This document shows positions 1 through 64,000 of a DNA stretch of 64,000 nt, in pieces. Below the pieces are notes generated by a model. That model made no database searches, had not been told where the DNA came from, and worked only from the letters and a program-made list of their open reading frames with translations. The position numbers were made by a program, and so were the translations under genes. Source of the stretch: Antarctobacter heliothermus (GTDB lineage Bacteria > Pseudomonadota > Alphaproteobacteria > Rhodobacterales > Rhodobacteraceae); the NCBI RefSeq assembly GCF_900188425.1, contig NZ_FZON01000005.1, forward strand, positions 62,001 to 126,000. Direction: 5' to 3'. How positions within the stretch are numbered: the stretch's first letter is position 1; each line of letters opens with the position of its first letter.

Positions 1-289
1 CCTGACTCTGGTTGAAGAGGATGGATTTTTCCGGATCGACGCCCGAGGCGATGAAGCCAGCGGTCAGTTCCCGCGTCTGGCGGCGCAGCGCATCCGGGTC
101 CTGCCAGACGGTGATCGCGTGCATGTCGACCATGCAATAGACCGACTGGACGCCTTGATCCTGGCTGTCGGCAAAACGCTTCAACGCGCCAAGATAGTTG
201 CCCAGCGTCAATCCGCCGGAGGGCTGGATGCCCGAGAAAACGCGCGGGGTGAAGGCGGAGTTGGGCTGGCCGTCTGACGTGTCTGACAT
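1..289 (-). CDS. trpS: Tryptophan--tRNA ligase, N-terminal part (runs off the left edge)
   Basis: Charges tRNA-Trp with tryptophan in the cytoplasm. The ATG is at 289 on the minus strand and 96 codons are visible before the window ends. Near the N-terminus the class I nucleotide-binding signature reads [14 protein letters not shown], the tryptophanyl-tRNA synthetase version of HIGH. It is followed by segments typical of the family (a [11 protein letters not shown] stretch, then [18 protein letters not shown] and GVDPEKS). The KMSKS loop lies outside the window. TrpRS next to murJ and glnD is a common arrangement in Rhodobacteraceae; here three other genes are interposed. Confidence 0.95.
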
Positions 290-369
290 GGGGACTCCCG
301 GAGGGTGTGGCTATTGCTGCGCGGCTGGCTTACCCATGCGGCTGAGGACCGTCAAGGAAGAGGCAGCCC

Positions 370-1053
370 ATGACCCATCCCCATAACGAAGCCCCGGTCA
401 ACCCGCTGCCGCCGGTTGTGGTTGCGCTGTTCCTTGTGCTTGCGGTGATAGAGCTTGTGATCTGGCTGGGTGGGCAGGGGATTGTCGGCGGTCCGGCGGC
501 TGTCGGCTGGCGGACCGGGATGATCGAATCCTACGGATTTTCGGGGCGCGCCTTTGACTGGATGCTGGAGACCGGGCAATTCCCGCCAGAGCTGTTGGTG
601 CGCTTTGTCAGTTACCTGTTCCTGCACGCCAGTTTCAGCCATGCGCTGTTTGCCATGGTGATCCTGCTGGCCATGGGCAAGATCGTGACAGAGGCGCTGG
701 GATCGCTGGCCTTTGTGACGATCTTTTTCCTGTCGGGCATTGTCGGCGCGGTGGCATTTGGCGTGATCAGCGATGATCCTTGGCTGATCGGGGCGTTTCC
801 GTCGGTCTACGGGCTGATCGGCGGGTTTACCTTTTTGCTGTGGATGCGGTTGGGCACGGCCGGCGCAAACCAGTATCGGGCGTTTTCGCTGATCGGGATG
901 CTGTTGGCAGTGCAACTGGTGTTTGGCGTGTTTTTTGGCGGCACCAACGACTGGATCGCCGATATAGCGGGTTTCATTGTCGGGTTTGGACTGACGGTGG
1001 TTCTGGCCCCCGGCGGGACGGCTGGCGTGGTGGCGCGCATTCGGCGGCGCTGA
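370..1053 (+). CDS. Rhomboid-like membrane protein lacking the catalytic residues
   Basis: A 227-residue protein with about six hydrophobic segments and the rhomboid layout: a HASFSHALF segment like the HxxxxHxxxN region of TM2, a GAFPSVYGLIGG segment in the TM4 position, and IADIAGFIVG in the TM6 position. Against the GlpG pattern, the nucleophilic Ser of GxSG is Phe, the catalytic His of AHxxG is Asp, and the TM2 Asn is Ala. It is therefore probably an inactive rhomboid relative (iRhom- or derlin-like in principle) rather than a protease; that is inference from alignment by eye. The start ATG is preceded by a GAGG-type ribosome site. It converges with the next gene, leaving 19 bases between stop codons. 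Confidence 0.75.
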   Translation: MTHPHNEAPVNPLPPVVVALFLVLAVIELVIWLGGQGIVGGPAAVGWRTGMIESYGFSGRAFDWMLETGQFPPELLVRFVSYLFLHASFSHALFAMVILLAMGKIVTEALGSLAFVTIFFLSGIVGAVAFGVISDDPWLIGAFPSVYGLIGGFTFLLWMRLGTAGANQYRAFSLIGMLLAVQLVFGVFFGGTNDWIADIAGFIVGFGLTVVLAPGGTAGVVARIRRR

Positions 1054-1072
1054 GGCAGCCCGGAACGTCGCC

Positions 1073-2332
1073 CTAGAACAGGTCGTCCGGCAACCAGGAC
1101 CGAATGTGACGCGGGGCGGGCGTCTCCAGCGTCTCGCCCCGGGCGAGAGTGTCGCTGACATGCGCGTGCAGCGCCAGTGTCAGGTCCGGGTCACGCACCA
1201 GCACCATGGCCTCTGTGTTCCAGCGGCAGGCCCGGCGAGTCAGCGTGGCTGAGCCCAGAAAGGTCACATCGTCTATCAGACACAGTGTGGCGCTCTCGCA
1301 GGCGGTTGGATCGGCGCGGAGCGTCAGGCGCGGGCCATAGGCTGTCTGTAGCTCGCGCAGGACGGTGGCCTGTAGGGCGCTGGCGCGGGCATCGTCCCAT
1401 GTGTCCCGGGTGGCGGGCGGCAGCAGCAGCGTCACATCAGGGCCGTTGGGGGTTGCCGCCCCGGCCAGCGCCTGCGCCAGCCCGTCGTGGCGAAAGGCGG
1501 CGGTGCGGATCAGAACATGGCGGCGGGCTGACCGAAACAGACGGGACAGGGCCGCCTCGATGTCATCGGCAAGCGGGCGTGGGCCCAGGCCCCGTTGCGG
1601 TCGCGCAAGCGTGCGAAACAGGCGCAGATCTTCGCGGCTTTGCGGTCTGGCGTGGCAGGTGATGGGGGACAGGCGCGCGGCAAGGCTGGGCGCGCCGCTG
1701 GTGCGGGCGTCGGCCCAGGTATCGGCAAACTGTCCGCGCAGCGCGCCGCAGAAATCCGCGTCCTCGACCGCAAGGGCCAGAACGGCAGGGCCATCGGTGC
1801 CCAGATCCGGCCCACCGATCACTGCACGCAAACCATCGGCGATCGCGAAACTTTGCAGGATGTCGGCGGGGTGCGGGATTGCGCCAGCGGTCAGCAGGGT
1901 ACGCTGTACCGGTGTCAGGCTGGCGGGCACTTCGGCCCGGAGCGTGGCCAGCGCGGGTGCAATACGGTGGCGCAGGGCTCGGGCGCGCAGGCCCGTGGCA
2001 CGTTGGCCGTGGGTGGCGCAGACCAGTTGCGCCTCACCCTGCAACACATCTGCAAACCCCGACGCATGGGACCACGCCGAGCGGTGTCTGTCAGGTGCCA
2101 GCAATGGGTCGGTGTCCGCGATCAGGATGCGCAAGTCGATGCCCCGGCGCGACAGCAGTGCCAGCAGGTCGCTCCATGTCTCAAGCCCGCCATCGCGCAG
2201 CTCGGGCGTGAAGAGAGGCGCTGTTGGCGACAGCTGAGGCAGGCACAGCAGCAACTCCTCCGTCGCATTTGCGACAAGACGTTCCAGCGCGGCGGCGGCG
2301 TCGTTGGCGGAGAGCAGTGCGCGGGTGGTCAT
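1073..2332 (-). CDS. Phospholipase D-like protein with degenerate HKD motifs
   Basis: A 419-residue protein with the two-lobed phospholipase D/cardiolipin synthase layout. The first half ends in SFAIADGLRAVIGGPDLG, the place of an HxKxxxxD...GG.N motif; the second half has TLCLIDDVTFLGSATLTRRA followed by NTE, the place of the second motif. The His and Lys of both motifs are replaced although the flanking Asp, GS and N.E residues remain. Catalysis by the usual mechanism is therefore unlikely. The ATG overlaps the murJ stop codon (ATGA), so it is probably translated with murJ; I chose this start over a longer reading frame that runs into murJ. The link to murJ suggests an envelope role, which is inference only. 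Confidence 0.7.
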   Translation of the reverse strand: MTTRALLSANDAAAALERLVANATEELLLCLPQLSPTAPLFTPELRDGGLETWSDLLALLSRRGIDLRILIADTDPLLAPDRHRSAWSHASGFADVLQGEAQLVCATHGQRATGLRARALRHRIAPALATLRAEVPASLTPVQRTLLTAGAIPHPADILQSFAIADGLRAVIGGPDLGTDGPAVLALAVEDADFCGALRGQFADTWADARTSGAPSLAARLSPITCHARPQSREDLRLFRTLARPQRGLGPRPLADDIEAALSRLFRSARRHVLIRTAAFRHDGLAQALAGAATPNGPDVTLLLPPATRDTWDDARASALQATVLRELQTAYGPRLTLRADPTACESATLCLIDDVTFLGSATLTRRACRWNTEAMVLVRDPDLTLALHAHVSDTLARGETLETPAPRHIRSWLPDDLF

Positions 2333-3876
2333 GCGCGGGACCGCTTGAACATGGACTTGACCTCGGACAGGCGGAAAGCGCCCAGTGTCTGGCCCGCGAT
2401 CCCATAGACCAGTGCCCCAGACACGATCAGGCCAAACAGGACCGCAAAGCGCAGGTATGGAACGGCAAGCCATGGCGCGAGCAAGACGTTCAGCCCCCAG
2501 AGTGCCGCCCCCATCACGGCCGAGGCCGCACAGATGCGCCACAGACGGTTGCGAAAGCGGGTGTCAAAGCGGGCGACCTCTCCCATTTTTCGCGCACCTC
2601 GGGCCAATTGCCAGACCATGATCCAGCCCGCCAGCGTGGTGGCGATGGCGGGGGCCAACCAGCCGATAAAGGGTGACAGGCCGATGGCGATAGTGGCGTT
2701 GACCACCATGGCCCAGACGGCATAGCGGAACGGGCTGCGGGTGTCTTCGCGGGCAAAGTACAGCGGTTGCAGCACCTTTTGCAGCACAAAGGACGGCAGG
2801 CCCAGCCCGTAGATCGCCACCGCCGTGGCGATGGCGGCACTGTCGGCGGCGGTGGTCGCGCCCCGTTCGAACAGGACCGACACCAGCGGCAGCGGGATCA
2901 CCACCAGAGCCACGGACGACGGGATGGTCAGTGCAAGGCTGAGTTCGCCCGCTCGGGAAAAGGCAGCGCGCCCGCCGGTGTGATCCTCGGCCTTTAATCG
3001 GCGGGACAGGTCGGGCAGCAGAACGATGCCGACGGCAATGCCGACCACGCCAAGCGGCAACTGGTACAGGCGATCCGCGGCATACAGCCAGCCCACCGCC
3101 TTGTCGAAATGGCTGGCGACCTGCTGGCCGACCAGCAGGTTGATCTGCATGACGCCCCCCGCAAGGGCCGCAGGCAAGGCGATCACCACAAGGCGTTTCA
3201 TATCGGGCGTCCAACGCGGCAGGCCGGGGCGAATGCGCAGGCCGGAGCGTTCGGCGGCGACCCAGACCAGCGCCAGTTGCGCCATGCCTGCCACCGGAAC
3301 GGTCCAGATCAGCCATTGGATCACCTCGCCCCCCAGTGCCACGCCCAAGGCCATGGAGGCGCAGACAAGGATGTTGAGCAGAACCGGCGCGGCAGCGGCA
3401 GCGGCGAAATGCCCGGCGGTGTTCAATGCGCCGGAAAACAGCGCCGCCAGCGAGATCAGCAGGATGTAGGGAAAGACGATGCGGCCATAGCCCACCGTCA
3501 GGTCGAACCGCGCATCGCCATAAAAGCCGCCCGCCGTGGCCCAGACCAGCGCGGGCATAAAGATCATCGCCACAGCCGTCAGCCCCAAGAGCACTGTCGC
3601 CAACCCGTTAAAGGCGTCGCGGGCAAAGACCATCGGATGCTCTTCGCCTTCGTATTTCTTGGAGAACAGCGGCACAAAGGCGGCGTTGAATGCGCCCTCT
3701 GCGAAAAAGCGGCGGAACATGTTGGGCAGGCGGAAGGCGGCGACAAAGGCATCCATCACCGGGCCCGGACCGATCAGGCCAAGGATCAGGATTTCGCGCA
3801 CGACACCCAGGACCCTGCTCATCAGGGTCCAGAAACCGACGGTCATGACACCGGCGACAAGGCGGATGGGTTTCAT
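2329..3876 (-). CDS. murJ: Lipid II flippase MurJ (MviN family)
   Basis: Moves lipid II across the inner membrane for peptidoglycan assembly. The 515-residue protein has the family's repeated hydrophobic helices (about 14) and starts with a TVGFWTLMSRVLGVVREIL segment, the signature first helix with its conserved Arg. FVAAFRLPNMFRRFFAEGAF follows, the most conserved MurJ motif. Length is normal. The stop codon overlaps the start of the downstream phospholipase D-like gene. trpS and glnD lie on either side in the same orientation, a familiar alphaproteobacterial neighbourhood. Confidence 0.96.
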   Translation of the reverse strand: MKPIRLVAGVMTVGFWTLMSRVLGVVREILILGLIGPGPVMDAFVAAFRLPNMFRRFFAEGAFNAAFVPLFSKKYEGEEHPMVFARDAFNGLATVLLGLTAVAMIFMPALVWATAGGFYGDARFDLTVGYGRIVFPYILLISLAALFSGALNTAGHFAAAAAAPVLLNILVCASMALGVALGGEVIQWLIWTVPVAGMAQLALVWVAAERSGLRIRPGLPRWTPDMKRLVVIALPAALAGGVMQINLLVGQQVASHFDKAVGWLYAADRLYQLPLGVVGIAVGIVLLPDLSRRLKAEDHTGGRAAFSRAGELSLALTIPSSVALVVIPLPLVSVLFERGATTAADSAAIATAVAIYGLGLPSFVLQKVLQPLYFAREDTRSPFRYAVWAMVVNATIAIGLSPFIGWLAPAIATTLAGWIMVWQLARGARKMGEVARFDTRFRNRLWRICAASAVMGAALWGLNVLLAPWLAVPYLRFAVLFGLIVSGALVYGIAGQTLGAFRLSEVKSMFKRSRA

Positions 3877-3949
3877 TGGTGGCTCGCTTGCTGCTCTGCG
3901 CCTCGCTTATCCCAAAGCGGCAGTCGGAGAAAGGGGAGGCAGCAGCGGC

Positions 3950-4543
3950 TTACAGTAGGGCCGTGGCGGCGACCGCAACCAGCAAGGCACCGGCAAAGGT
4001 CAGGTTGATGATGCGCCCGGCACGCGGGTTGCGCACGATGCGGGTCAGCAGGCTGCCCGCAAGAAGCCAGGCAAGATTGACGGCAAGGATCGTCAGCATC
4101 AGCAGGGCAGTTTTCACCAGCGCGTCGCCAACCGGTGCCCCGGTCACAAGGGTAAAGCCGGAAAAGGCGGCGGCCATGGCGGCGTAGGCCTTGGGGTTGA
4201 CCAGCGACAGCAGCGCGCCTTCGGTCCAGCGCGGCGGCTGGCCTTGCGCTTTGGCAAGACCGATGGGCGGCGCGGTGGCGATCCGCCATGCCAGCCAGAG
4301 GAAATAGGCCGCCGCAACCACCGTCACCGCCGGGGCGACACCGGGCAAGGCCAGCAAAAGGGCCGATAACCCGCTGCCCACAATGGCAATCACCCCCAGC
4401 ATGCCCAGCGTCAGCCCGGCCATATAGCCCAGCCCGCGCCTGCGCCCGAAGGCTGCGCCGACGGCCGCCACCGACAGGGTGTTCGGCCCTGGACTGCCCG
4501 TCAGGGCAAAGGCAACGGCAAGGAACTGCGGCACATCGGACAT
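3950..4543 (-). CDS. LysE/RhtB-family amino-acid exporter
   Basis: A 197-residue inner-membrane protein with about six hydrophobic helices. The N-terminal LTGSPGPNTL is the LysE/RhtB signature (PGPN), followed by GRRRGLGYMAGLTLG, also typical, and an internal LVNPKAYAAM segment. Members export amino acids or homoserine lactone-like compounds; the substrate cannot be told from sequence. I placed the start at the ATG giving MSDVPQF, because the longer reading frame adds a non-hydrophobic lead that the family lacks. It stands alone between murJ and a divergent unknown gene. Confidence 0.88.
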   Translation of the reverse strand: MSDVPQFLAVAFALTGSPGPNTLSVAAVGAAFGRRRGLGYMAGLTLGMLGVIAIVGSGLSALLLALPGVAPAVTVVAAAYFLWLAWRIATAPPIGLAKAQGQPPRWTEGALLSLVNPKAYAAMAAAFSGFTLVTGAPVGDALVKTALLMLTILAVNLAWLLAGSLLTRIVRNPRAGRIINLTFAGALLVAVAATALL

Positions 4544-4696
4544 GAGGCCAGAATGCCGTGCTGTGCTTTGCACGCAAGGGGCGTGCGAATATGTGTAAAT
4601 GTTTGGCAAAAGGCGCACCTATTGCGCTTTGCTTGACGAAGGGTTTTGCTAAGTTCTGAAAATGACCGTCAAAACAGTCCCGGAAAGGGCTTTGCC

Positions 4697-5125
4697 GTGC
4701 CTGTCACCTTCAAAGTGCTGCCCGAAGCCAATCTGGTTTTGTCCTGGTTTCGTGGGGATGTGTCTACCGCGCAGCATATCGCCGCTTTTCAGGCCTACAC
4801 GGCTGATCCGCTGTTTGACGGCATGCAGCATGTGCTGATCGACATGTCCGATTGTACGTTGGAGAGCAGTTATTTCGACGATATGCTGCGTCTCGCCTAC
4901 CAGATGAAAAACTACTACACGGTGCGGGATCTGTCGTCGAAGACGTCGGTCTATGCGCCGGGAGACGTGGCCTATGGCATGTCGCGCATGTATCAATCGA
5001 TCACAGAGGGCAACAGTCCGTGGGCCTTTGGCGTGTTTCGGACCCGCAAAGAGGCCATGGGGTTTGCCGACATCCAGACGGGCAGCGCGCAAGAGGCACA
5101 TGTGACTGCAATCTGGGAGGGTTGA
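4697..5125 (+). CDS. Unknown 142-residue protein, STAS/SpoIIAA-like fold suspected
   Basis: I do not recognise a named family. The protein has alternating strands and helices with an early NLVLSWFRGDVS and a central HVLIDMSDCTLE stretch, which resembles the beta-alpha pattern and central VLIDMS strand of SpoIIAA/STAS-like domains; this is a resemblance only. No signal peptide or membrane segment is visible. A GTG at 4697 with a GGAAAGGG purine stretch just upstream looks the better start; a TTG at 4646 in the same frame would add 17 residues of unlikely composition. It stands alone, divergent from the LysE-type exporter. Confidence 0.6.
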   Translation: MPVTFKVLPEANLVLSWFRGDVSTAQHIAAFQAYTADPLFDGMQHVLIDMSDCTLESSYFDDMLRLAYQMKNYYTVRDLSSKTSVYAPGDVAYGMSRMYQSITEGNSPWAFGVFRTRKEAMGFADIQTGSAQEAHVTAIWEG

Positions 5126-5252
5126 GGGCGAAGCCAGGCCGCTGCGCCCCTGGGTTGAACATCGGCGACTGAAAACGCGGAAAGCTTGCCAGATGATTGG
5201 CCCGCGCGTAGCCTGACCTCATTGAGACAGCCCTTTGAGGATTCCGGATTTC

Positions 5253-6026
5253 ATGACCGCCGCCGTTTGCAGATGGTGTTCCAATTCTTTGCCGGCGCAG
5301 AATGCCAGGGTCTGCACCGCCTGCAACATGAGCCAGAACGTGGTCTATGAGCGCGCCAAACAGACCATCACCGTGGCAACCCTGCTGGGCTTTGTGACCT
5401 CGGCGTTGTTGTTTGTCTGGCAGCCAATGCTGGACGGGTATCATCGCCTGTTCACCACGCCAGGCCTGAGCGTGACAGCCTTTATGACAGAGCGGGACGG
5501 GCTGTTGCGGAACACCGGGAAACTGCCGATCTTTGCCTCGCATATCGAGATCGTGCCAGCGGACGTGTCGCGCCGCGCCGTGGTGTCCATCGCGCAGGAA
5601 CTGGCGCCGGGTGAGACGATTTCGATTGATACGCGGGGGCTGTATGCGCAGAGGGTCGAAAAATCCGACACGTTGGAGCCGTGGACCTTTTCCGTGGCGG
5701 CACCGGATCCGGTGTTTGCCCTGATCGGCGAGAACAGTCGCGTGATCCCGGTCTATGCGGCCAGCGACGATTACCAGCTGAAGGCCCAGATCGACCACGC
5801 GGAACAGAAACTTGCCGCACGGGCGCGGGATGGGGCGGCTATCGGGGTGCCGACACGGGTGAACGTCAAGGGTGCGGCCTGCACGGTGCATTTCTCCACC
5901 AAGGCGCAGGGCGCGGGCCAATCGTCGTTCAAGTGCGTCATGCTGGTGGCATCCCGAGGGTCATTGACGGCGTTATTCCCCGTCAGCGCGGCCCCGCCCC
6001 CGCAGGACGCGGGCGACGGAGATTGA
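5253..6026 (+). CDS. Zinc-ribbon membrane protein of unknown function
   Basis: A 257-residue protein. Residues about 6-26 hold two cysteine knuckles (CRWC then CTAC), a zinc-ribbon arrangement. A hydrophobic segment at about residues 40-60 (TVATLLGFVTSALLFVW) then leads to a soluble C-terminal domain of about 190 residues rich in beta-type sequence, ending in a proline-rich tail. The likely topology is a cytoplasmic zinc ribbon, one membrane span and a periplasmic domain; this is inference. I chose the ATG giving MTAAVCRW over a TTG six codons upstream. The next gene, 22 bases on, encodes a secreted protein, so the two may act together in the envelope. Confidence 0.6.
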   Translation: MTAAVCRWCSNSLPAQNARVCTACNMSQNVVYERAKQTITVATLLGFVTSALLFVWQPMLDGYHRLFTTPGLSVTAFMTERDGLLRNTGKLPIFASHIEIVPADVSRRAVVSIAQELAPGETISIDTRGLYAQRVEKSDTLEPWTFSVAAPDPVFALIGENSRVIPVYAASDDYQLKAQIDHAEQKLAARARDGAAIGVPTRVNVKGAACTVHFSTKAQGAGQSSFKCVMLVASRGSLTALFPVSAAPPPQDAGDGD

Positions 6027-6048
6027 AACAGCCACAGGGAGATTGGTC

Positions 6049-6420
6049 ATGAGACGATGTGCATATGGCGCGGCGTTTGCGTTGCTGGCCGCACAGGCCG
6101 CCGCAGAGGGGCAGGGGTTGCCGGACTCGGCGCTGTTGCTTCAGGGGTTCGACCCTGACCAGATCGTTGGCGTCAGCCCGCCATTCACGGCGTCGCCGAT
6201 CGAATTGTTGATGCAGAATCCGACAGATATTCTACGCAATCAGGTGCCGGACTTTACGCTGCCGGACAGCACGCGCGACGGTGGGGTATTGATGGGTGAC
6301 AATCTGCGCGGGCTGGACCCTCTGGCTGTCACCCACGCGCGGCTGGTCTGGATCGAGATTGACGGTGAGGTCTATTGCATCACCGAAACCTCGACCCAGG
6401 ATCTTGCGCCGGACTCGTAG
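6049..6420 (+). CDS. Small secreted protein of unknown function
   Basis: A 123-residue protein. The first 20 residues form a Sec-type signal peptide (MRRCAYG, a hydrophobic Ala/Leu core, then AAAEG as a plausible cleavage site). The mature part of about 100 residues is acidic, contains DNLRGLDPLAVTHARLVWIE, and has one cysteine near the end (VYCITE). No family recognised. The ATG has an AGGGAG ribosome site 8 bases upstream; a TTG two codons earlier is less likely. It follows the zinc-ribbon membrane gene closely and probably shares its transcript, and it converges with glnD with a 4-base gap. Confidence 0.6.
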   Translation: MRRCAYGAAFALLAAQAAAEGQGLPDSALLLQGFDPDQIVGVSPPFTASPIELLMQNPTDILRNQVPDFTLPDSTRDGGVLMGDNLRGLDPLAVTHARLVWIEIDGEVYCITETSTQDLAPDS

Positions 6421-6424
6421 GACG

Positions 6425-9220
6425 TCAGTCGCGCGCCCGTTGCGAACCTTCGTCAATCGCGGCGCGCAGCTTTTTCTCGATCAGGTCGCGCTTGACCTTG
6501 GAGTGCAGTTTCAGCCCGAACATGTCCTTGACGTAGAACGTATCGACCACCTGTTCGCCATAGGTCGCGATGACGGCGGAGGCGATGTAGATGTTCAGGT
6601 TGGCCAGCGTGCGGGTAAGATCATACAGCAGGCCGGGACGGTCGCGGGTGTCCACCTCGATGATGGTAAAGATCTCGGAGCCGTCGTTGTCAAAGGTGAT
6701 GTGTGTCGGCACCCGGAATGCCTTTTCGCGCTTCTTGAGCTTGTCCTTGGGGCGGATCGCCTCTCGTGTGACAACCTCGCCTTTCAGAGTCTTGCGGATG
6801 GTTTCGCGCAGGCGCGGGATGCGGGTGTCCTCATAAGGTGATCCCTCGGAGTCCTGAATCCAGAACGCGGCTGTGGCGTAGCCGTCCTTGGTGGTGAAGG
6901 TCCGCGCATCGACGATGTTTGCCCCCGACAGCGCCAGCGCGCCCGCGAGACGGGAAAAGATGCCGGGGTGGTCCTGAAGCGCAAAACAGACGCGGGTGGC
7001 GTCGCGATCCTCATCCGGGTGGATGTCGATCTTGATCTCATCTTCCTGCAGGTCGCGCAAAAGTTTGGCGAACACGACATGCGCGGTGACATGCAGGCCC
7101 TGCCAATAGGGCGGATAATGCCGCCGGATTTCGGCAACCAGTGCGTCCTTGTCCCAGTCCGACAGCGCCGCACGCAAGGCTTTGCGCGCCTCGGTGCCGC
7201 GGTTCTCACGGTTGAGCGCCTCCATCCCGCCCTCAAGGGCGCGGCGCGTCTGGCGGTACAGCGCGCGGATCAGTGCGGCCTTCCAGTTGTTCCAGACGCC
7301 GGGACCGACGCCGCGAATGTCACAGACCGTCAGCACACAAAGCAGATCCAGCCGCTCGCGTGTCTGCACTGCCTTGGCAAAGTCGCGGACCGTGCGCGGA
7401 TCGGCGATGTCGCGTTTCTGCGCCATGTCGGACATCAGCAGATGATAGCGGACAAGCCATTCCACCGTGGCACATTCGCTTTTGTTCAGGCCCAGGCGGG
7501 GTGCGACGCTGCGCGCTATGCGTGCGCCCAGGATCGAGTGATCCTCATCCCGACCCTTGCCGATGTCGTGCAGCAGCAACGCCACATACAAGACTCGACG
7601 GTTGACGCCTTCCTTGAGGATTGTCGAGGCGACGGGCAGTTCCTCTGTCAGGTGGCCCAGTTCGATTTCGGACAGGTTCCAGATGCACTGGATGGTGTGT
7701 TCGTCCACCGTGTAGTGGTGGTACATGTTGAACTGCATCATCGCCACGATGGGCGCAAATTCGGGGATGACGGCGGCCAGCACGCCCAGTTCGTTCATTC
7801 GGTGCAGCGCACGTTCCGGATTGCCGTGTTTCAGCATCAGGTCAAGGAACAGGCGGCGCGCCTCTTCGTCGTCGCGGAAGCCGTTGTCGATCAGGTTCAG
7901 GTTCGCCTTGACCAGCCGCATGGCGTCCGGGTGGATCAGCAATCCGGTGCGCAGGCCTTCCTCGAACAGGCGCAACAGGTTCAGTTTGTCCGACAGGAAT
8001 GCCTCATCGTCGTCCAGCGCAAGGCGGTTGTTGACCACGCGGTAGCCGGGTTTGACCTGCGGCGGGCGGTTGAACAGCCGCTGGATCAGCGGCGCGCCCT
8101 TGGTGTGGTCCGCCTCCAGAGAGGTCAGCAGGATGCGCGTCAGATCACCGACGGCAGTGGCGTGGCGGAAATACTCCTGCATGAACCATTCCACTGCGCG
8201 CCGCCCGCCCCGGTCGTTGTAGCCCATGCGCGCGGCCACCTCGACCTGCATGTCAAAGCTGAGCTGTTCGTTGGCGCGCCCTGCGGCCAGATGCAGGTGA
8301 CAGCGCACCGCCCAGAGAAAACGCTCGGCCTGCACAAATGTTTCGTATTCCTCGGGACGGAACACACCCGCCGTCACCAGTCGCGACACGTCGTCGGTGT
8401 GGTGGACATACTTGATGATCCAGAACAGCGATTGCAGGTCGCGCAACCCGCCCTTGCCCTCTTTGACGTTGGGCTCGACCATGTAGCGCTGGCCCTGCTT
8501 GTCGTGGCGGGCATCGCGTTCCGACAGTTTCGCCTCGACAAATTCGCGTGCAGTGGCGTTGAAAAGATCGTTCCAGAGCGCCTTTTCCAGATCGTCGGCC
8601 AATCCCCGGTCGCCGATGAGAAAGCGGCTTTCCAGCATGGCGGTGCGGATCGTGAAATCTTCGCCTCCCAGGCGTAGGCAATCCCGCACCGTACGTGAGC
8701 TGTGTCCGACTTTCAGCCGCAAGTCCCACAGAATGTAGAGCATCGATTCAATGACGCTCTCGGCCCAGGCGGTGATCTTATAGGGGGTCAGGAACAGCAG
8801 GTCGACGTCGGAATAGGGGGCCATTTCGCCACGGCCATAGCCGCCGACCGACAGGACGGACAGACGCTCTGCCTCTGTCGGGTTGGGGCGCCGGTGCAGG
8901 ACTTCGGTGGCGATCTCAAAGGTCAGGCGGACGATGCAGTCGGTGATCCAGGTATAGGATCGTGTGGTCCGTCGCGCACCAAACGGTTCCAACGCAAAGG
9001 CCTCTGCCACTGCTGCGCGCCCGGCATCGCGGGCGTCGCGCAGGGTGGCGACCGTGTGCTTGCGGATGTCGGATTCCGCCGCGCCTTTTGGCAGGCCGGA
9101 AAACAGCGCGCTGCGCACCGCCGAGAGATCAAAGATCTCGGCGGCGGGCGCGATCAGGTCATCGGGGAGGGTTTCTGTGTCAGAAACCGCCGCCGGAGAG
9201 GTTGCTTGGGGCAGGGTCAA
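6425..9220 (-). CDS. glnD: Bifunctional [protein-PII] uridylyltransferase/uridylyl-removing enzyme
   Basis: Sensor of nitrogen status: uridylylates PII proteins when glutamine is low and removes UMP when it is high. The 931-residue protein has the family order: nucleotidyltransferase domain (about 90-300, with GGYGRGEMAPYSDVDLLFL carrying the metal-binding Asp pair), GlnD linker, HD hydrolase domain (LLHDIGKGRDEDHS, about 555-570), and two C-terminal ACT domains (HPGIFSRLAGALALSGANI at about 745, RPGLLYDLTRTLANLNIYI at about 855). The best start in frame is a TTG lying 41 bases inside the end of lppC. No good ribosome site is visible, so translational coupling is likely and the exact start is uncertain. 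Confidence 0.95.
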   Translation of the reverse strand: MTLPQATSPAAVSDTETLPDDLIAPAAEIFDLSAVRSALFSGLPKGAAESDIRKHTVATLRDARDAGRAAVAEAFALEPFGARRTTRSYTWITDCIVRLTFEIATEVLHRRPNPTEAERLSVLSVGGYGRGEMAPYSDVDLLFLTPYKITAWAESVIESMLYILWDLRLKVGHSSRTVRDCLRLGGEDFTIRTAMLESRFLIGDRGLADDLEKALWNDLFNATAREFVEAKLSERDARHDKQGQRYMVEPNVKEGKGGLRDLQSLFWIIKYVHHTDDVSRLVTAGVFRPEEYETFVQAERFLWAVRCHLHLAAGRANEQLSFDMQVEVAARMGYNDRGGRRAVEWFMQEYFRHATAVGDLTRILLTSLEADHTKGAPLIQRLFNRPPQVKPGYRVVNNRLALDDDEAFLSDKLNLLRLFEEGLRTGLLIHPDAMRLVKANLNLIDNGFRDDEEARRLFLDLMLKHGNPERALHRMNELGVLAAVIPEFAPIVAMMQFNMYHHYTVDEHTIQCIWNLSEIELGHLTEELPVASTILKEGVNRRVLYVALLLHDIGKGRDEDHSILGARIARSVAPRLGLNKSECATVEWLVRYHLLMSDMAQKRDIADPRTVRDFAKAVQTRERLDLLCVLTVCDIRGVGPGVWNNWKAALIRALYRQTRRALEGGMEALNRENRGTEARKALRAALSDWDKDALVAEIRRHYPPYWQGLHVTAHVVFAKLLRDLQEDEIKIDIHPDEDRDATRVCFALQDHPGIFSRLAGALALSGANIVDARTFTTKDGYATAAFWIQDSEGSPYEDTRIPRLRETIRKTLKGEVVTREAIRPKDKLKKREKAFRVPTHITFDNDGSEIFTIIEVDTRDRPGLLYDLTRTLANLNIYIASAVIATYGEQVVDTFYVKDMFGLKLHSKVKRDLIEKKLRAAIDEGSQRARD

Positions 9221-10370
9221 GGATCACCATCTGCTTGTCTTTTACCGTGGCCACCGCCAGCGCACGCCGGTTGGTGCCATCGTTCAACAGTCGGAATACA
9301 CCGCCCGTCCCGGTAAAGCCAGTCGAGGTAAGAGCCGTGGTGGACAGTGCGTCAGCGCGCCCCGCCAGAGCCAGAGTGCCGATGGCACTGATCCCGTCAT
9401 AGGCCAGACCGGCCAGCGGGTGCGGATCGGTGCCATAAGCGGTCTTGTAGCGCGCCGAGAACGCCGCAAGGCGCTGGGTGTCCGGCAGGGCAAACCACGC
9501 CCCGTCCGCGCCGGGCATGGAAAACAGATCCGGCCGCACGTCCCAACGGGTCAGACCAAGGTACTGAACCTTGTCCGCAGTCACGCCAGCCTCAGGCAAT
9601 TGCGTCAGCAGCATCTGCATGGCGGCGTTGGTGGCGTCGGTGGTGATAAAGATGCTGTCGGCGGCACCGGAATTGACCACACGACCAGCGGCTTGTGCGG
9701 CGTTCGACACGCCCTCGATCGAAAGTTGGTAGGGCTGCGATCCGACCACCTGAACTCCCGCTGCCGTCGCGGCCTTTTCGATTGCCAGCTTGCCCAACTG
9801 GCCTGCCACGTCGTCGGAATACAGGATGACCAGCTTGGACTTGCCGTTGCGGCGGGCGTGCTCGACCATGCGTAGCGCGGTGTTGTCAAAGGTCGCGCCA
9901 AGGATGAACACGTTGCCGCCCGCAATGGTCGGGTTGTTCGAAAAACCCAGCACGTTGATGCCCTCGTCCGACACGGCCAGACCTGCGGCATTCACCGCAT
10001 CGGCGCGCAGCGGTCCCAGAATGATCTTGGCGCCGTCATCGACCGCCTTCTGGGCCACAGCTGCGGCAGCAGGTGCCTGTCCGCCGGTGTCATAGACGCG
10101 CAGGTCGATGGTCACGGCGTCGCCAAGGTCCGCCATTGCCAGCCGAGCAGCGTTTTCCAGAGCGGTGGCAATGGGGGCCGCGCCACTGTCCGACTGCGGC
10201 ACCAACAGGGCGACAGGGATCGGTTTGCCGGTGTTGATCCGGGGGCCTCCGTCGCCGCCACCGCCAAGACCGGGCAGGCCGGAGGGGTCGCAAGCAGCCA
10301 GCGTGAGGGCCGCGGCCAGACCGGCCAATGGGCGCAGCGCCTTGCGGAGGTTGGTAAAAATGGCAAACAT
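9180..10370 (-). CDS. Penicillin-binding protein activator-like lipoprotein (LppC/LpoA type)
   Basis: A 396-residue outer-envelope lipoprotein. The signal peptide ends in a lipobox (LTLAAC, Cys about 27), followed by a Gly-rich linker and a periplasmic binding-protein type I fold of the LppC/LpoA family (VALLVPQSDSGAAPIATALENAA at the start, KIILGPLRADAV, then GFSNNPTIAGGNVF). In gammaproteobacteria LpoA activates PBP1A; the alphaproteobacterial members are shorter and lack the TPR half, so the partner is inferred. The lppC/rsmI/yraN/gshB neighbourhood, with lppC divergent, is widely conserved and supports the assignment. Its end overlaps glnD. Confidence 0.88.
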   Translation of the reverse strand: MFAIFTNLRKALRPLAGLAAALTLAACDPSGLPGLGGGGDGGPRINTGKPIPVALLVPQSDSGAAPIATALENAARLAMADLGDAVTIDLRVYDTGGQAPAAAAVAQKAVDDGAKIILGPLRADAVNAAGLAVSDEGINVLGFSNNPTIAGGNVFILGATFDNTALRMVEHARRNGKSKLVILYSDDVAGQLGKLAIEKAATAAGVQVVGSQPYQLSIEGVSNAAQAAGRVVNSGAADSIFITTDATNAAMQMLLTQLPEAGVTADKVQYLGLTRWDVRPDLFSMPGADGAWFALPDTQRLAAFSARYKTAYGTDPHPLAGLAYDGISAIGTLALAGRADALSTTALTSTGFTGTGGVFRLLNDGTNRRALAVATVKDKQMVILDPAPSNLSGGGF

Positions 10371-10469
10371 GAACTACAGGCTCCCTCGTGTTCTGCGCTT
10401 TTGGTGCGACACGGGTAGTGTGCGGCGCGATTTGCCGCCGATCATAAAGAAGCGAGAAAGGGGGGGCCA

Positions 10470-11378
10470 GTGACGATTGCGGACAATGCCGGGTCTGGTG
10501 GCGGATTGATGCCGGGACTGTACCTGATCGCCACACCGATCGGCAACGCGCGGGACATCACCTTGCGGGCGCTGGATCTGCTGGCGTCGGCGGATGTGCT
10601 GGTGGCAGAGGATACGCGCAGCCTGCGGCGGTTGATGGAGATCCAAGGCGTGGCGCTGGGTGACAGGCCGCTACTGGCGTACCACGATCACAACGGCGCG
10701 CGGATGCGACCGCGCCTGATGGCGGAACTGGAGGCGGGCCGCGCGGTGTTGTATGCCTCCGAGGCGGGCACGCCGATGATTTCGGACCCCGGTTTTGATT
10801 TGGCACGGGCGGCGTCGGAGGCGGGACATGCGGTGACAAGCGCGCCGGGGGCAAGCGCCGTGATCACGGCGCTGACGCTGGCGGGGCTGCCGACGGACCG
10901 ATTCCTTTTTGCCGGGTTCCTGCCGAACGCGGGTGGGCCACGCAAAACCGCTTTGCGGGATCTGTCGGGGGTTCCGGCAACATTGGTGTTCTACGAATCC
11001 CCCAGGCGGCTGCCCGACATGTTGGCGGCCGCGCAAGAGGTGCTGGGCGACCGCCAGGCCGCCGTTTGCCGTGAGTTGACCAAGAAATTCGAGGAGACCC
11101 GACGCGGCCACCTGTCCGAACTGGCCGATCACTACCGCGAAACCCCCGCCAAAGGCGAGGTGGTGGTGCTGATCGGGAAAGGGGCTTCAGGGTCTGTTAG
11201 GGAAATTGACCTAGAACATGAGGTGAACAAGGCGCTGGAAACGATGTCCGTGCGGGATGCGGCGGATTTTGTCTCGGCGCGGTTCGGGGTGAAACGGCGT
11301 CCGGTCTATCAATTGGCCATGCGCCTCGCTGAAACGGGCTCTGACAAAGAGGATGAAGATCGGGATGGGACTGGCTGA
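10470..11378 (+). CDS. rsmI: 16S rRNA (cytidine1402-2'-O)-methyltransferase
   Basis: Methylates the ribose of C1402 in the decoding centre of 16S rRNA using SAM. The 302-residue protein has the tetrapyrrole-methylase fold with LYLIATPIGNARDITLRAL near residue 17, EDTR and LLAYHDHN, then GTPMISDPG and GASAVITAL, all diagnostic of RsmI. A C-terminal helical region of about 60 residues follows. The start is a GTG behind a GGGGG-rich ribosome site; an ATG 13 codons later (MPGLYLIATP) would also give a full domain. It overlaps yraN by 26 bases, so the two are one operon. Confidence 0.95.
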   Translation: MTIADNAGSGGGLMPGLYLIATPIGNARDITLRALDLLASADVLVAEDTRSLRRLMEIQGVALGDRPLLAYHDHNGARMRPRLMAELEAGRAVLYASEAGTPMISDPGFDLARAASEAGHAVTSAPGASAVITALTLAGLPTDRFLFAGFLPNAGGPRKTALRDLSGVPATLVFYESPRRLPDMLAAAQEVLGDRQAAVCRELTKKFEETRRGHLSELADHYRETPAKGEVVVLIGKGASGSVREIDLEHEVNKALETMSVRDAADFVSARFGVKRRPVYQLAMRLAETGSDKEDEDRDGTG

Positions 11379-11751
11379 CTCCGCTGAAACGGGGCGACAG
11401 GCGACCGGGCTGTGCGGCTATCACACCGGCCTTGCCGCTGAGGACGGTGTCGCGTCTGACTATGCCCGGCGCGGCTATCCGCTGGTGGCGCGCCGTTGGC
11501 GCGGTCAGTCCGGTGAAATTGACCTTGTGATGCAGAACGGCGATGGGGTCATCTTGGTCGAGGTCAAGAAAAGCCGCAGTTTTGCACGGGCCGCCGACCG
11601 CCTGTCGCAACGCCAGATCAGGCGGTTGATGCAGGCGGCAGAGGAATTTCTGGGAACCCAGCCGCACGGCTCCCTGACGGATGTGCGGTTCGATGTGGCG
11701 TTGGTGAATGCATATGGTGACATCAAGGTGATTGAAAACGCGCTCTGCTGA
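11353..11751 (+). CDS. yraN: YraN family (UPF0102) putative endonuclease-like protein
   Basis: A 132-residue protein of the UPF0102 family, predicted to share the Holliday-junction resolvase/PD-(D/E)XK fold; its function is not established. The core motif is clear: GYPLVARRWRGQSGEIDLVM (Glu-Ile-Asp), then VILVEVKKS (the ExK pair), then RQIRRLMQAAEEFL. Length is normal for the family. It starts inside the end of rsmI and sits in the conserved lppC-rsmI-yraN-gshB cluster. An ATG four codons downstream is an alternative start. Confidence 0.92.
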   Translation: MKIGMGLADSAETGRQATGLCGYHTGLAAEDGVASDYARRGYPLVARRWRGQSGEIDLVMQNGDGVILVEVKKSRSFARAADRLSQRQIRRLMQAAEEFLGTQPHGSLTDVRFDVALVNAYGDIKVIENALC

Positions 11752-11855
11752 ATTGGTCCGGGTGAAATGGCCCTGTGCGGCGGCGAAGGGCGCGCCCGCA
11801 TTGCGCCCGCCCGCATCCTGCGCCATCTATGGCAAGAGATTTGCAGGGAAAGCAC

Positions 11856-12791
11856 ATGAAAATCGCCTTTCAGATGGACCCGATCACCGGGGTAGACATC
11901 AACGCCGACAGCTCTTTCCGACTCGCCGAAGAGGCGCAGGCGCGAGGGCATCAACTGTTTTACTACGGGCCGGACCAACTGGCCTATGAAGAGGGCCGTG
12001 TGACCGCGCGCGGTCACTGGATGACCGTGCAACGGGTAGAGGCCAGTCCGGCTGTGCTGGGGGAGCGTGTGGCCGTCGACCTGACAGAGATGGATGTGAT
12101 CTGGCTGCGTCAGGATCCGCCGTTCGACATGCATTATATCACGACGACCCATCTACTGGACCGGCTCAAGGACGACGTGCTTGTGGTGAATGACCCGTTC
12201 TGGGTGCGCAATTCGCCTGAAAAACTGCTGGTGCTGAACTTTCCGGACCTGACGCCGCCAACGGCCATCGCGCGGGACCTGGACGTGCTGCGCGCCTTTC
12301 GGGCGAAACACGGCGATGTGATCGTCAAGCCGCTATACGGCAACGGCGGCGCCGGTGTTTTCAAGCTGGGGGCCAGCGATGGCAACCTCAGTTCGCTTTA
12401 CGAGATGTTCACCGGCTTTTCGCGGGAGCCGTTGATTGTGCAGAAATACCTGCCGGCCGTGTCCAAAGGCGACAAGCGGGTCATCCTTGTGGACGGCGAA
12501 CCCGTGGGGGCGATCAACCGCGTCCCCGCAGAGGGCGAAGTGCGGTCCAACATGCACGTCGGCGGCAGGCCCGAGAAGGTGGCCCTGACGCAGCGCGATC
12601 TGGAAATCTGTGCGGCCATCGGGCCGGAACTGCGCGACAAGGGGCAGGTATTTGTCGGGATCGACGTCATTGGTGACTGGCTGACAGAGATCAACGTCAC
12701 CTCTCCGACCGGCATTCAGGAACTCGAACGCTTTGACGGTATCAACGTCGCCGAGAAGATCTGGCAAGCGATCGAACGCAAGCTGCCATGA
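11856..12791 (+). CDS. gshB: Glutathione synthetase
   Basis: ATP-dependent ligation of glycine to gamma-glutamylcysteine, the last step of glutathione synthesis. The 311-residue protein begins [20 protein letters not shown], the standard start of the bacterial enzyme, with [13 protein letters not shown], the ATP-grasp segment [17 protein letters not shown], and the metal-binding [15 protein letters not shown] near the end. I placed the start at the ATG behind an AGGGAAAG ribosome site; an upstream GTG in frame would add a basic stretch foreign to the family. Its stop overlaps the next gene (ATGA). Confidence 0.97.
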
Positions 12792-13687
12792 GCCTGATGC
12801 GTCCGGTCTTGAACGCCTGGCTGCGCTGGACGGAAAAGCCCCATCTTGCGCGCACGCAGGACGCCGTTGCCCTGCGCCGCTCATTCGAGACCAAGGCGCG
12901 GTTCTATTTTCGCGCACCTTGGGGAACGCGATTTGAATCGGCGGCGCTGGAGGGCGTGCCGGTGTTACACGTCAACCCGTCCAAAGTGGGGCCAGTGATC
13001 CTGCATGTCCACGGCGGAGCCTTTGTCATGGGGTCGCCTCGGACGCATCGAGCGATGCTGGCATGCCTGTCACGCGATGCAGACGTGCCCGCGTGCCTGG
13101 TGAAATACCGTCTGGCGCCAGAGCACACCCATCCCGCCGCTCTGGACGACGTTCTGGCCTGTTACCGTGCCCTGATGGACCGGCCCGAAGGGGTCATTCT
13201 AGGCGGTGACAGCGCGGGTGGCGCATTGGTTCTGGCGGCGCTGGCCGAAATCTTGCGTCAGGGTATGCCCAGGCCACGCGGGGTCTTTGCCTTCTCGCCG
13301 ATCACTGACCTGACGCTGTCGGGCGACAGCGTGACACGCAACGCGGAGGCAGAGGTCATCCTACCGGTGGCACGCGCGCATGAGACGCTGGAGCGCTACC
13401 TGCAAGGCACTGACCCGCGAGATCCCAAAGCCTCACCGCTCTATGCCGACTTTGATGGGGCGGGGTCGGTCTGGCTGTGCGCTGGCGACACGGAAATCCT
13501 GCTGGATGATACACGGCGCATGGCGGACCGGCTGCGCGCACAGGGGGTCGTGGTCACCGAAGTCATAGCCCACGATCTGCCGCATGTCTGGCCGATGTTT
13601 CACAACCTCCTGCCGGAAGGGCGGGCGACGCTGCGCGACCTTGCGGTGTGGATCAACTCTCTTTCGCGGACAAAAGGCGATAGCTGA
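12788..13687 (+). CDS. Alpha/beta hydrolase (hormone-sensitive-lipase type esterase)
   Basis: A 299-residue cytoplasmic-type esterase of the HSL/acetyl-esterase family. The oxyanion-hole motif [12 protein letters not shown] lies near residue 75, the nucleophile elbow GGDSAGGA near residue 140, an acidic residue in [10 protein letters not shown] near 236, and a catalytic His in [10 protein letters not shown] near 265. Substrate is unknown, probably short-chain acyl esters. The ATG overlaps the gshB stop codon by four bases, so it is likely co-translated with gshB. Its last 35 bases overlap the convergent comM gene. Confidence 0.88.
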
Positions 13688-15167
13688 GCGCCTCGGCGAT
13701 GTGGGGGCGACAAACATCCGGGCTGTCGTCCAGATCGGCGATGGTGCGGGCGACGCGCAAAACGCGGTGATAGCCGCGTGCCGTCAGCGCAAAACGGTCG
13801 GCGGCGCGGGTGAGCAAGGCACGCCCCTCATCGTCCGGTGTCGCGATCTCGTCCAGGCACTGGCCCTCGGCGTCGGCATTGGTGCGCAGATCTTCGTGGT
13901 CGGCAAAGCGGGCTTCCTGTACGGCGCGGGCGGTGGCGACGCGGGCGGCAACCTCGGCCGAGGTATCGCCCGAGGCGGGCAAGTCGAGATCGGCAAAGGC
14001 CACTGGCGGCACCTCTAGTCGCAGGTCGAACCGGTCCATCAGTGGGCCTGAGATGCGGCCCAGGTAGTCCTCGCCGCAGTTTGGCGCTCGAGAACAGGCC
14101 TGCGCGGGATCGGTGAGATAGCCGCATTTGCAGGGGTTCGCCGCCGCCACCAGCAAAAACCGCGCCGGATAGCGAATGTGGGCGTTGGCGCGCGACACCA
14201 TGACCTCGCCCGTTTCGATCGGCTGGCGCAGGGTTTCCAACACACCGCGCGGAAACTCGGGGAATTCGTCCATGAACAGCACGCCATTGTGCGCCAGGCT
14301 GATCTCTCCGGGCTGGGCCGTGCGCCCGCCCCCGATCAGGGCCGCCATCGACGCAGTGTGATGGGGTTCGCGAAAGGGGCGGGTCCGGGAAATGCCACCA
14401 TTGGTGAGCAGTCCGGCGATGGAGTGGACCATCGAGGTTTCCAGCGCCTCGATCGGTGTCAGCGGCGGCAGGATGCCGGGCAGACGCGCGGCCATCATGG
14501 ATTTTCCGGACCCGGGCGGCCCGATCATCATCAGGTGATGACGCCCGGCGGCAGCGATTTCCAGCGCCCGCTTGGCCCGTTCCTGCCCTTTGACGTCGCG
14601 CAGGTCGCGTGTGGCGGATACAGGTGTGATCTCTCCGGGTGTGGCGGGTTCCAGCACATTGGCCCCGGAGAAGTGGCGCACGATGTCCAGCAGGTTTCCC
14701 GCGCCGATAACGGTGCAGGAGTCGACCCATGCGGCCTCTGCGCCAGAGGCGCGCGGGCAGATCAGGATGCGATCCTCATCCGCGGCGGCCATGGCGGCGG
14801 GCAGGGCGCCCACAACTGGCAAAAGGTCGCCATCAAGGGACAACTCGCCCAGGGCCACGGTCTGGGCGATGGCATCTTTGGGCAGGATGTCCAGCGCGGC
14901 CAACAGGCCAAGCGCGATGGGCAGATCGAAATGGGATCCGACCTTGGGCAGGTCGGCGGGGGCAAGGTTTACCGTGATGCGTTTGGACGGCAGCGCGATG
15001 GCCAGAGAGGTCAGCGCGGTGCGCACCCGGTCGCGCGCCTCTGACACTGCCTTGTCCGGCAGGCCGACGATGGAAAAGGCCGGAACGCCGGGGGTGACGG
15101 CGCATTGCACCTCCACCGGGCGGGCCTGCACCCCTTCGAAAGCCACCGTATGGGCGCGCGCAACCAT
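13653..15167 (-). CDS. comM: ComM/YifB family Mg-chelatase-like AAA+ ATPase
   Basis: Hexameric branch-migration helicase that helps integrate transforming DNA. The 504-residue protein has the N-terminal ComM domain (FSIVGLPDKAVSEARDRVRTAL, LPSKRITVNLAPADLPK), a Walker A at GPPGSGKSMMAARL (about 215), Walker B VLFMDEFPEF, and a C-terminal Mg-chelatase lid with a LRVARTIADL segment. Length is normal. A CtrA-like motif lies 46 bases upstream (see 15213-15227), consistent with CtrA control of competence genes reported in Rhodobacterales. It converges with, and overlaps by 35 bases, the esterase gene. Confidence 0.94.
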   Translation of the reverse strand: MVARAHTVAFEGVQARPVEVQCAVTPGVPAFSIVGLPDKAVSEARDRVRTALTSLAIALPSKRITVNLAPADLPKVGSHFDLPIALGLLAALDILPKDAIAQTVALGELSLDGDLLPVVGALPAAMAAADEDRILICPRASGAEAAWVDSCTVIGAGNLLDIVRHFSGANVLEPATPGEITPVSATRDLRDVKGQERAKRALEIAAAGRHHLMMIGPPGSGKSMMAARLPGILPPLTPIEALETSMVHSIAGLLTNGGISRTRPFREPHHTASMAALIGGGRTAQPGEISLAHNGVLFMDEFPEFPRGVLETLRQPIETGEVMVSRANAHIRYPARFLLVAAANPCKCGYLTDPAQACSRAPNCGEDYLGRISGPLMDRFDLRLEVPPVAFADLDLPASGDTSAEVAARVATARAVQEARFADHEDLRTNADAEGQCLDEIATPDDEGRALLTRAADRFALTARGYHRVLRVARTIADLDDSPDVCRPHIAEALSYRLLSAKES

Positions 15168-15212
15168 GAACCTCTCCGCATCGGAACCGAAGGGAGCCTG
15201 CGCCGGTCTTGG

Positions 15213-15227
15213 TTAGCAATTGGTTAA
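15213..15227. promoter_or_regulatory. CtrA-like binding site upstream of comM
   Basis: The sequence reads TTAG, seven bases, TTAA, followed by C. That is one mismatch from the CtrA full-site consensus TTAA-N7-TTAA(C). It lies 46-60 bases upstream of the comM start codon in a 76-base gap whose other side is the 3' end of a glutathione-transferase gene, so comM is the only gene it could drive. Recognition is by motif only. Confidence 0.5.
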
Positions 15228-15243
15228 CGCGCGCACGGGCGGG

Positions 15244-16125
15244 TTAAGAAACCGCGCCTGTTCCGTCGCGCAGGGCCACGAATTGCGGCCAGGCGTCCGG
15301 GTCGTTCACCGTCTTGTCGCGGCAAAAGGCGTTGCAAAAACCAAAGACGCGACCTTCGGTTTCCATCAGGTGCGTCACCGGATCACCGGAATAGGGGCAG
15401 GCGGTGTTTTCCGCTGTGCCGGTATCCACCGGCCGCGCAATGCGGGGGGCCGGACCGGGCCAGGGCACCTTTGCGTAATCGCGGTCATACCAGGGCAGCG
15501 TCGCGCCACGCGCGAGCCCCATTGCACGCCAACGGCGAAAGGCCGGATCGGCAAGATGGGCGTCAACATAGGCGCGCAGCCTGTCCGACACGGGCAAGGC
15601 ATAGCCCGCGATCCGTGCGGAAACCGGGGCATAAAACGCATCGGCGACCGAGTATTCGCCACAAAGCCACGGACCTCCCGACACGTCCAGAGCGTGGGTC
15701 CACAACACCTCCAGCCGCGCCAGATCCGCCTGCAATCCGTCCGGGACAGGGGTTTCAGCATAGGCCGCGCGCAGGTTCATCGGGCACAGCTCTCGCAATG
15801 TGCCAAAGCTGGAGTGCATTTCCGACGCAAGGCCCCTGGACAAAGCGCGCAGCGCCGGATCGGCGGGCCAGAGACTAGCCTCGGGGTGACGGTCATTCAG
15901 TTCCTCGGCGATGGCAAGGCTGTCCCAGATCACGGTTCCCTCTTCGGTGACCAGCGTCGGCACGGTGCGCGTGGGAACCATGGCGGCCATCTGCTCGGCC
16001 ACGCCGGCCTTCATGAAGTCGATCAGTTCGATCCCGACCGGAATGTCAAAGCGGCGAAACAGCAGCCAGGCTCGCAAGGACCAGCTGGAATAACTGTAGT
16101 CGCCAAGAAAAAGCTTTTGCGCCAT
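15244..16125 (-). CDS. Glutathione S-transferase fused to a cysteine-pair (YHS-like) tail
   Basis: A 293-residue protein. Residues 1-80 form the thioredoxin-like GST domain (LFLGDYSYSSWSLRAWLLFR, with the Ser-rich active-site start; RTVPTLVTEEGTVIWDSLAI with the cis-Pro), and about 85-210 form the helical C-terminal domain. A further segment of about 50 residues then holds CPYSGDPVTHLM and a GFCNAFCRDKTVNDP motif, with three cysteines resembling a small YHS/TRASH-like metal-binding module. GST activity is probable; the tail may bind metal or haem, which is inference. It is divergent from rpoHII, with a 212-base shared upstream region. Confidence 0.82.
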   Translation of the reverse strand: MAQKLFLGDYSYSSWSLRAWLLFRRFDIPVGIELIDFMKAGVAEQMAAMVPTRTVPTLVTEEGTVIWDSLAIAEELNDRHPEASLWPADPALRALSRGLASEMHSSFGTLRELCPMNLRAAYAETPVPDGLQADLARLEVLWTHALDVSGGPWLCGEYSVADAFYAPVSARIAGYALPVSDRLRAYVDAHLADPAFRRWRAMGLARGATLPWYDRDYAKVPWPGPAPRIARPVDTGTAENTACPYSGDPVTHLMETEGRVFGFCNAFCRDKTVNDPDAWPQFVALRDGTGAVS

Positions 16126-16259
16126 GGAACCTCTCCGGTTGCGTTTGCGTTTAAGTAACGAAGCGCAGCGGCATCCGGAAATCAGATTTCGTGAAAGGGG
16201 TGATCACCGAGCGAAATCGTCACGAAAATTTCAGGACGCAGCATTTTTTAGCCACAAAG

Positions 16260-16289
16260 TGATCCGTCAGACGGCACCCGGCGTATCAG
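16260..16289 (+). promoter_or_regulatory. Putative ECF (RpoE/ECF11-type) promoter of rpoHII
   Basis: TGATCC at 16260-16265, an 18-base spacer, and TATCAG at 16284-16289, about 49 bases upstream of the rpoHII start codon. The -35 matches the TGATCC element described for Rhodobacter RpoE, which activates rpoHII during singlet-oxygen stress; the -10 only partly matches TAWGCK. Supported by motif and gene context only. Confidence 0.5.
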
Positions 16290-16337
16290 GTACAATGCCC
16301 CAGACCCGAGGGGGCCAAGATCACCAGGGGAACGAAA

Positions 16338-17216
16338 ATGGCACTTGATACTTTCAATGACCAGAGCATGTCGCGTCGGGCCATGAAGGCCGAGTTGCTG
16401 GACGCGGAGACGGAATTGCGTCTGGCCTATGCTTGGCGCGATGACCGCGACGAACAGGCGCTGCACAGGTTGATCCATGCCTATATGCGGCTGGCGATCT
16501 CGATGGCGTCAAAGTTCAAGCGGTACGGCGCGCCTATGAACGACCTGATCCAAGAGGCTGGCCTGGGCCTGATGAAGGCGGCAGACAAGTTTGACCCGGA
16601 TCGCGGCGTGCGCTTTTCGACCTACGCGGTGTGGTGGATCAAGGCATCCATCCAGGACTATGTGATGCGCAACTGGTCGATGGTGCGGACCGGATCAACC
16701 TCTTCGCAGAAATCGCTGTTCTTCAACATGCGCCGGGTTCAGGCCCGGATAGAGCGCGAGGCGGCGGCCTCGGGGCAGGAACTGGACGGACATCAGCTGC
16801 GCCACAAGATCGCTACCGAGATCGGCGTGCCGATGCGTGACGTCGAGATGATGTCGGGGCGGTTGTCGGGGTCGGATTTTTCGTTGAATGCCACCCAGTC
16901 TGCCGAGGATGAGGGGCGCGAGTGGATCGATACGATCGAGGATGACGGTGCGCAGGCGTCGGAGATTGTCGAGGACACCCATGACCGCGAACAGTTGCGC
17001 GATTGGCTGGTTCAGGCGATGGGATCGCTGAATGATCGCGAGAGGTTTATCGTGCGCGAACGCAAGTTGCGGGACGAAACCCGGACGCTTGAATCGCTGG
17101 GCGATGAACTGGGCCTGTCGAAAGAGCGGGTGCGACAGTTGGAGGCCGCTGCCTTTGGCAAGATGCGCAAAGCCCTTGAGGCGCAGAGCGGAGAAGTGCA
17201 TCACTTTCTCGCATGA
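16338..17216 (+). CDS. rpoH: RNA polymerase sigma-32 factor, RpoHII type
   Basis: Alternative sigma factor directing core polymerase to heat-shock and oxidative-stress promoters. The 292-residue protein has region 2 (about 40-110: YMRLAISMASKFKRYGAPMN, then DLIQEAGLGLMKA and RFSTYAVWWIKASIQDY, the -10-binding helix) and region 4 (about 225-280: LGDELGLSKERVRQLEAAAF, the -35-binding helix-turn-helix). The RpoH box is present as KSLFFNMRR. Sequence features (short N-terminus, MALDTFNDQ start) suit the RpoHII paralogue of Rhodobacteraceae. A good AGGGG ribosome site precedes the ATG. The next gene overlaps its stop codon. Confidence 0.93.
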   Translation: MALDTFNDQSMSRRAMKAELLDAETELRLAYAWRDDRDEQALHRLIHAYMRLAISMASKFKRYGAPMNDLIQEAGLGLMKAADKFDPDRGVRFSTYAVWWIKASIQDYVMRNWSMVRTGSTSSQKSLFFNMRRVQARIEREAAASGQELDGHQLRHKIATEIGVPMRDVEMMSGRLSGSDFSLNATQSAEDEGREWIDTIEDDGAQASEIVEDTHDREQLRDWLVQAMGSLNDRERFIVRERKLRDETRTLESLGDELGLSKERVRQLEAAAFGKMRKALEAQSGEVHHFLA

Positions 17217-18004
17217 GAAATTTCATTTTCCCTTGCCTGATGGCTTTTGCCTCCTCTGCTGCAGCAGAGGGTTATACCGATGCCGACGTGCTGTTTCTGG
17301 GTGAGGTGCATGACAATCCTGCCCATCACCTGCGGCAGGCGCGGATCGTGGCAGAGGTGCAGCCCACGGCGGTTGTCTGGGAAATGCTGGGGCCAGAGGC
17401 TGCGGCAAAGGTAGCGCCTGAACTGATCGACAATGTGGCCGCCCTGTCGGTCGCATTGTCTTGGTCTGACAGCGGTTGGCCGGATTTCTCGATGTATTAT
17501 CCGATTTTTGCGGCGTCGCCGGATGCCCGGCATTTTGGCGCGCAACTGTCGCGGGAAGAGGCGCGTGCCGTCATGGGGCAAGGCGTGGCCGAGATTTTTG
17601 GTGCCGACGCCGCAGTGTTCGGTTTGGATGCCCCCTTGGCCAAGGATCAGCAGGCGCAGCGTGAAGCGTTGCAGATGGCGGCGCATTGCGATGCGTTGCC
17701 ATTTGAAATGTTGCCAATAATGGTCGATATCCAAAGGTTGCGCGACGCCGAACTGGCAGCGGCGACGTTGTCGGCCTTGCAAGAGACCGGCGGGCCGGTA
17801 GTGGTGATCACAGGCAACGGACATGCGCGCAAGGATTGGGGGGCGACTTATCTGTTCTTGCAAGCCGCGCCGGATGTATCGGTTTTTGCCCTGGGGCAGG
17901 GAGAAGTCGGGCGTAGCCCACCCGAAGGGGGATTCGATCTGATAGAGGCGGTCGCGTCCGCCGTGGACCGAGGCGATCCCTGCGATGCGTTCCGAAAAAA
18001 TTGA
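17213..18004 (+). CDS. ChaN-like haem-binding/TIKI-superfamily secreted protein
   Basis: A 263-residue protein with a short signal peptide (MRNFIFPCLMAFASSAAAEG). The Tiki/EreA/ChaN superfamily motifs are visible: VLFLGEVHDNPAHH near residue 28 and VVITGNGHARKDWG near 200, the two Glu/His-bearing motifs. ChaN in Campylobacter binds haem and is tied to iron uptake; here the function is inferred from family only. The ATG overlaps the rpoHII stop (ATGA), so the protein is probably made with the sigma factor and may belong to the stress response. Confidence 0.82.
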   Translation: MRNFIFPCLMAFASSAAAEGYTDADVLFLGEVHDNPAHHLRQARIVAEVQPTAVVWEMLGPEAAAKVAPELIDNVAALSVALSWSDSGWPDFSMYYPIFAASPDARHFGAQLSREEARAVMGQGVAEIFGADAAVFGLDAPLAKDQQAQREALQMAAHCDALPFEMLPIMVDIQRLRDAELAAATLSALQETGGPVVVITGNGHARKDWGATYLFLQAAPDVSVFALGQGEVGRSPPEGGFDLIEAVASAVDRGDPCDAFRKN

Positions 18005-18135
18005 CAGTGACGGGGTTGTTCTTGGTGGCCGAGAGACCCCGGAACGGGTCTGGGGCAGGGGATCTGAGCGGGAGCCGGGTCTTGCGGACAGGCGCGGGTG
18101 CTGCATAGTGCGGACGTCTTAAATGGGGGCGCGAC

Positions 18136-19383
18136 GTGCTGGCCGGAAAACGCATTCTGCTAATCATCGGCGGCGGCATTGCCGCCTACAAATGTCTTGA
18201 CCTGATCCGACGGGTTCGAGAGCGCGGGGCGTCGGTCACTCCGGTGATGACGCGCGCGGCAGAGCAGTTCGTAACACCCTTGTCCGTCTCTGCGCTGGCG
18301 GGAGAAGAGGTGCATCGCGACCTTTTTGACCTGACCAAGGAGGCAGAGATGGGCCATATCCAGCTCAGCCGCGTGGCGGACTTGGTGCTGGTGGCCCCTG
18401 GCACCGCCGATCTGATGGCAAAGATGGCGGGTGGTCACGCCAACGATCTGGCCACAACCCTGCTGATGGCGACCGACACGCCGGTGATGATGGCACCGGC
18501 GATGAATGTGCGCATGTGGGAGCACCCGGCGACGCAGCGCAATCTTGCCACCTTGCAGGCGGATGGGGTGCGTGTGGTCGGTCCGAATGTGGGCGACATG
18601 GCCTGTGGCGAACATGGTCCGGGTCGTATGGCTGAACCGATGGAGATCATCGCCGCGATAGAGCGGTTCTTTGTCGCCGGGCCGTTGGGGGGGCGGCGTG
18701 TGCTGGTCACCTCCGGCCCCACACATGAACCGATTGACCCGGTGCGCTATATCGCCAACCGCTCATCCGGCGCGCAGGGCACCGCGATTGCCGAGGCGCT
18801 GCGCGATCTGGGGGCCGAGGTGGTTTTTGTCACCGGCCCCGCCGACGCGGCGCGGCCCCTGGGCGTTCAGGTGATCGAGGTGCAAAGCGCGCGCGAGATG
18901 CGCGAGGCTGTTCTGGCTGCATTGCCGGTCGAGGCGGGGGTTTTTGCCGCCGCCGTGGCCGATTGGCGCGTGGCCAGCGCGTCGGATGCAAAGATCAAGA
19001 AGATCGGTGGCAAGTTACCGGTACTGGAATTCGTCGAGAACCCGGACATCCTGCGCGAGGTGTCGCAAATGGATGAGGGGCGGCCCGCGCTGGTCGTGGG
19101 CTTTGCTGCCGAGACCAACGATGTGGTTGAGAATGCCACTGCCAAGCGCGCGCGCAAAGGGTGTGATTGGATTCTTGCCAATGACGTATCCCCCGCAACG
19201 GGGATCATGGGCGGGGCCGAAAATGCCGTGGTACTGATCTCTGACAAAGGCGCGGAAAGTTGGCCGCGCGCCTCCAAGCGGGCGGTGGCCGAAAAGCTGG
19301 CGGGCCGGATCGCCGAGGCGTTGGGGGCGGTCGTACGCGCGCCTGGGCCATGGGACGGTGCGCGAGGCCCGGGCGGAGAATGA
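18136..19383 (+). CDS. coaBC: Phosphopantothenoylcysteine decarboxylase / phosphopantothenate--cysteine ligase
   Basis: Bifunctional enzyme of coenzyme A synthesis. The 415-residue protein has the N-terminal flavoprotein decarboxylase CoaC ([20 protein letters not shown], the active-site region [27 protein letters not shown], and the substrate-recognition Cys in [11 protein letters not shown]). The C-terminal ligase CoaB begins [20 protein letters not shown] and includes [17 protein letters not shown] and [11 protein letters not shown]. The start is GTG. Its 3' end leads straight into dut, with almost no gap. Confidence 0.97.
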
Positions 19384-19387
19384 GCAT

Positions 19388-19858
19388 TTGACCCAAGAAG
19401 AAGCACAGGTCGCGATTGCCTTTGAGTGGGAAGACGCGGCGGACAGGGCGCTGGGCCTGCCTGTCTATGCCACGGCAGGGGCGGCGGGCGCGGATCTGCG
19501 CGCCAACCTGCCCGACCGGGGGCAACTAATGCTGGTGCCGGGGGCGCGGGCGCTGGTGCCGACGGGGCTGCGGATTGCCATTCCGGACGGGTTCGAGGTG
19601 CAGGTGCGGCCTCGGTCCGGATTGGCGTTGAAACACGGGATTACGTTGCCGAATGCGCCGGGGACGATTGACAGCGACTATCGCGGGCCGCTGGGGGTGA
19701 TTGTCATGAACGCCGGCAATGAGGCGTTTGTGATCCACCACGGCGACCGGATTGCGCAGATGGTGGTGGCCCCGGTGGTGCGGGCGCTGTTCCAAGAGGG
19801 CGCTTTGGAGGACACGGCGCGCGGAACGGGCGGCTTTGGCTCGACGGGGCGCGGCTGA
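19388..19858 (+). CDS. dut: Deoxyuridine 5'-triphosphate nucleotidohydrolase (dUTPase)
   Basis: Hydrolyses dUTP to dUMP, keeping uracil out of DNA and feeding thymidylate synthesis. The 156-residue protein has the five trimeric dUTPase motifs: [43 protein letters not shown] and a C-terminal GTGGFGSTG arm. I prefer the TTG at 19388, which has GGAG nine bases upstream; a GTG at 19358 inside coaBC is the alternative and would add ten residues. It sits between coaBC and the MoeB-like gene, with stop/start overlap TGATG downstream, indicating one operon. Confidence 0.95.
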
Positions 19859-20949
19859 TGCTGTTGGTTTTAGGGCTTGCCACGGTGATCTGGGCGATTG
19901 GCCACCTGATGAAGGTGCCGCGCAGCGCGCGGTTTTACATGCTGGGGCTGCTGTATGTCGTCGTCCTGATTGTGCAGGTTGTACTGCCAGTGGGGCACCC
20001 CTTGCGTGAGGCGACAGGCGGCGGGGCAGCGGGATGGCTGATCTTGGGCGGGCTTGCCGCATTGGGGTTTGGCTATGCGTTGGTCCTGCGTCGGGTCAAG
20101 GCGCGGGTGCGGGACAAGGAAACGCATGATGCGCCGCAACCGGACGCGGGCAAGTTCCGCGACGGTGAGCTGGAGCGTTACGCCCGCCATATCGTGCTGC
20201 GGGAACTGGGCGGTCCGGGTCAGAAGCGTTTGAAACAGGCAAAGGTGCTGGTGGTGGGGGCCGGGGGGTTAGGCTCGCCGGTGTTGTTGTATCTGGCTGG
20301 GGCAGGTGTCGGCACGGTGGGCGTGATCGACGATGACGTGGTCGACAGCGGCAACTTGCAGCGACAAGTGATCCATACGGATGCGCGGATCGGGATGCCC
20401 AAGGTGTTTTCCGCGCAGACCGCGATGGAGGCACTGAACCCCTACCTTGAGGTGCGCCCCTATAAACGGCGACTGACCGAGGAGGTTGTGGCTGATTTGC
20501 TGGCCGATTACGACGTGGTGCTGGACGGGACCGACAATTTCGACACGCGCTACCTTGTGAACCGCGCCTGTGTGGCGGCAGGCAAACCGCTGATTTCAGG
20601 CGCGCTCAGCCAGTGGGAGGGGCAAGTGTCGGTGTTTGACCCGGCGCAGTCCGGTCCCTGCTATCAATGCATCTTTCCCGAGGCCCCGGCCGCGCATCTG
20701 GCGCCGAGTTGCGCCGAGGCGGGTGTTTTAGGGCCATTGCCCGGCGTGATCGGCACCATGATGGCGGTGGAATGCATCAAGCTGATCGCCGGTGCCGGGG
20801 CTGTCCTGCGGGGGGAGATGTTGATTTATGACGCGCTTTGGGGCGAGACCCGCAAGATCCGGCTGAAGCGCCGCGAGGATTGCCCGGTTTGCGGCACGGG
20901 CCACATGAAATCGACCGCCGCGATTGAAGCAGGCGGTCCCGACGCCTAG
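19858..20949 (+). CDS. Membrane-anchored MoeB/ThiF-family adenylyltransferase
   Basis: A 363-residue E1-like enzyme that adenylates the C-terminal Gly of a small sulfur carrier (MoaD or ThiS type). Residues 1-85 contain three hydrophobic segments not found in E. coli MoeB. From about 100 the standard domain follows: YARHIVLRELGGPGQKRL, the nucleotide loop VLVVGAGGLGSPVL, DDDVVDSGNLQRQ, the substrate-site DGTDNFDTRYLVN, two zinc Cys pairs (CYQC and CPVC), and the SCAEAGVLGPLPG loop with the cysteine position. The enzyme should act at the inner membrane. It shares one base with dut. Moco or thiamine pathway cannot be decided. Confidence 0.88.
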   Translation: MLLVLGLATVIWAIGHLMKVPRSARFYMLGLLYVVVLIVQVVLPVGHPLREATGGGAAGWLILGGLAALGFGYALVLRRVKARVRDKETHDAPQPDAGKFRDGELERYARHIVLRELGGPGQKRLKQAKVLVVGAGGLGSPVLLYLAGAGVGTVGVIDDDVVDSGNLQRQVIHTDARIGMPKVFSAQTAMEALNPYLEVRPYKRRLTEEVVADLLADYDVVLDGTDNFDTRYLVNRACVAAGKPLISGALSQWEGQVSVFDPAQSGPCYQCIFPEAPAAHLAPSCAEAGVLGPLPGVIGTMMAVECIKLIAGAGAVLRGEMLIYDALWGETRKIRLKRREDCPVCGTGHMKSTAAIEAGGPDA

Positions 20950-20976
20950 CTAAACGGCGACACACAGGAGACTTCC

Positions 20977-22998
20977 ATGACCAACCCGTTGCTTTCCGAC
21001 TGGCAGACGCCGTTCGGCATTGCCCCCTTTGCCGAGATTTCTGATGATGATTTCGCCCCGGCGCTGGACGAGGCGCTGACGTTCCACATGGCCGAGATCG
21101 AGGCGATAGCCAACAACCCCGAGGCGGCGACATTTGCCAATACCATCGAGGCGATGGAAGGATCGGGCGAGGCGCTGGACAAGGTGTTGGGCGTGTTTTT
21201 CAACCTCTCCGGGGCGGACAGCAACGACAAGCGTCAAGAGCTGCAACGCGATTTCAGCCCGAAACTGTCGGCGCATTCCTCTGCGATCTATGCAAACGCG
21301 GCGCTGTTCGGGCGCATTCAGGATCTGTGGGACCGGCGGGAAGCTTTGGACCTGAATGAGGAAGAGACGCGGGTTTTATACCTGACGCACCGCGGCTTTG
21401 TCCGGGCCGGTGCCGCGCTGGAGGGCGATGAGGCGGACCGGATGACGGCGGTCAAATCGCGGCTGGCGGTTCTGGGGACGGAGTTCACGCAGAACCTGCT
21501 CAAGGATGAATCTGCCTGGTCGATGGCGCTGTCCGAGGCAGATCTGGTGGGATTGCCAGAGTTCGTCGTGGATACGGCGCGTTCCGCTGGTGAGGCCGCA
21601 GGGGCGGACGGGCCGGTGGTGACCCTGTCGCGGTCCTTGATCGTGCCGTTTCTGCAATTCTCCCCGCGCCGCGACCTGCGCGAAAAGGCGTGGCGGGCCT
21701 GGGTGATGCGGGGCGAAAACGGCGGGAAGACAGACAATCGCGGGATAGCCGCCGAGGTTCTGGGCCTGCGCGCGGAGCGGGCACAGTTGTTGGGCTATGC
21801 GGATTTCGCGTCCTACAAGCTGGAGACGGAAATGGCGGGCACGCCTGACAAGGTGCGCGAGCTGTTGATGGCGGTTTGGGAACCTGCCAAGGCAGCGGCC
21901 GAGCGGGACGCCGCCGAGGTCGAGGCGTTGCTGCGCGCTGACGGGATCGACGGGCCGGTGGAGCCTTGGGACTGGCGTTATTACGCGGAAAAACGGCGCA
22001 AGGCGCAGCACGATCTGGATGAGGCAGAGCTGAAGCCCTACCTGCAACTGGACCGGATGATCGAGGCCGCATTTGCCTGCGCCAACCGGCTGTTCGGATT
22101 GGAGTTCAACGCGTTGGACGTGCCGATGTACCACCCCGACTGCAAGGCGTGGGAAGTGACACGCGGCGGCACACATGTAGCGGTGTTCATCGGGGACTAT
22201 TTCGCGCGGTCCTCAAAACGGTCGGGAGCCTGGTGTTCCGCGTTCCAGTCACAGGCAAAGCGCCCGGTGGAAAAAGCGCCGATCGTGGTCAATGTCTGCA
22301 ACTTTGCCAAGCCGTCAGCGGGCAAGCCTGCGCTGTTGTCCTATGACGACGCGCGCACGCTGTTCCACGAATTTGGCCATGCGTTGCACCAGATGTTGTC
22401 GGATGTGGAATTCGGTTCGGTGTCTGGCACATCGGTGGCGCGCGACTTTGTCGAACTGCCCTCACAACTGTACGAACACTGGCTGGAAGTACCGGAGGTG
22501 TTGGCCGAATTTGCGACCCATGCGGACACCGGCGAGGCCATCCCGGAGGTTTTGCTGACCAAGGTTCTGTCGGCGGCGACCTTCGACATGGGGTTTCAGA
22601 CGGTCGAATACATTGGCTCGGCGCTGGTGGATCTGGAGTTCCATTCCGGTACGCCTCCCGCCGATCCGATGCAGAAACAGGCAGAGGTGCTGGAAGGCAT
22701 CGGGATGCCGCGTGCTATCACCATGCGCCATGCGACGCCGCATTTTGCCCATGTCTTTGCCGGGGACGGCTATTCGTCGGGTTATTACAGCTACATGTGG
22801 TCCGAGGTGATGGACGCGGATGCCTTTGAGGCCTTTGAGGAGGCGGGCGGCGCGTTTGACCCCGAGACGGCGCAAAAGCTGGAACAGTTCATCCTGTCGA
22901 AAGGCGGATCTGCGGAGGCTGAAGAGCTGTACATGGCATTCCGGGGCCGGATGCCGGGGGTTGACGCGCTGTTGAAGGGGCGCGGTCTGGCCGCCTGA
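20977..22998 (+). CDS. M3-family oligopeptidase (Dcp/oligopeptidase A type)
   Basis: A 673-residue zinc metallopeptidase that degrades short peptides in the cytoplasm. The active site is FHEFGHALHQML near residue 465 (HEXXH), followed by the third ligand in RDFVELPSQLYEHW, as in thimet-type M3 enzymes. The length and the N-terminal PLLSDWQTPFGIAPF match the peptidyl-dipeptidase Dcp/PrlC group. No signal peptide. A good CAGGAG ribosome site precedes the ATG. It ends at a composite hairpin facing the convergent TraB-family gene. Confidence 0.93.
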   Translation: MTNPLLSDWQTPFGIAPFAEISDDDFAPALDEALTFHMAEIEAIANNPEAATFANTIEAMEGSGEALDKVLGVFFNLSGADSNDKRQELQRDFSPKLSAHSSAIYANAALFGRIQDLWDRREALDLNEEETRVLYLTHRGFVRAGAALEGDEADRMTAVKSRLAVLGTEFTQNLLKDESAWSMALSEADLVGLPEFVVDTARSAGEAAGADGPVVTLSRSLIVPFLQFSPRRDLREKAWRAWVMRGENGGKTDNRGIAAEVLGLRAERAQLLGYADFASYKLETEMAGTPDKVRELLMAVWEPAKAAAERDAAEVEALLRADGIDGPVEPWDWRYYAEKRRKAQHDLDEAELKPYLQLDRMIEAAFACANRLFGLEFNALDVPMYHPDCKAWEVTRGGTHVAVFIGDYFARSSKRSGAWCSAFQSQAKRPVEKAPIVVNVCNFAKPSAGKPALLSYDDARTLFHEFGHALHQMLSDVEFGSVSGTSVARDFVELPSQLYEHWLEVPEVLAEFATHADTGEAIPEVLLTKVLSAATFDMGFQTVEYIGSALVDLEFHSGTPPADPMQKQAEVLEGIGMPRAITMRHATPHFAHVFAGDGYSSGYYSYMWSEVMDADAFEAFEEAGGAFDPETAQKLEQFILSKGGSAEAEELYMAFRGRMPGVDALLKGRGLAA

Positions 22999-23005
22999 AT
23001 GTCAG

Positions 23006-23070
23006 CCGGGGACGGCAACGGCGCTCGTCCGGGCCCTTGGCCCGAACATCGCCCCGCCCACCGTCCCCGG
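23006..23070. terminator. Nested hairpin between convergent genes
   Basis: A 10-base inverted repeat (CCGGGGACGG at 23006 and its complement ending at 23070) encloses an inner hairpin (CGGGCC-CTT-GGCCCG, 23030-23044). It lies between the stop codons of the M3 peptidase and the TraB-family gene. There is no strong T-run, so termination is likely but not certain. Confidence 0.45.
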
Positions 23071-23098
23071 CAATTTGGTACTTGCCAGACAGGGCTGC

Positions 23099-24091
23099 TC
23101 AGAACGGCAGGCGTTCGAGGGTAAAACCCTCATCCGCCAGCAGTTGCAATACCCCTTCGTGTCCGGCCAGATGCGCCGCGCCAAAGGCCGCCACGACATA
23201 GCCATCGGTCTCCTCCAGCGCATCCTCCAGCACCGGAATCCAGGCGCGGTTGCGGCTGGAGATCAACGCCTCATCCAGCGCGCGAAAGACGCGTTTGTTC
23301 TCGGCTTCGCTCAGGGGGGTCAGACGGGGCGACAGCACCTCAAGCACCACCTGGCTGGCGCCGTGATCCTCTGCGAAATAGGCTGTCAGCATGGTTTCAA
23401 ACAGGTCCTCGCCGTCCTCGGGGGCACTGAGCGCAGAGCGCACCATGAGCATCTGAGTCTCGAACGGCATGTCGGCAAAGGCTTTGAACCCGGTCTCATA
23501 CGGTTCAAGCGAGCGTGCGGGAACGCCTGCCGCCACGGCGTGACGTTCAAGCCGCGCGTCCAGGCCGTCTGCCTCGGCCAGTTGCTCTTTCATGCAGGAC
23601 GGGATCGCCAGCAGGATCGAGACATACCACGGCCGCATCTTGGCCCCCATGAACGGCGGCACGCCGCGCTGCCGCATGGCATCGGCCAGCATTTGCCATT
23701 CCGCCTCTGGCAAGAGGTCGGGCAGCGTTTTGTCTGGCAACAGCAGTATGTCCATGCGGGTGGCCAGCGCCGTCTCCAGTGCGGCTTTTTCGTCGGCAGC
23801 CATTTCCAGCAACAGCAGGCCCGCGCCCTCGACCAGTGGGGTCAGACGGGATGTCGGGCCGTCCAGGCGCGGCTCTCCCAGGTGCATGGTGCCAACCAGG
23901 TGCAGGACCGCGTCGCCCCGCGTGGCGCGCCAGTGGTTGCCGGAGGCATAGGGCAGGTCGGCAAGGCGCGTGTCCAGTTCTGCCCGTTCGGCGGTGGTCA
24001 GCGTGGGGGTCAGGCTTTGCCCGTCGCAGGCGGCGTGCAGCGGTCCGGCCATCAGGCCGAGGAAGGTCAGGGCAAGGAAGATCGGTCGCAT
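23099..24091 (-). CDS. TraB/GumN family secreted protein
   Basis: A 330-residue protein with a signal peptide (MRPIFLALTFLGLMAGPLHA, cleavage before ACDG). The family's motifs are the N-terminal HLVGTMHLGEPRL and the C-terminal VVAAFGAAHLAGHEGVL, which supply the conserved His/Glu residues of the TIKI-like fold. MRPWYVSILLAIPSCMKEQL lies in between. Members are suspected metalloproteases or ligand-binding proteins; no activity can be assigned. It is transcribed alone, divergent from the DUF2161 gene. Confidence 0.85.
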   Translation of the reverse strand: MRPIFLALTFLGLMAGPLHAACDGQSLTPTLTTAERAELDTRLADLPYASGNHWRATRGDAVLHLVGTMHLGEPRLDGPTSRLTPLVEGAGLLLLEMAADEKAALETALATRMDILLLPDKTLPDLLPEAEWQMLADAMRQRGVPPFMGAKMRPWYVSILLAIPSCMKEQLAEADGLDARLERHAVAAGVPARSLEPYETGFKAFADMPFETQMLMVRSALSAPEDGEDLFETMLTAYFAEDHGASQVVLEVLSPRLTPLSEAENKRVFRALDEALISSRNRAWIPVLEDALEETDGYVVAAFGAAHLAGHEGVLQLLADEGFTLERLPF

Positions 24092-24175
24092 GGCGGGCCT
24101 TTCTTGAGGGGTGTCTTTTCATAGTCGGCATCGCCGGTTCTGGACAAGGGCGCGCAGGCTGGTGAGACTGCGCAA

Positions 24176-24847
24176 ATGGAGCGGGAAAGCGATTTGTATG
24201 CGCCGGTCAAGGCGTTGCTGGTGGCGCAAGGCTATGAGGTCAAGGGCGAGGTCGGCGCCGCCGATCTGGTGGCTGTGCGCGGGGACGAACCGCCGGTGAT
24301 TGTCGAACTGAAACTGCGGATCACCCTGTCGCTGTTTCATCAGGCTTGCGCGCGGTTAGGCGTGACCGATTTTGTCTATATCGCCGTGCCTCGACCCGCC
24401 GGGCGCACGGCACGGCGCGCGTTGAAGGACAACCTGTCGCTGTGTCGGCGGTTGGGTCTGGGGTTCATCACCGTGCGCGCCGACGGGACGGTTGAGGTGA
24501 TGTGCGATCCCGGCCCCTATGCGCCAAGGCGATCCAAGGCAAAGGCGGTCAAACTGTTGCGCGAGTTTTCGCGGCTCCGGGGCGACCCCAACGATGGCGG
24601 GGCGACCCGCCACGGGATTGTCACCGGCTACCGGCAGGATGCGCTGGCCTGTGCGGCGCATCTGGCAGAGGCGGGACGGTGCCGGGGGCGCGATGTGGCG
24701 GCGGCCACGGGTGTGGCCCAAGCCACGCGGATCATGCGCGACAACCACTATGGTTGGTTCGACAAGGTCGGGACCGGGATTTATGCGTTGACCAAGGATG
24801 GTCACAAGGCGCTAACCCATTGGGCCTATAGCTGGGAGCCGCGCTGA
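24176..24847 (+). CDS. DUF2161 family protein (PD-(D/E)XK-type nuclease-like)
   Basis: A 223-residue protein matching the DUF2161 family pattern: ESDLYAPVKALLVAQGYEVK at the start, then GAADLVAVRG and PVIVELKLRIT, which together form the D...ExK core of PD-(D/E)XK phosphodiesterases. A C-terminal winged-helix-like half (HGIVTGYRQDALACAAHL, then RGRDVAAATGVAQATRIMRDN and WFDKVGTGIYALT) follows. Nuclease activity is predicted, not shown. It ends 3 bases from the convergent sulfotransferase gene. Confidence 0.82.
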   Translation: MERESDLYAPVKALLVAQGYEVKGEVGAADLVAVRGDEPPVIVELKLRITLSLFHQACARLGVTDFVYIAVPRPAGRTARRALKDNLSLCRRLGLGFITVRADGTVEVMCDPGPYAPRRSKAKAVKLLREFSRLRGDPNDGGATRHGIVTGYRQDALACAAHLAEAGRCRGRDVAAATGVAQATRIMRDNHYGWFDKVGTGIYALTKDGHKALTHWAYSWEPR

Positions 24848-24850
24848 CGC

Positions 24851-25723
24851 TCAGGCGCTTCCCCATTCCAGCCAGCGCCGGTCCTCTGGCGACAGCGCGG
24901 CGGCCATGCGTGCGTCATAAGCTGCAAGGTCTTCGGGCGAAAGTTTGCCTTCCCATTTATTCGATGACGCGGTGTTGAAGAACTCTGCGTCGTTGCGCCA
25001 GAATTCCTGTCCGGCGGAGGGGGTAAAGCGGTGGGCGTTGGACTTCATGCTGTCAAAGGTTGCGGCATCGGCGATTGCGTCCAGCAGCGCCTGTGGGTGG
25101 TCGATGCCGACGTGTTTTGCGATGCGGGCGACGGTGCGGGGCAAATCGCGGGTCATGTCGGCGTAGTGCAGGCGCAGGATGTTCTCTCGGGGCTCTCGTG
25201 CCAGGGTCTCGCGGTAGTGGGTCAGGATGAATTCAAGGCTGACGGCGTCGATGTGATCGCCGTCGAGGAACAGCCGGAACCCTCTGGACAGGTCGTCCGG
25301 GAAAAGGTCGGCTGCAAAATCGACGGACATGTTGGCGACGTGTTTGCGGTACGAAAAATGCACGTCGATCGGGTGCCGGTAGACGGTGATGTACCGCATC
25401 TGCGGCCAGTAGGGGACGCCGTCAAAGGGGGTGTGGGTCTTGACCTGACGGCGGTGGTCCTGTGCCTCCAGCCGGGCCATGACCTCGGCGACATCGCGGA
25501 TGCAGATGTCGACCCACGGCGATTTCATCGAGGTTTTTGCGTCGACCAGAGGATCCCCGGCGATCAGCATCGCAAGGATGCCCTGGGTCCATGTGGTGCC
25601 GCATTTGGGCGGCGTCGAGACGACGATATCGCCATCGCGCGGGGTGAAGGCGCCCCATCGGCGCGAGTCGGTGAGCGTATCCTTGTAGTCACGCAAGGCC
25701 GGTTCGGGTGGGGCGGCGGTCAT
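24851..25723 (-). CDS. Sulfotransferase-domain protein
   Basis: A 290-residue PAPS-dependent sulfotransferase of the aryl/alkyl (type 1) group. The 5'-phosphosulfate loop is PPKCGTTWTQGIL near residue 38 and the 3'-phosphate segment lies around YITVYRHPIDVHFSY near 113. A late FWRNDAEFFNTASSNKWEGK replaces the usual RKG.vGDWKn motif only loosely. No signal peptide, so it is likely cytosolic. The acceptor substrate is unknown. It stands alone; the neighbours give no pathway. Confidence 0.85.
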   Translation of the reverse strand: MTAAPPEPALRDYKDTLTDSRRWGAFTPRDGDIVVSTPPKCGTTWTQGILAMLIAGDPLVDAKTSMKSPWVDICIRDVAEVMARLEAQDHRRQVKTHTPFDGVPYWPQMRYITVYRHPIDVHFSYRKHVANMSVDFAADLFPDDLSRGFRLFLDGDHIDAVSLEFILTHYRETLAREPRENILRLHYADMTRDLPRTVARIAKHVGIDHPQALLDAIADAATFDSMKSNAHRFTPSAGQEFWRNDAEFFNTASSNKWEGKLSPEDLAAYDARMAAALSPEDRRWLEWGSA

Positions 25724-25777
25724 GGTGAGGGGCTTTCTGCTGCGACCCCTCAGAGTGCGCGCTCAGGTGCCGCTGCG

Positions 25778-26698
25778 TCAAGTGTTTGGCGGGGCCTTGG
25801 CCGCCAGACGCTCGCGATGCAGCGTATACAGGCCTGAGGCGACGATGATGCCACAGCCGATCAGTGTCCAGCCATCGGGCAGGTCGGAAAAGACCACAAA
25901 GCCGTAGAAGGTGCCCCAAATGATCATCGAATAGTGGATCGGGGCCAGCACAACGGCCTGAGCGATGTCCAGCGCGCGGATCACCAGGACCTCTCCCAGT
26001 CCGGCGGTGGCGGCAAGTCCGAACGCGACGAGCCAGAGCGACAGCTGGTCCGGTGTGGTCCAGACAAAGGGCAGGGCGACGCTGACCAATACGATGGAGG
26101 TGAGCGAGGTATAGGTAACGGTTGTGATGACCGGGTCCGCCCCACTCAGGCTGCGCGACAGGACTTGGCGCAGGGCAAAAAAGCAGGCGGCGGCGACGGT
26201 AAAGCCGATGGCAGGATGAAACACGCCAAGACCGGGGCGGATCACGATCAGCATGCCGACAAAACCGATGCCAACGGCGATCCAGCGGCGGATGCCGACG
26301 GATTCGCGCAGGACAAACGCACCCAAAAGGGTGACGATGAAGGGCGCGATAAAGGTCACGGCGACGGCATCGGCCAGCGGAACAAAGCTGACCGAGATGA
26401 TGAAACAGATTGCCGAGCAAACTGCCAGCAGGCCGCGGGTGATCTGCAAGATTGGCAGTCGTGAGCGCAGCGCGGACGGCCCGCGCAGAGCCAGCAGGAC
26501 GATCACACCCAGGGCGAGGCCGATTTGCCGGAACCACACAACCTGCACCGGGTGCAGCGCTTCGGTCAGGACCTTGGCCATCACGTCGCAGGCGGCAAAG
26601 GAAAAGAACCCCAGCGCCATCAGGACGATGCCGCGCAGGTTATCGGAACTCGACGGCGGAGGCGCATGGCGCAGAGGCGCGGCGATCGGTGCGGGCAT
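25778..26698 (-). CDS. DMT-superfamily transporter (EamA type)
   Basis: A 306-residue protein with about ten hydrophobic helices arranged as two EamA repeats (GIVLMALGFFSFAACDVMAK at about 22 and AIGFTVAAACFFALRQVLS at about 165). Families of this type export small metabolites; the substrate is unknown. I placed the start at the ATG giving MPAPIAAPLRH; a longer in-frame reading extends upstream with basic low-hydrophobic sequence and no support. It follows the sulfotransferase gene on the same strand with a 54-base gap. Confidence 0.85.
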   Translation of the reverse strand: MPAPIAAPLRHAPPPSSSDNLRGIVLMALGFFSFAACDVMAKVLTEALHPVQVVWFRQIGLALGVIVLLALRGPSALRSRLPILQITRGLLAVCSAICFIISVSFVPLADAVAVTFIAPFIVTLLGAFVLRESVGIRRWIAVGIGFVGMLIVIRPGLGVFHPAIGFTVAAACFFALRQVLSRSLSGADPVITTVTYTSLTSIVLVSVALPFVWTTPDQLSLWLVAFGLAATAGLGEVLVIRALDIAQAVVLAPIHYSMIIWGTFYGFVVFSDLPDGWTLIGCGIIVASGLYTLHRERLAAKAPPNT

Positions 26699-26825
26699 GG
26701 GGGGCTCTGTCTGGGGGTGTCGGAGCGAACCTAGTGCAGCTTTGAGGCCAAGTGCAATGCCCACCGCGCCGTTCCGTCTGGACGGGGTTGATCCCTGCCG
26801 CCGTCTTGACCGTTGCCCGGGGGAC

Positions 26826-28196
26826 TTACCGCAAGGCTCGGGGCCGTGTGCAGTTTGGTGCGGCGTCCAGCGCTGCCGCGTAGTAGTGACCGCTGACAGA
26901 GCCACGCCCGGTGCGCAGGACTGTCAGCATCCGCTGGGCAATACTCGGGGTGTCGCCGTCCCATGCTGCCAGCACAGCGGAAAGAGGACAGCCGGAACAG
27001 TTCTGTCCTGTCGGGCAATAAGTGGCTGCGAACCCGTAGTGCGTGTCGCTGTGCCAATCGTACTTTGGCGCGGTGAATTCAGTTGCGAAATAGGTGGTGG
27101 CCCGATCCAGCGCAAAGGCGGCGTCAAGGCCAAAGACCTTCATCGCGGGGTTGTTGCCGTGGTCCGTGGTGATCCCCGGCACGCCATAGGCGATCCCGGC
27201 GATGTCGCCCTGACAGGAGGTCAGCAGGCGCAGATCGTCCAGATGGGTATGGGCGGTCAGCATGGCGGAGATGGTCGTGGCGTGGCGGGCTGTCAGCGCC
27301 AGGAAAACACGTTCAATGGTATAGTCACCTGCCGCACTTGCGGCTTTGAACAGCGGATCATCGCCGGTGTACCCGCCCCCTGAATACCCGCGCGCATCGG
27401 TCCACATCGGACCGCCGCCATAGCCGTCGATGCCGGGTGGCACGTGCATGGCCAGAATGACCTTTTCACCGGTGGTTTCGGCCTGCGCCAGTTGGGTGGC
27501 CAGCCATTCCAGTTGCGTTGCGATCCGGGTTTCGATGTCCGCGATGGACAGGGCGTTTTCGCAGGCGTCCCAGTGGAATCCGGTGCCATAGTCGTCGGTG
27601 AACATGACGGTGTTGAGCGCGATCAATCGCAACCCGGTGTCCGGCAACAGCGGATAGGCAGAGTAATAGCCGTGGTCTACATGGCTGGCGTCGATCAGCG
27701 TGTCTCCGGCGCGCAGGGTCGGCCATTGGTTGGTGGGCGGGCCGCCTTTGGTAGGGTCGTAATTGTCGTCCGCCACAAACGGCACCTGACCGCCACTGTC
27801 GAAGGCGCAATAGTCGCGGTCCAGGCTGTCGTTGTTGCCGGGCAGGAAATAGAGCCGATGCGTGTCCCCCGCGATCGCGGCCAACCCGGACAGAACGGTG
27901 GTGAACTCCAGCTTGCGCGCGGCATCCGCCTGATTGTGAGCGGGAATGTCGCCGAGATACAGCGTAAAGGCTGCGGTCTCGCTGTCGCGCAGGGCGCGGG
28001 CCTTGGTCTGGGCCTTGTCCCAAAGCGCCTTACTGGTTTCATGGCTGTGGCCCCAGACGTGTTCCTCTGCCGCGATGCCGTAGTGCACGTCCGACAGGGT
28101 GAGAAACGTGCTCTGCGCATTGGCTGGTTGCCCAAAGGCCAGCAGCGCAGCGGGACAAAGGGCAAGAGTGCGGAGGACTCTGGGCAAAATGGTCAT
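26826..28196 (-). CDS. Secreted acid-sphingomyelinase-like metallophosphoesterase
   Basis: A 456-residue protein. A signal peptide (MTILPRVLRTLALCPAALLAFGQPANAQS) precedes a calcineurin-like domain: TLSDVHYG (motif D.H), YLGDIPAHNQ, FLPGNNDSLDRDYC (GNND), AMHVPPG and a late TAHTHLDDL (the GHxH motif with the first Gly as Ala). It resembles the acid-sphingomyelinase-like phosphodiesterases. Several cysteines near the C-terminus (CPTGQNCSGC) suggest disulfides. The ATG follows an AAGGAT ribosome site. Substrate unknown. It lies divergent from groESL, with a 364-base gap. Confidence 0.85.
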   Translation of the reverse strand: MTILPRVLRTLALCPAALLAFGQPANAQSTFLTLSDVHYGIAAEEHVWGHSHETSKALWDKAQTKARALRDSETAAFTLYLGDIPAHNQADAARKLEFTTVLSGLAAIAGDTHRLYFLPGNNDSLDRDYCAFDSGGQVPFVADDNYDPTKGGPPTNQWPTLRAGDTLIDASHVDHGYYSAYPLLPDTGLRLIALNTVMFTDDYGTGFHWDACENALSIADIETRIATQLEWLATQLAQAETTGEKVILAMHVPPGIDGYGGGPMWTDARGYSGGGYTGDDPLFKAASAAGDYTIERVFLALTARHATTISAMLTAHTHLDDLRLLTSCQGDIAGIAYGVPGITTDHGNNPAMKVFGLDAAFALDRATTYFATEFTAPKYDWHSDTHYGFAATYCPTGQNCSGCPLSAVLAAWDGDTPSIAQRMLTVLRTGRGSVSGHYYAAALDAAPNCTRPRALR

Positions 28197-28440
28197 GGCA
28201 TATCCTTGTGGCACCTTGGATCTCAATCAGGGACAGCTTTTCGCAAAAGGCGATTCGAGGCGAGTCGTGTTCTGCAAATGCACGCGTCGGATGAGAGTGC
28301 GGCGTCGAGCGATGTTTTTGCGCGCGGTGGGTGGCAATATCTGGCGCTGCTCATATGTCAGCGACCTCTGGTTTGTCCGGTTGGCCGGTCCGCACCCGTC
28401 TCCGTCGCGGCAAGCGCGCCAAATTTTCCCGGTCTCCATG

Positions 28441-28469
28441 TTGACAGGACTGTGACTCATCCTTAGCTA
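28441..28469 (+). promoter_or_regulatory. Promoter of groESL
   Basis: TTGACA at 28441-28446, a 17-base spacer and TAGCTA at 28464-28469; the -35 is perfect and the -10 is poor. The predicted start falls inside or at the edge of the CIRCE element that follows. The rest of the 364-base region from 28197 shows no gene. Confidence 0.5.
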
Positions 28470-28476
28470 GACGCCG

Positions 28477-28503
28477 TTAGCACTCGACTACGGTGAGTGC
28501 TAA
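28477..28503. promoter_or_regulatory. CIRCE operator (HrcA binding site)
   Basis: A perfect CIRCE inverted repeat: TTAGCACTC, nine bases, GAGTGCTAA. It lies 57 bases before the groES start codon and immediately after the promoter. HrcA bound here would block transcription at normal temperature. Confidence 0.97.
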
Positions 28504-28560
28504 TGCCCCCGCTCATACGGTGAGGGGGCAAGAAGAAACTTTGAGCTAGGAGACTCGGAG

Positions 28561-28872
28561 ATGGCATTCAAACCGCTTCATGACCGCGTGCTTGTCCGTC
28601 GCGTTGAAGGCGACGAAAAGACTGCTGGTGGGCTGATCATTCCTGACAGCGCCAAGGAAAAGCCGGCAGAAGGCGTGGTTGTCTCGTGTGGCGAAGGCGC
28701 ACGCAAGGACAGCGGCGAGCTGATCGAGATGGGCGTCAAGGAAGGCGACAAAGTCCTTTTTGGCAAGTGGTCCGGCACCGAAGTCAATGTCGGTGGCGAA
28801 GAGCTGCTGATCATGAAGGAAAGCGACATCCTCGGGATCATCACTGACGACGCAGCAGCAGCCGCTGCCTGA
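28561..28872 (+). CDS. groES: Co-chaperonin GroES
   Basis: Lid of the GroEL folding chamber. The 103-residue protein has the family start [20 protein letters not shown] with the mobile loop ([15 protein letters not shown]) and the roof and core strands ([28 protein letters not shown]). It begins after a TAGGAG ribosome site and is followed by groEL after 45 bases, forming the groESL operon under CIRCE control. Confidence 0.99.
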
Positions 28873-28905
28873 ACGCCAGTCGTGATCGCCAACGAAGACT
28901 TCTAA

Positions 28906-30561
<1,656 letters not shown>

Positions 30562-30627
30562 TCACGCTTCGCCCAGCGAAGCGGGACCGGGGGGCGCAAG
30601 TCCCCCGACATCGCCAAGAGACAAAGC

Positions 30628-30649
30628 AAAGGCGCCCTCGGGCGCCTTT
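30628..30649 (+). terminator. Rho-independent terminator of groESL
   Basis: AAAGGCGCC, four-base loop, GGCGCCTTT: a nine-base-pair perfect stem, with the right arm ending in TTT and TGTGCGTTT following. It lies 67 bases after the groEL stop and before the convergent GGCT-like gene, so it may serve both directions (the left arm begins with AAA). Confidence 0.85.
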
Positions 30650-30732
30650 GTGCGTTTGAGGATCGCGGGCGCCACTGCAACTGCCCGGGCGTGGCGCGGC
30701 GGTCAGGGACGCGGGATGCTGTTGCCTGTGGT

Positions 30733-31173
30733 TCAGACGACTAGAGGAATCTGACGGTTGAACCGGCCCGACGGCACCCGCGTTGCACGCGACAGATCCC
30801 AGGAATAGAGATAGGAAATCGCTTCGATCACGCGATTGTCGTCAAGCGTCACGGGGATGCGGCGGCGGATGAATTCATGTGGCTCCGGGCGGGAGGGGTC
30901 ACAGGCCTCGTAGATGTCAAAGGCGGCGATCAGCGCCTCAGCCCCGTCATGCAGCGCGTACACCTCGCCGTGGACCCGGTCATGGTCATAGCCTGATGGT
31001 ACCGCGCCCGGATAGCGTTGGCCGGGGTCTTCGGGGTCTTCGATGTGATACAGCCGGGCCCGAATCCAGCCCAGTCCAATCAAATCGGACCCCTCGCGGA
31101 GCCGTGTGCCGATCGGGTGGTCGGCGGAGGTCAAAAGCGTGCCATAGACAAAAAGATAGGTGAACTGTGACAT
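30733..31173 (-). CDS. Gamma-glutamylcyclotransferase-like (GGCT/AIG2) protein
   Basis: A 146-residue protein of the AIG2/GGCT fold. It begins FTYLFVYGTLLT, the substrate-binding YGxL motif, and has the catalytic Glu region in AAFDIYEACDPSRPEPHEFI. Such enzymes cyclise gamma-glutamyl compounds to 5-oxoproline, or act on gamma-glutamylamines; the precise substrate is unknown. Length is normal. It stands alone, convergent with groEL. Confidence 0.82.
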   Translation of the reverse strand: MSQFTYLFVYGTLLTSADHPIGTRLREGSDLIGLGWIRARLYHIEDPEDPGQRYPGAVPSGYDHDRVHGEVYALHDGAEALIAAFDIYEACDPSRPEPHEFIRRRIPVTLDDNRVIEAISYLYSWDLSRATRVPSGRFNRQIPLVV

Positions 31174-31344
31174 GAAACCCCACTCGGCTGGATTGGCCCC
31201 TCAGACTTAGCGTGCTTTGGCCATTGCTGAAAGGGTTTGGCATTACGCGTGCGCAGACTGCGTCAATGACAACTTTCACGAGATCGGGTCTCGCGGCGAC
31301 CGGGTATTCTGCTAAGGTTCGCAAATCCAAAAACGAGGAGAGCC

Positions 31345-31674
31345 ATGAGTCGCCGGGACCCTAGAAAGGCGCTGGTTTTGGGCCTGCCAGAACCGTTGCG
31401 GAAGGTTTTGGTACGCCAGTCCACCGCTCATGTTCCGCTGGCCTATCTGGTGCGGCAAACCTTGCGTCGCGCACTGGATGCAGGGACCGGCTGGACCAAG
31501 ACTGTCTCTTCTGGCGACCGGCGCCCGATCCTTGTGCAACTGAGCTGTGAAGAACGTGCGCGGCTGGAGATGTGGATAGGATCTCGCAAGGTGACCGAAG
31601 AAGAGGCCGTACTGACCTTGATCACGGCATTTCTTTCGGACGAAGGCGTGCAGGTCGATCCCAAAAGGGGTTGA
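31345..31674 (+). CDS. Unknown 109-residue protein
   Basis: No family recognised. The protein is basic at its N-terminus (MSRRDPRKALVLGLPEPLRK) and consists of two short halves of similar look: LPEPLRKVLVRQSTAHVPLA and SCEERARLEMWIGSRKVTEE, each a strand followed by helices. That could suit a small DNA-binding or ribbon-helix-helix-like protein, but no motif settles it. The GAGGAG ribosome site 8 bases before the ATG argues that it is a true gene. It stands alone between divergent and co-directional neighbours. Confidence 0.55.
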   Translation: MSRRDPRKALVLGLPEPLRKVLVRQSTAHVPLAYLVRQTLRRALDAGTGWTKTVSSGDRRPILVQLSCEERARLEMWIGSRKVTEEEAVLTLITAFLSDEGVQVDPKRG

Positions 31675-31767
31675 GACCGGCCCGCGACCCGCGCTTTAAG
31701 GCAGAACAAGGCGGCTGGCATGGTCAGCGGCTAGAATCGGCTCCGGCAGAGCAGAGGAGTTCAGCCT

Positions 31768-32898
31768 ATGTTGAAGAAATGTCTGGTGACGCTGGGCCTG
31801 TTGCTGGCCGCGCCGGCGCTGGCACAGGATGGGACCGAACAGGCACTGTTTGGCAATGACATCTACAAGGCGGGGGCCACCGTTCGCATGTCCGAACCGG
31901 GGCGCGACGACGCCTTTCTGGCGGGCCAGCGGGTGCAGCTGGCTGCGCCGGTCACGGGGACGGCGCATATGGCCGGACGCTGGGTTGATGTGGACGCGGA
32001 TCTGGGCGGCAGTCTCTACGCTGCCGGACAGCGCGTGCGGGTCAGCGCGCCGGTGGCCGGGGACGTGGCGTTGGCGGGCTATACCGTGTCGGTGGACGCG
32101 GCGATTGCGGGCGACCTGCGCGCATTTGGGTCCGAGGTCGTCGTGAACGGCACCGTCGGCGAAAGCCTGATTGCCAACGGCGAGATTGTGGAACTGAACG
32201 CTGCGGTTGCGGGGGACGCTGTCATCTCGTCGCGGGAACTGACGTTCGGGTCCGGGGCGCGCATTGACGGGACGCTGACACTGTACGAGGACGTGGTCGG
32301 CGCGACAGTTGTTCCGGAAAGCGTGGTCGGGGCGGACCGGCTCACCCGGATCGAATTGAAATACAAACGTGTCAGCGGCGCGTTCCAGCACCCAGCCGGA
32401 CTGCCAAAGCCCAGCTTTGGCGAACAGCTGTCCGACATGGTGTACTGGGTGCTCGTGGTCTGGGCGATTGCGGCGCTGGCGGCGCTGGCGGCACCGGTAC
32501 GGATGACGGATATGGCGGACAAGATCGCAGCGCGTCCCCTGCGCCTTGTCGGTGCCGGGTTCGTCGGCCTGTCCGTCCTGACAGGGGGCGGCGTTGTGGT
32601 GGCGGTGACGATGATCGGTGCGCTACTGACGCCATTTTTCTGGCTGGCGGCGGCGGCGTTGGGCGCGGCGGGGCTGTTTGTCGGGGCCTATGCGCTGGGC
32701 CACTGGGCGCTGAGCTATGTGCCAAACCTGCCTGTGCCGTGGATCGGCCGGGTTGCGGCGGCGTTCCTTGGCGCATTGCTGGCTGGCCTGATCAGCTTGA
32801 TCCCGTATCTGGGGTGGGGCGCGCTGGTGGTTCTGACCATTGCAGGCGCGGGTGGGCTTGTAATGCGCCTGCGCGCCGTGCGGCGCATGGCGGGCTGA
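31768..32898 (+). CDS. Bactofilin-like polymer-forming domain protein with C-terminal membrane spans
   Basis: A 376-residue protein. It has a signal peptide ([20 protein letters not shown]), then about 150 residues of short repeated beta units ([48 protein letters not shown]) that read as a right-handed beta-helix like bactofilin/polymer-forming cytoskeletal domains. From about 225 to the end four or more hydrophobic segments follow. Because it carries a signal peptide, the beta-helix should face the periplasm, unlike cytoplasmic bactofilins. Role unknown, probably envelope structure. rnhB follows after 5 bases, so they may be co-transcribed. Confidence 0.7.
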
Positions 32899-32903
32899 TC
32901 CAC

Positions 32904-33533
32904 ATGGCACTGACGCTCCGCCTTGAAGAGGCGCTCTGGGCGCGTGGATGTACCCGCGTGGCCGGGGTCGACGAGGTGGGGCGCGGGCCACTGGCCGGGC
33001 CGGTGATGGCCGCCGCCGTGATCCTGACCCGTGAGTCCGTCCCCGAGGGGCTGAACGACTCCAAGAGGCTGAGCGCCAAGCGCCGCGACCATCTGGTGCC
33101 GCTGCTGCGGCAAAGCGCGCTGGTGGGGCTGGGCATGGCCAGCGTCGAAGAGATCGACGCCATCAACATCCTGCAAGCCAGCCTGCTGGCCATGCGGCGC
33201 GCGGTGGCGGATCTGCCCGTTGTACCCGACCATCTGTTGATCGACGGCAACCGGCTGCCAACCGATTTGCCCTGTCCCGCGACACCGGTGGTGGGCGGCG
33301 ACGGGGTGTCGCCGTCGATTGCGGCGGCCTCAATTGTGGCGAAAAACTGGCGGGATGATGTCATGAAAGAGGCCGCGACACGGTTTCCCGGATACGGCTG
33401 GGAAACAAACGCCGGGTATCCGACAAAGTGTCACAAATCTGCACTCCGAGATTTGGGGGTGACCCCTCTGCATAGACGTTCCTTTGCCCCGGTGCGCGAT
33501 ATCTTGTGGCAAGAGAAAAACTCAAGTGGCTGA
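32904..33533 (+). CDS. rnhB: Ribonuclease HII
   Basis: Removes ribonucleotides and RNA from RNA:DNA hybrids. The 209-residue protein has [16 protein letters not shown] (the catalytic Asp-Glu pair), [23 protein letters not shown] (third Asp) and [15 protein letters not shown] (fourth acidic position region). I chose the ATG giving [11 protein letters not shown], just after the preceding stop codon; the longer frame overlaps the upstream gene. ccrM follows in the same direction, a common pairing in alphaproteobacteria. Confidence 0.95.
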
Positions 33534-33570
33534 TTCAAAAATAGAATTGACCGCGAATCACCTTTGACTC
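33532..33570. promoter_or_regulatory. Three GANTC methylation sites in the ccrM leader
   Basis: GATTC at 33532-33536, GAATC at 33555-33559 and GACTC at 33566-33570 lie within 39 bases, just after the rnhB stop and 53-91 bases before the preferred ccrM start. GANTC is the CcrM recognition sequence, so the enzyme could methylate its own promoter, as described for Caulobacter ccrM. A TTAACC half-site resembling a CtrA element follows at 33580. Confidence 0.6.
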
Positions 33571-33583
33571 ATCTTTTCCTTAA

Positions 33584-34738
<1,155 letters not shown>

Positions 34739-34805
34739 GCGTCGATCCATCCGGACATTTTACCGAACACCGCCGATGCCGCGCCTATGCGCGTGGCTCG
34801 AACTG

Positions 34806-34839
34806 GCCCCGCTTGCCCTTTGGCAGGCGGGGCATTTTT
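34806..34839 (+). terminator. Rho-independent terminator of ccrM
   Basis: A 12-base-pair stem (GCCCCGC-TTGCC pairing with GGCAG-GCGGGGC, one G-T pair, four-base loop) followed by ATTTTT. It lies 68 bases after the ccrM stop codon. Confidence 0.88.
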
Positions 34840-34914
34840 CATGGGGCAATGCCGGGCTGGTCTGCCTTTCCGCGTCGCCCTAAATAGAATGGGTGCCAAT
34901 ATGGAGAGACCCGG

Positions 34915-35586
34915 ATGGAACTGAATGCCGATTTCTCGAAGCCGGTGGTGGTCCGACCGGAGGACTATCACTGGCGGCCCTCGCCTGCGAACGGGGTCGA
35001 ACGGATGATGCTGGACCGGATCGGTGATGAGGTCGCGCGGGCGACCACGATCGTGAAATTCGCTCCCGACAGCGCCTTTGACCGGCACAGCCACGGCGGC
35101 GGAGAGGAGTTTCTGGTCCTTGACGGTGTGTTTTCGGATGAGCACGCGGATTATCCCGCCGGAACCTATGTGCGCAATCCAATCGGCACCGCGCACACGC
35201 CCCACATCGGTCCAGGGGGCGCGACCATTTTGGTCAAGCTTTGTCAGTTCGACCCGGCGGATACTGAACAAGTGGTGATCGACACGCGGTCGGCGGCCTT
35301 TCTCCCCGGTTCCGCAGACGGCCTGACCGTGCTGCCGCTGCACTCACACGGATCCGAGGTCGTCCGGCTGGTGCGCTTTGCCCCCGGCACCCGGCTGGAA
35401 TCCCATGGCCACCGTGGGGGCGAAGAGGTCTTTGTGATCGAGGGCGTATTGCAGGATGAAAACGGGCGCTACCCGGCCGGCACATGGTTGCGCAGCCCGG
35501 ATCGGTCGCACCATGCGCCGTATTCCGATGAGGGCTGTCTCATCTTCATCAAGACCGGACACTTGCCTGCCGGAGCGCGGGGCTGA
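34915..35586 (+). CDS. Double-cupin (ChrR-type cupin) protein
   Basis: A 223-residue protein made of two similar cupin halves. The first has FDRHSHGGGEEFLVLDGVFS then GTYVRNPIGTAH (about 57-95); the second has LESHGHRGGEEVFVIEGVLQ then GTWLRSPDRSHH (about 160-200). Each half keeps the HxH...E...H metal ligands. It resembles the cupin domain of the anti-sigma factor ChrR, but there is no N-terminal zinc anti-sigma domain here. Likely a metal-dependent sensor or enzyme; function unknown. A GGAG ribosome site precedes the ATG. Stands alone after the ccrM terminator. Confidence 0.8.
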   Translation: MELNADFSKPVVVRPEDYHWRPSPANGVERMMLDRIGDEVARATTIVKFAPDSAFDRHSHGGGEEFLVLDGVFSDEHADYPAGTYVRNPIGTAHTPHIGPGGATILVKLCQFDPADTEQVVIDTRSAAFLPGSADGLTVLPLHSHGSEVVRLVRFAPGTRLESHGHRGGEEVFVIEGVLQDENGRYPAGTWLRSPDRSHHAPYSDEGCLIFIKTGHLPAGARG

Positions 35587-35658
35587 GCCCGCCACATGGC
35601 GGCCAGGCTGGGTGACTATGGGCTTTCCGAGGTGCCTGAAAGGCCCTAAGCCTTGGCC

Positions 35659-36549
35659 ATGGATATTCGTGCGATTTTCATGGGCCTCGCCTTTGCGGTG
35701 ATGTGGTCCTCGGCCTTCACCTCTGCCCGTATCATCGTTGCCGCAGCGCCGCCGCTGTCGGCGTTGGCGCTGCGGTTCCTGATTTCCGGGCTGCTGGCGG
35801 TTGCCGTGGCGCGCATGCTGGGCCAGACGTGGCACCTGACGCGTGGCCAGTGGCGGGCGACCATGATTTTCGGCCTGTGCCAGAACGCGCTGTATCTGGG
35901 GCTGAACTTTGTCGCCATGCAAACGGTCGAGGCCTCGCTTGCGGCGATCATTGCCTCGACGATGCCGCTGCTCGTCGCGCTGGCGGGGTGGATGTTCCAC
36001 GGTGACAGGCCGCGCCCGCTTGCGCTTGCCGGGCTTTGTGCGGGTATCCTTGGCGTTGCCTTGATCATGGGCGCGCGGTTTGGCGGTGGGGTCGATCCCT
36101 TTGGTCTGGCGCTTTGCGTGGCCGGGGTCATTGCGCTGACGGTCGCCACGCTGTCGCTGCGCGGAGCGACATCGGGCGGGAACTTTCTGATGGTCGTGGG
36201 CTTGCAGATGCTGGTGGGCTGCGCGGTCCTGACGGTTCCGGCGCTGGCACTGGAGACGCCAGAAATCGACTGGTCCGTCAGCCTTGTTGTGGCTTTTTCC
36301 TACACGGTTCTCGTACCGGGGTTGGCCGCGACGCTGGTGTGGTTCCTGTTGGTCGACCGGATCGGTGCCGTGCGTTCGGCCACGTTCCACTTTCTCAACC
36401 CGTTTTTCGGAGTGGCCATTGCTGCAGTCCTTTTGGGCGAATCGCTGCGGCCGCTGGACCTGATCGGCGTTGCGGTGATCGCGGCGGGCATTCTGGCGGT
36501 GCAATTGGCCAGGATTCCTGCGGTACAAGATAAAACTCTCAAGAATTGA
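35659..36549 (+). CDS. DMT-superfamily transporter (EamA type)
   Basis: A 296-residue inner-membrane protein with ten hydrophobic helices in two EamA repeats (MGLAFAVMWSSAFTSARII at the start; ALCVAGVIALTVATLSLRG in the middle). It has the characteristic RFLISGLLAV and LNPFFGVAIAAVLLGESL segments, the latter being the conserved end of the second repeat. The substrate is unknown. I chose the ATG at 35659; a TTG two codons earlier is possible. It is unrelated in position to the DMT gene at 25.8-26.7 kb. Confidence 0.88.
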   Translation: MDIRAIFMGLAFAVMWSSAFTSARIIVAAAPPLSALALRFLISGLLAVAVARMLGQTWHLTRGQWRATMIFGLCQNALYLGLNFVAMQTVEASLAAIIASTMPLLVALAGWMFHGDRPRPLALAGLCAGILGVALIMGARFGGGVDPFGLALCVAGVIALTVATLSLRGATSGGNFLMVVGLQMLVGCAVLTVPALALETPEIDWSVSLVVAFSYTVLVPGLAATLVWFLLVDRIGAVRSATFHFLNPFFGVAIAAVLLGESLRPLDLIGVAVIAAGILAVQLARIPAVQDKTLKN

Positions 36550-36552
36550 GTG

Positions 36553-36621
36553 CCCCTGAAGAGGGGTTGGTAACGTTTGTTTACGGACCTGTCGCTACAC
36601 CCGGTTCCAGGAGCCGGGTGT
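36553..36621 (+). terminator. Two hairpins between the DMT gene and the chemoreceptor gene
   Basis: CCCCT-GAAG-AGGGG (36553-36566) is followed by a T/G-rich run, and ACACCCGG / CCGGGTGT (36597-36604 and 36614-36621) forms an eight-base-pair stem. Either could end the DMT transcript or shape the leader of the next gene. No clean T-tract. Confidence 0.35.
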
Positions 36622-36655
36622 CTGTGTGCCTGGCGTCATGGCGCGAGGGCACTTC

Positions 36656-38662
36656 ATGGGCAGGTTCACGATCCGAATACAGGTGATGTTGCTGGCATCG
36701 GCCTTTATCGCGACACTTCTGGTTCTGTCGGCCATTTCCTGGACGGTGAAATCCGAACTGACAGCCAAACTGCACCAGACCTTGGATCTGTCCAAGGAAA
36801 GTGAACTGTTGGCGCAGATTATCCGGCAGGCCCAGAACGCAGAGCTTGCGATGATGTTGTTCGTTGCCGGTGATGACCCGCAGATTGACGAAATGCGCAC
36901 CAGCATGACGGCGGTCCAGCGCCATTTTGGCGCTGTCCCGGAAGTGTTCTCTGCCTCTGAAGAAGATTTGGTGATCGAACTGGACGAGATGGCGGCGAAG
37001 CTCCGCCCTTTGGCTGTTGAGGTAGAGGCTCTCGCCGGGCTTTCATTGTTCGACCGCAAGGCGTTTGCTTACAAGGCGATCCTGCCAGGGTTGGAGGATG
37101 CACGCGCCGAACTGGCCGTCATCTCTGAGGCCCTGTTCCAAAACGTGTCGGCGCTGGATGCAGATGCAAACAAGGTCGCCGCAGCCGCTGATATCAAACA
37201 GCTTGTGGGCAACGCGGTGGTCATGGTGGTTGCCCTGTTTCTTGCCTTTGCCTTTGGCCGGTCACTGTCGCTGCCCATTCGGCGCGCCAGCGATGCGGTC
37301 GCCCGCTTGGCCGATCACGACTATGAATTTGAACTTGTCGATACAAACCGTGCCGACGAGGCGGGGATGATTTCGCGCGGGCTTGAAGATCTGCGTGGCA
37401 AATTGATCTCTGCCGATGCCGCCGAGACACGCGCAGCCGAAGAAAACAGTCGCCGGATCGACCTGTTTCAGACCTTTGGCGTAGCCATGAGCAAGCTGCG
37501 GAACGGCGACCTGCGCAGCCGAATCGACGGTGAGGAATGGCATGACCTGGGCGAGAGCTATGTCACCCTGTGCACAGATTTCAACAGCCTTGCGGAGGCA
37601 CTTGAGGGGCTTGTCGGCTCCCTGCAGCAAAGCGCCGACGCGGTGACCGACAATGCCAATGAACTGTCTACAATGTCGGATGAGATGTCTCGCCGGACCG
37701 AAGTGCAGGCCGCCACGCTGGAGGAATCGGCGGCGGCGCTGGATGAATTGTCAGCCAGTGTGCAATCAGCGTCGGAGCGGGCGCAGGATGTGGATTCCAA
37801 GGTCGTCGAAGGGCGCCGACGCGCCGAAAGAGGCGGTGAGGTCATGGCGCGCGCGCTGCAGTCGATGGGGTCGATCGCAAAATCGTCCGAACAGATTTCC
37901 CAGATCATCACGGTCATTGACGACATCGCGTTCCAGACCAATCTGCTGGCGTTGAACGCGGGGGTTGAGGCGGCGCGCGCGGGCGAGTCCGGCAAGGGGT
38001 TCTCTGTGGTGGCCTCCGAAGTGCGCAGCCTTGCGCAGCGCGCATCGGAATCTGCCAGCGAAATCAAGGAACTGGTTCTGAACAGCTCGCAACAGGTAGA
38101 GGATGGCGAGAAGCTGGTACAAGAAACCAGCGAAACCCTGAACCACATCGTTGATAGCGTGACAGAGGTTTCTGAAATGGTCTCTGACATCGCCACGTCG
38201 GCCAAGGATCAGGCCAGCGGCGTGCGTGAGATCAACATGGGGGTGAGCGAACTGGACAAGGCGGTTCAGCAAAATGCCGCTATGGTCAGTCAGACCAACA
38301 CGGCAAGCCAGGAATTGCGGGTCGAGGCCACGCGCCTGTCGGATGTCCTCGCGCAATTCTCTGCTGCGGAAAAACGCGATCAAGCCGCGTCTTGGGAGGC
38401 CGCAGCGCCGACACCCGGAACAGACGTTCGGTCAGGCCCTGAAATGGTTCGTTCAGGCCCTGAAACGACTGTAGCGGACGGCAGCTTTTCCGCCGCAGAC
38501 ACCGCGACCTTGGTGCACGGGAACTGGTCGGCGGGGGCCTTGGAACCGGCGCCGGTTCAGGTGGTGGTCGACCCAGACAGCGCGGAGGATCATGACATGT
38601 ATAACGCCACGCCGACACGCCGCAAGGCCGTGGGCGGCGAAGGTCAGTGGACGGATTTCTGA
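36656..38662 (+). CDS. Methyl-accepting chemotaxis protein
   Basis: A 668-residue chemoreceptor. TM1 lies at about 8-30, a helical periplasmic domain of about 150 residues follows, TM2 at about 185-205 ([20 protein letters not shown]), then a HAMP domain, a second HAMP-like region, and the signalling domain, whose hairpin tip is [20 protein letters not shown]. The C-terminus carries a flexible tail of about 110 residues ending GQWTDF, resembling the CheR/CheB-binding pentapeptide (NWETF type). The ATG at 36656 has GAGGG 6 bases before it; earlier GTG/ATG starts are weaker. A short tandem duplication ([14 protein letters not shown]) lies in the tail. Confidence 0.93.
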
Positions 38663-38678
38663 CGTCGGGCGATCCGGT

Positions 38679-39794
38679 TCAGGATCGGTCGGTATCACCA
38701 ATCCGGCCACCGGCGTCGCCAATCTGACCGCGATGCAGCAACAGGTGATCCAGCAGCACACAGGCCATCATCGCCTCGCCCACCGGCACGGCGCGGATGC
38801 CGACACAAGGATCATGGCGCCCCTTGGTGACGATTTCGGTGTTCTCGCCCTGAACCGTGATGGTTTTGCGCGGTGTCAGGATGGATGAGGTCGGTTTGAC
38901 GGCAAAACGCACGACGATGTCCTGCCCGGAGGAAATGCCGCCAAGGATACCGCCTGCGTGGTTCGAACTGTAGACTGGCCCGTCCTTGCCCATGGTAATC
39001 TCGTCGGCGTTTTCGGTGCCGGTCAAGGCAGCGGTCGCCATGCCGTCGCCAATCTCTACCCCTTTTACGGCGTTGATCGACATCATCGCTGCCGCCAAAT
39101 CAGTGTCCAACTTGCCGTAGACCGGTGCGCCAAGCCCTGCGGGCACGCCGCGCGCCACAACCTCGATCACGGCACCGACGCTTTCGCCCGATTTGCGCAA
39201 AGTATCTAGATACCCGGCCCATTCCTCGGCGGCCTGCGGATCGGGGCACCAGAACGGGTTGGCGGATATCTGTGCGTCGTCAAAACGGGCCCTGTCCGCC
39301 TTGCGCGGCCCCATCTGAACCATGTAGCCGCGCAGGTCGATCCCGGGGATCAACGCGGTCAAAGCTGCCCGTGCAAGCCCGCCGGCCGCCACCCGCGCGG
39401 CGGTTTCGCGTGCCGAGGATCGCCCCCCGCCGCGATAGTCGCGCAGGCCGTATTTCTGGAAGTAGGTAATATCGGCATGGCCGGGCCGGAATTTTTGCGC
39501 GATCTCGGAGTAATCCTTGGACCGCTGATCGGTGTTCTCGATCATCAACTGCACCGGGGTCCCGGTGGTGCGTCCATCAAACACGCCGGACAGGATCCTC
39601 ACCGCGTCCGCTTCGCGCCGCTGGGTCGTGTATTTGTTCTGGCCCGGTTTGCGCATGTCCAGCCAGTGCTGCAACTGCGCCTCGGTGACTTCGATCCCCG
39701 GCGGGCAGCCGTCCACAGTCGCGCCCAATGCGGGTCCGTGGCTTTCACCCCAGGTCGTGACACGAAAGAGATGTCCAAATGTGTTCAGGCTCAT
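38679..39794 (-). CDS. aroC: Chorismate synthase
   Basis: Converts EPSP to chorismate, the last shikimate-pathway step; needs reduced FMN. The 371-residue protein has the three signatures: [19 protein letters not shown] near the start, [20 protein letters not shown] then [16 protein letters not shown] in the middle, and [17 protein letters not shown] near the end. Length is normal. It converges with the chemoreceptor gene (16-base gap). Its upstream side borders a decayed insertion sequence. Confidence 0.98.
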
Positions 39795-40009
39795 GGCGCG
39801 TCCCCTCTTTTGTGCGCGAAATACGCAAGCCGGGTGCCAAAGCCAAGACTATTCGAGCAACTCTTGACGTTGACGGGCAATATCCGCGACGGCACCGGTG
39901 GTGCGGTCTGCGGTCGTGACGATGAAAGTGGACAGCCAAAGCGGCAATTCGAAACCCGCCATCCAGCCGAAACACTATTGGTTCAGTCAAACAGGGCCCT
40001 GCTCTAGAC
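39795..40009. other. Intergenic stretch upstream of aroC, no gene seen
   Basis: This 215-base stretch separates the aroC start from the transposase remnant. Short open frames exist on both strands but none has a ribosome site or recognisable sequence. It presumably holds the aroC promoter and one end of the decayed insertion sequence. Confidence 0.4.
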
Positions 40010-40469
40010 TCAGGATTTTGCCCACCTGATACCGCTTGCGATAAGGGCGATTGCCGCGAGAAGGGCCTTTGGGCCGTGCTCATATCGGCTCGCAACGCGA
40101 CGACCGTCCTTGGTCCTGCCGAACAACATAATCTCGACGCAGTTGCGCCGCTTGTATCGGCGTTTGACGTTTTTCGCCGTCGCCTTGCGCTGCCTGTAGC
40201 CTAGGATTCTGAAGGCTATCCATCTGTTTTACAACGATTCCCCATACCTCTCGAGCCGTTCGCGGTCCGCGCCGCTTTCAACGGGCGAACAGGGTCTTGT
40301 GAAGGCGGTATGCCTTTGGAGCATCACGCTATTGCAACCGATTGGATTGAATGAAGATAGTCCCGTTCAGAACACTGGAATCACATTCCCATGACTTCTC
40401 GTGGGGCATTTGAAAACGGGGTTCCAGACGCGCCATCTGCACATCGCTCAACCAGAAACGATCAGACAG
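40010..40469 (-). pseudogene. Remnant of an IS5-family transposase
   Basis: Translating the minus strand from 40469 gives SDRFWLSDVQMARLEP, then NGTIFIQSNRLQ, a stop, RDAPKAYRLHKTLFAR and another stop; this is the N-terminal part of an IS5-type transposase (FWLTDAQMARL ... NRNGLRWRDAP). In a different frame, ending at 40010, the sequence RRYKRRNCVEIMLFGRTKDG then RRVASRYEHGPKALLAAIAL is the C-terminal part. The middle, including most of the DDE catalytic region, is missing, the start codon is CTG and the frame changes. It is a dead, old insertion. Terminal inverted repeats were not found by eye. Confidence 0.8.
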
Positions 40470-40604
40470 GTTTCAGCTGTGTGATCGGACGGTGAATCAC
40501 CTCAGCCGACTGAAATCAATGGATCCAAGGCCTCGAGGCCAAAGGAGCATGCGTTCAGGATTTGTGGCTTTTTCGAAGAAGACGCCTGTGCCATTGATCC
40601 ATCT

Positions 40605-41483
40605 ATGGTGCAAGTATCCGAAACCTATCTGATCGCAGTCGATGGCGGCGGCTCTGGTTGCCGCGCGGTGGTCGCGACCTTGGCAGGACAGGTATTGGGC
40701 GAGGGGACTGCCGGCCCGGCCAATGCGACAACGGATCTGGATCAGGCGATGGCCAACGTGCGGGAGGCAATTGGGGCGGCGATTCATGCGGCGGCGCTTT
40801 CGGCGGACGTCTGGCAGTCGTCTGTCGGGCATCTGGGACTGGCCGGAGCCTTGACGAACGAGGTGATCTTGCGGATCGCTGCAGGCTGCGGGGTGCGCCG
40901 GGCGACAGTCAGCGACGATCTTGAGACGGCGGCGGCTGGTGCTTTGGGTGCCGGGAGCGGCGTGCTGGTCTCTGTCGGGACCGGATCGGTATTGGCCGCG
41001 CGGCAAGGTGGGGCGCTGGTTCGGCTCGGTGGTTGGGGTTTGCAGGTTTCAGATCAGGCTTCGGGTGCATGGCTGGGACGAGCGCTGCTGGAACGGGTCT
41101 TGCTGTGTCATGATGGGCTGGAGAAGCATTCTGCCCTGACGCTTGGCGTGCTGGAGAAAACCGGAGGTACGGCGATGTCCATCGTACGTTTTGCGTCCAC
41201 GGCGCGGCCCGCGGATTATGCGAAACTTGCCCCGCTTGTCGTGGCGGCGCCAGAGGATGCCCACGGTCGTGCCCTGATGAAGGATGGTGCGGCGTATCTG
41301 CGTCGTGCGCTGATGGTGCTGGATCCGGCGGAAGCTGCGCCGGTCTGTCTGGCGGGGGGCTTGGGGCCGGCCTATGCGGACTGGCTGCCTCCGGAGATGC
41401 AGGAGCGCCTTGTGGCACCGGCGGGCACTGCGCTGGACGGGGCCCTGCAGATGGCCCGCAGCGCGGCGGAGCGCGGGGCATGA
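40605..41483 (+). CDS. BadF/BcrA-type ATPase-fold kinase, probable N-acetylglucosamine kinase
   Basis: A 292-residue ASKHA-fold protein. The phosphate-1 loop is YLIAVDGGGSGCRAVV near residue 8, a phosphate-2 segment is GVLVSVGTGSVLAAR near 125, and GGWGLQVSDQASGAWLG follows, as in eukaryotic-type GlcNAc kinases. The adjacent nagA overlaps its stop codon (ATGA), so GlcNAc phosphorylation followed by deacetylation is the natural reading. Cell-wall or chitin-derived GlcNAc would be the substrate. No transporter or regulator for amino sugars lies beside it. The start ATG has only a weak ribosome site. Confidence 0.8.
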   Translation: MVQVSETYLIAVDGGGSGCRAVVATLAGQVLGEGTAGPANATTDLDQAMANVREAIGAAIHAAALSADVWQSSVGHLGLAGALTNEVILRIAAGCGVRRATVSDDLETAAAGALGAGSGVLVSVGTGSVLAARQGGALVRLGGWGLQVSDQASGAWLGRALLERVLLCHDGLEKHSALTLGVLEKTGGTAMSIVRFASTARPADYAKLAPLVVAAPEDAHGRALMKDGAAYLRRALMVLDPAEAAPVCLAGGLGPAYADWLPPEMQERLVAPAGTALDGALQMARSAAERGA

Positions 41484-42598
41484 CGCGGATTGTTTACTGC
41501 GGCGCGCAGGTTTTTGACGGGGTGACCCTGCACAAGGACGCGGTTTTGGTCGTCGAGGATGGCGCCGTCGCCATCCTGCCCATCCAGGAGGCCCCCTCAG
41601 ACACAGCTGTGGTCCTGGAAGGGGGCGTTTTGACGCCCGGTTTCGTGGATTTGCAGGCCAATGGCGGCGGCGGCGTGATGTTCAACGACGAAACCAGCGT
41701 CGAGGGTTTGCGCGTGATTGCCGCCGCCCATGCCTCTACGGGGACGCGGGCTTTCCTGCCCACGCTGATCACCGACACACCCGATCGCACCCGCGCCGCG
41801 ATCGAGGCGGTGGCGGCGGCCATCGCCGACGGAGTGCCCGGCATCGCGGGTCTGCACCTGGAGGGGCCGCACCTGGACGTCGCACAAAAGGGGGCTCATG
41901 ACGCAGACCTGATCCGGCCGATGACGGATCAGGACGTGGCGGTTCTGGAGGACGCGGCGCACAGGCTGCCCCGGCTCATGCTGACCGTTGCGCCAGAGAG
42001 CACCCGCCCCGCGCAGATCGCGCGGCTTGCGCGGGCTGGGGTGTTGATCTCGCTCGGGCACAGCAATTGCAGCTACGACACCGCCATGGTGGCTTTTGCC
42101 GCCGGAGCGCGATGTGTCACGCATCTGTTCAACGCCATGAGCCCGCTGCGGCATCGCGCGCCGGGTCTTGTTGGCGCGGCACTGGATTCGGGTGCGGCCT
42201 GTGCGGGAATCATCGCAGACGGTGTCCATGTCCATCCTGCGGCGATGCGCGCTGCGGTTGCGGCCAAGCGTGGACCGGGCGGCCTGTTCCTTGTGACCGA
42301 TGCCATGGCCACGCTCTCCTCCGAGTTGCAGGAGTTTCGGTTGGGCGGGCGCCGTGTCCTGCGCGCTGAGGGGCGGCTGACATTGGAGGACGGCACTTTG
42401 GCTGGGGCCGATCTGACAATGCCGCAGGCGATCCGAGTGCTGACGCAGGAGGTGGGCGTGCCGCTTGTTCAGGCGCTGAGCATGGCGACAACGATCCCGG
42501 CCCGCTTGCTGTCCGGATCCACCTTGGCTGGTCCCGGATTTATTGCGCCATTTATCCATTTGTCGGACAGTGGCGAGGCGTCGTCGACAGAGTTTTAG
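41480..42598 (+). CDS. nagA: N-acetylglucosamine-6-phosphate deacetylase
   Basis: Removes acetate from GlcNAc-6-P, feeding amino sugars to glycolysis or back to wall synthesis. The 372-residue protein has the amidohydrolase fold: VLTPGFVDLQANGGGGVMFN (in place of the usual D.HxHG), HLEGPHLDVAQKGAH (metal-site Glu), SLGHSNCSYDTAM, THLFNAMSPLRHRAPG and FLVTDAMA with the catalytic Asp. It is coupled to the upstream kinase by a four-base overlap. Length is normal. Confidence 0.95.
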   Translation: MTRIVYCGAQVFDGVTLHKDAVLVVEDGAVAILPIQEAPSDTAVVLEGGVLTPGFVDLQANGGGGVMFNDETSVEGLRVIAAAHASTGTRAFLPTLITDTPDRTRAAIEAVAAAIADGVPGIAGLHLEGPHLDVAQKGAHDADLIRPMTDQDVAVLEDAAHRLPRLMLTVAPESTRPAQIARLARAGVLISLGHSNCSYDTAMVAFAAGARCVTHLFNAMSPLRHRAPGLVGAALDSGAACAGIIADGVHVHPAAMRAAVAAKRGPGGLFLVTDAMATLSSELQEFRLGGRRVLRAEGRLTLEDGTLAGADLTMPQAIRVLTQEVGVPLVQALSMATTIPARLLSGSTLAGPGFIAPFIHLSDSGEASSTEF

Positions 42599-42726
42599 GT
42601 GGATCTGCAGGCGCCGCGTTCCCGGCAAGGTGACGCAAGGTGATGCCTTTTTACGCTTTTCATTAAGAGTCTGAAATATATGCTAAGTTCAGTGTTAGTT
42701 CATATTTTTCAACGGGGTGAAGAGAC

Positions 42727-42888
42727 GTGCGTTTCCGTCCGTTTAGGTGCAGGTGCAATCACAAACTCCGCTATGGCACCAATACATGCAGCTACTGTTT
42801 TCGTCCAACTCCGGTCTGGAACCGCATTTGGCTGCCGATTGTCATTCTTGTCTTGGTCGGCGTGATCGTTTCGGTCAACTGGTGGTGA
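42727..42888 (+). CDS. 53-residue zinc-ribbon/single-span membrane protein
   Basis: A very small gene. From a GTG behind a GGGGTGAAGAGA purine run, the translation has RCRCNHKLRYGTNTCSYCFR at about residues 7-26, with four cysteines in a zinc-ribbon spacing (CxC, then CxxC ten residues later). A Trp/Pro turn follows, then a hydrophobic span (IWLPIVILVLVGVIVSV) and VNWW before the stop. The composition is unlike chance GC-rich frames. Likely a membrane-tethered zinc-binding peptide of unknown role. It lies between nagA and the lytic transglycosylase gene. Confidence 0.62.
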   Translation: MRFRPFRCRCNHKLRYGTNTCSYCFRPTPVWNRIWLPIVILVLVGVIVSVNWW

Positions 42889-42972
42889 TCCGCGCACCGC
42901 GACCGATGTGGTTGTGGTTGAACGGGGGGCTGATCTAGCGTAGCGGCGGACACATCGGGCAGGAGATATGAC

Positions 42973-44223
42973 ATGCGTCTGACCAGACGGGAATTTGCGC
43001 TGGGCGCAGCGGGTTTTGGGCTGGCCGGATGCTTGCCGGGCGGCGGGGCGCTTCCGCAGGTGGCGCGACCCGATCCGGCGCTTGAGCCGGGACTGCGCCC
43101 GCAACCAAATCCAGAGTATGATCAATGGGTTGTCGCGTTCAGGTCGCGCGCGATGTCTCAGGGGATCACCCAGGGGACGTTGGACCGTGCCTTTCGCGGG
43201 CAGGGCTTTTTGCCCGGTGTGATAGAGCGTGACCGCAACCAGACGGAATTCAACCGCACGCTTGAGGACTACATCGCCATCGTCGCGCCAGAGGAAAAGG
43301 TTGCGTTCGGGCGGACGGCCTATGCGCGGCAGCGCAACGCGCTTGACCGGGTCGAGGCGCAATACGGCGTCCCGGCGGAAATCATGGCCTCATTCTGGGG
43401 GGTCGAGAGTTATTTCGGCACCAAGCGCGGCAAGATCCCGGTGATCTCGGCAACCTCGACCCTTGCGTGGGAGGGGCGGCGCGGCCGCTTTTTCGAATCG
43501 AACCTGATGGACGCGCTGCGAATCGTTCAGACAGGGGATGCCCGCCCTGACCAACTGGTGGGCAGCTGGGCGGGGGCCATGGGGCACACTCAATTGATCC
43601 CCAACGCCTACCAGGAAAACGCGGTCGATTTCGATGGCGACGGCAAGCGTGACATATGGTCGGAGAACCCGATTGATGCCTTCGCTACAACGGCACGTTT
43701 TGTGTCGCGCGCCGGTTGGAAACGGGGGGCCCCATGGGGGGTGGAGGTGCGCCTGCCGCAAGGGTATTCCGGGCCAACAGGGCGCAAGAACCGCGCCGCC
43801 GTTTCGCGCTTTCGTGACCTTGGGGTGCGCACCGCGCAGGGCGGATCGTTGCCCGATCATGGGTCAGCGGCGGTGCTGGCACCGATGGGCGTGGGCAAAC
43901 CGGCCTTTCTGGTGTTCCACAACTTCAACATGATCATGCGGTACAACCCATCCGAGAATTACGCGTTGGCGGTGGGCTATCTGGCCGACCGGTTGGCCGG
44001 TGCCGGGCCGTTGGTCGGGGATTTCGGACGCGACAAGTACGGGCTGAGCCAGGATGAACGCAAGGCGCTGCAACGCGGATTGACGCGGGCCGGATTCGAC
44101 GCAGGCACGCCGGACGGTGTGTTTGGTAAAAAGACCGAGGCCGCGATCAGTGCCTATCAGTCCGCCAAGGGACTTGCCGTCACGGGTGAGCCGTCACGCG
44201 CGTTGCTGGACGCTCTGGGCTGA
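42973..44223 (+). CDS. Lytic murein transglycosylase (MltB type) with peptidoglycan-binding domain
   Basis: A 416-residue envelope lipoprotein that cleaves the glycan strands of peptidoglycan. The N-terminus has a twin-arginine-like TRREFALGAAGFGLAGC with a lipobox Cys at about 20. The SLT2/MltB domain (about 50-330) includes EIMASFWGVESYFGTKRG (catalytic Glu), GSWAGAMGHTQLIPNAYQEN and DFDGDGKRDIW. A peptidoglycan-binding type 1 domain closes the protein (FDAGTPDGVFGKKTEAAISA, about 375-395). The gene ends facing the large RTX gene. Confidence 0.93.
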   Translation: MRLTRREFALGAAGFGLAGCLPGGGALPQVARPDPALEPGLRPQPNPEYDQWVVAFRSRAMSQGITQGTLDRAFRGQGFLPGVIERDRNQTEFNRTLEDYIAIVAPEEKVAFGRTAYARQRNALDRVEAQYGVPAEIMASFWGVESYFGTKRGKIPVISATSTLAWEGRRGRFFESNLMDALRIVQTGDARPDQLVGSWAGAMGHTQLIPNAYQENAVDFDGDGKRDIWSENPIDAFATTARFVSRAGWKRGAPWGVEVRLPQGYSGPTGRKNRAAVSRFRDLGVRTAQGGSLPDHGSAAVLAPMGVGKPAFLVFHNFNMIMRYNPSENYALAVGYLADRLAGAGPLVGDFGRDKYGLSQDERKALQRGLTRAGFDAGTPDGVFGKKTEAAISAYQSAKGLAVTGEPSRALLDALG

Positions 44224-44239
44224 CGTGCAGCGCGGAACG

Positions 44240-44266
44240 GTTTCGGGCCGCAGCGCGTCCCGAAAC
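44240..44266. terminator. Hairpin between convergent transglycosylase and RTX genes
   Basis: GTTTCGGG at 44240-44247 pairs with CCCGAAAC at 44259-44266 across an 11-base loop. It lies in the 52-base gap between the two stop codons and could end both transcripts. There is no long T-run. Confidence 0.5.
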
Positions 44267-44275
44267 TCGATCCGC

Positions 44276-47200
44276 TCAGGCCGCCAGCAGAATCCGCGCC
44301 TGATCAGCCTTCAGTGAGGCGCGGGCAGCGGTATAGGCGTCCCGGCCCGGCGCATTGGACAGTTCCGGGAACAGGGTCAACAGTTCCTTGCGCTGCGCCG
44401 TGTCCAGACCCGCCAGCGACTGATCGCCCGGCTGAAAGCTTTCTGTCCAGGCTCCGTCCGACATCACCAGCTCATGTGCATTGAACATGAAATGCACATA
44501 GGTGATGCCATCGCGCGGGCACTCACGGGTGATGCCTGTGCGGCCAACAAGGTGGCTCGCCGCGACAAGAACCTCATCTTCGCCGAACAGCAGTTCCACG
44601 GTCGCTCCGCCCATGACGACCCGGTGTTGGGGCGAAACCAGCATGTCGCGTTCAGGCACACCGCGTCCCAGCGCGCCTGCAAGTATGCGGATCGGGCGCA
44701 GGTCAGGGTATGCGGCCAGGTCCGCACCGCTTAGCGTCTTTGTGCCAGTCCAAAGTACCCGCTTGTATCCATTGTCGCGAGTCAACACTCGGTCTCCGCG
44801 CGTGATCGCAACTGCATCGACCTCTCCGCTGGTGGTCTTGATCATCGTGCCGGGGGTAAAGCAGGGCGTGTAATTTACGTTCTCGATTTCCGAGAAACTG
44901 AGCGTGGATCCGTCGGCCCATTCGACCGTACCGGATTCCGCGCCAGTCATGGTGACGACCGCCGGTCCGGTGATGTTCAGCGTGTCGCCGCCAGTTTCGC
45001 CGGTTTCGCCACCGGCAAGTTTCAGGTCTGCGCCGGACATATCGGCTGCGTTGACGTTGAACACATCGTCGCCGTCGCCGCCCTCGGCCACGTCGCCGGA
45101 GCCCGCGTTGATCGTGTCTGCCCCATCTCCACCGATCATATTATCTGCACCCGCGCCGCCGGTCAGGCTGTCCGCGCCGCTGCCGCCGTCCAGCGTATCA
45201 TCGCCGGAGCCACCGGTCAGGCTGTCGCTGCCGCCGTCGGCAAAGACCGCGATGCCCGCACTGTCGGCGCTGCCGTCGACGCTGTCATCGCCACCGCCCA
45301 GTGTCAGGGTTTCGATCTCTGTGAATCCCGCGCCGTCGGTGCCATCGGTGATCGTTCCGGCCTCATCGCCGGTGTAGGTGACCGTGACCGCGCCGGGAAT
45401 TGCAGAGGCATCCAGCGTGTCGTTGTCTGTGCCGGTTGTGACGGTTTCGCCACCCGCGATGGTGTCCGCGCCAAAGCCGGTTTCCAGCACGATGGTGTCC
45501 GCATCTGCGCCGCCGAGGAGCAGGTCGCCATCGGTGCCGCCCAGCAGCACATCCGCACCGTCGCCGCCGTCAAGCGTGTCGGTGCCACTTTCCCCTTCCA
45601 GGGAATCGTCACCGGTTCCGCCAAGAACGCTGTCATCGCCCTGGCCCGCCTGTACGGTGTCGTCGCCGCCATAGGCCAGGATCGTGTCATCCTGACTGCC
45701 GCCGATGCCGTCGCTGTTGTCGACGAAATCGTCGTTGGGGTCACCCGCGTAAAGCGTGTCGATGACCTCGCCCACAGCCGACCCCTCGACGATGAAATCG
45801 CCGGGACTGAGGGGGATGCCCATAGCGTTCAATTGTGCCGGGGTTTGGACCTCGGAGATCGTAACACCGACCAGTGTGATGGATTCTCCGTTGGGAAAGG
45901 TCAGGATCGCGTGGCCCGATCCGTCACCTGCAGTGTCGGTGACGGTGACATCCCCTGTCATGACCGGGTTGCCGTCCAGATCGGTCAGCGCGGTCACGTC
46001 CAGCAAGTCGTTGCCCGCAAAAGCGCCGCCGCCAAGGTTTGTGGGGGCCTCAAAGCTGGAAATCACATCGTCGCCCGACCCATCGGCCAGCACAACCACG
46101 TCCTGTTCACCATCGCCCGCGCCGACGTCGATGATGTCGTCTCCGGCGCCGCCCTCGACGGTGTCCGCGCCGGAAGAGGTCAGCAGGCTGTCGTTGCCTG
46201 TGCCTCCGGAGACGCTGTCATCGTCAAAGCCGGAAAAGATCGTGTCGTTTCCTCCGCCGCCAAGGATCGTGTCATCGCCATAGTTGCCGATAATGTGTTC
46301 CGCCCCGGCGGAACCGACAACACTGTCGTTGCCGGTGCCCATCTGAAAACGTTCGATTTCTTCAAAGGCGGTGGTGCTGACGCCGTCTGTCAGCGTGCCG
46401 GTTTCCTCGCCGGTGTAGACGATAGTAATGTCGTCCGAGATGGCTGAAAAGTTGATCCGGTCGCCCAAAGTCTCGCCGGCCTCGCCGCCGACAATGCTGT
46501 CATTGTCGAGCTTGCCATCCAGAAAGATCTCATCGTCGCCACTTTCGCCATAGACGGTATCATCGCCTGCACCGGCGTCGATCGAGTCATCGCCGGCACC
46601 TGCCATCACCACATCGTCGTTTGTCAGTGCGGCATTGTCATTGTTGTCGATCCGATCCCCTTCAGGGTCATCGAGATAGGCGGTGTTGATAAGGTCGCCG
46701 TTCAACGTGCCCGAGACCACGTAGTCCGACGGTATCGGTGGGATGCCCATCGCCACCAGTTGCGCGGGCGCGGAAACGTCCGCTGACGAGACACCGATGA
46801 GAGTCAGAGTTTCGCCGTTCGGGAATGTGAGGATCGCGTCACCAGTCCCGTCGCCGACGGTGTCGCTGACCGTCACGTCAGCTACGTTCACCGGATCGCC
46901 GCCAAGGTCGCGCATGCCCGATACGTCCAGCATATCGTTGCCGGCATAATTGCCGCCGCCAAGGTCGGTTGGCGCGGCGAATCCGCTGACGCTGTCAGCG
47001 CCGGACCCGTCGGCAAGCACCAGCGTGTCAGTGCCGCTGCCCAGAACGATCATCTCGATGTCCTGAAAACTCAGCGTATCCGTGCCGTCAGTCACGGTGC
47101 CGATTTCTGGATTGCCCGAGGTCAAGTCAACGGTCAGGTCATCGGTCACTGCAGACATGTCCAGCACGTCGCCGGTTGTCTCGTCGACACCTTCGGCGTC

Positions 47201-49360
47201 TACCGTGTCGTTGCCAAAACCGTTTTCGATGTAGAATGTGTCATCGCCCCAGCCGCCCCATAGATAGTCGTCGCCGGCGCCGCCATATAGAGCGTCCTCA
47301 TCGTAGGAGCCGCGCAGCCAGTCGTTGCCCTCACCGCCAATAAGCGTGTCATTGCCTTCGTTGCCCTCGACTGTATCGTCGCCGATGCCGCCGTCCACGA
47401 GGTCATTGCCCGTCTCGCCGAAGATCGTGTCGCTGCCTTCGCCGCCGTAAATCTCATCGCCGTCTTCATTGCCGTAAAGGCTGTCGTTGCCCGTGCCGCC
47501 GATCAGAGTGTCCGCGCCGATGCCCCCGCGCAACGTGTCTGAATCGATCCCGCCATCAAGGGAATCCGCGCCCTCTGTACCGACTAGGGAATCGTCCCCC
47601 GCACCGCCCTCGACCGTGACGCCGCTGGCCGCGGGACCGAATAGGCCGAAAAAGCTGTCATCCTGATCGGTCAGAACGACATGTTCAATTTCGGAATAAG
47701 TAAGCGTGTCGGACCCATCGGTGGCGAAACCGGCCTCGTCGCCGGTCATGGTCACATCGACGCCACTGCTCACACCACTGAAATCGAGCGTGTCGTAGTC
47801 GCTGCCGGTGGTGATCGCCTCGCCGCCGCGAATTAAGTCAGCGCCAAAGCCATCGTCAATCGCGATCACGTCGTCGTCCGCACCGCCGTCGATGGTGTCG
47901 GCATCCAGCCCGCCGTTCAGCGAGTCCATGCCGTCGCCGCCAGAAAGTGAATCGTTGCCCGCGCCGCCATCAATCGTGTCGTTGTCTGCCCCGCCGTCGA
48001 TGGTGTCATTGCCCGCCATGCCGTCAATGAGATCATCGCCCGCGCCGCCAAAGATAAGGTCGTCCTGGCTTTCGGGGGTGGCCGTGATCACCGTGGGCGG
48101 GTTGGAAAAGCCGGCCGTCGAAAAGGCGTAGTTTGTGCCCGCTCCGCGCGACGTGACCTCAAAGACCAGCTGCTGCTGATCGGCATAGGTGAACTGCGCC
48201 CAATGGTTTTCGTCGGCGTTGCCCGAACTGGTGCCGTCCGACTGCGCGCCGAGCTCTTCACCCGTGTCCGTGGCATTGAGATTGGTGGTCGGCGCGGAGG
48301 CAAGACCGACGCTGACGACATCGGCGCTCTGGGCGGTGACGCTTTCAGAGGTGGTGTCGATGTCCTGAAAGGTGAAAGAGCCGGTAATCTTGATCGGCTC
48401 GCCGGTTGCCTGATCAAAGAATTCGAACCCCAGCGTGACGCCGGTGCCTGCGTCCGACTCGCCATCGCGGTTGATGTAGATAGAGTTGGTGTTGAATTCG
48501 ATCTGGATATTCGGATCGTCGGCGTCAAGAACAGTCAGGCGGGCCTGTACCACCACGCCTTCGTCGGTGACGCCGATGTTGTCGTAGACCGCATAAGACC
48601 CGATGACGCCGGTGCCCGCGTCCCCGGTTTCGCTGACCGTGTCAAAGTCGAAGGCAGACAGTGTGCCGGAACTGACGCCGATGTCGCTGCTGTCGCCAAA
48701 GATCGTGTCGTTGCCGCCACCGGCGTCGATGGTGTCCCGGCCCGACCCGCCAGTGATCAGATCCGCACCCGCGCCGGATGTGATGCTGTCCGCGCCGGTG
48801 CCGCCGTCAATCCTGTTGTCGCCGCCAAGGGCGTTGATCACGTCCGCGCCCGAGCCGCCCTGCAATTCGTCCGACCCGGCGTCCGATGTCAGCGTATCGT
48901 CGCCCTCGCCGCCCATGATCGTATTGTTGCCGCCTGTGGCAGAGACGTTTTCGTCCCCGTCGCCAAGGTTGACGAAATCACCGCCATCAATGCCGGTAAC
49001 GGTGTCGGTTCCGTCCGCAGTGAATACTGTGTCGTTGCCGCCGCCAAGGTCGATGTTTTCGCTGCGGTCGCTGCCGGCATAGAAATCCGATCCGTCGGGC
49101 AGGCGTACGGTTGTGAAATACTCGAATTGCGTCCAGCCCCCCAAATCCGCGTCGCTGGACCCGCTGTGAAACCTGTCGCCAACGGTATAGGTTGTGGACC
49201 CGTTCGAGATCTGCAGTTCGCCGGTGGCAGTGTTGTAGTCGACCGTAAAGCCCGGTCCAAGGTTGGAGAAATCCAGCGTATGACCGGCCCCGCCATGTGA
49301 GATGCCGTTCCAGAAAGACGCGGAATTCCAGTTGAAATTCGTGACCGTATATGTCGCCAT
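44276..49360 (-). CDS. Giant RTX calcium-binding protein with C-terminal Hint domain
   Basis: A 1694-residue protein, acidic throughout and without an N-terminal signal peptide. From about residue 90 to 1480 it consists of blocks of RTX nonapeptides (GGxGxDxL, e.g. GGAGDDLIDGMAGNDTIDGG) that would fold into calcium-filled beta-rolls, separated by other beta-rich units. Residues about 223-417 form a distinct non-RTX domain. At about 1500 CFTPGTMIKTTSGEV begins a Hint domain (with GDRVLTRDNGYK, LVSPQHRVVMGG and NAHELVMSDG), of the Hint_2 kind. It is probably exported by a type I system, but no such genes are in the window. I chose ATG at 49360; a GTG five codons upstream is possible. Confidence 0.88.
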   Translation of the reverse strand: MATYTVTNFNWNSASFWNGISHGGAGHTLDFSNLGPGFTVDYNTATGELQISNGSTTYTVGDRFHSGSSDADLGGWTQFEYFTTVRLPDGSDFYAGSDRSENIDLGGGNDTVFTADGTDTVTGIDGGDFVNLGDGDENVSATGGNNTIMGGEGDDTLTSDAGSDELQGGSGADVINALGGDNRIDGGTGADSITSGAGADLITGGSGRDTIDAGGGNDTIFGDSSDIGVSSGTLSAFDFDTVSETGDAGTGVIGSYAVYDNIGVTDEGVVVQARLTVLDADDPNIQIEFNTNSIYINRDGESDAGTGVTLGFEFFDQATGEPIKITGSFTFQDIDTTSESVTAQSADVVSVGLASAPTTNLNATDTGEELGAQSDGTSSGNADENHWAQFTYADQQQLVFEVTSRGAGTNYAFSTAGFSNPPTVITATPESQDDLIFGGAGDDLIDGMAGNDTIDGGADNDTIDGGAGNDSLSGGDGMDSLNGGLDADTIDGGADDDVIAIDDGFGADLIRGGEAITTGSDYDTLDFSGVSSGVDVTMTGDEAGFATDGSDTLTYSEIEHVVLTDQDDSFFGLFGPAASGVTVEGGAGDDSLVGTEGADSLDGGIDSDTLRGGIGADTLIGGTGNDSLYGNEDGDEIYGGEGSDTIFGETGNDLVDGGIGDDTVEGNEGNDTLIGGEGNDWLRGSYDEDALYGGAGDDYLWGGWGDDTFYIENGFGNDTVDAEGVDETTGDVLDMSAVTDDLTVDLTSGNPEIGTVTDGTDTLSFQDIEMIVLGSGTDTLVLADGSGADSVSGFAAPTDLGGGNYAGNDMLDVSGMRDLGGDPVNVADVTVSDTVGDGTGDAILTFPNGETLTLIGVSSADVSAPAQLVAMGIPPIPSDYVVSGTLNGDLINTAYLDDPEGDRIDNNDNAALTNDDVVMAGAGDDSIDAGAGDDTVYGESGDDEIFLDGKLDNDSIVGGEAGETLGDRINFSAISDDITIVYTGEETGTLTDGVSTTAFEEIERFQMGTGNDSVVGSAGAEHIIGNYGDDTILGGGGNDTIFSGFDDDSVSGGTGNDSLLTSSGADTVEGGAGDDIIDVGAGDGEQDVVVLADGSGDDVISSFEAPTNLGGGAFAGNDLLDVTALTDLDGNPVMTGDVTVTDTAGDGSGHAILTFPNGESITLVGVTISEVQTPAQLNAMGIPLSPGDFIVEGSAVGEVIDTLYAGDPNDDFVDNSDGIGGSQDDTILAYGGDDTVQAGQGDDSVLGGTGDDSLEGESGTDTLDGGDGADVLLGGTDGDLLLGGADADTIVLETGFGADTIAGGETVTTGTDNDTLDASAIPGAVTVTYTGDEAGTITDGTDGAGFTEIETLTLGGGDDSVDGSADSAGIAVFADGGSDSLTGGSGDDTLDGGSGADSLTGGAGADNMIGGDGADTINAGSGDVAEGGDGDDVFNVNAADMSGADLKLAGGETGETGGDTLNITGPAVVTMTGAESGTVEWADGSTLSFSEIENVNYTPCFTPGTMIKTTSGEVDAVAITRGDRVLTRDNGYKRVLWTGTKTLSGADLAAYPDLRPIRILAGALGRGVPERDMLVSPQHRVVMGGATVELLFGEDEVLVAASHLVGRTGITRECPRDGITYVHFMFNAHELVMSDGAWTESFQPGDQSLAGLDTAQRKELLTLFPELSNAPGRDAYTAARASLKADQARILLAA

Positions 49361-49608
49361 CTCAGTAATACCCACCTTTTACCGACGCGAATGCCAAAAC
49401 CACGGCTTCGCCTCGTTCTGCCCCAAATTGCGGCGTCCTGCGCAGGCGTTTAGACGTGACAATTGGGGCAGGAGTGGGCCGGTTTTTTGGAGAAAAACGC
49501 GCGATACTGTTTCTGGTTGGGCCATAATTGGCGGCGCGCCGTCACAGTTTGGCCTTAGTGCAGGCCCTCTGGCGGCTGTCTTTTGGTGTTCGGCACGACA
49601 GAACATGC

Positions 49609-49634
49609 CGGACAGGACCAGTGTTTCCTGTCCG
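49609..49634 (-). terminator. Hairpin downstream of the TPR regulator
   Basis: CGGACAGGA at 49609-49617 pairs perfectly with TCCTGTCCG at 49626-49634 across an eight-base loop. It begins ten bases after the stop codon of the minus-strand regulator gene. No T-run follows, so its role as a terminator is tentative. The rest of the 283-base gap (49361-49643), which must hold the RTX gene promoter, shows no gene. Confidence 0.45.
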
Positions 49635-49643
49635 CATTGCTGG

Positions 49644-51254
49644 TCAAAGCAATGCCCGGATCGGCTCCAGCATACCTTTGTTGCGCAGCGTCCGAACCGG
49701 GTAGCTGTCATCGTTCACCAGCCGGTCGAGGGAAAAGCCGGGTTCGATCTTGGCCAGTTTCTCGGCCACGGCCTGCGCCTTGTCCAACTGCCCTTCAAGC
49801 GCGTAAAGCGCCAGTAGGTGCCGATGTGCGGGCCGCGACAAGGGGGCTGAGCGGACCGCTGCCTCTCCCGCCTCTATGGCCTCTTGTGGACGGTTGCAGG
49901 CAACGGCGACAATGCAATGCCCGGTGTCCCAGAAGTGTTTGAACGGTGAGGTCCGCGCGATCAGGCAGGCCCGCGCCGAGGCTGTGAATGCGCCCTCGAG
50001 GTCCCCCGACAGGATCAACGCCTCAGAGAGGGATTTCCACGCAAAGGCGCTGGCCGGATTGCGTTCGACCGCGTTCTGGGCAAGGTCCAGAACCCCCGCG
50101 GTGTCCCCCAACGCCGTGCCACGCACCTTGGATACGATGGCGTGCACCAACACGTTGTCCGGGGCCAGTTCCATCGCCCGGTAGTGCAGTTCAACCGCCT
50201 CATCCAGAAGCGGTTTCTGATCGGCTTCGGCCATTTCGATCATCTGGGTCAGGCGGATCATGCTGGCCCAGGCCAGGTAGATGCCATTCTGATCGCGCTT
50301 GAATGCCTGATCCATCAGGCCGTAAGCCTCGCGCAGCGCGTCCTTTTCAAAAGAAAACATGCGGTATAGACCCAGCCGCGACAGTGCGGTGGACCGCGTT
50401 TCCGGGCGGTCCTTTTCCAGCACATGCGGCAGCTTGCCGATGATCTGATCGGCGGCCTCGAAGACGGTTCGCGAGACCGCGATTTCCGCCGTCAGGATGT
50501 CCTCCAGCCGGTCCAGCTGTTGCAATTTCGAATACAGGATGCGGGCGCTGGGTTGGTGGGTGGCCTTGATAAAAAGTGCGTGCCCTCCGTCGCCATTTCG
50601 GATCAATTGCGTGCTGACCTGAACGTCGCTTGCCGGGGCTCCTTCGGGCAACGGGCCGTCGCCTTCGGATTGTCGCCATGCGCGGACCTGTTCGGCAATG
50701 TTCTCGCCAATCTGATTGGACAGCACCTCTCCCAGCATCCGTTCCCGCCCCGGATCTTCGGTCAGGGCGCGGCAATTGATTAGGATGCCGCGGCTGTCCG
50801 AGGGGCTTGCCTTGGCCAGCTTGGATTGCAGCGCCGCACGTTCCTGCCGCAGCCAATCCTCAAACTCAGGGTCGCGTACATCAATGCCTTGCAGCAGTTC
50901 GACCCGGTCGTCTTCTGGCACCACTTCTTCCAGAAGGTCTACGGTCACACCGTTGGGGTCAAAGGAGATGCTGCTGCGGTCAGCGCGCAGAACACCGGCA
51001 GACGATCCCAATGCACCGCGCAGTTTCGACAGGGCCTGACGCAGGTTCGCACTGGCCTGTTCCGGGCCAAAGGTCGACCACAGCTTGTCCTCAAGCCAGC
51101 GGCGCGGTCGGGCCATGTCCGGGCTGAGCGCCAGCATCGCCAAAAGTGCCTGGTTCTTGGCCCCCTTGAGCGGCACGATCACGTCATCGGAATCCCGGAC
51201 CTGAAATGGTCCGAGTACGGCGATGGTGATCTTCTTGGCGTGCGTCTGGTTCAT
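49644..51254 (-). CDS. Winged-helix (BTAD/SARP-like) transcriptional regulator with TPR region
   Basis: A 536-residue protein. Residues about 8-95 form an OmpR/SARP-type winged-helix: IAVLGPFQVRDSDDVIVPLK, then KNQALLAMLALSPDMARPR, WLEDKLWS and ASANLRQALSKLRGAL, the pattern of BTAD-containing activators. The middle (about 150-290) resembles the adenylate-cyclase-linked ILINCRALTEDPGRERMLGE segment, and from about 300 the protein is helical TPR repeats (ELAPDNVLVHAIVSKVRG, ERNPASAFAWKSLSEALILS). No membrane span or receiver domain. ATG at 51254. It is divergent from the NSQ-repeat PAP2 gene and follows (upstream of) the RTX gene on the same strand, so either may be a target. Confidence 0.75.
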   Translation of the reverse strand: MNQTHAKKITIAVLGPFQVRDSDDVIVPLKGAKNQALLAMLALSPDMARPRRWLEDKLWSTFGPEQASANLRQALSKLRGALGSSAGVLRADRSSISFDPNGVTVDLLEEVVPEDDRVELLQGIDVRDPEFEDWLRQERAALQSKLAKASPSDSRGILINCRALTEDPGRERMLGEVLSNQIGENIAEQVRAWRQSEGDGPLPEGAPASDVQVSTQLIRNGDGGHALFIKATHQPSARILYSKLQQLDRLEDILTAEIAVSRTVFEAADQIIGKLPHVLEKDRPETRSTALSRLGLYRMFSFEKDALREAYGLMDQAFKRDQNGIYLAWASMIRLTQMIEMAEADQKPLLDEAVELHYRAMELAPDNVLVHAIVSKVRGTALGDTAGVLDLAQNAVERNPASAFAWKSLSEALILSGDLEGAFTASARACLIARTSPFKHFWDTGHCIVAVACNRPQEAIEAGEAAVRSAPLSRPAHRHLLALYALEGQLDKAQAVAEKLAKIEPGFSLDRLVNDDSYPVRTLRNKGMLEPIRALL

Positions 51255-51406
51255 TCGATTGTTCCAAATCCTTTCGAACGCTAGCATTGCCGTGACGCGG
51301 CGGCAACGGACGTGAAATTTCCGCAAATGTTTGCGCAACAGGGCAGATAGGCTTTGACCTGTGTCGGGCTGTGCCAAAAAATCAGCTTGAAAAAGAAGAG
51401 GATGCC

Positions 51407-52513
51407 ATGCCTGTCTCCGGTCCCTACAATTCACAGAACTCGCAAAATTCACAAAGCAGCCAGAATTCGCAGAACTCACAGAATTCCCAAAACTCGCAGA
51501 ACAGTCAGGCAGCGGAAAATTCGCAAGCCGGGCCGGACAACACGTTTTCCAGTGCTGCGCTGGGGACAGCGCGCGATGGAACCGTGGGTTTTTGGGATGG
51601 TTCTGCCGACCGCACGCCCAAACAGGACGGGCGCAGTGGGTGGGATGCGTTGAAAGCCATGGCAACCGGGCCGCGCAGGGGTCTGATGGATGCCTGTCTG
51701 CACGGGATGTTCGGGGTGACGCTGGAGACGGGGGCCAAGGACAAGCCGACAACCGGAACGGTGGCGCTGAACGGCGCGACATTGGTGACGTTGGAGGCGC
51801 CTACCAGCGCGCATCTTGCGCAAAAGCAATTGCACTACCTGCGCACCTACGCTGACCTGCGCGGTGACCGCCTGAATGAGATCATCATGCAGACCGGCGA
51901 CATTCAGAGCTTTTTCGGCCTTGTCGGATACATGTCTCCCGACGCGTCAAAATGGAGCCTCGCGCTCAACCAGGCGATGCTGCGGCTGTGTACGATGATC
52001 GAGATGCCGCTGAAACACGGCTTTGACGTGGCGCGGCCCATTGCCATGTCCCGCAAGGTGCAACCGATGATTCAGACACCGGGACACGGCGCTTGGCCCT
52101 CAGGCCACGCGACAGAGGCGTTTGCCTGCGCGACGCTGTTGTCGCGCCTGTTCTTGAACGCGCCGGTGGACCCTGTGGAGCAGATCAAGGCAGGCAGCGA
52201 ACTGTACCGCCATGCCGAACGGATCGCGATGAACCGGACTGTCGCGGGCGTGCATTTCCCGACGGACAGCATGGCCGGGGCCGTGCTGGGTGTGACCGTG
52301 GCCGAGGCACTGATCAACCTGCTGGACGGAGCCACGCAAACCCGCACGCGGGTCTTTCACGGTGCGGGATACGACGGCGATTTCAGCCTTGGACGCATGG
52401 TGCAGGCGCTGGAAACGCCGCCCGAGATCAAGACCGGGACGCTGTCACTGACGCCCGGCATGGTGCCCGGGTGGCTGGCCAAGATGTGGGATGAGGCCAA
52501 GGACGAATGGTAA
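51407..52513 (+). CDS. PAP2/vanadium-haloperoxidase-superfamily protein with N-terminal NSQ repeats
   Basis: A 368-residue protein. Residues 8-40 are a near-perfect NSQ triplet repeat, then a linker. The catalytic domain holds all three acid-phosphatase/haloperoxidase motifs: PLKHGFDVARPIA (KxxxxxxRP, about 213), GAWPSGHATEAFA (PSGH, about 235) and MNRTVAGVHFPTDSMAG (RxxxxxHxxxD, about 285). It could be a vanadium-dependent haloperoxidase or a phosphatase; the motifs do not separate these. No classical signal peptide is visible. I chose the ATG with AGAGG six bases upstream. It ends at a bidirectional terminator shared with the S8 peptidase gene. Confidence 0.82.
   Translation: MPVSGPYNSQNSQNSQSSQNSQNSQNSQNSQNSQAAENSQAGPDNTFSSAALGTARDGTVGFWDGSADRTPKQDGRSGWDALKAMATGPRRGLMDACLHGMFGVTLETGAKDKPTTGTVALNGATLVTLEAPTSAHLAQKQLHYLRTYADLRGDRLNEIIMQTGDIQSFFGLVGYMSPDASKWSLALNQAMLRLCTMIEMPLKHGFDVARPIAMSRKVQPMIQTPGHGAWPSGHATEAFACATLLSRLFLNAPVDPVEQIKAGSELYRHAERIAMNRTVAGVHFPTDSMAGAVLGVTVAEALINLLDGATQTRTRVFHGAGYDGDFSLGRMVQALETPPEIKTGTLSLTPGMVPGWLAKMWDEAKDEW
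51428..51526 (+). repeat. Tandem nine-base (Asn-Ser-Gln) coding repeat
   Basis: Eleven successive triplets read NSQ x3, SSQ, NSQ x5, AAE, NSQ. The codons differ between copies (AAT/AAC, TCA/TCG/TCC/AGT, CAG/CAA), so the amino-acid pattern is kept while the DNA has diverged. Confidence 0.95.
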
Positions 52514-52538
52514 GCGCGCGCCACAGAGGCGCGCTTTT
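52512..52538. terminator. Bidirectional terminator between PAP2 and S8 peptidase genes
   Basis: AAGCGCGC at 52512-52519 pairs with GCGCGCTT at 52529-52536 around a short loop (a second register, GCGCGCC/GGCGCGC, is also possible), followed by TT. It starts within the last codon of the PAP2 gene and lies against the stop codon of the convergent peptidase gene. Confidence 0.7.
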
Positions 52539-54580
52539 CAGCAGGCGGGCAGGGGATCGGGCAGGTCGACCACGGCCTTGCCCAGACGCGCGTCCGGGGT
52601 TTCGGTCAGGATCAACAACGCGGGGTCGATATCGTCCAGCTTGGTCGATGCGGGGTCCTTGGCATTGGCGGTGATGCGCCTGGCTGACACTGCAAGCGCG
52701 CGCGTCAGACGACCGGCCGCAGCGCTGGTTCCGGTCAGACGTCGGGTGCTGCCGCTGAGCGTGCCTGCGGCGCGGACCCCCGCTGCAAAGGCCCCAAGGC
52801 CGACTACCGTGGCGACGGACGGCCCCGGCACAGACCATGTCGCCCCCTGTCCTGAATAGGCGGCAGCGCGAAAATTGCCGATGTTCGGACCGTTTTCACG
52901 GCCAGCACGCTGCGCCGCCGCTACACAGAAAACCTGACGGCACGCGGCGGTGACAAGGGCGTTGTGGCTGCCCTCATCCGTAATCGGCCCCGCCGCGCCC
53001 GGCGCGACATAGGCGGCGCGCAGGGGATCCCACGCATAGGCGGCGGAATGGTCAAGATAGGATTGCCGCCCGCGGGCTTCCGCGCCCCGGATCGCATCGT
53101 CGCGCTGCACCTGCACCAACACCTCGACCGCTGCCTTGATCGAGATTTCCCATGCGCCGCAGGGAGCCAATGGCTCTCCCGCCTTGTGTCCCCGCGTCGG
53201 GGCAAGCGCCAGAACATAGTGTGCCGCGCCTTCGGTGTCCGGGTCATGGCGGCGCGCGGGCACATGGTAGATCCGGGCAAGCGCGGCCCCATCGGCCCGT
53301 TCCAATGTGCTGATCTCACCCGGTTTCAGGGTCATGAGACCCGAGGCAACGCCATCGGGCGTGGTCAAGCCGACTTCGATGTCGGTTGTGTCAGCTCCCC
53401 GGCAATGGATTTCCACAAAGCTGGCGGTTTCGTCGTCGGGCTGGACGCGCCATGTCAGGTTGTGCTGCTCAGGCACCGGCTCGCACCGCGCGACCTGACT
53501 GCTGCGATAGCTGTTGCCGAACGCCCAGACCAGGCGCACGGGCTGGCCTGTGGCCGCCTCCCAAAGGCGTGCTTCGCGGGCCATCTGGTATTCGACAAAG
53601 CGTGAGCCATCCTTCGGCCCGGCCAGAACGCCAAGGGATATATTGACGATGACGGGCGCTGTGGCGTCGACCTGTCGCGCCTGCCGCAAGATCCAGCGCA
53701 GTCCCATGATCAGATAGCTTTCGAACCATGTGCCAGAGGTGTCATCGATGCTTTCGGGCGGCAGTTGCACACCCAACAAAGGCCAATTGCGTGCGGGGTC
53801 ATCTGTGTCCGCCGGATCGGCCCCGGCGGCAAGGTCCAGAACATGCGTGCCATGCGTTGTGCCAAATCCGGTCTCGTCGCGGGTCTGACCGGGATAAAGC
53901 GCCGTATTCAGGGCGGCGTAACAGGCGCGCTCATCCATCTCGTCAAGCAGGGCATTGATGTCAGCAGTCCCCAGAATGCGCCCGGACACCGTTCCCTTGG
54001 GCGGTGCGTCGTGCTGTTCCAGAGCCTGCATCCAAAGTGCGTGAAACCGGGTCCGACGCTGGCCGTCGTTGTCCATCCGGCAAAATCGCGCGTTCAGAAA
54101 GCCGATGCCGTCGTCAAGGATCGCCACGATCGGTTGACCGGGATGCGCCGAGGGCGGCACTGGCGCAATGGGCTCCGGCAGCGGTCCGGCCGTGTCGATC
54201 TGAACCGGCATGCCGCTGTCGAGCACCTCAAACAGCGCCGCCTGCACGCCGTCCGGTGTGCCGATGCGACGAAAGATCATGTATTCATCCGGCAAGCCCG
54301 ACAGGTCCTGCGGCGTGTCGATCCGCGCCTTTAGCGCCGCCAGTTCGGTGGCGTCCATGAGAAAGGCCGTATCCATGTCTTCGACCAGATCGCGCAGCGC
54401 GGTTCGGGCAGCAATGACATCCTCTGACGGCACCAGCCGCACAAGGATGGGCGCATATTCGGTGCCGCGATCCGGGCGTGCCGGGGCCAGCATGTCGCGG
54501 CGCAGTCCGATCAGCCGTGACCAATCAAGATAGGCGTCGCGGTAGGCGTGTTCCCGTGGCTTGGTCCAGACATGTGACAT
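52538..54580 (-). CDS. S8-family (subtilisin-like) serine peptidase
   Basis: A 680-residue protein. The catalytic triad motifs appear in subtilase order: PIVAILDDGIGFLNARF (Asp, about 160), GTTHGTHVLDLAAGADP (His, about 250) and LTGTSAAAGRLTRALAV (Ser, about 610). NISLGVLAGPKDGS carries the substrate-binding region, and FGNSYR is the oxyanion Asn region. A wide insert between His and Ser (about 350-560) may be an extra beta domain. No signal peptide, so cytoplasmic action or non-classical export. I placed the start at the ATG giving MSHVWTKPREH; a longer frame upstream lacks support. It sits between two haloperoxidase-superfamily genes. Confidence 0.85.
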   Translation of the reverse strand: MSHVWTKPREHAYRDAYLDWSRLIGLRRDMLAPARPDRGTEYAPILVRLVPSEDVIAARTALRDLVEDMDTAFLMDATELAALKARIDTPQDLSGLPDEYMIFRRIGTPDGVQAALFEVLDSGMPVQIDTAGPLPEPIAPVPPSAHPGQPIVAILDDGIGFLNARFCRMDNDGQRRTRFHALWMQALEQHDAPPKGTVSGRILGTADINALLDEMDERACYAALNTALYPGQTRDETGFGTTHGTHVLDLAAGADPADTDDPARNWPLLGVQLPPESIDDTSGTWFESYLIMGLRWILRQARQVDATAPVIVNISLGVLAGPKDGSRFVEYQMAREARLWEAATGQPVRLVWAFGNSYRSSQVARCEPVPEQHNLTWRVQPDDETASFVEIHCRGADTTDIEVGLTTPDGVASGLMTLKPGEISTLERADGAALARIYHVPARRHDPDTEGAAHYVLALAPTRGHKAGEPLAPCGAWEISIKAAVEVLVQVQRDDAIRGAEARGRQSYLDHSAAYAWDPLRAAYVAPGAAGPITDEGSHNALVTAACRQVFCVAAAQRAGRENGPNIGNFRAAAYSGQGATWSVPGPSVATVVGLGAFAAGVRAAGTLSGSTRRLTGTSAAAGRLTRALAVSARRITANAKDPASTKLDDIDPALLILTETPDARLGKAVVDLPDPLPAC

Positions 54581-54859
54581 GATGATCCCCCTGATCCGCC
54601 CCTGATCTGGCACGAAAAAACCGACAGGCCCAGAAAAGGGAATTTCCGAAAGAGGGTCAAGGAATCCTGTCGATGGCAACCGGCCGTTTGCGCAGAATTC
54701 ACGGCCCCCACTTGCTGAAATCGTACCTGAAACGCGTCATTTCATGCGCCGATCACGGCGGATTTGCGTTGGATTTGCGCTGCGTTCACGGAGCGCGTGC
54801 AGTGTCCGGGTAACGTACCGTCAACTATGGCGGAGGAACTTGGGTTTGGGGGAACGACC

Positions 54860-55081
54860 ATGACACGCAACAGCGGTTTGACGCGGTTCACCGTGATCGA
54901 CGGGGGCGGCACAGGACGATCTGTGCGCGACCGCATCGCCGTACCGGAGGCACCCAGCCTCTCGCCGCCGGAACTGGCCGCCGACATGGCAGAACTGTTT
55001 GCGCTGGGGCTGGTGCAGGATTTGCGCGCAGAGGCGCTCTTGGACCCGCATTGCGCGGTGCGCATTGATGGGGCTACTTGA
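54860..55081 (+). CDS. N-terminal fragment of a vanadium-bromoperoxidase-like protein
   Basis: A 73-codon frame, starting MTRNSGLTRFTVIDGGG and containing LSPPELAADMAELFALGLVQ. That stretch resembles the segment (ELxxEMAEVYALALLRD) near the middle of vanadium bromoperoxidases. It ends with TGA at 55079-55081, and the next gene begins at 55088 in exactly the same frame, with two sense codons between. The simplest reading is that both are halves of one former protein interrupted by a single stop codon. A GGGGGAA purine stretch precedes the ATG. The preceding 279 bases (54581-54859) hold no other gene and should carry the promoters of this gene and the S8 peptidase. Confidence 0.6.
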   Translation: MTRNSGLTRFTVIDGGGTGRSVRDRIAVPEAPSLSPPELAADMAELFALGLVQDLRAEALLDPHCAVRIDGAT

Positions 55082-55087
55082 TTTACC

Positions 55088-56335
55088 ATGCATGAACTGC
55101 TGTGCGAGTTGCGCAACCTCAGCTGGTTCGATGCGACCAAGCCGGTATACCCGTGTGACCTGTCGCAGGCCGGGCAGGACAGCGCGGCCCTGCGCCGGGC
55201 GTTGCGGTGCAACGGCGATGGCCAATTGACCCTGCACAGCTTTTTGCGTGGCGGCGCGGCCCTGCGCGGTGGTGGGCCAGTACTGTCAGCGCTTTGGGAC
55301 ACGGACCACATGGTTGCGCGCAACAAGAGCGGCGCAGATGACTGGCCGTCTGAGTTGGCTCCGATGTCGGATTGGTCACGCTGGTGCGCAGAGCACAGCC
55401 GCGCCGGGCTGCGCCTGCCTTGGGGGGCGGTGCGCACCACGCAGGATCCCAGCCTGAGCGATCGTGCCGAGGCGCTGCACCAGACACAGGCGGCGCGCCC
55501 GTTTCACAACGCGGCACTGGTGGCGCTGGCGCGCGGGGCGGGGATGGCGGCGGGGCTGCCGGGCCCGGGGCTCTGGACCGGGTCGCGCGTCTTTGCGCTG
55601 ATGGCCGAGGCAGAGTCGCTGGCCCGTCGTTTCGCCCGGATGCAGGCCGCGCGGCCAGACCGAATGCCGCGTCCGGCTGTGACGGCGGCGCAAATGACGG
55701 TCTGGCTGGCCAACGAAGAGGGCCGAAAGGGGCGCAATGGGGATGTCTACCGCGCTGCCGCTGACGAACTGGCCATCGCCGCGCCCAATCTGCTGCATTG
55801 GGTCAGTCGCGCCAACCGGGCCCGCCGGGGACCGCAACGCTTTGACGTCAGCCTGTTTTTGCCGCTGGCGGGGCCAGAGCGACAGCATCTGACCCCATCG
55901 GACCTTGCTGCCCATGCCATCGTAGCGGGGGCATTGGCGACGTTGTTGAAGGCGGTTTTTGACACCTCTCCCCGGACGCAGCTACAGGCGGTGGGCAATA
56001 ACGGCCCGGCCTTGGCGCTAGAGGATCAGGTAGACCGGCTGGCGGCCAACGTGGCCCTGATGCGCTGTGTGACCGGGGGGTATTTCCCGGCCGAGAACAT
56101 ACAGGATCTGCGTTTGGGGCAGGCCATCGCTCTGCATCTTCTGCGCGACCGAATGGAAACCGACAACCGCAGCGCCGGACTTGCCTTTCGTGATTTCGAC
56201 GGGCGCAGCCTGCGGGTGCAGGCGCATCCCAGACGCTTTGGGCGCGGGTTGGCGGAACTGCGTCGTGACGCGGTGCCGATTGCCTGGCCACAAGAGGCAT
56301 GCCACCCGGCGGCGCACCTGACGGCGGTCAGTTGA
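55088..56335 (+). CDS. Vanadium-bromoperoxidase-like protein, altered active-site motifs (C-terminal part of a split gene)
   Basis: A 415-residue protein. By eye it follows vanadium bromoperoxidases in order: GQLTLHSFLRGGAALRG, MSDWSRWCAEHSRAGLRLP, PFHNAALVALARGAGM, then LTPSDLAAHAIVAG/ALATLLKAV where the family has PSGHATQNGAFATVLKAL, and DRLAANVALMRCVTGGYFPA where it has KLAVNVAFGRQMLGIHYRFD. So the PSGH loop is stretched by three residues, the second vanadate-site His is Tyr, and no KxxxxxxxRP Lys is evident. Haloperoxidase activity is doubtful. It is in frame with the fragment at 54860-55081, separated by TGA. It ends six bases from the convergent DUF1194 gene. Confidence 0.6.
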   Translation: MHELLCELRNLSWFDATKPVYPCDLSQAGQDSAALRRALRCNGDGQLTLHSFLRGGAALRGGGPVLSALWDTDHMVARNKSGADDWPSELAPMSDWSRWCAEHSRAGLRLPWGAVRTTQDPSLSDRAEALHQTQAARPFHNAALVALARGAGMAAGLPGPGLWTGSRVFALMAEAESLARRFARMQAARPDRMPRPAVTAAQMTVWLANEEGRKGRNGDVYRAAADELAIAAPNLLHWVSRANRARRGPQRFDVSLFLPLAGPERQHLTPSDLAAHAIVAGALATLLKAVFDTSPRTQLQAVGNNGPALALEDQVDRLAANVALMRCVTGGYFPAENIQDLRLGQAIALHLLRDRMETDNRSAGLAFRDFDGRSLRVQAHPRRFGRGLAELRRDAVPIAWPQEACHPAAHLTAVS

Positions 56336-56341
56336 CCGCCG

Positions 56342-57035
56342 TCAACGCCTGGCGACGGTGCGGGCGGGCAGGGTGCCCGAGATTTCGAGGATCAGCTTGC
56401 GCTTGACGGCTTCGGCGAACGTGGCGCGGGTCTCTGCCGTCACGACAAAAGCGCCGGGGCCGCCTATGATCATCTGCTCATAGCGCGCCTCCAGCCCGCC
56501 ATGCGCGCGCCCCGGATCATCAGGGCGCAGGATCGGCAGGGCGTTGATCGTGACGCCGGCGGCCAGCACTTGCGCGCGGGCCTCTGCGATAGAGGGCCCG
56601 GTGTAGGAGTTGACACTGTCGCCGGAAAAATCGATCACCCTGCGCCATCCGGTGAATTCATTTGTATCCATCAGGCGCAACGCCTCGACCAGGGCTGCGC
56701 CAATCGCATTGCGCCCATAGGCTTGTCGCGGCTTTGCGGTCAGGGTGGCGGCAAAACCGGCTGCGGCCTCGGGGCCGTCGATCAGCGTCCAGTCGGCGAC
56801 GACCGCCTGATTGACAGCCCATTCCACGTAGATGACCGCAATGCTGCCATAGGCGGTGTTGGCCACGGCGGCCAACACGTCGGGATCGGTGATGGCGGCG
56901 GCATAGCCCTGGCGCTGAAAGGCAATTTCGCGCTGGTCGATGCTGCCCGAGGCATCGGCCAGCAACACCAGTTCAAGGTCCGTGTCCTGGGCCACGGCCG
57001 CCCCGGCCCAGACCGAATAGGATCATCCAGCGCAT
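56342..57035 (-). CDS. DUF1194 (von Willebrand A-like) secreted protein with a frameshift in the signal peptide
   Basis: The main frame (from a GTG at 56995) reads AQDTDLELVLLADASGSIDQ, the VWA MIDAS start (DxSxS), and continues with EFTGWRRVIDFSGDSVNSY and INALPILRPDD, typical of DUF1194. The proper start appears to be the ATG at 57035, behind a perfect AAGGAG site, encoding MRWMILFGLG; that frame joins the VWA frame only if one base is removed within the GC run at about 56997-57008, giving a signal peptide ending AAVA-QD. So this copy has a one-base shift, either a real mutation or a sequencing error. Function of the family is unknown. Confidence 0.78.
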
Positions 57036-57157
57036 CACAATCTCCTTTTGATCCAACATTAGCACGTCGGAGCGCTGCGCCCATATTGATGCGGGTCATG
57101 GCGCGAATGTGAATGCGGTGGCACACTTTGTGGGTCTTGGAACAGGAGGACACGTTC

Positions 57158-57556
57158 ATGATCACCCGCCTTGCCGCGCTTTTACTTTTGGCTGCACCTG
57201 CCTATGCGCAGGATGCGGACATTGGCCGTTCGCACTACTTTACCCATTGCGCCACCTGTCATGGACTGGAGGGCAGCGGCGACGGGCCGATGGCCGGGGT
57301 TCTGACGATTCAGCCGACCGACCTGACTGAATTGTCCATTCGCAACGGCGGCGTTTTTCCCATGGTCCGGGTGGTTGAACGCATTGACGGGCGCGATCCG
57401 CTGGTGGCGCATGGCTCGCCCATGCCGGTCTACGGCGGCTATTTCGAAGGCAGCTTTGACGTGCCAATGAAAGCGCCGTCGGGACAGCCGATCCTGACCT
57501 CGCTGCCGGTCGTTGATCTGGTGGCGTACCTGCGTGAGATCCAGCGGATCGAGTGA
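57158..57556 (+). CDS. Small periplasmic c-type cytochrome
   Basis: A 132-residue protein with a signal peptide (MITRLAALLLLAAPAYAQD). One haem-binding CATCHG lies at about 32-37 and a later methionine (SPMPVYGG, about 90) is a likely axial ligand. The overall look is class I cytochrome c as found in electron-transfer chains or as a small enzyme subunit; the partner is unknown. The ATG has AGGAGG seven bases upstream. It ends one base from the convergent lipoprotein gene and is divergent from the DUF1194 gene. Confidence 0.88.
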   Translation: MITRLAALLLLAAPAYAQDADIGRSHYFTHCATCHGLEGSGDGPMAGVLTIQPTDLTELSIRNGGVFPMVRVVERIDGRDPLVAHGSPMPVYGGYFEGSFDVPMKAPSGQPILTSLPVVDLVAYLREIQRIE

Positions 57557-57557
57557 G

Positions 57558-58247
57558 TCAGGCGCGGCAGATGCCATCGGTCTGCACATCTTTCCACGGC
57601 AGCACGACCGTTGGTCGATCGATGGCCCTGTCCAGTCGGTCAACCGGCATGTACTTCCCGATCATGCCGCGCAGCCGAGAGGTGCGCGGCGCGTTCGGGT
57701 CCAGCAGGCGGCAGCAGACATATTCCTCGACGATACTGCCCTGTTGTTCATAGCCGAACTCCAGAAAATCGCGGGCCTGCTCTGTGTCGAACAGGTAGGG
57801 GTCCTTGCTGTTGGCGTGTTCACGCGCGGCCTTGATCGGGTGGTATCCGGTCAGCTTGCGGTTTTGCCACTGCCAGACATGGGTGGCCTCATGGGCAAGG
57901 AGCATGGCGTCGAACAGGTCGATCCGATCCGGGTAGCCCTTCAGCATGTCGGCGCGGTAGATGTCGTCGCGCAACAGAACCTTGTTGAACAGCACCGTCG
58001 CGGCGGGCGAGACGGTGATGGTTTGCGCCGTGGCGATGGGCGGCCAGATTCGTTCCTGACAAGTGGTGCGCGGGCGGACGGGGATCTCATATGTGACCGA
58101 CCCTGCGGGGTTGCCGTCGATCAGGCGGATTTTTCGAGGGTCGAGATCGTCACCGTGAAAGGCCCGCAGAAATTCGGTCTCATTCGGCGTCAGGGGACGA
58201 CCGCAGGCGGTGAGGATCAGCAGGAGGAGCAGGGCGAAGCGGCGCAT
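57558..58247 (-). CDS. Lipoprotein with a zincin-like HEXXH motif, unknown function
   Basis: A 229-residue protein. The signal peptide ends in a lipobox (LLLLILTAC, Cys about 15). The mature part contains LLAHEATHVWQWQNRKLTGY at about 130-150, an HEXXH zinc-binding motif followed by the Trp-Gln-Trp-Gln usually seen in DUF4157-like putative metallopeptidases. A later EEYVCCRLLDP supplies a possible third ligand (Glu) and a Cys pair. Peptidase activity is inferred from the motif only. I chose the ATG giving MRRFALLL; a longer frame lacks a good start. It stands alone, with a palindrome upstream. Confidence 0.7.
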   Translation of the reverse strand: MRRFALLLLLILTACGRPLTPNETEFLRAFHGDDLDPRKIRLIDGNPAGSVTYEIPVRPRTTCQERIWPPIATAQTITVSPAATVLFNKVLLRDDIYRADMLKGYPDRIDLFDAMLLAHEATHVWQWQNRKLTGYHPIKAAREHANSKDPYLFDTEQARDFLEFGYEQQGSIVEEYVCCRLLDPNAPRTSRLRGMIGKYMPVDRLDRAIDRPTVVLPWKDVQTDGICRA

Positions 58248-58294
58248 GAGAAAACTGTGGCCGGGGCCGGGGCGCTTGGCAAGGGGGCTGAGGG

Positions 58295-58312
58295 CTGTCC
58301 ACGCGTGGACAG
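58295..58312. promoter_or_regulatory. Perfect 18-base palindrome upstream of the zincin-like lipoprotein gene
   Basis: CTGTCCACGCGTGGACAG reads the same on both strands. It lies 47 bases before the lipoprotein start codon, in the place of an operator. No regulator can be named. The rest of the 262-base gap (58248-58509) shows no gene. Confidence 0.4.
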
Positions 58313-58509
58313 ATCCGGCCGCACGCAAAATCAAAGGGTTACAGAGACGTTTTTACGTTCCGTTAGGAAATGGCGGCTTTGAGGGAGGGCGTTTGCGGAC
58401 ACGTCATACGCCCATTTTGACGGCGGCCATGGCGGCGCGCACACCCTGCTGGCACAGTCGCGGCCTCTCATCAGGGCCGCAGGGGACTGCGCCAGTCAGG
58501 TTTGGCGGA

Positions 58510-58707
58510 TCAGGTGGCGTGGGGGGCCTTGCCGCCCGGTTTGCCGGAGGGCTTACCGCCCGATTTGCCCGACAGTTTGTTGCCGACGGCTTTGCCAGCG
58601 ATCACCGTTTCCTTGCCGGTGTTGCTATTGGCGGTGGCCAGCACCTTGACCTTTTCCTTCTTGGGCTTTTTCGTTTCGCGGTTTCCGCGGTTCTTTTCCT
58701 TGGACAT
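58510..58707 (-). CDS. Small lysine-rich protein of unknown function
   Basis: A 65-residue protein, very basic (KKPKKEKVKVLATAN near the start) with a Gly/Ser/Lys/Pro-rich tail (GKSGGKPSGKPGGKAP). No membrane segment. The AGAGGAAG ribosome site before the ATG and the strongly non-random composition support it as real. It may bind nucleic acid through its charge; that is a guess. It stands between the zincin-like lipoprotein gene and the HrgA-like gene, all on the same strand but with gaps over 200 bases. Confidence 0.6.
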   Translation of the reverse strand: MSKEKNRGNRETKKPKKEKVKVLATANSNTGKETVIAGKAVGNKLSGKSGGKPSGKPGGKAPHAT

Positions 58708-58911
58708 GGGTCTTCCTCTTTCGACACGAACCGGCCTGCGGGCCGGTGATTGGGACGCTCAGAGGGGGCAGGGTTGCCTGACATGGAGCAGGGCGATGAC
58801 ACCGGTGAGGCATCTTGCGAGATGCACCTATGCATGTGTGGTGTCTTTGGTGGCGCACAAGGCGGGGAGCGGTGGGGGATGAAAATATTGTTTGTGGGGA
58901 GGGTGGGGGTT

Positions 58912-58929
58912 GCCGGGCTGAAGCCCGGC
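58912..58929. repeat. REP-like palindromic unit
   Basis: GCCGGGCT-GA-AGCCCGGC forms an eight-base-pair stem with a two-base loop and is followed by CTACGGG. Units of this look recur in intergenic DNA of many GC-rich proteobacteria; here only one copy was noticed. The 270-base gap around it (58708-58977) holds no visible gene. Confidence 0.5.
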
Positions 58930-58977
58930 CTACGGGCTGGCGGGGTGAACCCTGCGCTACGATTCAGATTGCGCGGC

Positions 58978-59925
58978 TCAGGCGACCCAATCCGCGGATC
59001 GGGTATCACCTGTTTGATAAAACCTGCGCACATTCCCGATGAAGTTCAAAAAGTCACCATTTTCCAAAGCTAGTCGATTCATGCTCCCCCAATCTACATC
59101 GGCTCGCTCTCTAGCGGGAAGCAGTATCTGGCTTTCTGACAAATTTTCCGAATCAAGACGAATTACACGGATGCCATGTAGTCCCGACAGCATCCGTAGC
59201 TCATCTAAAGTCTTCTCGCCTTGTATTTCGGCGGCTACAAGATAGCCAAGGTTGGACCAAGATGAGTTGCTCACAGCCTGAAAATACGACTCGCGAACAT
59301 TTGATGAGTTCAGCCTTAGTTTAACCTCAAACGACCATAGTTTCGATTTTTTGTCTGAGTACTCCTTTGCGCAATCGACTATTTCCCGATGCCAAGTTGA
59401 GCTCAAATCTTGCATTCCAACCAGATCCGGAAATAGCCATTGGTTGCCGCCTTTTCCTCTGGAATTGGACGATCGGCGTTCGTCAATTCTCATGGCATAG
59501 ACGGAAAGTTCGGATTGGGCAAAGGACTTTAATAGAGGGTATAAGGATGCTTCGTTTAAGTCGAACCCTTGTATATCTGTTTGAGCCGGGGTGCCTTGAA
59601 GATCAGGCGCGGTCTCTACCTCTTCTTCCTCGGAAAGGTTGCTGAGGAAGTATTTTCGCGGCCTGCCTTCCGTCGTCTTGATTCTGGAATCGTTCCTTTG
59701 CAAAAATTTTCTGCGTGCGCCAATTTCGGCAACGATTTGTTGTACCATCGCATCTTGAGTGTCTAGCGGAGCGACTACAGCTCTACTTTTCAACCTTTTT
59801 TGCTCAACGGCTTCTGGGTATTTCTCAACTATCCTTAATGCAATCTCCCGGGCTGTAAGGCGAGTGCCGATATTTTCTAAGAGAATCTCTGGTAGGAATT
59901 TACCAATACTAAACTTCTTGCTCAA
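58978..59925 (-). CDS. HrgA/COG2958-type protein: winged helix plus nuclease-like domain
   Basis: A 315-residue protein. The N-terminal 90 residues look like a HARE/winged-helix domain (IGTRLTAREIALRIVEKYPE). The C-terminal half has YAMRIDERRSSNSRGKGGNQ, then WLFPDLVGMQDLSS and KLWSFEVKLRLNSSNVRESY, the D...ExK arrangement of a PD-(D/E)XK-like nuclease, as in the COG2958/HrgA family known from restriction loci. Base composition is clearly more AT-rich than its neighbours, a sign of transfer. The start is TTG overlapping the parE stop (TTGA). No methyltransferase gene is adjacent. Nuclease activity is inferred. Confidence 0.72.
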   Translation of the reverse strand: MSKKFSIGKFLPEILLENIGTRLTAREIALRIVEKYPEAVEQKRLKSRAVVAPLDTQDAMVQQIVAEIGARRKFLQRNDSRIKTTEGRPRKYFLSNLSEEEEVETAPDLQGTPAQTDIQGFDLNEASLYPLLKSFAQSELSVYAMRIDERRSSNSRGKGGNQWLFPDLVGMQDLSSTWHREIVDCAKEYSDKKSKLWSFEVKLRLNSSNVRESYFQAVSNSSWSNLGYLVAAEIQGEKTLDELRMLSGLHGIRVIRLDSENLSESQILLPARERADVDWGSMNRLALENGDFLNFIGNVRRFYQTGDTRSADWVA

Positions 59926-61880
59926 ACATCCAACTCCTCCACAAACCTAGCGTTCTCCTGAATATACTGAAAGCGCAGTTCCGGTTTCTTGCCCATCAGG
60001 CGCTCCACCAGATCGCTGGTCTCACCCGGTTCATCCTCGTCAATGGTCACGCGGATCAGTGTCCGTGAGGCCGGGTCCATCGTGGTTTCTTTCAGGTCCT
60101 TGGCGTCCATTTCGCCCAGACCCTTGAAGCGCTGGACGTCGATTTTACCCTTGCCGCCCAGACCCTTGGCCATTGCGGCCTCCTTGGCCGCGTCGTCAGC
60201 CACGTACAGGCGCTTGGCCCCCTGCGTCAGCCGGTACAGCGGCGGGCAGGCCAGGTAGAGATGCCCCTGATCAATCAGCGGGCGCATCTGGGTGTAGAAA
60301 AACGTCATCAACAGCGCCGCGATATGCGCGCCGTCCACGTCCGCGTCGGTCATGATGATAACCTTTTCGTAACGCAGGTCATCGATGTTGAACTTGGTGC
60401 CAAGGCTGACGCCAAGCGCCTCACACAGGTCACGGATTTCGGCGTTGGAGGTCAGTTTGTTGGACGCCGCCCCCAGCACGTTCAGGATCTTGCCCTTGAG
60501 CGGCAACAGCGCCTGCGTCTCGCGGAAGCGCGCGCCTTTGGCCGATCCCCCGGCCGAGTCGCCCTCGACGATGAAAATCTCTGTGCCTTCGCGATTCTTG
60601 TTGGTGCAATCGGTCAGTTTGCCCGGCAGGCGCAGTTTCTTGGTGGCGGATTTGCGGGCGGTTTCCTTTTCCTGCCGACGGCGCAGACGCTCCTCGGCGC
60701 GCAGCACGAGGAAATCGAGGATCGCGCCGGCGGATTTTGTGTCTGATGCCAACCAGTTATCGAAATGGTCGCGGACGGCGTTTTCAACCAGGCGCTGCGC
60801 CTCTGTGGTGGCAAGGCGGTCCTTGGTCTGGCCGACGAATTCCGGTTCGCGGATGAAACAGGACACCAGCGCGCAGCCCCCGGCCAGCAGGTCGTCGCGG
60901 GTGATTTGCGCGGCTTTCCGGTTGCTGACCAGTTCTCCATAGGCGCGGATGCCCTTGAGAATCGCGGCCCAGAAACCGGCCTCATGGGTGCCGCCCTCTG
61001 GCGTGGGGACGGTGTTACAGTAGGACTGGATGAACCCGTCGCGCGCGGGGGTCCAGTTGATGGCCCATTCCACCTTGCCGGGTGTGTTGAACTTCTCCTT
61101 GAAATCGACGGTTCCGGCAAAGGGCTTTTCGGCGTAGGTGCTTGATTTCCCCAAGGTTTCGGTCAGGTAGTCCGCCAATCCGCCGGGAAAGTGAAACGTG
61201 GACTCCTGCGGGGTTTCGCCGTCGTCGATTTCCGATTTCCAGCGGATTTCGACCCCGGAGAACAGATAGCCCTTGGAGCGGACCATCTTGAACATGCGGG
61301 CGGGTTTGAACCTGTGATGGCCAAAGATCTGTTCATCGGCGTGAAAGGTGACGGTGGTGCCGCGCCGGTTCGGGGCCTGACCGACCTTGGCGACCGGGCC
61401 AAGGGGAATGCCGCGGGAAAACCGCTGTTCATACAGTTCCTTGTTGCGGGCGACCTGGACCACCATGGAATCCGACAGCGCATTGACGACGGACGCGCCG
61501 ACGCCATGCAGACCGCCGGAGGTTTCATAGGCGTCACCAGAGAATTTGCCGCCCGCGTGCAGGGTACACAGGATCACCTCCAGCGCAGATTTGCCGGGGA
61601 ACTTGGGGTGCGGATCAATCGGGATGCCGCGCCCGTTGTCCTTGATTTCAATGGAGTAATCGGCCAGCAGGGCGACCTCGATCCGATTGGCATGACCGGC
61701 GACGGCCTCATCCATGGAGTTGTCGAGCACCTCGGCGACGAGGTGATGCAGGGCGCGCTCATCGGTGCCGCCGATATACATGCCGGGGCGTTTGCGGACG
61801 GGTTCCAGCCCCTCCAGCACCTCGATGGAGGAGGCGTCATAGGCGGGCGCTTCGGTCGCTTTGAGGAGGTCGTCTGCCAT
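59922..61880 (-). CDS. parE: DNA topoisomerase IV subunit B
   Basis: ATPase subunit of topoisomerase IV, which unlinks daughter chromosomes. The 652-residue protein has the GHKL ATPase (VRKRPGMYIGGTDERALHHL, LDNSMDEA, DNGRGIPID, GGLHGVGASVVNALS) and the TOPRIM domain (FIVEGDSAGGSAKGAR, IMTDADVDGAHIAALL, then PPLYRLTQGAKRLY). The length and the C-terminal ending favour ParE over GyrB. I placed the start at the ATG giving MADDLLKATEAP; the longer frame upstream is proline-rich noise. The HrgA-like gene overlaps its stop codon. Confidence 0.95.
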   Translation of the reverse strand: MADDLLKATEAPAYDASSIEVLEGLEPVRKRPGMYIGGTDERALHHLVAEVLDNSMDEAVAGHANRIEVALLADYSIEIKDNGRGIPIDPHPKFPGKSALEVILCTLHAGGKFSGDAYETSGGLHGVGASVVNALSDSMVVQVARNKELYEQRFSRGIPLGPVAKVGQAPNRRGTTVTFHADEQIFGHHRFKPARMFKMVRSKGYLFSGVEIRWKSEIDDGETPQESTFHFPGGLADYLTETLGKSSTYAEKPFAGTVDFKEKFNTPGKVEWAINWTPARDGFIQSYCNTVPTPEGGTHEAGFWAAILKGIRAYGELVSNRKAAQITRDDLLAGGCALVSCFIREPEFVGQTKDRLATTEAQRLVENAVRDHFDNWLASDTKSAGAILDFLVLRAEERLRRRQEKETARKSATKKLRLPGKLTDCTNKNREGTEIFIVEGDSAGGSAKGARFRETQALLPLKGKILNVLGAASNKLTSNAEIRDLCEALGVSLGTKFNIDDLRYEKVIIMTDADVDGAHIAALLMTFFYTQMRPLIDQGHLYLACPPLYRLTQGAKRLYVADDAAKEAAMAKGLGGKGKIDVQRFKGLGEMDAKDLKETTMDPASRTLIRVTIDEDEPGETSDLVERLMGKKPELRFQYIQENARFVEELDV

Positions 61881-62055
61881 GTGTGTGCTCGGTTTGTTCT
61901 GATTGTTGAGGGGCAGTATGGCAGAGCGCGCGGGGGGCGAAAAGGGGCAGGCACGAGGGATGTCCGGGGGATGTGCCTGTGGTGTGCGGGTGAGGGCGGT
62001 CAGCGGTCGCGGGTCAGGACGGGGACGAGGCGCGTTGCGCGGTTGGGGCAGGGGG

Positions 62056-62532
62056 TTACGCGGCAGGGATATATTCAAGGGTTGAGGCCGCGGGGTGGAC
62101 GGATGGGTGATCCAGTCTGGAGATCTCTTGCCATCCGGCGTCAAGCTGCGGGAAATACGCGTCGGCGTCTTCGACCTCTATATCCACCTCGGTGATCAAC
62201 AACCGATGCGCCAGCGGCAGCATGGCCTCGTAAATTCTTTGCCCGCCGATGCCATACACTCGGAAATAGCCAAGCGATTGCGCCAGTGCGATGCCCTCTT
62301 CGACGGAGGAGACCACATGCTCGGTCAACCCCTTGTCGCGGGAGACGACGATGTTCAGGCGTTTGGGAAGCGGCTTGAACGGCAGGCTGTCCCACGTCCG
62401 GCGGCCCATGATCAGCCCGCCGCCCAGCGTCTCGCGTTTGAACATCGCGAGGTCTTCGGGGATGTGCCACGGGATGCCGCCGTCTTTGCCGATTGCGCGG
62501 TTGCGGTCGTGGGCGGCAATGAGGGTGATCAT
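62056..62532 (-). CDS. folA: Dihydrofolate reductase
   Basis: Reduces dihydrofolate to tetrahydrofolate with NADPH. The 158-residue protein has ITLIAAHDRNRAIGKDGGIP, WHIPEDLAMFKRETLGGGLI with the catalytic acidic residue, MGRRTWDSLP, and VYGIGGQRIYEAML. It lies 11 bases after thyA on the same strand, the usual thyA-folA pair: thymidylate synthase oxidises the folate that this enzyme regenerates. Confidence 0.97.
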   Translation of the reverse strand: MITLIAAHDRNRAIGKDGGIPWHIPEDLAMFKRETLGGGLIMGRRTWDSLPFKPLPKRLNIVVSRDKGLTEHVVSSVEEGIALAQSLGYFRVYGIGGQRIYEAMLPLAHRLLITEVDIEVEDADAYFPQLDAGWQEISRLDHPSVHPAASTLEYIPAA

Positions 62533-62543
62533 GTCGGGTCTCC

Positions 62544-63335
62544 TCAGACGGCCACGGGGGCCTTGATCGCGGGCAGGGGATCGTAGCCGGGAAAGGCGAA
62601 ATCCTCGTAGCGGAAGTCGAACAGGTCGGTGACGTTGCGGGTGAATTCCAACGCGGGCAGGGGCCGGGGTGTGCGTGAGAGTTGTTCGGCCACCTGATCC
62701 ATGTGGTTGGAATAGATATGCGCGTCGCCGATCGAGTGGATGAAATCACCCGGCTCATAGCCGGTGACATGGGCCAGCATCGCTTGCAGCAGCGCGTAGG
62801 AGGCGATGTTGAACGGCACCCCAAGGAACATGTCGGCGCTGCGTTGGTACAGTTGCAGGTGCAGCTTGCCACCCAGAATGCGCACCTGCCAGAGCGTGTG
62901 GCAGGGCGGCAGCGCCATGTCGGGCACATCCGCCGGGTTCCACGCCGAGACGATCAGGCGGCGTGAATCGGGCGTCTGGCGGATCTGGGTCAGCAGGGCT
63001 TCGATCTGGTCAATGGGCCCCTTGTGACCGGGCCAATGGCGCCACTGGTGGCCATAGACCGGGCCAAGGTCGCCGTTGGCGTCGGCCCATTCGTCCCAGA
63101 TGCGCACCTTGTTCTCTTGCAGGTAGCGGATGTTGGTCGAGCCAGAGAGGAACCACAGCAGTTCATGCACGATGCTGCGCAGGTGCAGTTTCTTGGTGGT
63201 GACAAGGGGAAAGCCCTCGGCCAGCGGATAGCGGATTTGCAGGCCGAAATGGCTGCGCGTGCCGGTGCCGGTGCGGTCGGTGGTGTCGTGACCGTGGTTC
63301 AACACGGTGCGGAGCGCGTCTAGGTATTGCTGCAT
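62544..63335 (-). CDS. thyA: Thymidylate synthase
   Basis: Methylates dUMP to dTMP using methylene-tetrahydrofolate. The 263-residue protein has [19 protein letters not shown] near the start, [20 protein letters not shown], the active-site Cys in [11 protein letters not shown] (about 146), [20 protein letters not shown] and the C-terminal IKAPVAV, the carboxyl end needed for activity. Length matches the E. coli enzyme. First gene of a thyA-folA unit. Confidence 0.98.
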
Positions 63336-63512
63336 GGGGCCTCCACAGGGGGGTCAATGTGCTTGGAATAGGGCATTTGGTGTGGCGGCGGAAGTCGGGG
63401 CTGTGGGATGATTATGCCGCACATTCCGGCGGGTGCCGCAGCCGTGATTGACTTTTCACGGCGCGCTGCGCACCCTGTGGACAAAATAAAAGACTAAACC
63501 AGAGGCAGTTTC

Positions 63513-64000
63513 ATGTATCGCACTATCGTAGCGCTCGCATTGGCGAGCGCCCTTGCCGCTTGTGATCCCGCCAGCCTGAGCAGCGGCGGCGGCTCCGGGA
63601 TCGGCACGGGCGCACAACCCCTGATCGCAGAACCCGAGGCCGTGGATGGCGGCGGCGCAGTGGACCCCGATGCGGATCCGGACCCGGACAACCTGTATAC
63701 CAGCGAGTTGAAAAACGCCTCGGCGGATCTGACCGTCAACGAGATGACGTTTGACCCGGCGACCGGAGAACTGGTGTTCAACAACCTGCCGTTCGACAGC
63801 AATCAGGCGGTGGCAGGCGAGAACGTCTATACCCGCGATCCGGGTGTCAGCGCGGCCTTGGCGGGACGCGGGTTCGACGCTTATCGCAACGCCGCCGGAC
63901 CAAATGGCGGCTCGCAGTATTTCGCTGTTTTCCGCCGCTCGCCCACCGGGTTCAGCCAGGTCGGCGCGGTTGGCTCTGACCGCTACCTGTCGTTCGGCTT
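63513..64000 (+). CDS. Lipoprotein of unknown function, N-terminal part (runs off the right edge)
   Basis: The 162 visible codons begin MYRTIVALALASALAACDPA, a signal peptide with lipobox LAAC. A Gly/Ser linker and an Asp/Pro-rich stretch follow (residues about 45-60), then a beta-rich segment (LTVNEMTFDPATGELVFNNL). Rhodobacteraceae surface lipoproteins often start this way, but no family can be named from the visible part. The gene continues past the window. Preceded by a 177-base gap from thyA, which must carry both promoters. Confidence 0.75.
   Translation, partial: MYRTIVALALASALAACDPASLSSGGGSGIGTGAQPLIAEPEAVDGGGAVDPDADPDPDNLYTSELKNASADLTVNEMTFDPATGELVFNNLPFDSNQAVAGENVYTRDPGVSAALAGRGFDAYRNAAGPNGGSQYFAVFRRSPTGFSQVGAVGSDRYLSFG

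Follow-up and report, generated by a model that had tools for sequence, protein, structure and literature searches.

Rhomboid-family proteins without catalytic residues between murJ and trpS in Rhodobacteraceae

What becomes of an intramembrane protease once its catalytic residues are gone: does the gene decay, or does the protein take on another job? The question is raised by a gene of Antarctobacter heliothermus found in a stretch of 64,000 nucleotides, the whole of which is called the window here. The gene lies between murJ and trpS, both of which are on the opposite strand (Table 1), and the coordinates assigned to it in an earlier note on this DNA were exact. Its product scores 70.4 bits against the Pfam Rhomboid entry (PF01694), for which the cut-off is 22.6, and so belongs to the rhomboid superfamily. 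On the evidence presented below we are almost certain that it is a conserved, non-catalytic rhomboid.

Table 1. Features of the window, and the tandem rhomboid genes of genome G206 (locus L090)
Feature	Positions	Strand	Basis or remark
Pseudorhomboid gene	370–1053	+	Open reading frame with ATG start, 227 aa
Codon of A95 (GlpG N154 position)	652–654	+	Alignment with E. coli K-12 GlpG
Codons of F143-P144 (positions of GlpG catalytic S201 and of G202)	796–801	+	Same GlpG alignment
Codon of D198 (position of GlpG catalytic H254)	961–963	+	Alignment with E. coli K-12 GlpG
Start of trpS (tryptophan-tRNA ligase), divergent neighbour, cut by window end	2–289	-	Pfam and NCBIfam
Degenerate PLD-like gene, convergent with the rhomboid gene, ATGA overlap with murJ	1073–2332	-	PLDc_2, 46.7 bits
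murJ, lipid II flippase	2329–3876	-	PF03023, 315.1 bits; TIGR01695 above cut-off
Tandem rhomboid genes of G206	L090 4786–5559 and 5495–6199	-	Inactive and intact, between murJ and trpS

Catalytic positions in the window protein

In an alignment that includes E. coli K-12 GlpG, the GlpG residues H145, H150, N154 and G199 correspond to H86, H91, A95 and G141 of the window protein, and S201, G202, Y205 and H254 to F143, P144, Y147 and D198. The earlier note, aligning by eye, had proposed that the catalytic serine is replaced by phenylalanine, the catalytic histidine by aspartate and the TM2 asparagine by alanine, with the glycines preserved. The alignment bears this out at all three positions, and G141 and G151 are retained, as are the TM2 histidines. 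Every one of the residues by which a rhomboid protease is recognized, the TM4 serine, the TM6 histidine and the TM2 asparagine, is absent. When profiles of 32 inactive and 12 intact relatives were compared with hhalign the same register was obtained (99.9%, E = 5.8e-35, 200 columns), with GAFPSVYG opposite GASGAVFG and WIADIAGF opposite WEAHLGGF. Since the alignment with GlpG and the profile-profile register agree, the substitutions sit at the correct positions. With nucleophile, base and TM2 asparagine gone and an aromatic side chain in the place of the serine, we infer that the window protein is probably unable to cleave.

A shifted active site using the serine of FPSVYG, which the earlier note had given as an example of what would overturn its reading, is not supported: among 66 inactive relatives that column holds Gly in 22, Ala in 20, Pro in 15, Met in three and Ser in just two. 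No substitute Ser/His pair is conserved in the column counts for these 66 relatives, which speak of sequence columns and not of distances. Serine exceeds half in four other columns (34, 38, 42 and 43 of the 66, the last of which is Thr in the window protein), and the only histidine columns above half are those of H86 (56/66) and H91 (36/66), both of which are also found in intact rhomboids.

Structural evidence was of two kinds. A profile of 32 relatives matches GlpG structures, the best being 2nr9 at E = 1e-7; the window protein alone, compared with the PDB, has iRhom chains as its best matches, weakly (E = 0.011). An AlphaFold model, made from the window protein and six close relatives in an alignment, is weak (pLDDT 50.3, pTM 0.35) and was used, with the Foldseek results, for helix order only: it has six long helices in order, with 14 residues before the first and 51 between helices 15–35 and 87–110. 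GlpG structures were the top Foldseek matches of this low-confidence model (pLDDT 50), with E-values of only 0.17 and 0.49.

Two classes of rhomboid and a new signature

All loci fetched, from Rhodobacteraceae and from outside, yielded 183 distinct rhomboid frames, of which six were incomplete and set aside. The remaining 177 fall into two classes: 52 have Ser, His and Asn together with the TM2 histidine pair, and in 125 the His and the Asn are both missing. Absence of both the H254 histidine and the N154 asparagine is itself the definition of the inactive class, so that what counts as findings is the residues found in their stead and the gap that separates the two classes. No intermediates between the classes were seen among the 177, save for three of the 125 that keep the serine. 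Chance or a frame artefact can be rejected, as 125 distinct sequences share the same loss of His and Asn and 122 of them lack Ser too.

The replacements recur. At the S201 position the inactive sequences have Phe (77) or Tyr (39), 116 between them, and otherwise Met (3), Ser (3), Thr (2) or His (1); at G202, Pro is present in 121 of the 125; and at H254 there is Asp in 103 and Glu in 20, together 123, with single instances of Gln and Asn. At N154, Val or Ala occupies the position in 94 inactive sequences, and Asn does so in all 52 intact ones. The conservation of the substituted positions across Rhodobacteraceae, which the earlier note had put forward as a check, thus gives a positive result, and its reading of a bacterial pseudorhomboid is supported.

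The three sequences that keep Ser at S201 (L099, L104 and L196, as GSSP or GASP) have Asp or Asn in place of the histidine. L099 and L104 fall within the inactive clade of the rhomboid tree described below; L196 is absent from that tree and its genome groups with inactive ones. Their serine may have been regained.

A signature recurs in the inactive class, G-x-[FY]-P-x-x-Y-G at the old serine site and W-x-A-[DE]-x-x-G-F at the old histidine site. Across 66 inactive sequences E28, R48, G103, G141, G151 and G205 of the window protein are invariant, and R78 (62), P144 (62), K104 (56), T154 (55), Q182 (55) and D198 (49, with Glu in a further 15) are mostly kept. The latter six are rare or absent among 37 intact sequences, R78 being found in two of these and K104 in five. 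At the position of GlpG Y205, Tyr is present in 113/125 inactive sequences versus 4/52 intact ones, where Phe and Ser prevail; all 113 have Asp or Glu at the H254 position, and nine of the 125 have Phe in place of the Tyr. This pattern of conservation is of a new kind, beyond mere loss. We infer from the aligned residues that a Tyr–Asp/Glu contact may have replaced that of the old dyad: the conserved Tyr and the acidic residue would take over the contact between TM4 and TM6, so that the helix bundle is kept.

Might these residues rather carry out a new chemistry, or form an ion or lipid site, with the TM6 acidic residue and the TM4 tyrosine at its centre? The near-constancy of both residues fits such a role, as does the abundance of R78 and K104 relative to intact rhomboids. 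However, the old serine site is mostly filled by Phe, the tyrosine can itself give way to Phe, and the Pfam and NCBIfam family searches point to no known activity, so that we regard this explanation as improbable. We favour the structural contact.

The inactive rhomboid is under purifying selection. Its dN/dS is 0.129, 0.143, 0.163 and 0.194 in comparison with L034, L035, L036 and L039, respectively, and 0.364 with the more distant relative L038, the dS beside these values (0.76–1.04) being near saturation. With dS high across the compared genes (0.63–1.42), the corresponding figures are 0.103–0.206 for murJ and 0.274–0.599 for the PLD-like gene. The window protein therefore has the sequence marks of a rhomboid pseudoprotease: the core is kept, the catalytic residues are lost and the gene is retained by selection.

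Distribution and history of the locus

The window protein finds matches in 282 of 295 Rhodobacteraceae genomes in an evenly drawn sample. In an order-level search the profile of inactive sequences matches all 292 family genomes returned, from 113 genera, 288 of them at E ≤ 1e-40 and the other four (G365, G453, G101 and G167) more weakly; residues were read in the 30 best of the 292 matches and all 30 are inactive. The same profile matches 129 of 289 genomes in a class-level search, four of them Rhodobacteraceae and the rest at E = 4e-21 or worse. Alignment was possible for 25 of the best 26 loci outside the family (L154–L179), and every one of these carries the complete Ser, His and Asn set. 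A spread of the inactive form outside the family is thus not supported by the best matches.

Within the family the setting is regular. Flanks were read for 78 inactive copies, and among recognised genes the closest neighbours in 64 of them are murJ and trpS, one at each end and both encoded on the opposite strand; the remaining 14 have one of this pair. In all, trpS is the nearest on one side in 76, the scan having recognised murJ, trpS and rhomboids only, so that other genes, the PLD-like gene for example, may intervene. Intact rhomboids occupy the same place in the same direction in L100, L101, L103, L109, L198, L199 and L201, and adjoin murJ in L112 and trpS in L108. Outside the family, in 19 murJ loci from 20 hand-picked genomes that had a rhomboid match in the class-level search, a rhomboid is present in none and trpS is also present in 16 (about 3 kb away in L219).

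These data bear on whether the protein assists MurJ or the transport of peptidoglycan precursors, as partner or in quality control, which its recurrent neighbours in the 78 inactive copies would suggest. Against this, loci outside the family have murJ and trpS side by side with no rhomboid present, so that inherited position explains the adjacency; furthermore, the rhomboid gene is transcribed against murJ, and six genomes of the family have murJ and trpS with no rhomboid between. A dedicated link with MurJ is therefore a distinctly unlikely explanation.

The PLD-like gene is a separate matter. The earlier note had described it as degenerate and coupled to murJ, and had set it beside the rhomboid; the coupling is real, with an ATGA overlap at 2329–2332, but the gene looks unrelated to the rhomboid. 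It was detected in only 12 scanned loci, those of the window and its nearest relatives (L034–L037, L039, L041–L043 and L045–L047), where it lies between murJ and the rhomboid. Judged by eye in the alignment, L041, L042, L043 and L047 retain the two HxK motifs, which the remaining eight have lost. The HKD motifs are missing in the window and in L034–L037 and L039, and the set that has lost them includes Mameliella and Maliponia relatives. The match of the PLD-like gene to DrmC of the DISARM system scores 42.7, far below the family cut-off of 133. Because a PLD relative is found in 12 loci only, four of them with intact motifs, its decay looks to be later and local, and apparently an event separate from the rhomboid loss. 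A common cause in joint loss with the PLD gene was rejected on the same counts.

How old is the inactive state? A rhomboid tree of 103 rows, made with five key columns removed, places all 66 inactive rows, two of the sequences that keep the serine included, in one clade (SH-aLRT 100), which lies beside 19 intact rows and is not nested in the intact copies of the locus; 49 of the 100 forks of this tree are unresolved. A tree of MurJ and TrpS, rooted on 16 outside rows, has the eight intact-rhomboid genomes as an early grade and the other 67 family rows as a clade with support 98, the states of L188–L202 having been entered by hand, with the broken L190 and L202 set as inactive. L034, L036, L037 and L040, near or same copies, were left out of both trees. 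MurJ and GlnD together give the same branching order as MurJ and TrpS. The inactive state is an old, fixed character. Most simply, an intact rhomboid was inserted between murJ and trpS and afterwards changed, a single time, into the inactive form.

Gene loss, or a stage that preceded the insertion, may account for the six genomes of the family in which no rhomboid separates murJ from trpS (L229 and L231–L235). Three of the six loci cluster together on the inactive side of the MurJ and GlnD tree, L229 lies elsewhere on that side, and L233 and L234 are near the base. Four of the six are in genomes of 2.2–3.5 Mb. In six further genomes without a match absence is unsure, because the locus is at contig ends or murJ has no trpS beside it. 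Two copies at the locus are broken (L190 in G032 and L202 in G157) and one is a short piece (L115 in G167), through assembly error or decay.

Is the gene simply a decaying, functionless pseudogene? The broken and partial copies and the six loci with no gene are what such a reading would draw on. Against them stand dN/dS values of 0.13–0.19 to four near relatives, the recurring new signature and the strong matches in 288 of 292 genomes, and we find the idea scarcely credible. Kept as it is across most of the family, the protein probably has a job that does not involve protein cutting.

Other rhomboids and possible function

One genome, G206, holds both forms at the locus, the inactive one adjoining murJ and the intact one adjoining trpS, with the two oriented alike (Table 1), and has no Pfam rhomboid beyond this pair. 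No other scanned locus has two complete copies in tandem. The arrangement is in keeping with a duplication after which neither product was lost, but the intact copy may instead have been acquired from another source. The intact copy groups with intact copies of the family (support 82) and the genome itself is nested among inactive ones, which would call for several losses. Duplication and direct replacement at the locus are both candidate histories.

Among 64 genomes that carry the inactive gene, 61 have another Pfam rhomboid outside the locus, versus three of eight with an intact locus gene (Fisher p = 0.0002 with kinship ignored; p = 0.001 without one 76%-complete genome of the eight). Five genomes were left out of these counts, G209, which has a Ser-keeping copy and two further partial matches, G101, which has an intact copy beside trpS and no other rhomboid, and G167, G130 and G094; G105 is counted among the 64 by score alone and not by residues. 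The other rhomboids were for the most part counted irrespective of their catalytic state, and the difference is a hint that cutting at the locus may have become dispensable where another rhomboid is present. In G045 and G093, single-contig genomes that are 100 and 99% complete, the inactive protein is the only Pfam rhomboid, and therefore no rhomboid partner is needed there. Two more rhomboids are encoded in the genome of the window (L001 and L003; C75 and C122). Each has its Ser, His and Asn in place, and L001 shares a contig with the window gene, at a distance of about 73 kb.

iRhoms have a long cytosolic N-terminus and a large loop-1 domain. Like iRhom1/2, the window protein has a rhomboid core with lost catalytic residues, and iRhom chains are its best, if weak, single-sequence matches in the PDB. 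An iRhom-like regulator would act on an intact rhomboid of its own cell, either by binding or blocking the substrates of that rhomboid or by pairing with it. The second rhomboid in 61 of the 64 carrier genomes would be in keeping with that, as would the intact L001 and L003, but the inactive protein is alone in G045 and G093, and neither the long N-terminus nor the large loop-1 domain is present in a protein of 227 residues. The iRhom stretch aligned with GAFP of the window protein is GPAG, and the inactive clade was found here in one bacterial family only. Regulation of this kind we consider unlikely.

A comparison with the GlpG-type proteases (PF01694; E. coli and H. influenzae) shows what has been kept, namely the rhomboid core profile, the two TM2 histidines and the G199 and Y205 positions, in contrast to S201, H254, N154 and G202, all of which are replaced. 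The core is kept with no extra domains, and the activity it could still offer is therefore the binding of transmembrane segments. We accordingly favour, as a possibility falling somewhat short of probable, a client-binding membrane protein. It would bind transmembrane segments of other membrane proteins without proteolysis, and might then retain what it has bound or deliver it to FtsH or a similar processive protease, as with YqgP and the Derlins; FtsH is conjectured as the partner from this analogy. Since most such genomes hold another rhomboid elsewhere, catalytic function at the locus could probably decay freely. Taken as a whole, the explanation joining a non-catalytic protein, the Tyr–Asp contact, client binding and free decay of catalysis has in our view about an even chance of being right.

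The closest bacterial precedent is YqgP of Bacillus subtilis, a rhomboid with a demonstrated non-proteolytic role: protease-dead YqgP still presents MgtE to FtsH and needs a free active site and the N-terminal domain to do so (PMC7231995). YqgP differs in that it is proteolytically active, carries a metal-binding domain at its N-terminus and requires an open active site for its adaptor role. The analogy may fail, because the site is probably plugged in the window protein and no N-terminal domain is present. A plugged active site, which like the Tyr–Asp contact is predicted from the alignment to GlpG, would be a real difference from YqgP; the mode of binding could be another.

The Derlins of eukaryotic ERAD offer a second parallel, likened here by description only, in that they are non-cutting rhomboid-like proteins that handle membrane clients; the 2025 review that describes them so assigns inactive rhomboids chiefly to protein quality control and lays emphasis on membrane thinning (PMC12615303). 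They differ in being eukaryotic and in having other partners. Derlins recruit p97. Tentatively, and with rather less conviction than we attach to client binding itself, we suggest that most of the family may have replaced an intact locus rhomboid by a dedicated pseudoprotease, a client receptor for membrane-protein quality control that would have arisen independently of Derlins and iRhoms, with the G206 tandem as a surviving intermediate.

A 2011 paper on rhombosortase mentions pseudoproteases in eukaryotes (PMC3237569) and a mycobacterial survey finds catalytic residues in all its rhomboids (PMC2989971). Our literature search, in which subscription journals were thinly covered, so that absence from print is not established, found no paper on this clade or on any bacterial clade of inactive rhomboids. 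As far as the literature consulted goes, rhomboid pseudoproteases are eukaryotic, apart from the adaptor role of the active YqgP.

Genes of this sort are usually labelled as intramembrane serine proteases, and the present results suggest that such a label is misleading when applied to this clade. Because the proteins are small, some near relatives are culture-collection strains and intact relatives provide natural controls, a non-cutting role is directly testable in bacteria. A single bacterial family shows the candidate steps side by side, from no rhomboid through an intact one and, in one genome, a tandem to the fixed inactive form of most sampled genomes, and these loci therefore bear on the question of how a protease fold turns into a non-cutting membrane protein.
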